Under the pieces are notes generated by a model that searched no databases, was not told the origin of the DNA, and was given only the letters and a program-made list of their open reading frames with translations. From Clostridia bacterium (GTDB lineage: Bacteria > Bacillota_A > Clostridia > Oscillospirales > CAG-272): a stretch of DNA of 24,983 nucleotides. Shown here piece by piece: positions 1 to 24,983 of this stretch. The stretch is from assembly GCA_017452945.1 (NCBI GenBank), contig JAFTLD010000011.1, positions 1-24,983 of the forward strand, in the 5' to 3' direction. Position 1 is the stretch's first letter, and every line of letters starts with the position of its first letter. Both the position numbers and the translations under genes were made by a program.

Positions 1-7
1 AAAAATG

Positions 8-65
8 CAGAAAAGAGAGAGTTTTACGGAATTTTACTTCCGCATTACTCTCTCTTCTGTTTTTA
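8..65. terminator. Probable bidirectional rho-independent terminator
   Basis: Arms at 8-22 and 47-59 (AGAGAGAGT against ACTCTCTCT, continuing to CAG/CTG, with a two-base bulge) enclose a smaller GGAA/TTCC stem. A T-run follows on the plus strand (60-64) and an A-run at 1-5 gives a T-run on the minus strand. It could end a gene off the left edge and also the minus-strand proBAC/GH123-like unit that stops at 446. Confidence 0.75.
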
Positions 66-445
66 TTGCCAGTTTCGCATTTGTAATACAAATGCCGTCG
101 GGCTATGCCCATACCCTTATTCAAATTCTCCGATAAGGACAACACCCATTGCAGGTGATCTCCTTTTTGATACGAACGTTGGGGAGGGGCGCCCCTCACG
201 CGAAATTGGGCATTCGAAAGGGGCGGATGTAAAATCCGCCCCTTGATTGTTGGGGTGTTATGTGAGGAAATTCATTCCGTTCTTTTTGAGCAAAGAGGCA
301 CAAAGAAGAACATATTTGCTTCGCAAATCAAACGCCGAGCTCATTTCGCGCCTGCGGGCGCGACGAGGGCTTCGCGCCCTCGACCTGCGCCGCTTTTTGA
401 AAAAAGCGACGCAAAAACTTTCATGAATGGGGTTGTTGAAACTGT
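66..445. repeat. Gene-free, palindrome-rich intergenic stretch
   Basis: I see no credible gene here. Visible palindromes are GAGGGG/CCCCTC at 184-197, GGGGCGGA/TCCGCCCC around 218-241, GAGGGC/GCCCTC around 364-381, and CGCTTTTT-GA-AAAAAGCG around 390-407. The block from about 310 to 425 looks like a dispersed repeat of several small hairpins, but only one copy is in the window. The hairpin at 218-241 is not followed by a convincing T-run on either strand. Confidence 0.5.
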
Positions 446-2095
446 TTACTGAACCGCCTTGACGATCATGTCATTGATCTTTTCGCGCATTGAGAGAACG
501 GTCTCTGCATCGTGGGCGCATTTATCGAATCTGATCTCACCCAGAATCTCTTCCATTGCAGCCACAACGGCATCCTTTCCGTAATATTTTTCGGCGAGTT
601 TCATAGCGCGCATATCCTGCAGCGCATCGTAGAATACGAGAATGCGCAGCGATTCCCAAGCCGCACCGTCAAGGCCGGGGTAGACCGAATAGGTATCTCC
701 GCCCGGTACCCAGTATTCACCGCATGCGTCGAGAAAGGGGTTAATCGGGTCAATCGAGCCGCAGGTGTTATAGAAATTATAGCCCCACTGCAAAAAGCCC
801 GCAATGTCGTATTTGTACATCTGATAGCCGATCGAGCGGTTACGCCATGAGGGCATGGCCATCAGACGGTTGGAAACGTCCACGCACTGGCCGCAGCAAT
901 AGTAGGTCCAAAGTCCCTCTACCTTTGCCTCGATAAAGGGTTCGATGTGATTGTTGGAGGGAATGGGCAGGGGAACGATGCCTTGCTTGAAAAATTCGAA
1001 ATTGGAGAGCGCGTCCATGATCGGATAGCCTTCCAAAATATCAGCCACAACTGCCTTTGCTGCCTTGTAAGACTCAAGCTGCATCTCATTGGGTTCGTCC
1101 GAGATATGGAAATAGCAGCGCTTGTCGTCGCCTCTTGCCTTCATGTGCGCAAGGAACGCGGGCAGGAAGGTGCGTAAAAACGTGCTGTATTCCTCGCCCG
1201 TGGCAGCGGTTTCCCAGCCGAAAAGCTTTTTATATTCACCGTCCACGGTCGCCATCACCTTGGGTGCATGCTCCGCACCCCATTGTGTGAACAGATGCGC
1301 GATTTCAAAGTATTTGATACCTACGCGATCACACATGTCGATCCAGCGGTCAAGCTTATCAAAGCCGAAGGTGTAGGTGCTGCCATCGAGAGATACGTCG
1401 ATCAGCTGAACGGTCGTGCGCTCACCGCCCACCACCGTGTCAAGCGCGGCGGTAAAGATGGGCGTCAGCAGCAAATTGATGCCGTTTTTGCGTGCTGTGC
1501 GCGCGAAATTCTCCACGATTCTCCAATGTTCTTCGCTCCATGCGTCCACTCTGTAGTAGTTGGCAAGGCAATCAGCGTGGAACCATTGGGTCAGCAAAAG
1601 CTCCTGTTCGGGCAGTGTTGCATTGATAACGGTGACCTCAAAGCATTCTCTTGCCACCTCGTTGCCAAGGCCGTCTACCAAGGTCACGGCGGTGGGATAG
1701 GTGCCTGCGGCAAGCGAGCCATCCGGGGCAAATTCGATCCACGCGCTGCCTGTCTGATCCTTCATGATCGAGACGGCACCGCCATAGTGCAAAGGCTGCA
1801 GCAGATCGGGGTAAAGACCGGGATCTGTACGCAGATAATTTCCGTCATCGCATCCGGGGAAGGTGGGAATATCCACGGGGATGTGCTTGACGTTTCGCAC
1901 TGTGGCAAACGGAGCAAGCGCACCGTCAATGCGCACGATGGCGCGGCCTGCGTGATCGGGCTCGCTGCGGTAAAGCAGCTGCACCGAAAAACGTTCGTTT
2001 TTCAGCACGGAAAGCTTAGAGAGGGGCTTGAAGTCCTCTACCTGCTGGTCAAGAAAGCATTTTTCAAGGGAGGAGATGAGTGCTGTTTTGATCAT
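446..2095 (-). CDS. DUF4091 / GH123-like glycoside hydrolase
   Basis: A protein of 549 residues when started at the ATG at 2095. That start has GGAGG five to six bases upstream (2101-2105); a longer reading from 2161 would run into proC and lacks such a site. The N-terminal 170 residues look like a beta-rich accessory domain, followed by a TIM-barrel-like region. The motif HISDEPNE carries an Asp-Glu pair (about D333/E334); in GH123 beta-N-acetylgalactosaminidases this pair stabilises the substrate acetamido group and provides the acid/base. No signal peptide is seen, so it is probably cytoplasmic and would act on imported sugars or glycans. It starts 16 bases after proC and appears to be the last gene of the proline operon, an unexpected partner. 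The family assignment is fairly sure; the substrate is not. Confidence 0.75.
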   Translation of the reverse strand: MIKTALISSLEKCFLDQQVEDFKPLSKLSVLKNERFSVQLLYRSEPDHAGRAIVRIDGALAPFATVRNVKHIPVDIPTFPGCDDGNYLRTDPGLYPDLLQPLHYGGAVSIMKDQTGSAWIEFAPDGSLAAGTYPTAVTLVDGLGNEVARECFEVTVINATLPEQELLLTQWFHADCLANYYRVDAWSEEHWRIVENFARTARKNGINLLLTPIFTAALDTVVGGERTTVQLIDVSLDGSTYTFGFDKLDRWIDMCDRVGIKYFEIAHLFTQWGAEHAPKVMATVDGEYKKLFGWETAATGEEYSTFLRTFLPAFLAHMKARGDDKRCYFHISDEPNEMQLESYKAAKAVVADILEGYPIMDALSNFEFFKQGIVPLPIPSNNHIEPFIEAKVEGLWTYYCCGQCVDVSNRLMAMPSWRNRSIGYQMYKYDIAGFLQWGYNFYNTCGSIDPINPFLDACGEYWVPGGDTYSVYPGLDGAAWESLRILVFYDALQDMRAMKLAEKYYGKDAVVAAMEEILGEIRFDKCAHDAETVLSMREKINDMIVKAVQ

Positions 2096-2111
2096 AGTGA
2101 CCTCCAATATT

Positions 2112-2906
2112 TTATTTACCAAGTTGTTTGTTGCGCTCAAAGGATGCTTTGACCGTGTCAATCACGGTTTGCTCAAGGCCGTTTTGCTGCATTACCTTGA
2201 CGCCCTCAATGGTCGAGCCGCCGGGACTGCAGACCACAATTCTGAGCTCTTCGGGCGTGCGGGGATCGTTTTGCAGCATGAGCGCTGCGCCAAGTAACAT
2301 TTGCGAGGCGTATTCCGCTGCCTTTTCGTAGGGCAAGCCGCATTCCGCGCCCCCTTTGGCAAGCGCGTCGGCAAACATGTAAGCAAAGGCGGGACCGCAG
2401 CCCGAAACCGCGGTTGCCGCGTCAAACAAGGCTTCGTCCAAAAGATCTACCTTGCCTGCGTGCTGCATGGCATAAAGGAAGGTATCGATCTGCCCGCGGG
2501 TCGTTTTTTCGTTATAGCAATACTGAATCATTCCTTGACCTACCGCCACGGGGGTATTGGGCATGATGCGGATGACGGCAGCACCGGGGAACAGCTCACC
2601 AAGACGCGAAAGCGTCACACCTGCGCACATGCTGACAAGGCAGTAAGGGGTGGTACGCTCGTCAAGCGCGGGGGACAGCTGTGCGGCAACGTCCGAGAGC
2701 ATCTGCGGCTTGACGCCGAGAAAGATCAGGTCGCAAACGGTACAAACCGTGTCGTGATCTGACCAAGTCGCGCCTGTTTTTTTGCAAAGAGCTTGTGCTT
2801 TTTTTGTGTCGGGATCGCTGACGTACAGAGCGCAATCTGCCTTTGAAGCAGCAAGACAAAGCGCGCCGCCCATGTTGCCCGCACCGATAAATCCAATTCG
2901 TTTCAT
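2112..2906 (-). CDS. proC: Pyrroline-5-carboxylate reductase
   Basis: This enzyme reduces 1-pyrroline-5-carboxylate to L-proline with NAD(P)H, the last step of proline synthesis. The protein starts MKRIGFIGAGNMGGAL, a dinucleotide-binding Rossmann motif, and has the MPNTPVAVGQG segment and the C-terminal family signature around SGCGPAFAYMFADAL (usually SGSGPA). Its 264 residues are the normal family length. I chose the ATG at 2906 because the Rossmann strand begins there and a GAGGT site at 2914-2918 overlaps the proA stop codon. An in-frame start at 2933 would add nine residues with no family similarity. It lies 10 bases after proA and 16 before the GH123-like gene, so it is co-transcribed. 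Confidence 0.95.
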   Translation of the reverse strand: MKRIGFIGAGNMGGALCLAASKADCALYVSDPDTKKAQALCKKTGATWSDHDTVCTVCDLIFLGVKPQMLSDVAAQLSPALDERTTPYCLVSMCAGVTLSRLGELFPGAAVIRIMPNTPVAVGQGMIQYCYNEKTTRGQIDTFLYAMQHAGKVDLLDEALFDAATAVSGCGPAFAYMFADALAKGGAECGLPYEKAAEYASQMLLGAALMLQNDPRTPEELRIVVCSPGGSTIEGVKVMQQNGLEQTVIDTVKASFERNKQLGK

Positions 2907-2916
2907 ATCGTTTACC

Positions 2917-4179
2917 TCATCTGATTTGGCCATCGCCTGTAATGACGTACTTATACGTGGTCAGCTCGCAAAGCCCCATGGGGCCGCGCGCGTGCAGCTT
3001 TTGTGTGGAAATGCCCATCTCGCAGCCAAAGCCGAACTCGCCGCCATCGGTAAAGCGGGTGGACACGTTGACGTAGACCGAGGAGGAATCCACACCGCGC
3101 ACAAATGCTTGGATGGCAGCGGCGTCGGTTGCGATAATGGCCTCGGAGTGTCCCGTGGAGTGCGCTCCAATGTGAGAAATGGCCTCGTCTGCGCTGTCCA
3201 CAATGCCCACGGCCAAAATATAGTCCAAAAACTCGGTGTCAAAATCGTTCTCGCCTGCGGGAGTTGCATCAATGATCGCGCATGCGCGCGCGTCACCGCG
3301 CAGCTCTACGGGAATCTTGCCGTCAGCAGCTCGAGCATCAACCAAGCGCTGCTTGAGCAGGGGCAGAAAATCTGCCGCGATGTCCTTGTGTACAAGGCAT
3401 ACCTCGCATGCGTTGCAAACCGAGGGGCGGCTGGTCTTTGCGTTGTCCAGAATGGCAAGTGCCTTCTCAAAATCTGCACTCTTATCCACGTAAATGTGGC
3501 AGATGCCGGTACCTGTCTGAATGCAGGGGACGGTGGCGTTTTCAATGCAGGAGCGGATCAAGCCTGCGCCACCGCGCGGGATCAGCATATCCACGTAGCC
3601 GTTGGCCTTCATCAGGTCTGTTGCGCTTTGACGGGAGGTATCCTCGACAAGGTTGACAAGCTCTTCGCAAAGTCCCGCGTCGGAAAGACCCTTGCGCAAG
3701 GCGGCTACAATGGCGGCAGCCGACAAGGCCGCGTCACGACCGGGGCGCAGCACGCAAACGCTGCCCGATTTGATGGCAAGCGCAGCCGCGTCCGAGGTCA
3801 CGTTCGGACGGCTTTCGTAAATGATGGCGATCACGCCCATGGCGCAAGAGATCTTGCGCACAGTCATGCCGTTGGGACGCTCAAAATGGGCAAGCTCATG
3901 TCCCAAGGGGGAGGGGAGCGATACCACGTCCATAATGCCGTCAGCCATTCCGCGCACGCGTTTTTCGTCAAGGCGAAGTCTGTCCAGCATCACGTCCGAA
4001 ATGCGGCCGCGTGCCGCCTCCAAGTCCTTTGCGTTGGCTTCAAGAATGGCTTCGGTATCGGCCACAAGGGCATCTGCCATGGCGGTCAGCGCTGCGTCGA
4101 TCTGCTCGGTCGAATAATTTCTGATCTTGGTCACCGCGTTCTTGGCGGTGACTAAAATTTCATGGGTAGTTTTCATCAC
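2917..4179 (-). CDS. proA: Gamma-glutamyl phosphate reductase
   Basis: This enzyme reduces gamma-glutamyl phosphate to glutamate 5-semialdehyde with NADPH, the second step of proline synthesis. The protein has 420 residues, standard for the family. The catalytic cysteine lies in RPSVCNACE (about C255), and the C-terminal signature VYVNVSTRFTDGGEFGFG is followed by ISTQKLHARGPMGL. The usual RGG in the nucleotide-binding segment reads RPG here (LRPGRDA), a small deviation. Translation starts at GTG (4179) or the adjacent ATG (4176); AAAGGAG at 4188-4194, inside the end of proB, serves either. Two bases separate it from proB, so the two are coupled. Confidence 0.96.
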   Translation of the reverse strand: MMKTTHEILVTAKNAVTKIRNYSTEQIDAALTAMADALVADTEAILEANAKDLEAARGRISDVMLDRLRLDEKRVRGMADGIMDVVSLPSPLGHELAHFERPNGMTVRKISCAMGVIAIIYESRPNVTSDAAALAIKSGSVCVLRPGRDAALSAAAIVAALRKGLSDAGLCEELVNLVEDTSRQSATDLMKANGYVDMLIPRGGAGLIRSCIENATVPCIQTGTGICHIYVDKSADFEKALAILDNAKTSRPSVCNACEVCLVHKDIAADFLPLLKQRLVDARAADGKIPVELRGDARACAIIDATPAGENDFDTEFLDYILAVGIVDSADEAISHIGAHSTGHSEAIIATDAAAIQAFVRGVDSSSVYVNVSTRFTDGGEFGFGCEMGISTQKLHARGPMGLCELTTYKYVITGDGQIR

Positions 4180-4181
4180 TC

Positions 4182-4955
4182 TTATGCTCCTTTACTTGCG
4201 TGAAAACGCGTGCCGACTGCCTTGCCGTCCACGATACTGTAAAGGGCCTCGGGATCGGCACCGTTTGCAATCACCATATCGCAGCCCGCACCCGTTGCGA
4301 TCTGCGCAGCACGCAGCTTGGTGGCCATGCCGCCCGTACCGAGAGAGCTGCCTGCGCTGCCGCCCAGCGCCATGATCTGCTCGTCCAGCGCGTAGACGTC
4401 CGAGATCAGCTGTGCATCGGCATTTTTGTGCGGATCAGCGGTATAAAGGCCGTCAATATCCGAAAGCAGGATCAGGAGGTTGGCTTTGATACTCTGCGCC
4501 ACAATGGCGGCAAGCGTGTCGTTGTCCCCAATCTCGATCTCCTCGGTAGCAACCGTGTCGTTTTCGTTGATAATGGGAAGCACCGAGAGCTCCAAGAGGC
4601 GGCTCATGGTGTTCTCAAAGTTTTGGTGGCGGTCGTCATGACGCAGATCGTCTGCTGTCAATAGAATTTGCGCAACCGTGTGGTTGTATTCGGAAAAGAG
4701 CTTGTCGTAAGTATACATCAGCTCGCACTGCCCCACGGCAGCCGCAGCCTGCTTGCCTGCCACGTCACGCGGACGCGCGGGAAGTCCCAATTTGCCCACT
4801 CCCATGCCGATTGCACCGGAAGAGACCAGAATGATCTCATGTCCCGCATTTTTGAGGTCTGAGAGCACCTTGCAAAGCTGCTCGATCCTTTTGATATTCA
4901 GCCTGCCGGTGGCATGTGCCAAGGTTGACGTGCCGATTTTGACAACTGTTTTCAT
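4182..4955 (-). CDS. proB: Glutamate 5-kinase, short form without PUA domain
   Basis: This enzyme phosphorylates glutamate to gamma-glutamyl phosphate, the committed and usually proline-inhibited step. The protein has 257 residues: an amino-acid-kinase fold with KIGTSTL at 6-12, the VSSGAIG loop at 44-50, the substrate-binding stretch NENDTVATEEIEIGDND at 130-146, and GTGGMATKL at 206-214. It ends after GTRF and lacks the C-terminal PUA domain found in the roughly 367-residue E. coli type; single-domain forms are known in other bacteria. AAGGAGGGGT at 4963-4972 precedes the ATG. It is first in the proBAC operon, below an extended -10 promoter. Confidence 0.95.
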   Translation of the reverse strand: MKTVVKIGTSTLAHATGRLNIKRIEQLCKVLSDLKNAGHEIILVSSGAIGMGVGKLGLPARPRDVAGKQAAAAVGQCELMYTYDKLFSEYNHTVAQILLTADDLRHDDRHQNFENTMSRLLELSVLPIINENDTVATEEIEIGDNDTLAAIVAQSIKANLLILLSDIDGLYTADPHKNADAQLISDVYALDEQIMALGGSAGSSLGTGGMATKLRAAQIATGAGCDMVIANGADPEALYSIVDGKAVGTRFHASKGA

Positions 4956-5010
4956 GCTATGTACCCCTCCTTGTATGAAAGGATTTTAGTTGATTAAAAT
5001 AATTACATTC

Positions 5011-5039
5011 ATTATATCACATTTATATGCCAAGCGCAA
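5011..5039 (-). promoter_or_regulatory. Extended -10 promoter for proBAC
   Basis: On the minus strand TATAAT (5016-5011) is preceded by TGA, giving an extended -10. A weak -35, TTGCGC (5039-5034), lies 17 bases upstream. The implied leader is only about 50 bases, too short for a T-box riboswitch. Confidence 0.65.
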
Positions 5040-5079
5040 GAGTGTGCGGAAAAAAAGAGGCAATCGGTCTGTAAAATAA

Positions 5080-5135
5080 GCGGTAAAACAGCAGGAATTT
5101 GCTCAAAAACGAACAAATTTCTGCTACTTTACCGC
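5080..5135 (-). terminator. Long inverted repeat, probable terminator of the holA unit
   Basis: Arms at 5080-5101 and 5114-5135 form an imperfect 22-bp stem (GCGGTAAA...CAAATT type) around a 12-base loop. On the minus strand the stem is followed by TTATTTTA, a moderate U-tract. It sits between the 207-residue gene and the proB promoter, where a terminator is expected. The rest of 4972-5244 holds only this and the promoter; I see no gene in it. Confidence 0.55.
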
Positions 5136-5244
5136 TAATTCATCAGCCCGATGCAGGACTTCTGCTTTCGTTATATTGTGATTGGGTCGCTCATTCCGCG
5201 CAGGATTTTGCATTGGTGTGTAACTTTGGCTTGTGTGATAAGCT

Positions 5245-5868
5245 CTAAATACTTGTATTGATCACCGCAGCAATTTCGGATATCAACTGTTCTTTTGTGG
5301 CAAACTCTTTATGTATCACAATCTTTTTTTCGTTCACCTTTATCACGACTTTGTTTTTTCGGAATGTCAGCAAGAGCTTGTTTTCCGACTTTCGGCATAT
5401 CCCACAATATTTGCCGGGAATCTTACTGATTCCGCAGAAATAGTATCCTGTCACTGCTTTTTTGGTCGATCGCCTCAGCGTTTCCATAAAATCGGTGCTG
5501 GTGTTCAAAAAGATATCGTGCAGTAACGAGCAATACACGTTATTCTTGCGATAAACGGAATACAGCAATTCTATTTTGATAATAGAAAAATTCGTCAATC
5601 CTAAACAACACGCAACAATAAGCAGCGCGACGGGAATGTATAAGGCGAAGCGGAGATCAATGCACAAGGGGATGCAGAACAGCGGCAAGGTAAGATACTG
5701 TGCAATAATGAGCAGAATTCTCCCCGATTTTGAGGGATAGGAGTCGTTCAAGTGCCCTCTCGGGCGCAGAAGCGGGTCTTGATCATCCCGCCTTCTCCAG
5801 GGCTTTTGGTTGCGAAAGACGCGATCCGTTACTCTATAATATTCTATATAGAACTCTTTTCTCGTCAT
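5245..5868 (-). CDS. Unknown two-helix membrane protein
   Basis: I do not recognise this 207-residue protein. It starts with a basic, soluble stretch (1-49), then two hydrophobic segments at about 51-70 and 74-95, then a basic cytosolic-looking domain of about 110 residues with the cysteine pattern YYFCG...PGKYCGIC (C145, C155, C158) and a lysine-rich beta-type C-terminus. This resembles small membrane-anchored proteins with a YcxB-like tail, but that is only an impression. The ATG has AAGGAT very close upstream (two-base gap), a poor site, so translation may depend on the kinase gene that ends 22 bases earlier. Its base composition is more AT-rich than its neighbours, which may indicate later acquisition. 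Confidence 0.7.
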   Translation of the reverse strand: MTRKEFYIEYYRVTDRVFRNQKPWRRRDDQDPLLRPRGHLNDSYPSKSGRILLIIAQYLTLPLFCIPLCIDLRFALYIPVALLIVACCLGLTNFSIIKIELLYSVYRKNNVYCSLLHDIFLNTSTDFMETLRRSTKKAVTGYYFCGISKIPGKYCGICRKSENKLLLTFRKNKVVIKVNEKKIVIHKEFATKEQLISEIAAVINTSI

Positions 5869-5890
5869 ATCCTTACTGTCCGTGTATCTG

Positions 5891-6805
5891 TCAGATTTCC
5901 GGTGTAGCCTCGGGGGAATTGGTTGTCAGGAATGCGTCAACCTCGTCGGCGGTGGGCACGCTGGGTGCGGCACCGGGGCGGGAAACCGCAATCGCGCTTG
6001 CAGCGCTTGCGCGGCGGATGGCGTCGGCAGGGGTAGCCCCCTTACTGATCGCGCCAATGAAAAAGCCGGTAAAGGTATCGCCCGCAGCGGTGGTATCTAC
6101 AGCCGTGACGGCATAAATGCCGTGCGCGATGCGCTGCGCACCGTCATCGTAAATACAGCCGTCCTTGCCAAGCGTCAGCACAACCTTGAGAGAAGGGTAG
6201 GTGGCGCGAATGGCGTTCAGAATGTTGGCGGGTGCGTCGTAACCGGTCAGCTGCTTGCCCTCGGTTTCGTTGAGCAGAACGTAATCCACTTGGTCCAGCC
6301 CTGCTGCGACCAGACTCAGATCAAAGGGAGAGGGATTGAGCACAACGGTCATGCCCTTGGCCTTGGCACGCTCAATCAGGTAGGGCAGGGAGGAGATCTC
6401 GTTTTGCAGCACCAGCCAGTCGCCCGCATCAAAGTCGGCAAGCACTGCGTCCACGTAGGCGGGATCGTTGCAGCGGTTCGCACCGCCAAAGAGCAGGATG
6501 CAGTTTCTGCCGCGGGGATCGACCTGAATGATGGCGTGTCCCGTAGGCGTGTCAACCGTTCTCGTATAGGTCACGTCAACGCCCGCACTCTGCAGCATAT
6601 CGGTCAGCATGCCTCCCTCGGGGCCCACGCTGCCTGCGTGATAGGTGCATACGCCCGCACGTGCAAGCGCGACCGATTGGTTGAGTCCTTTACCGCCGCA
6701 AAAGGTGTTGCGCACGGATGATGCCAGCGTTTCGCCCTCGGCAACGAAATGATCAACCGCGTATACGTAGTCTAAATTCAAAGAGCCAAAATTCAGAATT
6801 TTCAT
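5891..6805 (-). CDS. PfkB-family sugar kinase, ribokinase-like
   Basis: This is a carbohydrate kinase of the PfkB/ribokinase superfamily, ATP-dependent and cytosolic. From the ATG at 6805 the protein has 304 residues. It shows the N-terminal GSLNLD and GGKGLNQSVALAR substrate-binding motif (G37-R49) and the second PfkB signature DTTAAGDTFTGFF (237-249), with the catalytic Asp at about 243 after the anion-hole GAG-type turn (here AAG). The start was chosen for GGAG at 6812-6815 and the family N-terminus; in-frame starts at 6829 and 6817 lack a site. Ribose is the likeliest substrate by motif, but other PfkB sugars are possible. It lies 51 bases after holA; a GCCGCC/GGCGGC hairpin (6821-6835) lies in the gap. 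No transporter or ribose regulator is adjacent. Confidence 0.88.
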   Translation of the reverse strand: MKILNFGSLNLDYVYAVDHFVAEGETLASSVRNTFCGGKGLNQSVALARAGVCTYHAGSVGPEGGMLTDMLQSAGVDVTYTRTVDTPTGHAIIQVDPRGRNCILLFGGANRCNDPAYVDAVLADFDAGDWLVLQNEISSLPYLIERAKAKGMTVVLNPSPFDLSLVAAGLDQVDYVLLNETEGKQLTGYDAPANILNAIRATYPSLKVVLTLGKDGCIYDDGAQRIAHGIYAVTAVDTTAAGDTFTGFFIGAISKGATPADAIRRASAASAIAVSRPGAAPSVPTADEVDAFLTTNSPEATPEI

Positions 6806-6856
6806 AATATTCTCCATTCTGCCGCCCATGGCGGCTCAAATTGATTCGGAAACGGT

Positions 6857-7888
6857 TTAAGAACAGATCAGCTTTTCCAGCGGTGCATAGCCTTTCGCAC
6901 CGGATTTTAACTCAGCATCGGCTAAAGCAGCAGCGCAAACGGTAGCGCGCACGCGTGCTGTAGAGATGTTACGCACGCTTTTGAGGTAGCGTGCCAGCTT
7001 ATATTCGTTCATCTTGAGTTCGGCAGCGATTTCGGGCGCGGAATAGCCTTTGTCCGCAAGTGTCTTGACGGACAGCAGTTCGCTGTATATCCCGATGATC
7101 TCACCCATAATGATCAAGGGCTCGATGCGGCGGAATTTCATATCGTCTAAAATCTGCAAGGCTTCCGCTCGCCGTCCTTCCGTGATGGCGTTGGCAAAGG
7201 CAAAGGCACCGTACTCGTTTGCGGGTGTGGCAACTGTTTCCACGTCACTTCGATTTATTTCCGTTCTGCCGTGCGAGAGAGCATAGCAGGCAACCTTATC
7301 GATCTCAAAGGCAAGGGCGAACATGTCACGGCCGCAGTAGTCAACGGTGTATGCTGCCACCTCGGGTGAAGCGTTTGCACCGTGGGCGGCATAGTGCTTT
7401 TGTGCCCATGCAGCCAGCTTTGCGGGGGTGGAGCGGTCAAATTGCACCGGAACGGCAAGCTCTGCCAGTGCGCTGAGCTGCGCGGAGGGCCTTTTGGGAA
7501 GATTGCCCGGAGCAAAGCCGTCGGCGGCAGTTGTGATGATCAGCGTATTGTAATCGTAATCCTCCAATGCGGACAAAGCCGTGCAAAGCTCTTGAAAATC
7601 GCTTTGCTTGATACCGATCAGATCGATGTCCTGCAGAATCACCAGCTTGCGGTCTGCCATCATGGGCGGGGGGGCCAAAGCATCCAAGAGCTTGTCTGCG
7701 GTATATTCGCGGCCGTCAATGACGGTGTAGTTAAAGATATCAAAGGCAGGGTCGCCGCCAAGTGTGGTGCGCGCTAATTTTAACGCAGCGTTTTTAAGGT
7801 AATCCTCCTCGCCGAAAAAGAAATAGCAAGGGCGCGGCGCGCTCTTGATTTCGCGTCGAAAATCGATCTCTTTGATGATCGGGTTCAC
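6857..7888 (-). CDS. holA: DNA polymerase III delta subunit
   Basis: The delta subunit opens the beta sliding clamp within the clamp-loader complex. The 343-residue length is typical. The N-terminal CYFFFGEEDYLKNAAL segment corresponds to the family's YLLYGEE(x)YL motif, followed by a degenerate AAA+ region (DRKLVILQDIDL near 80-91) and an all-helical C-terminus (MNEYKLARYLKS, where polymerase III delta proteins have the P-F/Y-x-V-x-K region). The start is GTG at 7888 with AAGGAGGGG at 7894-7902; a near-consensus promoter lies just upstream. Usual partners in Firmicutes such as comEC or rpsT are not visible. It is first in a unit with the PfkB kinase and the small membrane protein. Confidence 0.92.
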   Translation of the reverse strand: MNPIIKEIDFRREIKSAPRPCYFFFGEEDYLKNAALKLARTTLGGDPAFDIFNYTVIDGREYTADKLLDALAPPPMMADRKLVILQDIDLIGIKQSDFQELCTALSALEDYDYNTLIITTAADGFAPGNLPKRPSAQLSALAELAVPVQFDRSTPAKLAAWAQKHYAAHGANASPEVAAYTVDYCGRDMFALAFEIDKVACYALSHGRTEINRSDVETVATPANEYGAFAFANAITEGRRAEALQILDDMKFRRIEPLIIMGEIIGIYSELLSVKTLADKGYSAPEIAAELKMNEYKLARYLKSVRNISTARVRATVCAAALADAELKSGAKGYAPLEKLICS

Positions 7889-7920
7889 TCACACCCCTCC
7901 TTCTTGACAGACTTTACATT

Positions 7921-7949
7921 ATTATAACACCTTTTGCGCAACAAGTCAA
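7921..7949 (-). promoter_or_regulatory. Sigma-A promoter for holA
   Basis: Minus-strand TTGACT (7949-7944), a 17-base spacer and TATAAT (7926-7921) make a near-perfect sigma-A promoter. The start of transcription would fall about 25-30 bases upstream of the holA GTG. Confidence 0.85.
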
Positions 7950-8050
7950 TGAAAAATGTGAAAAGGGCGAAAAACGGGGATCTGCGTAGGTTTCTGATGC
8001 GCTGCCTGCAGAAGTTACCTTCGATACGCGATTGACAAAGGCTGTGTATT

Positions 8051-8087
8051 CCGTCCATCGGTAGGGGCTGACGTCCTCGACAGCCCG
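8051..8087 (+). repeat. GTAGGG-type hairpin repeat, copy 1
   Basis: GTAG is followed by a six-base arm GGGCTG, a ten-base loop ACGTCCTCGA and the arm CAGCCC. The 37-base copy including its CCGTCCATCG flank is identical to the inverted copy at 8664-8700. Confidence 0.85.
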
Positions 8088-8199
8088 TCTTTCTCGCCTT
8101 GTAGTACCTTATTCCTACTAAAACTTTACGTTAACAGAATATCATCGAGAGTTACTATTTTTACCAAATCGGATGATCATGGGAACGGATTCGCGCTGC

Positions 8200-8468
8200 A
8201 AAGCCTCCCCGTTGCGGGAGGGGAACCGCAGCGGAACGAGGTTGGGCGAGGCACGAGCCAAAACGAGTGACGCGATTGCGGTGGTGGGGGTTCTCATACG
8301 GACGCTCTGAACAAAAAGCGGACGAGTTGTCTCTTAATTCTTCACGATGTTTTTTTGAATGAACAGGATTCTGTTGCCCCCATGGGTAGGACGGTTTAGA
8401 ATTGTTTTGAGCGGTTTTATGGGAACCCCCACCGTCGCTTCGCGCCACCTCCCGCAGCGGGGAGGCTT
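8200..8468. repeat. MITE-like element with nested inverted repeats
   Basis: The left end (8200-8220, AAAGCCTCCCCG then GCGGGAGG) is the reverse complement of the right end (8448-8468), with one or two mismatches. Further in, 8278-8297 (GGTGGGGGTTCTCAT) pairs with 8419-8437 (ATGGGAACCCCCACC). The centre, about 8300-8415, is unrelated and non-coding. I see no transposase, so it would be non-autonomous. The reading frames crossing it are by-products of the repeat. Confidence 0.65.
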
Positions 8469-8566
8469 TTATCGCGCATCCGCCTTTATGCATATCCGTT
8501 TTAATCCATGCAGCATTTTGCCTTGGGGAGTGCAGTGAAATGTTAAGTTTTAGATGAAACGAGGTA

Positions 8567-8595
8567 GTAGGGGCCGGCGTCTCCGACGGTCCGCG
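8567..8595 (+). repeat. GTAGGG-type hairpin repeat, copy 2
   Basis: Same architecture as copy 1: GTAG, arm GGGCCG, ten-base loop GCGTCTCCGA, arm CGGTCC (one G-U pair). The arm sequence differs from copy 1 but stays complementary. Confidence 0.75.
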
Positions 8596-8613
8596 ATATG
8601 CGGGATAATAATG

Positions 8614-8643
8614 GATCGGACCGCACGGGAGGTCGATCCCTAC
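8614..8643 (-). repeat. GTAGGG-type hairpin repeat, copy 3
   Basis: Read on the minus strand: GTAG, arm GGATCG, ten-base loop ACCTCCCGTG, arm CGGTCC. It is the most divergent copy in the cluster, with the arms still pairable through one wobble. Confidence 0.65.
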
Positions 8644-8663
8644 AAGATTTGTTTGTGCCTACC

Positions 8664-8700
8664 CGGGCTGTCGAGGACGTCAGCCCCTACCGATGGACGG
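8664..8700 (-). repeat. GTAGGG-type hairpin repeat, copy 4
   Basis: Exact reverse complement of the 37 bases at 8051-8087, so the two copies form a perfect inverted repeat with about 576 bases between them. Confidence 0.85.
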
Positions 8701-8724
8701 TTTACGCACCCGATGATCACGCGG

Positions 8725-8760
8725 GGTGGACCGTCGGGGGACGCCGGCCCCTACCGATGG
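8725..8760 (-). repeat. GTAGGG-type hairpin repeat, copy 5
   Basis: Read on the minus strand it starts CCATCGGTAGGGG like copies 1 and 4, but has the GGGCCG/CGGTCC arms of copy 2 and an 11-base loop. It ends about 35 bases before the MATE promoter. Together with copies 1-4 and the 8200-8468 element it explains most of the gene-free stretch 7950-8796. Confidence 0.75.
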
Positions 8761-8796
8761 AGAGATTGCATTTTTTACGTTCCTGCTTATCAGCTA

Positions 8797-8825
8797 TTGA
8801 CGCTGCGACATATTTATGGTATAAT
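8797..8825 (+). promoter_or_regulatory. Sigma-A promoter for the MATE gene
   Basis: TTGACG (8797-8802), a 17-base spacer and TATAAT (8820-8825) preceded by TGG, so it is also an extended -10 promoter. Confidence 0.85.
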
Positions 8826-8870
8826 AAAATTTAATGTGAAATTTCAAAGAAAGAAGAAGGAAAGAGAATT

Positions 8871-10334
8871 TTGGCAGAAAACATCGTAAAAGAAAATAAA
8901 ATGGGTACAATGCCCGTGACCAAGCTGCTTTTGACCATGGCGCTTCCCATGATCGCGTCCATGCTGGTACAGGCGCTTTACAACGTGGTGGACACCATGT
9001 TCGTGTCCTATATTCCTTATGCGGGCGAGGGGGATTCTCCTGCCGTTGCGGCGCTGAGCATTGCGTTTATCGTGCAGAATCTGATGATTGCGGTCACGGT
9101 GGGCACGGGCGTGGGAATCAACGCGCTGATCTCGCGTAACCTTGGCATGAAGGATCACAAAACGGCAAACGCCATCGCAGCCAACAGCATGTTCTTAGCA
9201 GGCTGCAGTTACATTGTCTTTTTGTTGATCGGCTTGTTTTTGACAAAGCCGTTCATGCAGATCATGAATCAGTCCGACGCTGCCGTTGTGACCGAGGGGA
9301 CGACCTATCTCGGCATTTGCCTTGTATGCTCGTTCGGTATGTGTGCGCAGGTCACGGTGGAAAAGCTGATGCAATCGTCCGGAAACACCATGCTTTCCAT
9401 GTATACGCAGGGGCTTGGCGCGATCATCAATATTGTGCTTGATCCGTTTTTGATCCTGGAGGGCGGTACACCTCTGTTTGGCGGTGCTATCGTTATGCCG
9501 TTCGGTGCAGGTTGGGGTGTTGCGGGTGCTGCGATCGCCACGGTGCTCGGACAGATCGCATCGGCTATCTTTGGCATTATTCTCAACCATAAATACAACA
9601 AGGAAGTGCATCTGACCTTCCGGAATTTCAAGCCGGACTGGAAGCTGATCAAGGAGATCTACGTCATCGGTATTCCGTCCATCATCATGGGCTCGATCGG
9701 CTCTGTCATGACGGGTGGCTTGAATCTGATCTTCAACAGCTTTGGCGCGCTGACCACCACCGCGCAAAACGTGCTGGGGATTTATTTCAAGCTGCAAAGC
9801 TTTGTGTTCATGCCGGTGTTTGGTCTTAATAACGGCCTGATTCCCATCGTGGGCTATAACTACGGAGCGCAAAAGAGAAAGAGAATCGTGCGTGTGGTAT
9901 GCGTTTCCTGCGTGTTTGCGGTCAGCTTTATGCTGCTGGGCATGCTGCTGATGCAGCTGTTCCCGGCACAGATGCTTGGAATCTTCAACGTCACCGAGGG
10001 AACCGATGCTATGTATTACGGACAGATCGCGCTGCGTACCATCTCCCTGAGCTTTATTTTAGCGGGTTTCTCGATCACCATTTCGGCCGTGTTCCAGGCG
10101 TTTGGTAAGAGTATGTTTTCCATGTTCGTATCCATTGCGCGTCAGCTTGTGGTGCTTTTGCCCGCAGCGTTTATTTTAGCGCAGGTGGGCGGATTGGATA
10201 TCATCTGGTGGGCGTTCCCCATCGCGGAGCTGATGTCGATCGCCATGAGCATCATTTTCCTGATCGTTTTGTGGAATAAAGTCATCAAAAAGCTGCCTGC
10301 GGACGGTGTTGTGGTGCGCGTGGAGGATATGTAA
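8871..10334 (+). CDS. MATE family efflux transporter
   Basis: An integral membrane antiporter of the multidrug and toxic compound extrusion family, exporting cationic compounds in exchange for H+ or Na+. The 487 residues carry about twelve hydrophobic segments in two pseudo-symmetric halves. The N-terminal stretch KMGTMPVTKLL followed by LPMIASMLVQALYNVVDTMFV is typical of clostridial members, and the second half repeats the pattern (GIPSIIMGSIGSVM). Translation starts at TTG (8871), supported by AAGGAAAG at 8857-8864; the next ATG at 8901 has no site. It appears monocistronic, with its own promoter, and is followed by an AT-rich hairpin. The substrate cannot be read from sequence. Confidence 0.93.
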   Translation: MAENIVKENKMGTMPVTKLLLTMALPMIASMLVQALYNVVDTMFVSYIPYAGEGDSPAVAALSIAFIVQNLMIAVTVGTGVGINALISRNLGMKDHKTANAIAANSMFLAGCSYIVFLLIGLFLTKPFMQIMNQSDAAVVTEGTTYLGICLVCSFGMCAQVTVEKLMQSSGNTMLSMYTQGLGAIINIVLDPFLILEGGTPLFGGAIVMPFGAGWGVAGAAIATVLGQIASAIFGIILNHKYNKEVHLTFRNFKPDWKLIKEIYVIGIPSIIMGSIGSVMTGGLNLIFNSFGALTTTAQNVLGIYFKLQSFVFMPVFGLNNGLIPIVGYNYGAQKRKRIVRVVCVSCVFAVSFMLLGMLLMQLFPAQMLGIFNVTEGTDAMYYGQIALRTISLSFILAGFSITISAVFQAFGKSMFSMFVSIARQLVVLLPAAFILAQVGGLDIIWWAFPIAELMSIAMSIIFLIVLWNKVIKKLPADGVVVRVEDM

Positions 10335-10336
10335 AG

Positions 10337-10358
10337 GATTTTTTGCGAAAAATCTTTT
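10337..10358 (+). terminator. Weak AT-rich hairpin after the MATE gene
   Basis: GATTTTT (10337-10343) pairs with AAAAATC (10348-10354) around a TGCG loop, followed by TTTT. The stem has few G-C pairs, so termination may be partial. Confidence 0.4.
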
Positions 10359-10376
10359 GAAATTTTCAAAAAACAC

Positions 10377-10406
10377 TTGACAATTTGTGTGTTTTGTGTT
10401 TATAAT
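10377..10406 (+). promoter_or_regulatory. Consensus sigma-A promoter for the rpmH operon
   Basis: Perfect hexamers TTGACA (10377-10382) and TATAAT (10401-10406) with an 18-base spacer. It would drive rpmH-rnpA-yidD-yidC-jag, ending at the terminator near 14126-14158. Confidence 0.9.
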
Positions 10407-10488
10407 ATATGATGTCATTGTGTAAAAGCGAAAATGTCGGCTGTGAAACGATACGCTTCCGATATTGATCAGCAAGGAGGTGCCAAAC

Positions 10489-10623
10489 ATGCTTAGAACT
10501 TACCAACCTAAAAAGCGTCAGAGAAAAAAGGAGCACGGTTTCAGAAAGAGAATGAAGACCGCTGACGGCAGAAACGTTCTCAAGAGACGTCGTGCAAAGG
10601 GCAGAAAGAGACTGACATACTGA
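10489..10623 (+). CDS. rpmH: 50S ribosomal protein L34
   Basis: A 44-residue, very basic protein of the large ribosomal subunit that binds 23S rRNA. It reads [18 protein letters not shown] near the start and [10 protein letters not shown] near the end, matching the universal L34 pattern. The ATG follows AAGGAGGTG (10474-10482), one of the strongest binding sites in the window. It is the first gene of the conserved rpmH-rnpA-yidD-yidC-jag cluster. A short hairpin begins one base into its stop codon (GATTTTC/GAAAATC, 10622-10640). Confidence 0.97.
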
Positions 10624-10646
10624 TTTTCGTAAGGAAAATCACACAT

Positions 10647-10708
10647 AAAAACCGCCGGTGACCTACTACACATCGCTATTCGTTGTTAAAAGTCATCGGG
10701 GTTTTTTT
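10647..10708 (+). terminator. Attenuator-like hairpin between rpmH and rnpA
   Basis: AAAAACCGCCGGTGAC (10647-10662) can pair, with a bulge and a wobble, with GTCATCGGGGTTTTTTT (10692-10708), leaving a 29-base loop and ending in seven T. This would reduce transcription into rnpA relative to rpmH, as suits the much higher demand for L34. Confidence 0.6.
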
Positions 10709-10790
10709 GCAAAAAAACGAAATCAAACCATTTAACAAATCTACGGAAGACAATCGACACAAAAGACAAAAGGACAAGGGGGCATACAGG

Positions 10791-11180
10791 GTGAAGGAAA
10801 CAGCAATCAAAGAAAATCACCTGTATCTGAAGGCATTCAGACAAGGCGGACGCTTTGTGGGCAAGACTGTCGCAGTCTACGTCCTCAAGGATTATGCTGC
10901 CAAAAGGCTGATGCTGGCACATCCCGAGAAGAAATATGTCAACAGGCTTGGCCTCTCGGTCACCAAAAAGGTGGGCGGAGCGGTGCAGCGTAACCGCGCC
11001 AAGCGCATCATCCGCGCGGCGTACAGGGAAATGATCAAGCGCAAGCCCATCAAAACGGGATTTCTGATCGTGATCAGCGCAAAACCGGAGATTGCAGGAA
11101 AGACCTCTCGTGACGTGTATACGGATCTTTCTCGTGCCATGCAAAAGCTGGACATGTATGCCAAAGGAACTACCCCGTGA
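10791..11180 (+). CDS. rnpA: Ribonuclease P protein component
   Basis: The protein subunit binds the catalytic RNA and helps mature the 5' ends of tRNAs. From the GTG at 10791 it has 129 residues, normal for the family. The signature [20 protein letters not shown] lies at 52-71 and the RNR motif that contacts the RNA is intact. The reading frame is open from 10683, but the extra 36 residues lie over the attenuator hairpin and have no family similarity, and AAGGGGG at 10776-10782 supports the GTG. Its stop overlaps the yidD start by four bases (GTGA). Confidence 0.95.
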
Positions 11181-11482
11181 ATTATTTATGTAAGCTACTC
11201 ATTCGCTTTTACAGGAAGTTTTTATCCCCGCTCAAGCCGCATCCCACGTGTAGATTTACCCCTACGTGCTCTGCCTACGCCTTGGAGGCGTATACTCACC
11301 GTGGCTTTGTTGTTGCCTCGTTTTTGACAGCGTGGCGCATTTTGCGATGCAACCCGTGTTGCCCCGCAGGATACGACCCAGTGCCTATGACAGGCTTCAA
11401 GACTATGGGATGGCGGTACAAAAAACCGAAAAAATCTGACGGAGATCGTAATGACGACGTGTCCGATGCAAGCATTGACTGA
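11177..11482 (+). CDS. yidD: Membrane protein insertion efficiency factor YidD
   Basis: A small membrane-associated protein that aids YidC-dependent insertion. The 101 residues show the family's cysteine-rich motifs: [15 protein letters not shown] at about 25-39 and [13 protein letters not shown] at about 58-70 (usually one Cys fewer). An amphipathic N-terminal helix ([16 protein letters not shown]) fits peripheral membrane binding. It starts at GTG in a GTGA overlap with rnpA, indicating translational coupling. The C-terminus after GWRYKKPKK is acidic and probably disordered. Confidence 0.94.
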
Positions 11483-11539
11483 TCGGACAGCCCCGCTTGG
11501 TTGATTCCGACTAAGAACGAGGGCGAACAATCCATGAAG

Positions 11540-11620
11540 GAAGGCTAAGAGCCTTCACAAATTACGTGAGAGGAATTCTTTACCCTTTGCGGTAAGGATT
11601 TTACCCTTTGTGGTAAAGAG
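11540..11620 (+). promoter_or_regulatory. Hairpin plus two 21-nt tandem repeats in the yidC leader
   Basis: A seven-pair hairpin GAAGGCT/AGCCTTC-type stem lies at 11540-11556. It is followed by two tandem 21-base units at 11579-11599 and 11600-11620, both TTTACCCTTTG then C or T then GGTAA. Each unit can fold on itself (TTACC/GGTAA), or the first arm of one can pair with the second arm of the other. The only candidate binding site for yidC (AAAGAG) lies at the end of unit two. Confidence 0.55.
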
Positions 11621-11629
11621 AACAAAAAC

Positions 11630-13396
11630 ATGAAAATGAACAATCAAGGCGTAAAGTCTATGTTTGTAAAAGTGATTGCCGGCCTTATGTTAGCGCTGAT
11701 GTTGGTCAGCGTTGCCGCTCCCGTCGCATTTGCGGCAGAGGAGGAGAGCACCGAGGTAACCACCGCAGCCCCCGAAGAGGAAGCTCCCAAGGCAAGCCTT
11801 GCGGATGACCAAATCGAGGATCTTGCCGAAATGCTTGCTGTAAACGATGCAGCGCGTCAGCTTTTTTTGGCAGCTTGCGGTAAAAATGCAGTCGCAAAGT
11901 ATCTCAAGTATAACGAGAGCTACCTGAATGATAAGGACGAATTCGAATTTGACAGCTCGCTGTCTATCGAAGAAGGCTTTACCGAAATGGCGGATTGGGC
12001 AGAGGCAAGCGCATACGCGCTGCAGATTCTGCGTGATGCCAACGAGAGTGCCAAAAAGGATCTGAGCATTCCCGCAGCGTTGTCTGAAGCGGATGCAAAC
12101 GCCATTGTCGAGAAAATGCAGACCGAGGTGGACCTGGAAAACAAGGGTAACTTTTTAGACACCATTCTCAGAGGCATTGGCTTTGGTCTGAACTGGGCAA
12201 CCAAGTATCTGACCTTCGGTACCAACAACTATATTCTTTCGCTGATGTATTTTGCTATTGTCATTGAGCTTTTGATGATTCCGTTTGCAATTTCGCAGCA
12301 GAAGAATTCGATCAAGCAGGCTAAGCTGCGTCCCAAGGAAATGGCAATCCGTAAGAGATATGCCGGCAGAAACGACCAGGCGACCATGCAAAAGGTCAAC
12401 CAGGAGATCCAGGAGCTTTATCAGAAAGAGAACTTCAACCCCATGAGCGGTTGCTTGCCTCTGCTGATTCAGTTGCCTGTTGTTATGGCGCTGTATTACG
12501 TGGTTATTGACCCTGCATTTTACGTGCTGGGACAGGCTAAGGCATTCTCTACTGCCATTGCGCAGTATTTTACCACCTCTGCAGCAGCAGGCGGCTTTGG
12601 CGGCACGCTGAATTCGGACAGAGGTACCATTGAAATTCTTTCCAAGCTGGGTGAGCTGGGTATTGATGATTTCGCAAGCCTGAAGAATTTTGCCTATTTC
12701 TCCAATGCAGAGTCTTGCTTTGAGGCACTGCAGGAGATTGTAACCGAGGGAATTCCCAGCTTCAGCATCGGCAGTTGGAATATGGGTCTGACTCCCTGGT
12801 CTGCCGTAACCGGCGGCGGTGAATTCTTTGCCGGCCACTGGTGGCTGCTTCTGGTTCCCGTGCTGACCTTTGCGGTCTACTTCGCATCCATGAAGATCAA
12901 CAGAAAGCTGACCTATCAGCCTACCACGGCTGCAAATGATAAGGCTACCGGTTGCTCCAATAACATGATGGACATCATGATGCCCATGATGTCGGTGTAT
13001 ATTGCATTCATCGTGCCTGCAGCGGTTGGCTTGTACTGGATGTTCAAGAGCGTTTTGGGCACAGTCAAGCAGCTGATCATGAAAAAGGTCATGCCTATTC
13101 CGGTATTTACCGAGGAGGATTACAAGGCAGCCGAGAAGGAAATGTACGGTAAGAGCCCCAAGCCCGCAAAGTCGAGCAGTAATGGCCCGAGAAATCCTAA
13201 CGTCAGATCTTTGCACCATATTGACGATGACGAGTATGACGAGAAGGGCAATTATATCGGTCCTCGCGAAACACCTGAGCAGCAGGAAACACAAGAAAAG
13301 TCCAACAAGAATTACAAGGCACCTGCCATGGCAGAGCCGCTCAAGGACGAATCGGACAAGAATCAGAGCAGTGATTCTTCCGAAGACAAGAACTAA
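11630..13396 (+). CDS. yidC: YidC/Oxa1 membrane protein insertase, oversized
   Basis: This insertase places proteins into the cytoplasmic membrane alone or with SecYEG. The core is clear: a membrane helix at about 200-220, the basic cytoplasmic hairpin KLRPKEMAIRKRY, then NPMSGCLPLLIQLPVVMALY (270-289) and later helices at about 404-420 and 450-480. It is 588 residues, well above the 250-400 common in Firmicutes. The N-terminus is a signal peptide ending AFA-AEEE (no lipobox Cys, unlike SpoIIIJ), followed by an acidic, helical extracytoplasmic domain to about residue 175. The loop at about 300-400 is also long, and an acidic, disordered tail follows 490. Residue 213, where the family has the groove arginine, is Glu. 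ATG at 11630 or 11636; the binding site is weak. Confidence 0.93.
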   Translation: MKMNNQGVKSMFVKVIAGLMLALMLVSVAAPVAFAAEEESTEVTTAAPEEEAPKASLADDQIEDLAEMLAVNDAARQLFLAACGKNAVAKYLKYNESYLNDKDEFEFDSSLSIEEGFTEMADWAEASAYALQILRDANESAKKDLSIPAALSEADANAIVEKMQTEVDLENKGNFLDTILRGIGFGLNWATKYLTFGTNNYILSLMYFAIVIELLMIPFAISQQKNSIKQAKLRPKEMAIRKRYAGRNDQATMQKVNQEIQELYQKENFNPMSGCLPLLIQLPVVMALYYVVIDPAFYVLGQAKAFSTAIAQYFTTSAAAGGFGGTLNSDRGTIEILSKLGELGIDDFASLKNFAYFSNAESCFEALQEIVTEGIPSFSIGSWNMGLTPWSAVTGGGEFFAGHWWLLLVPVLTFAVYFASMKINRKLTYQPTTAANDKATGCSNNMMDIMMPMMSVYIAFIVPAAVGLYWMFKSVLGTVKQLIMKKVMPIPVFTEEDYKAAEKEMYGKSPKPAKSSSNGPRNPNVRSLHHIDDDEYDEKGNYIGPRETPEQQETQEKSNKNYKAPAMAEPLKDESDKNQSSDSSEDKN

Positions 13397-13426
13397 ATTT
13401 CATAAGACGGACAAGAGGATAAAAAC

Positions 13427-14119
13427 GTGAGAAAAGAAACTGTTGTAAGCGCAAAGACCATTGAGGAAGCCGTTGCCAAGGCAGTGGCAGAGCTTGGTGC
13501 TCGCAGCGCAGAGGAGATTGAATATACCGTGCTGGAGGAGCCCAAGAAGGGTTTGTTCGGCATTGGCGCAGTTCCCGCAAAGATCAGCGCAAGCTACACT
13601 GTTAAGGGTGAATATCTGGCGTTGGAGTTTTTGACCAAGCTGGTTTCCAACATGGGTCTGGATCTGAGTGTTACGCTGGCTGACGGTACCAATGATGATA
13701 AGGTGATCAATATTGACGGTGAGAACGCAGGCGTTCTGATCGGTCACCACGGTGACACCTTGGATTCTCTGCAGTATCTGGCCAACCTGGCTGCCAACAA
13801 GAAAGAGGATGGCGTTAAGAGAGAGTACGTCAAGATCACTGTTGACGTGGAGGGCTACCGCGCAAAGCGTGAGATGACCCTGCGCAATCTGGCAAGAAGA
13901 ATGGCAGATAAGGTGCTCAAGTACAAGAAGAGCGTTATGCTCGAGCCCATGAATCCTTATGAGAGAAGAATCATTCACTCTGAGATCCAGCACATCGAAG
14001 GTGTTTCCACCAATTCGATCGGTTCGGAAAACAACCGTAAGATCGTGATCTACCTGGAGGAAAAGCAGGCTAAGAAGGGCAAGAGCGAGGAATTCGCATC
14101 CTTTAGCGAAGAATATTAA
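13427..14119 (+). CDS. jag: Jag/KhpB RNA-binding protein
   Basis: A cytosolic RNA-binding protein, KhpB in recent usage, which partners with KhpA and influences cell division and elongation in Firmicutes. The 230 residues contain a Jag-N domain (about 1-50, with the KKGLFGIG motif), a KH domain with the GxxG loop IGHHGDTL near 104-112, and a C-terminal R3H domain with R-x3-H in YERRIIHSEI. The start is GTG with AAGAGGA at 13413-13419. It follows yidC by 30 bases and ends the operon at a strong terminator. Confidence 0.95.
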   Translation: MRKETVVSAKTIEEAVAKAVAELGARSAEEIEYTVLEEPKKGLFGIGAVPAKISASYTVKGEYLALEFLTKLVSNMGLDLSVTLADGTNDDKVINIDGENAGVLIGHHGDTLDSLQYLANLAANKKEDGVKREYVKITVDVEGYRAKREMTLRNLARRMADKVLKYKKSVMLEPMNPYERRIIHSEIQHIEGVSTNSIGSENNRKIVIYLEEKQAKKGKSEEFASFSEEY

Positions 14120-14125
14120 AAAAGC

Positions 14126-14158
14126 CGCCGCAGTTGATAAAACTGCGGCGATTTTTTT
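14126..14158 (+). terminator. Strong rho-independent terminator after jag
   Basis: A perfect 10-bp stem CGCCGCAGTT/AACTGCGGCG (14126-14135, 14141-14150) with a GATAA loop, followed by ATTTTTTT. It closes the rpmH operon. Confidence 0.95.
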
Positions 14159-14174
14159 GTTTTGAATTTGTATA

Positions 14175-14188
14175 GTTACAAGTGTAAC
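14175..14188 (+). promoter_or_regulatory. Palindromic operator candidate upstream of mnmE
   Basis: GTTACA-AG-TGTAAC, containing TACANNTGTA, the core recognised by BlaI/MecI/CopY-type winged-helix repressors. It sits seven bases upstream of the mnmE -35 box. No such regulator is encoded in the window. Confidence 0.4.
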
Positions 14189-14195
14189 ATTATAC

Positions 14196-14224
14196 TTGAC
14201 AAACCTCTGTCTGTGATGTATAAT
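14196..14224 (+). promoter_or_regulatory. Consensus sigma-A promoter for mnmE and the downstream operon
   Basis: TTGACA (14196-14201), a 17-base spacer and TATAAT (14219-14224). A second TATAAT lies at 14233-14238. No promoter or terminator is evident between mnmE and the reductase gene, so this is probably the promoter of the reductase and aconitase X genes too. Confidence 0.88.
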
Positions 14225-14261
14225 TAAACTGATATAATATGGAAACGACAGAGGTACGGTT

Positions 14262-15659
14262 ATGATTACGGATACCATAGCGGCGATCAGCACGCCGTAT
14301 GGCAAGGGAGGCGTTGCGCTCATCCGCGTCAGCGGGGAGCGTGCCGTTGAGATTGCCGCGCGTGTGTTTTTGCCCATGAGCGGCAATAGTCTTGCAGAGC
14401 TGGATGCCAATTACATGGCTTACGGCCGTATTGTGGATGCTGCGGACGGGGGTGTGCCCGTTGACGACGGTATGGCGGTGGTGTTCCGTGCACCGCATTC
14501 GTTTACGGGTGAGGATACGGTGGAGATCACCTGTCATGGCGGTATTCTGGTCACGCAGACTGTGTTGACCTGCCTGCTGGCGGCAGGAGCAAGACCAGCA
14601 GAACCCGGGGAGTTTACCAAGCGTGCTTTTATCAACGGTAAGTTAGGGCTGTCTGCTGCCGAGGCTTTGGGAAATTTGCTTGAGGCAGGTACGCGTGAGC
14701 AGATGCTGCTTTCGGGCGCGGGCATGCGCGGCGGACTTAGCAAGAAAACCAATGAAATATACGAAGGCCTTTGCATGGTGCTTTCCAGCATTTTTGCCCG
14801 CATTGATTATCCGGACGAGGATCTGGCGGATATGAGCCGTGAGCAGATGCGAGAGGCACTTTGCGATGCGCTGGAAAAAAACGATGCGCTGATTGCCACG
14901 TATCGCACGGGACACGCGGTTGCCGAGGGCATTCCCACCGTTATTTGCGGACGCGCCAACAGCGGAAAGAGCTCATTGTATAACCGAATTGTGGGCAGGG
15001 AAGCAGCCATAGTGACCGACATTGCGGGCACCACGCGCGACGTGCTGACCGAAACGGCTGCCATTGGGCGCGTGACCGTGCGCTTGCATGATACAGCGGG
15101 CTTGCGCGAGTCTGACGACCGCGTGGAGCAGATCGGTGTGCAGCGTGCTTTGGAGCACTTGGAGAGCGCTGAGCTTGTGCTGGCTGTGTTTGATGCCTGC
15201 GTGGCTTTGACCGAGGAGGATGACGAGCTGCTTGAAAGATTAAAGCATCACGGCGGTTGCGTGATCGGTGTGATCAATAAGACCGATGCCGCAAGCCCCG
15301 AGCAGGTACATGCGTTGCAAGATATGCTTGCGGATTGCGTATCCTGCACGGTGTGCCTGTCTGCTATGACGGGCGAAGGCTTTGATGCACTGGTGGAGGC
15401 TGTCAATCAAACGTTTATTGACGGCAAGATCGACCTTTCGCACGATGCCGTGGTTGCCAACGCGCGACAGCATGCGGCATTGATTGCGGCAAGGGAGCGC
15501 ATTTGCGGAGCAGTTGCGGCCGTCGATATGGGCTTGCCGGTCGATCTTTGCTGCTCGGACGTGGAGCAGGCAGCGGCAGCGATTGCCGAGGTGGATGGCA
15601 GAGAAGTTTCCGAGGACGTGGTCGCGGGCATTTTTGCACATTTTTGCGTAGGAAAATAA
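14262..15659 (+). CDS. mnmE: tRNA modification GTPase MnmE
   Basis: With MnmG this enzyme installs 5-carboxymethylaminomethyl-type groups on the wobble uridine of tRNAs. The 465 residues have the N-terminal folate-binding domain (DTIAAISTPYGKGGVALIRVSG), a helical domain, and an inserted G domain with G1 GRANSGKSS (230-238, usually N-V-GKS), G2 TTRD (257-260), G3 DTAG (277-280) and G4 NKTD (339-342). It ends CVGK, where the catalytic C-terminal C(I/L)GK is expected. The ATG is preceded by GAGGTAC at 14251-14257. The usual followers mnmG and rsmG are absent; an enoate-reductase-like gene follows after 27 bases. Confidence 0.96.
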   Translation: MITDTIAAISTPYGKGGVALIRVSGERAVEIAARVFLPMSGNSLAELDANYMAYGRIVDAADGGVPVDDGMAVVFRAPHSFTGEDTVEITCHGGILVTQTVLTCLLAAGARPAEPGEFTKRAFINGKLGLSAAEALGNLLEAGTREQMLLSGAGMRGGLSKKTNEIYEGLCMVLSSIFARIDYPDEDLADMSREQMREALCDALEKNDALIATYRTGHAVAEGIPTVICGRANSGKSSLYNRIVGREAAIVTDIAGTTRDVLTETAAIGRVTVRLHDTAGLRESDDRVEQIGVQRALEHLESAELVLAVFDACVALTEEDDELLERLKHHGGCVIGVINKTDAASPEQVHALQDMLADCVSCTVCLSAMTGEGFDALVEAVNQTFIDGKIDLSHDAVVANARQHAALIAARERICGAVAAVDMGLPVDLCCSDVEQAAAAIAEVDGREVSEDVVAGIFAHFCVGK

Positions 15660-15686
15660 AAAATTAAAATACATAGGAGAAGCGTT

Positions 15687-17753
15687 ATGAATCAACAAAC
15701 TGATCCCAAGTACCAAGCGCTGTTTACGCCTTGGAAGATCGGCAACGTCGAGATCAAAAACCGCATTGTGATGTGTCCCATGGGCGGCACGTCGCTGTTC
15801 GGTTGGTTTGAGCTGACAGGCTGCCACTTCGACAAGGAAGCAGCAAAGCTGTTTTTGGAAAGAGCCAACAACAACGTCGGTCTGATCATTCCCGGTATTG
15901 CGCCCGTTCGTGATACCTTCTGGGGAAAGTACCTCTGGCAGAATCCCAAGATGTTTGAGGATCTCAAGGAATTTATGGAGGAGATCCACAAGTCGGGGGC
16001 TAAGCTGTTCATCCAGCTGACCGCAGGCATGGGACGCTCCTGGGCGATCACCGATCTTGTAGCACCCTTGCACAAGAACAAGCTGACGCGCACGCTGATC
16101 AAGCCTATTCTGGATACCAATCATGAGCTTGCCAGCCCCAGCCCCCAGCCGTCGAGATGGGCGCACGATATCATTTGCCCCGAGATCACGGTTGAGCAGA
16201 TCCATGAGATCATCGAGGCCTTTGCCAAGACCGCAAAGCTTTGCAAACAAGCCGGTGTGGACGGTGTGGAGGTACACGCAGTGCACGAGGGCTATTTGCT
16301 GGATCAGTTCTCTATGGAATTCTTCAATAAGCGTACCGACGAATACGGCGGCAGCTTTGAGAACCGTTATCGCTTCGCAGCCGAGATCGTCAAGGCCATC
16401 AAGGAAAAGTGCGGTGCGGATTATCCCGTTTCGCTGCGTTACTCGGTTGAGTCCAAGATGAAGGGCTTTTGCGAGGGTGCTATGCCGGGCGAGGACTACG
16501 TAGAGGTAGGCCGCAGTATGGAAGAGAGCGAAAAGGCAGTCAAGTTCCTGCAGGATGCGGGCTACGATATGCTCAATGCGGACAACGGCACTTATGACTC
16601 CTGGTACTGGGCGCATCCGCCGATGTACATGCCCGAAAACTGCAATCTGGACGACGTGGCGCACATCAAGCAGTTTGTGGACATTCCCGTGGTATGTGCG
16701 GGTCGTATGGATCCCGAGGTGGGTGCTAAGGCTATTGCCGAGGGCAGAATCGACGGTATGGGCGTGGCACGCCAGTTCTTGGTGGATCCCGAATGGGTGA
16801 CCAAGCTGATTGAGGACAGACTTGAGGATATCAAGCCCTGTATCTGCTGCCATGCGGGCTGCTTTAACTTCTCGCGCTCCAAGGGACATGCAAACACGCA
16901 GGATCTGACCGATACTATGGGGCTTTCCCGTTGCGCGCTCAATCCCGAGACCATGCAATCCAAAAAGTATCACATCGAGCCTGCCAAGAAGCAGAAAAAG
17001 ATCGCTGTCATCGGCGGCGGTATCGGCGGTATGGAGGCTGCAATCGTGTGTGCAAAGCGCGGCCACAAGGTCACGCTGTATGAAAAGAGTGACAAGCTGG
17101 GCGGTGTGTTCATCGCAGCAGCTGCGCCCTCGTTTAAGGAAAAGGATCGCGATCTGATCGCGTGGTATGTCCGTGAGATGACTAAGCATCCCATCCAGGT
17201 CAAGTTCAACACCGAGGTCAAGGACGTCAAAGCACTCGATGCCGACGAGGTCATCGTAGCAACCGGTGCTGTGGCAAAGAAGATCCCGATTCCGGGCGTG
17301 GAGCGTTCGATCGAAGCTGTCGACTTCCTGCTTGGCAACAAGACGGTGGGCGACAAGGTAGTCGTCATCGGCGGTGGCTTGACCGGCTGTGAGATTGCGT
17401 ATGAGCTGTATCTGCAGGGCAAAAAGCCCACCATTGTGGAAATGCAGGACGATTTGATCACCACCAAGGGCATCTGCCTTGCAAACACCTCTTACCTGCG
17501 TGACTTCTTCAAGACCAACAAGGTGCCTGTGCATCTGGAAACAGGTGTGAGCGAGATTACCGACAAGGGCGTTGTAATCAAGCGCAAGGACGGCTCCACC
17601 GAGCAGATCGAGGCAGACTCTGTCATTCTGTCGGTTGGTTATAATCCCGCACCCGTGGCAACTAAGGGCGTACACGTGATTGGTGACGCCAAGGCTGTGG
17701 GCAATCTGCGCACCGTTATCTGGGGAGCGTGGGACGTGGCAATGAAGCTCTGA
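15687..17753 (+). CDS. NADH:flavin oxidoreductase, 2-enoate reductase type
   Basis: A 688-residue flavoenzyme with the domain plan of 2-enoate reductase, FldZ, BaiCD and 2,4-dienoyl-CoA reductase. Residues 1-375 form an Old-Yellow-Enzyme barrel with FMN, with HAVHEGYLLDQF (197-208) and NKRTDEYGGSFENR (214-227). A [4Fe-4S] site follows with Cys 385, 388, 392 and 416; the last gap is 23 residues, longer than the 11-12 usual, and Cys 387 is an extra one. Residues 437-688 form an FAD/NAD(P)H module with GGGIGGME and GGGLTGCE. Such enzymes reduce the C=C bond of alpha,beta-unsaturated acids or their CoA esters in anaerobes. GGAG at 15674-15677 sets the start. It is followed, across a hairpin array, by a two-subunit aconitase X. 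Confidence 0.92.
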   Translation: MNQQTDPKYQALFTPWKIGNVEIKNRIVMCPMGGTSLFGWFELTGCHFDKEAAKLFLERANNNVGLIIPGIAPVRDTFWGKYLWQNPKMFEDLKEFMEEIHKSGAKLFIQLTAGMGRSWAITDLVAPLHKNKLTRTLIKPILDTNHELASPSPQPSRWAHDIICPEITVEQIHEIIEAFAKTAKLCKQAGVDGVEVHAVHEGYLLDQFSMEFFNKRTDEYGGSFENRYRFAAEIVKAIKEKCGADYPVSLRYSVESKMKGFCEGAMPGEDYVEVGRSMEESEKAVKFLQDAGYDMLNADNGTYDSWYWAHPPMYMPENCNLDDVAHIKQFVDIPVVCAGRMDPEVGAKAIAEGRIDGMGVARQFLVDPEWVTKLIEDRLEDIKPCICCHAGCFNFSRSKGHANTQDLTDTMGLSRCALNPETMQSKKYHIEPAKKQKKIAVIGGGIGGMEAAIVCAKRGHKVTLYEKSDKLGGVFIAAAAPSFKEKDRDLIAWYVREMTKHPIQVKFNTEVKDVKALDADEVIVATGAVAKKIPIPGVERSIEAVDFLLGNKTVGDKVVVIGGGLTGCEIAYELYLQGKKPTIVEMQDDLITTKGICLANTSYLRDFFKTNKVPVHLETGVSEITDKGVVIKRKDGSTEQIEADSVILSVGYNPAPVATKGVHVIGDAKAVGNLRTVIWGAWDVAMKL

Positions 17754-17766
17754 TGAGCTTCATTGC
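17739..17766 (+). repeat. Perfect hairpin containing the reductase stop codon
   Basis: GCAATGAAGCTC (17739-17750) and GAGCTTCATTGC (17755-17766) form a 12-bp perfect stem with loop TGAT. The left arm encodes the last four residues, and the TGA stop lies in the loop. Confidence 0.9.
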
Positions 17767-17857
17767 AGTGATATTGCCGCTGTGCGGCAGTGATATTCGT
17801 GCTTCGCACGAGTGATATTTGCGCTGCGCGCAAGTGATATGTTCGCCTTTGGCGAAC
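17767..17857 (+). repeat. 22-nt period array of variable hairpins
   Basis: The nine-base linker AGTGATATT starts at 17767, 17789 and 17811, and AGTGATAT starts at 17833, an exact 22-base period. Between them lie different five-bp hairpins: GCCGC-TGT-GCGGC, CGTGC-TTC-GCACG and TGCGC-TGC-GCGCA. The fourth linker is followed by a larger one, GTTCGCC-TTT-GGCGAAC. No T-run follows, so these are not terminators. The array fills the gap between the reductase and aconitase X genes. Confidence 0.92.
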
Positions 17858-17866
17858 GTTGTGGTA

Positions 17867-17892
17867 GAAATTCTTCGCATGCGAAGAATTTC
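17867..17892 (+). repeat. 26-bp perfect palindrome upstream of the aconitase X start
   Basis: The left arm is GAAATTCTTCGCA and the right arm is its exact reverse complement. It ends 16 bases before the GGAAAGGA ribosome binding site, so as RNA it would be a stem just ahead of the translation start. Confidence 0.85.
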
Positions 17893-17925
17893 AATTGAAT
17901 TGTAATGGAAAGGATAAAAACGTCT

Positions 17926-19203
17926 ATGATACTGACAAAAGAACAACAGGCAATTCTGGACGGTGCACAGGGCGAGACCATGGCCAAGGTCATGAAAACG
18001 CTGGTCCTGTACGGTGACGCATTCGAGGCTGAAAAGCTGGTGCCCATCACGTCCAAGTATAACCATCTCGTGACCTCGTTCGGCCTGAAGGTCATGTCCC
18101 CCGTGTACGATCTGATGCAGCAACTGCTGGATGCAGGCGTGGTTTCGGATCAGAAATTCTCGGTTGACCCCAGACCGCTTGATAAGAACGTACCGGCCAA
18201 CGTGCTGCAGAATTTTGTGTTCAATAAATTCATGTACACCAAGCAGGATTTCTATGAGGATCAGCTGCACAAGCTGGGTCTGATGGATGACGATGCATTC
18301 TCCTGCACCTGCTATATGGATGAGGTTGGCAATAAACCGAAGAAGGGCGACGTGCTCTCTTGGGCAGAGTCCTCGGCTGTTGTATACGCGAACTCCGTAT
18401 TGGGCGCAAGATGCAACCGTAACTCGGGTATTATCGACATTATGGGCTCTATCGTGGGTTACGTGCCTTACTTTGGCCTTTTGACCGATGAAGGCAGAAA
18501 AGCTACCTGGGTGATCAAGGTGCAGACCACCAAAAAGCCCGAAGCGCAGCTGCTTGGTTCGGCTATCGGCATGAAGGTCATGGAGGACGTGCCTTACGTT
18601 GTCGGCCTTGATCGCTGGATCGGTACAGAGCTTGACGATGCTGCATGCTCTTACCTCAAGGACTTTGGAGCAGCTACCGCCTCCAACGGTGCGGTTGGTC
18701 TTTACCATATCGCAAACCTGACGCCCGAGGCCAAGGAGTTGGGCGAATCCTTGATCGTAGAGGGTGCGCGTGAGTATATCATCGATGATGCTGAGCTGCA
18801 GCGCGTACAGGACAATTATCCTGTGATGTGGAAGAATGCAGATGCAACTCCCAAGCTTTGCTTTGTGGGTTGTCCGCACCTTTCTCTGGAGCAGCTTAAA
18901 ACATGGACGGATAACATTGAAGCAGCACTTGCAAAGAACGGCAAGAAGAAGGTGGTTATCCCCACCGTGCTGACTGCGGCTCCCGCTGTGCTGGAAAAGT
19001 TCAATAAGACCGAGTACGCTGCAAGACTCAAGGCCACAGGCGTGATCACGTCCTATATTTGTCCTTTGATGTACATGAACAATCCGCTTTGCAAAAAAAT
19101 GCCCGTTATCACCTCGTCCAACAAGCTGCGTACCTACACCAGCTCAAGATATTACAAGGATGAGGAGATCTTACAGGCTATTACGGGAGGTAAAAAGGCA
19201 TGA
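17926..19203 (+). CDS. Aconitase X catalytic (large) subunit
   Basis: A protein of the AcnX family (formerly DUF521), 425 residues from the ATG at 17926. The start is placed there because the family begins (M)xLTKEEQAILDG and GGAAAGGA (17907-17914) is well spaced; an in-frame ATG at 17905 lies before the site. Conserved blocks are YGDAFEAEKLVPI, WAESSAVVYANSVLGARCN (146-164) and VGCPHLSLEQL (314-324), where Cys and polar residues hold the Fe-S or metal centre in characterised members. Known members dehydrate cis-3-hydroxy-L-proline (bacteria) or mevalonate 5-phosphate (archaea). The substrate here is unknown. The gene overlaps the small-subunit gene by four bases (ATGA), so the two are made together. 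Confidence 0.88.
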   Translation: MILTKEQQAILDGAQGETMAKVMKTLVLYGDAFEAEKLVPITSKYNHLVTSFGLKVMSPVYDLMQQLLDAGVVSDQKFSVDPRPLDKNVPANVLQNFVFNKFMYTKQDFYEDQLHKLGLMDDDAFSCTCYMDEVGNKPKKGDVLSWAESSAVVYANSVLGARCNRNSGIIDIMGSIVGYVPYFGLLTDEGRKATWVIKVQTTKKPEAQLLGSAIGMKVMEDVPYVVGLDRWIGTELDDAACSYLKDFGAATASNGAVGLYHIANLTPEAKELGESLIVEGAREYIIDDAELQRVQDNYPVMWKNADATPKLCFVGCPHLSLEQLKTWTDNIEAALAKNGKKKVVIPTVLTAAPAVLEKFNKTEYAARLKATGVITSYICPLMYMNNPLCKKMPVITSSNKLRTYTSSRYYKDEEILQAITGGKKA

Positions 19204-19643
19204 GAGAATTCAAGGGTAGAGTCGTAACCCCCGGACAGGTCACGGCAGAGGCGCTTGTGACCACGCAGGGATTCAATACGCTGGCATCCTTCCAGATGGC
19301 GCTGCAGTTCGGCGACAAGGAAGTCAAATGCGGTGACCAGAATAACACCGATCTGCATGGCAAGAGCATGCTTGGCAAGGCTCTTTGTCTGCCGCAGACC
19401 ATTGGTTCAACCACGGGTGGTTTGGTACTGTATTGCGCATGTGCGATGCACAAGCAGCCTGCTTGCATGCTGTTCGCCAATCACATTGATTCGTTGGCAG
19501 CCGCCGGCGCGGTGCTTGCCGACGTTTGGGTTGAGGGTGTAAGCATGCCCGTTGTGGATTGCCTTGGCGATGAATTTTTGGAGTACGTCAAGGATGGCAT
19601 GAGCGTTACTGTGAAGCCAGACGGTGTAGTTGTGGTGGAATAA
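19200..19643 (+). CDS. Aconitase X swivel (small) subunit
   Basis: The AcnX small subunit (formerly DUF126), 147 residues, equivalent to the swivelling domain of aconitases. The central motif NTDLHGKSMLGKALCLPQ is followed by GSTTGGLVL, which corresponds to the family's R-G-S-S-x-G-S active-site loop (the usual Arg is replaced: QTIGST), and by PVVD near residue 117. In many bacteria the two domains are fused; here they are separate, as in archaea. It starts in an ATGA overlap with the large subunit and is followed by a strong terminator. Confidence 0.87.
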   Translation: MREFKGRVVTPGQVTAEALVTTQGFNTLASFQMALQFGDKEVKCGDQNNTDLHGKSMLGKALCLPQTIGSTTGGLVLYCACAMHKQPACMLFANHIDSLAAAGAVLADVWVEGVSMPVVDCLGDEFLEYVKDGMSVTVKPDGVVVVE

Positions 19644-19656
19644 ACGAACAAAAAAG

Positions 19657-19703
19657 AAAGAGAGAACAAAACGGTTTTGCCGTCGAGTTCTCTCTTTTTT
19701 ATC
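19657..19703. terminator. Bidirectional terminator between convergent genes
   Basis: AAAGAGAGAAC (19657-19667) pairs with GTTCTCTCTTT (19687-19697), with an inner ACGG/CCGT stem. A T-run follows on the plus strand and a T-rich tract on the minus strand, ending the aconitase X unit and, from the other side, the DUF308 gene. Confidence 0.9.
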
Positions 19704-19741
19704 AAGTGTCTTTGCTTATAAAGAATGAACGGTTGTGGGAC

Positions 19742-20212
19742 TTACTTTTTCAAAGCGCCAACCAGACCCAGTACGCCGCTGACGATCAGCAGAATGCCGC
19801 CAACGATCATGACGATGTTCATAATGCTGCCCCAAGCGAATGCAAGCAACAGACCAACAACGATAGTCAGGATGGGGAAGAGGATCGCAAGAACCTTCTT
19901 CTTTTTCTGTCCCAGTGCCTGCACCAATGCGATAATGCCCTTGATGGCAATGAAGATGCCCAGCACCAGCATGACAATGTCGGTCAGAAGCCAACCAATC
20001 ACCAGAATTGCAACGCCGATGACAAGACTGATAATGCCGCCTGCCCAGTTCTTCTTGATCAGCTCAAGAATACCCGAAACAAGGAAGACGATACCTGCAA
20101 TGGTCATGGCAATATTGAGTGCCTCACCGGGGAATACGATCAGCAAAATACCGATCACGATGTACAGAATGGAAGAGATCCAAGCCGAATTCGATTTCTT
20201 TGCCTTTGCCAT
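19742..20212 (-). CDS. DUF308/HdeD-like membrane protein
   Basis: A 156-residue integral membrane protein of five or six short hydrophobic helices with repeated glycine-rich motifs (YIVIGILLIVFPGEAL, IVGGILLIVSGVLGL), typical of the DUF308/HdeD family. HdeD is linked to acid resistance in E. coli, but most members have no known function. A soluble basic start (MAKAKKSNS) and lysine-rich loops suggest the positive-inside rule. The ATG is preceded by AAAGGAGA at 20222-20229, and a separate promoter lies just upstream, so it is probably monocistronic. Confidence 0.85.
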   Translation of the reverse strand: MAKAKKSNSAWISSILYIVIGILLIVFPGEALNIAMTIAGIVFLVSGILELIKKNWAGGIISLVIGVAILVIGWLLTDIVMLVLGIFIAIKGIIALVQALGQKKKKVLAILFPILTIVVGLLLAFAWGSIMNIVMIVGGILLIVSGVLGLVGALKK

Positions 20213-20246
20213 ATGGAAATTTCTCCTTTCAATGATTTACAGTATC

Positions 20247-20276
20247 ATTATATCACATTGCAGGGTGTGAAGTCAA
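20247..20276 (-). promoter_or_regulatory. Sigma-A promoter for the DUF308 gene
   Basis: Minus-strand TTGACT (20276-20271), an 18-base spacer and TATAAT (20252-20247), preceded by TGA (extended -10). It lies between the ferredoxin gene's stop and the DUF308 start. Confidence 0.85.
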
Positions 20277-20296
20277 CGATTTTTTGCTTGCGCGCG

Positions 20297-20977
20297 TCAC
20301 AAATATATCACCGTATCCCTGTCCTTTTGTCTGCGCAGATAGGCTTTTAGTACAGGATGCATCTTGATGCGCAAGGCGTTTTGCGGACAGGTGTTGACGC
20401 AGCGCAGACAGCGTATGCAGCGGTTGTTGGGCGTGCCGTTTTGCATAGCACCGACAGGGCAGGTGCGTGTGCAAAGACCGCATGCGTTGCAGTCCTCGGT
20501 TTTGTCAAGGCGCAGGCCGACGCGGCTTCTCCACGCAGGGAAAAAGGATGCAAAGGGGTTTTTGCCGCAGCGCGGAAGCTTTGCGGGCTGCGGTGCGGCA
20601 ATGCGGTCAAAAATTGTTTCCATGCTCTCTGTCGGAAAAGAGGTATCTTGCTCAAGAAAGCTGTGGCCCGTGGGGACGCAGGCGCCCGCAATCACTTCTG
20701 CATTTGTCATTCGTGCCGCCTCCCACAGCACGTTTCCATAGGAGATCTTGCCGTAGGTGGCAATCAGGACTGCGTGCTTTGCGTCAAGGCTGTGCAGAAA
20801 CTGCTTGACTGTGGGCGGGATGTTCTGACAATATACGGGAAACACCACGACGGCTGTTTCGGCATGTCCCATTGCGTCAGCCGTGATGGGGATGGGGTGC
20901 GTGTTCAAGCGGTCTGCAAAGTATTGTGCAACCGCCATGCTGTGTCCGCTGCCCGAAAAGCAGTAAACTTGTATCAT
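20297..20977 (-). CDS. Flavodoxin-ferredoxin fusion (EFR1-type)
   Basis: A 226-residue electron-transfer protein of the EFR1 type. Residues 1-130 are a flavodoxin-like domain with FSGSGHSMAVA (usually FSGTGNT) and VVFPVYCQNIPP. The C-terminal part has two [4Fe-4S] motifs: CNACGLCTRTCP and CIRCLRCVNTCP, each C-x2-C-x2-C-x3-C-P. It is likely cytosolic and passes electrons at low potential. The ATG at 20977 overlaps the stop of the PP-loop gene (ATGA), with GGAGGAAAT upstream; a start at 21013 would lie inside the previous gene and lacks a site. The coupling suggests it supplies electrons to the PP-loop protein, which is inference. Confidence 0.88.
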   Translation of the reverse strand: MIQVYCFSGSGHSMAVAQYFADRLNTHPIPITADAMGHAETAVVVFPVYCQNIPPTVKQFLHSLDAKHAVLIATYGKISYGNVLWEAARMTNAEVIAGACVPTGHSFLEQDTSFPTESMETIFDRIAAPQPAKLPRCGKNPFASFFPAWRSRVGLRLDKTEDCNACGLCTRTCPVGAMQNGTPNNRCIRCLRCVNTCPQNALRIKMHPVLKAYLRRQKDRDTVIYL

Positions 20978-22374
20978 ATTTCCTCCCCAATGCAGCCGCA
21001 CATGATGGCACACTCGGGAATAGGATCAAGTGAAAAACCCAGCAAATGCTCCATTTCATATAGCATTTCATCGCGGCTGCGTCCGCAGCTGCGGCTTGCA
21101 AGAGAGACCTCAATCGCGCTGAATGGGATCATCTTGCTTTGACACCGGTAAAAGCGGACGAATTGCGAGTGATCCTTGCACCTCTCAATGCTGCAGCTGG
21201 TGTGCAAGGCCTTTTGTCCCTCATCGGGAGCGACCCAGCCGCATCTTTCGATCAAGGTGTCCTTGACGGCATTCCAGTCGTAGACACCGCCGCAAATACG
21301 GTCGAAATCCAAGTGTACAAAGGCAGGAATGTTACCCGTACGTGAGGAATAACGGATGCTGCGACGGAAGGGCGGCAGCAATTCGGGAACCTCGTGAATG
21401 GCCGTGACAACGTTGGAAACCAAGGGATTGCTGTAACCGCTGAGCTTTTTGAGAGGATGATCACCGTATGCAAGCTGCTTCATGGTCAGAAGCGTTTGCA
21501 GCTGCCCCTTTTTGAGCGGTGGACGCAGGATAAGCAACCGCCCGATATTGATCAGCGCGGCAAGCGGTTTGTTTTGCGCAAATTTGTATGCGAATTTAGG
21601 AGCCATGTGATTGTAGTAAAGCCCAAGCATCTGCACGGGCTCGTTACCCACTACGAAATAGGGAACGCGATTCTGCACCAATTCGGGATAAAACAACAGA
21701 TATGCCAGCGAGGGGCAGGCGCAGGTATTGCCGCTGAGCTCATATAGCTTGCGGTAGATGCGGTCAAGGTCGTTTTTGCTGACCGAACGGGTGATGAACT
21801 CTACGTTTGAAAAATGTTTTTTGGCGTTTTGGATCGAGGCTCTTGCACTGTCCGACATGAAAGGGATCTCCCAAGTCAGGGCAAGCACGCGTAAGCCCTT
21901 TTGCATGGCAAGATGGTAGAGTAAAAAGGTGGAGTCCTTGCCTCCCGTGTAGAAAACGGCCACGTCAAAGCGGGATTTTTTGGCGCGTGGGATCTCGTCA
22001 AGCACGGGAACAACGCTGCGCAAATGCTTGACCTCGTCTGCCGTCTGACACATGGGACAGCGTCCCTTTGTATCAAATTCCAGGCCGGGGATGATAAAAT
22101 CATTGGCGGCACAAGCAGTGCAAAAGCGCGCCTCCATAAGGCTTTTGGGCGTGGGGCGGTAGTCGGCTTGCAGCACAACTTGCGTACCGAGCAACGCTCC
22201 CAACGCCTTTTTCTGCTCGTCGGTCAGGAAAGAGGGGAGGGAAGCAATGATCTTTTGCTGCGCTTTGGTCAGGCGCACGGTGTTGCGAAACATGTTCTCC
22301 TTGTTGCGCAGGCCGTAATAATACAGTGCGTTTCCTTCAAGTACCCAGCGATTTTGCAGTACGTATTCCTGCAT
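20974..22374 (-). CDS. PP-loop ATPase with zinc ribbon, amidotransferase-like
   Basis: A 466-residue protein of the adenine nucleotide alpha-hydrolase (PP-loop) superfamily. It has a helical N-terminus (1-80), a four-Cys ribbon (C85, C88, C106, C109; RFCTAC ... GRCPMC, with PGLEFD between) and the ATP loop TGGKDS at 143-148. The ribbon-plus-loop arrangement resembles N-acetyl sugar amidotransferases (WbpG type) and tRNA-thiolating enzymes. Eleven further Cys lie after residue 215: C218, C220, C361, C378, C394, C399, C411, C430 and CAIMCGC (455-461). They could form a metal or Fe-S site. The substrate is unknown: a sugar, a tRNA or a small molecule are all possible. GGAGGTG (22380-22386) sets the start. 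It overlaps the ferredoxin gene and has its own promoter. Confidence 0.8.
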   Translation of the reverse strand: MQEYVLQNRWVLEGNALYYYGLRNKENMFRNTVRLTKAQQKIIASLPSFLTDEQKKALGALLGTQVVLQADYRPTPKSLMEARFCTACAANDFIIPGLEFDTKGRCPMCQTADEVKHLRSVVPVLDEIPRAKKSRFDVAVFYTGGKDSTFLLYHLAMQKGLRVLALTWEIPFMSDSARASIQNAKKHFSNVEFITRSVSKNDLDRIYRKLYELSGNTCACPSLAYLLFYPELVQNRVPYFVVGNEPVQMLGLYYNHMAPKFAYKFAQNKPLAALINIGRLLILRPPLKKGQLQTLLTMKQLAYGDHPLKKLSGYSNPLVSNVVTAIHEVPELLPPFRRSIRYSSRTGNIPAFVHLDFDRICGGVYDWNAVKDTLIERCGWVAPDEGQKALHTSCSIERCKDHSQFVRFYRCQSKMIPFSAIEVSLASRSCGRSRDEMLYEMEHLLGFSLDPIPECAIMCGCIGEEI

Positions 22375-22403
22375 GGCAGCACCTCCTTTTCCGTGAATAA
22401 CTT

Positions 22404-22432
22404 ATTGTACCATATTTCGCCGCATTTTGCAA
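22404..22432 (-). promoter_or_regulatory. Promoter of the PP-loop/ferredoxin operon
   Basis: Minus-strand TTGCAA (22432-22427), a 17-base spacer and TACAAT (22409-22404) preceded by TGG (extended -10). The start of transcription would lie about 25 bases upstream of the PP-loop ATG. Confidence 0.7.
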
Positions 22433-22441
22433 TATAAAATG

Positions 22442-22471
22442 GGAGCTGCGTCAAATTGTTGACGCAGCCCC
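22442..22471 (-). terminator. Terminator of the M13 peptidase gene
   Basis: GCTGCGTCAA (22445-22454) and TTGACGCAGC (22459-22468) form a perfect stem with an ATTG loop. On the minus strand it is followed by TCCCATTTTATATT, a somewhat delayed T-tract. Confidence 0.7.
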
Positions 22472-22488
22472 GCGGAATTTGTATTGAA

Positions 22489-24387
22489 TTACCAGATCAC
22501 GATTCTCTTTTCGGGAGCGATGTACATCTGATCGTTTTCGGTGACACCGAATGCCGTGTACCATTCGCTGAAGTTTCTGGGAGGCATATTGGCGCGCAGG
22601 ATGCAGGGACCGTGCACGTCAACTGCAAGCAGCATCTGCGAATATTCGGGTCTTGCTTTCTGGCACCATACTCTTGCCCAGTTGGTGAAATATTCCTCGT
22701 AGGATGCGCCTTCGGTTCTGCCCATGATGTCCAGTGTGACAGACATGCCACCGTTGTCCGCCATGTTCTCGGAAACGATGAAAGCACCGTTGACCTTGCC
22801 CCAAGGCAGCTCAATGCCGTCAAACTGTGCGATCATATCCTGCACCTTGGCGTCAAATCTTGCAAAGTCCTCGTCGGTCCACCAGTTGTTGATGTTACCG
22901 TTTTCGTCGCACTTTGCACCGTTGGAGTCAAATGCGTGCGAGATCTCGTGGCCGATGACCGCACCGATGCCGCCCAAATTCTCGCTTCTGGTCTGTGAGA
23001 GGGAGTAGAAGGGAGCCTGCAGAATGGCTGCGGGGAAGGTGATGTCGTTGACGAAGGGATCGTAGCAAGCGTTGACCATGTGGCCGGGCATTGCCCAGTT
23101 TTCGGGCTCGGTGGGCTGATCAAGCTTGGTGTAAGATTCCAGCTCTCTGATCGCCTTGAGCGACATGACGATATCAAACAGAGAAGCATTTTCGTCAAAG
23201 TCCATCTTTTCGTAAATGGCTCTGACCTTGTCGGGATATCCCATCTTAACGCCCATGGTGGAGAGCTTGAGGATGGCCTTTGCCTTGGTCTCTTCGCCAA
23301 GGATCTCGTTGGTCTTGATTCTTTCCTTGTAGGTGTCGATGATCTGATATACGATCTCGGTGATGTCCTTCTTTGCTTCTTTTCCGAAATACTTGTCACC
23401 GTAGTAAATGCCCACGGGCTCGGAGTACATGCCCGACGCGAGGTTGTATGCAAACTTGTCAATGTCCTGCATCACGGCAACGCCCATGAGTGCGCGCATG
23501 TACGCACCGCCCATGTCACGCAGCTGCTCGGAAAGGTAAGAGCAGAAGCTCAAAAGACCGGTCACGTAAGCCCAGTGCTTGTAAAGCTGCAGTGTGTCAG
23601 CGTTCAGGATCTTGGTAAAATCGCCAAAGTATCTGGGCTCGGTGATTACGACCGTTGCGGGAACGTGTCCGAACAGGTCTTTCAGAATAGCCTCGGAATC
23701 AATGGTGGAAAGCATCTTTGCGACCTCATCGGTGTCCATGGGGTTGTACATTTCCACGTATCTGGACCATTCCTCGCGCGACTTTGCCAGTCCTGCAATG
23801 ATCTCGTCAAATGCAAGCGCGTCGGCTACGTACTGCTCCTGTGCCTCGGGAGCAAGGTCGGTCTGCGCCATGACAGCCTTGGCAACGCCTGTCCAGATAC
23901 CGATGATCTGCTCCTTCTGCGCAGCCATTTCGGGACCGTAGTAGGTGGTGTCGGGCAGGATGACGCTCGCGCCCTGAATGTAAACCAAGCGCTGCTTGGT
24001 GTTCTTCATGTCGGTGTCAACGCCAATGTTGAGGGGCGTGGGAATGCCGGCAAGCGAGAGGGATTTGTAAAGGCGAGAGAAGTCGTCAAGCGAATTTACC
24101 TGATCCAGAAGGGCCAGATTCTTGAGCGCGGGGGTAATGCCGTCCTGCGCCTTGCGGTCTGCGTCCTTGGCAATGGCGTAGAGCTTGCAGGCTCTCTCCA
24201 GATGCACGTTGGGGTATTCCTTGCTTTGCGCCAAGGTCTCAAATTCGCCCATCATGGTCTTTTCCACGCTGTCGGAAAGCTCCATAAAACCGCCCGCTAC
24301 GGGCTTGTCGTCCGGAATGACCAGCTCTTCGAGTTTCTTCTGATTGACGTATGTATAAAGGTCGTCTTGAATTCTGATGTTTTCCAT
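22489..24387 (-). CDS. pepO: M13 family metallopeptidase (PepO-like)
   Basis: A zinc endopeptidase of the neprilysin family, 632 residues. The zinc motif HEISH is at 480-484, the third ligand is in SENMADNGG (Glu 540, with Asp 544), and the substrate-binding stretch is NACYDPFVNDITFPAAILQ (439-457). The C-terminus ends RIVIW, in line with the C-x-x-W of family members (here the Cys is replaced). There is no signal peptide or membrane anchor, so it is cytosolic like lactococcal PepO and probably degrades oligopeptides of up to about 40 residues. Translation starts at ATG 24387 with GGAGA at 24397-24401. It appears monocistronic, with its own promoter and terminator. Confidence 0.95.
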   Translation of the reverse strand: MENIRIQDDLYTYVNQKKLEELVIPDDKPVAGGFMELSDSVEKTMMGEFETLAQSKEYPNVHLERACKLYAIAKDADRKAQDGITPALKNLALLDQVNSLDDFSRLYKSLSLAGIPTPLNIGVDTDMKNTKQRLVYIQGASVILPDTTYYGPEMAAQKEQIIGIWTGVAKAVMAQTDLAPEAQEQYVADALAFDEIIAGLAKSREEWSRYVEMYNPMDTDEVAKMLSTIDSEAILKDLFGHVPATVVITEPRYFGDFTKILNADTLQLYKHWAYVTGLLSFCSYLSEQLRDMGGAYMRALMGVAVMQDIDKFAYNLASGMYSEPVGIYYGDKYFGKEAKKDITEIVYQIIDTYKERIKTNEILGEETKAKAILKLSTMGVKMGYPDKVRAIYEKMDFDENASLFDIVMSLKAIRELESYTKLDQPTEPENWAMPGHMVNACYDPFVNDITFPAAILQAPFYSLSQTRSENLGGIGAVIGHEISHAFDSNGAKCDENGNINNWWTDEDFARFDAKVQDMIAQFDGIELPWGKVNGAFIVSENMADNGGMSVTLDIMGRTEGASYEEYFTNWARVWCQKARPEYSQMLLAVDVHGPCILRANMPPRNFSEWYTAFGVTENDQMYIAPEKRIVIW

Positions 24388-24440
24388 ACTGTTTTCTCCT
24401 GTTCTTTGCGTATTTGAGCAATTTTGCTCTGCTTGTATTT

Positions 24441-24469
24441 ATTGTATCACCGAATCAGGAAAAAGGCAA
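24441..24469 (-). promoter_or_regulatory. Promoter of the M13 peptidase gene
   Basis: Minus-strand TTGCCT (24469-24464), a 17-base spacer and TACAAT (24446-24441) preceded by TGA (extended -10). A GAGCAA/TTGCTC palindrome lies in the leader (24416-24429). Confidence 0.65.
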
Positions 24470-24548
24470 GATAAAATCGGGAGATTTTTGCGGGAGAGAG
24501 GGATTTTTTGATGGTGGAAAGATATCTCAAAGCCGCAGTATCCCCCTG

Positions 24549-24732
24549 AGTGTCATCCTGAGCGAAGCGCGCAGTGGGATCTGTAAACGGTTTTTGATAT
24601 GTCTGTCTGCATAAAAAACATCCTGTAGGGACAGGCGTCCTCGACTGTCCGCGAAAAAATGCAACAAAGGCTAAGCAAACATTGAGAAAATCTATTGGAG
24701 ATCCCATTGCGCGCTTCGCTCAGGATGACACT
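24549..24732. repeat. 184-bp inverted-repeat element with nested hairpin repeat
   Basis: The 34 bases at 24549-24582 (AGTGTCATCCTGAGCGAAGC..., ending GTGGGATCT) are repeated in inverse at 24699-24732 with about one mismatch. The core GTCATCCTGAGCGAAGCG is a type of dispersed repeat met in many bacterial genomes. Inside it, at 24625-24653, sits another GTAGGG-type hairpin (arms GGACAG/CTGTCC). No open reading frame of note is enclosed. Confidence 0.8.
24625..24653 (+). repeat. GTAGGG-type hairpin repeat, copy 6
   Basis: GTAG, arm GGACAG, ten-base loop GCGTCCTCGA, arm CTGTCC: the loop differs from copy 1 (8051-8087) by one base, while the arms differ and stay complementary. It lies about 16 kb from the main cluster. 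Confidence 0.85.
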
Positions 24733-24880
24733 TGGGGTGTCGATTGCGTGTGTTTGTTCAGTGATTCCACTCGTGAGGCAATAACCGGCACCCTTAAGTA
24801 AAATCTCGACATCGAAGCGAACAAAAAAGAACCCACCGCGGTCAATGTCATTAAGTTAATTTAGTGACGCGAAAGAAAGA

Positions 24881-24922
24881 TGCACTTAACAAAGCTGAAA
24901 AAGCAGAGTTAAGTGCATTTTT
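24881..24922. terminator. Probable terminator near the right edge
   Basis: TGCACTTAAC (24881-24890) and GTTAAGTGCA (24908-24917) form a perfect 10-bp stem, followed by TTTTT on the plus strand. On the minus strand a T-rich tract (TCTTTCTTTC) follows, so it may also end a minus-strand gene lying off the right edge. A second stem, GACAGAC/GTCTGTC at 24945-24964, is followed by TTTT on the minus strand. The rest of 24470-24983 outside the repeats holds no gene I can support. Confidence 0.65.
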
Positions 24923-24983
24923 CGTGAAAAAGGCATGGCGAAAAGACAGACGAGAAAGTCTGTCAAAAAAGTATTGCAAAAAA

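Follow-up and report, generated by a model that had tools for sequence, protein, structure and literature searches.

A Gut-1 hairpin array behind an oxidoreductase gene in a Clostridia bacterium as a probable mobile palindromic DNA element

The window, that is, the whole stretch of 24,983 nucleotides analysed here, carries on its plus strand a gene for a FAD-dependent oxidoreductase of 688 aa (15687..17753), an open reading frame named after its homologues, which were 84-93% identical among the 120 matches listed. All nine homologues compared share the C-terminal end GAW(D/N)(V/A)(A/C)(M/T)K(L/I). The last codons of the gene, GCA ATG AAG CTC, together with its stop codon TGA, make up the left arm and some of the loop of a plus-strand hairpin (hairpin 0, 17739..17766). 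Its stem is perfect over 12 bp, its loop of 4 nt, TGAT, includes the stop codon, and its right arm repeats the coding end in inverted form. Behind it, AGTGATAT starts at 17767, 17789, 17811 and 17833, in steps of exactly 22 nt. The first-pass annotation had reported these regular linkers, and indeed none are expected by shuffling: the window has three occurrences of the paired AGTGATAT pattern, and 100 shuffles gave 0. It had also described the 13-mers between the linkers as 5-bp stems with 3-nt loops. Three of them are perfect hairpins by eye and by folding, but the two letters that adjoin the cores at either side of each hairpin are also paired (T-A in 258, G-C in 16 and A-T in 2 of 279 distinct units, with 3 unpaired), so the stems are really 6 bp long. 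Likewise, AGTGATAT does recur as the linker, but the invariant unit is only the 7-nt core GTGATAT.

On the plus strand, the array therefore reads as core 1 (17768..17774), hairpin 1 (T GCCGC-TGT-GCGGC A, 17775..17789), core 2 (17790..17796), hairpin 2 (T CGTGC-TTC-GCACG A, with a GAA loop on the opposite strand, 17797..17811), core 3 (17812..17818), hairpin 3 (T TGCGC-TGC-GCGCA A, with a GCA loop on the opposite strand, 17819..17833), core 4 (17834..17840) and a last hairpin, hairpin 4 (GTTCGCC-TTT-GGCGAAC, 17841..17857), in which G-C replaces T-A beside the core. The array closes on its right with GTTGTGG (17858..17864, +), a core in truncated or variant form. With overlapping loci left unmerged, 69 arrays have a perfect hairpin behind their last core, and in 55 of them GTT or GTG comes next. 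Between the array and the next gene lies a perfect palindrome, GAAATTCTTCGCATGCGAAGAATTTC (17867..17892, either strand), which need not belong to the family and is absent from the orthologous gap of a relative, G004. Both perfect hairpins flanking the array were thus as the first-pass annotation had given them. The large part of aconitase X follows on the plus strand (17926..19203), probably starting at ATG 17926 instead of at 17905 as the open reading frame call gave it, judging by eye from where orthologous sequences begin. An AcnX swivel domain was found in the next gene, the small part (19200-19643), which fits the name aconitase X that the annotation had proposed for the large part. The region 17739-17892 folds far better than shuffled sequence both as RNA (z -7.2) and as DNA of the opposite strand (z -10.1), with 0 of 200 shuffles as good in either case.

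The annotation had found no named element with such a plan. However, the array passes the gathering score of the Rfam family Gut-1 (RF01706; 56.7 bits, gathering 50) at 17766..17845 (+) over the whole model (1-77), and it belongs to this family. Gut-1 was presented in 2010 as a candidate noncoding RNA that occurs in human gut samples only and is not cis-regulatory, and the available text of that report states no function for it (PMC2864571). Rfam lists RF01706 as 'Gene; sRNA'. A literature search on the accession, or on Gut-1 together with Rfam, returned this paper only, and no title naming such hairpin arrays was among the matches listed. The arrays described here share with Gut-1 RNA the tandem short hairpins joined by GUGAAAU/GUGAUAU linkers. 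Unlike the published human-gut noncoding RNA, they are genomic and dispersed, they also occur in composites and in places adjoin stop codons, and many are from ruminant-gut MAGs (by title). Their range goes beyond the human gut of 2010, with arrays in MAGs titled goat, deer, cattle, sheep, yak and buffalo and Gut-1 matches above the cut-off in loci of ruminant MAGs (e.g. L005 and L030).

The arms of the hairpins had been noticed to change together, and this was borne out by the pairing statistics of the distinct units. With shuffled partners as the expectation, Watson-Crick pairs were found at pair 2 in 252 of 279 units (77 expected), at pair 3 in 252 of 279 (73 expected), at pair 4 in 230 of 274 (74 expected), at pair 5 in 232 of 267 (81 expected) and at pair 6 in 168 of 186 (91 expected). 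Perfect hairpins make up 166 of 240 distinct segments from AGTGATATT to the next AGTGATAT, against 166 of 24,000 single-letter shuffles, and these unit and segment counts are not independent events because related genomes and a few chance matches are pooled in them. All four base-pair types are used in the stems. The sequence of the stem is free, and its palindromy is mostly kept, which supports the annotation's proposal of either selection for the fold or a copying process that restores palindromes. Long arrays of one Clostridia genome, G002 (L174, L175, L177, L178 and L183), also contain a second core, GCTAAAT, in alternation with GTGATAT; 15 of the 22 segments of this second core are perfect hairpins, with the same loop bias as in GTGATAT arrays.

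The annotation had further suggested that related genomes be searched for the paired linker, and arrays were found in many relatives. A scan of species genomes returned at least 117 stretches, most of them titled Clostridia, Clostridiales or Oscillospiraceae; many are from the ruminant gut, and some are clear chance matches in unrelated species. Core pairs were present in 15 of 15 genomes examined, with 2 to 89 per genome in 13, and the reversed control pattern gave 0 in all 15. Both strands carry core pairs in 12 of those 13 genomes and a single strand in one; G002 has 89 (36 + 53 by strand), and the few in Psychrobacter (2) and Streptococcus agalactiae (1) look like chance. Gut-1 matches numbered 12-23 per genome in four of four genomes of the genus of G003 (E up to 0.001), and one of 14 control genomes (E. 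coli) gave a match, with 0 of 14 over the cut-off. Three-core arrays occur in 8 of 12 genomes of the genus of G004. Most genomes used are draft MAGs, and the loci compared are a chosen subset of the matches listed.

Two further homes of the family were considered and rejected. Among 120 listed viral stretches, two successive perfect hairpins between cores were found in seven and were lacking in 113, which does not make the array a phage element. The viral-collection contigs with hairpin arrays among the matches listed were L222, L230, L258, L294, L297, L313 and L322, and in viral arrays the outer pairs adjacent to the core are C-G, A-T, T-A and G-C. Akkermansia was considered as a second home. 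In the genus of G010, one genome out of 40, other than G010 itself, has the three-core pattern; two-core matches number 4 in G010 and 7 in G011, and wide presence in the genus of G010 is unsupported with the GTGATAT core. A few similar arrays were seen in MAGs titled Akkermansia or Akkermansiaceae and in one more genome of that genus (L003, L015, L401 and L402).

The genome of G004 contains six copies of a 228-229-bp composite that are 97.8-99.1% identical, carry arrays in both orientations and lie between unrelated flanks without any similarity. Because these near-identical copies sit in unrelated places, the family spreads, as the annotation had suspected when it named a spreading element among its options. 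The ends of the copies form an imperfect terminal inverted repeat, AAATTNNGRTTTANCG (12/16 by eye). Inspection of the six copies by eye showed no consistent target-site duplication, with a 3-bp match at one of them, and the joined flanks of one copy matched, in sister genomes, a neighbouring gene end or a terminator alone, the junction never being spanned. G002 contains long composites in which inverted arrays surround a different tandem palindrome. This palindrome of about 100 bp, AAACGCCC...GGGCGTTTT, lies in several copies between the inverted arrays (L171, about 1100-1550; L172, about 1560-1890). Some composite arrays start directly after a terminator-like hairpin with a T-run (L005, L009, L030 and L133), as though this stood in for hairpin 0.

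Comparison of the same gene gap in relatives showed the array to be present at some loci and absent from others. Close homologues of the oxidoreductase (85-86%) were found at four loci in three genomes of one genus, and in all four an aconitase X-like sequence lies 3' of the oxidoreductase (by eye). The gap in G004 has an array of four units after hairpin 0, one of which is an imperfect palindrome, and every stem differs from those of the window. One locus of G022 has a 20-nt gap without an array, and the other G022 locus and G023 have a different sequence without the core. The presence or absence of the array at this one gap is a gain or a loss. Whether or not an array follows, the end of the oxidoreductase is conserved, both in the nine homologues and at the four gap loci; therefore, the coding sequence that forms the left arm of hairpin 0 is old, and it was the right arm that arrived with the array. 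Correspondingly, the window reads GCA ATG AAG CTC TGA with the right arm GAGCTTCATTGC, and G004 reads GCG ATG AAG CTG TAA with the right arm AGCTTCATCGC, its stop codon spanning loop and arm, so that the synonymous codon difference between the two is mirrored in the right arm. In 19 arrays, the first core is at most 45 nt away from a stop codon on the same strand; hairpin 0 extends 12-16 nt into the coding sequence in five of them (behind three different upstream genes), begins at the stop in two and does neither in 12.

A right arm that copies the end of a host gene is what would be expected if arrays were written in place by a repair or reverse-transcription machine that alternates fold-back synthesis of the 3' end with addition of GTGATAT. 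Such writing would also yield hairpins that differ from one another, changes of whole units and a 7-nt word as the only constant. However, the expected pattern of hairpin 0 was seen at only three upstream genes, and we regard this origin as doubtful.

A second gap shows how the hairpins change in place. The arrays of G018 and G021, identical to each other, were compared with that of a sister species, G019, at a gap whose downstream gene we take by eye to encode ketol-acid reductoisomerase. Hairpins 0 and 1 are identical, hairpin 2 is swapped as a whole (TGCGCAAGCGCA to TCACCTTCGGTGA), hairpin 3 has a pair added on both sides and a changed loop, and hairpin 4 differs in its loop only. Between these species, both arms thus change together, and the cores stay.

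These observations bear on the proposal of 2010 that Gut-1 is a stand-alone noncoding RNA gene, whose hairpins would act in an expressed small RNA. The Rfam type and the strong covariation of the stems agree with it, as do three weak minus-strand promoter-like sites (9/12 matches; 0.4 expected) at 17899-17953, directed toward the array, from which an antisense transcript of the array may arise. However, a scan of 17600-18000 gave no plus-strand promoter-like site and 0 terminator-like sites (GC-rich stem with a T-run), genomes hold many copies of which some are nearly identical, stems differ or are partly replaced between orthologous arrays, and the array can be absent from the same gap. The tetraloops, discussed below, likewise lack the preference of RNA loops. 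Taken together, a noncoding RNA gene is an improbable account of the family. The scan also agrees with the annotation that the array is not a terminator; nor is it a CRISPR, for which the sole hint was a 21-bit match (cut-off 37 bits) at 17888-17921, outside the array.

We next considered the orientation of arrays relative to genes, using a sample of chosen loci from the listed matches. Where a stand-alone array outside G002 has called genes of the same direction on both sides, its orientation follows the transcript in 17 cases and opposes it in two (p 0.0007), or in 15 and two with orthologues merged (p 0.002). The corresponding ratio in G002 is even, at 6 to 7. Both ratios leave aside 75 inverted or composite arrays, those between convergent (6) or divergent (5) genes and those lacking a called gene on both sides. 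An earlier pooled count of all single-strand arrays with composition-based gene calls gave 12 same to 7 opposite, and a crude longest-ORF count, in which an antisense ORF was taken for the reductase, gave 13 same to 3 opposite. The bias outside G002 would fit either a role in the mRNA or an insertion coupled to replication or transcription.

A role in mRNA stability between the reductase and aconitase X, as the annotation had considered, is possible, with the orientation bias for it and the array-free relative against it. The array could have been kept as an mRNA element, with hairpins after the stop codon protecting the upstream message or tuning the second gene and with spread as a secondary matter. 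In addition to the transcript orientation, this would suit the several arrays that fill most of an intercistronic gap, the stop codon inside hairpin 0 in 7 of the 19 arrays near a stop and the position kept between sister species. On the other hand, the same operon in a relative has a 20-nt gap without the array and two more loci have other sequence there, composites occur in both orientations, and insertion coupled to replication could itself give the orientation. A simple reading from the sense strand is also opposed by the weak minus-strand promoter-like sites that adjoin the array downstream. We consider maintenance as an mRNA element to be unlikely.

The loops are polar and point to the other strand. 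On the strand reading GTGATAT, the loop is closed by C in 140 of 159 perfect hairpins, and among the 130 C-closed loops of 3 or 4 nt, 77 are T..C and two are G..A. RNA GNRA loops need a purine at position 3, and the tetraloops read on the G..A strand have one in 20 of 42 cases, which is no preference. On the strand reading ATATCAC, the 77 loops take the form C(GNA)G or C(GNNA)G, and loops of this kind make DNA minihairpins very stable, according to the available text of PMC4686876. Short of proof, this polarity argues for DNA in single-stranded form, namely the strand with ATATCAC.

We consider it probable, on balance, that the Gut-1 array is a mobile palindromic DNA element, mainly of Clostridia, that is transcribed between cistrons, instead of or in addition to being a noncoding RNA gene. 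Copies would move in trans by means of an enzyme recognising single-stranded core and hairpin DNA, which would act on the strand reading ATATCAC with its loops of the stable GNA/GNNA type. Intrastrand template switching or conversion at replication may maintain the pairing of the hairpins, possibly with a contribution from selection. The window array would have settled right after the stop codon of the reductase, in transcript orientation; a read-through mRNA would then carry six tandem hairpins (17739-17892), which may shield the upstream message and loosen its coupling to aconitase X, presumably with a mild effect on the bicistronic mRNA. Against a mobile element, a mobilising transposase was not found in 21 Y1 loci and 12 genomes, and the orientation with genes could be due to selection at the RNA level.

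If the array is a mobile DNA element, one family filed as structured RNA needs to be filed anew, and covariation alone would prove RNA function less strongly than has been assumed, since palindromes may also be restored in the DNA. Moreover, the replacement of hairpins unit by unit and the hairpins made from coding ends would render the origin and upkeep of palindromes in bacteria directly testable.

Among known systems, the arrays resemble REP elements and BIMEs of the GTAG and CGTC families, which are extragenic palindromes downstream of genes and often form inverted pairs, as the available text of PMC3733652 describes. Movement as a REP element by a REP-associated (RAYT/Y1) transposase would account for these shared traits. 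However, the unpaired word beside the palindromes is the linker GTGATAT in place of a GTAG or CGTC tag (the absence of these tags from all 341 units is true by construction, units being defined by the exact core), and the stems have no fixed sequence. In addition, REPs flank a RAYT/Y1 gene, and none was seen beside the arrays here: none of the Y1 transposase loci compared (21 loci of 1.6-3.4 kb, from draft genomes) contains the core GTGATAT, three have one variant core word each, and 3 of 12 draft genomes lack a Y1 match. This mode of movement is thus very unlikely, in agreement with the annotation, which had excluded REP. A lone GTAG is present at 17864-17867, past the array.

With MITEs, the family shares short, noncoding, dispersed and near-identical copies and an imperfect terminal inverted repeat, a likeness that was seen in the six G004 copies. 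In contrast to MITEs, there is no consistent target duplication, no parent transposon was found in the genomes compared, and the body consists of hairpin arrays. STAXI motifs are also tandem structured units, for which the 2010 authors considered a role as single-stranded DNA possible (available text of PMC2864571); they are pseudoknots near DNA-handling genes, whereas the arrays here are simple hairpins. In G002, a second REP-like family, GGGGACAGG...CCTGTCCCC, surrounds a Y1 transposase gene (L198, 1120-2718; L088, 1100-3630; L184) and adjoins some of the hairpin arrays.
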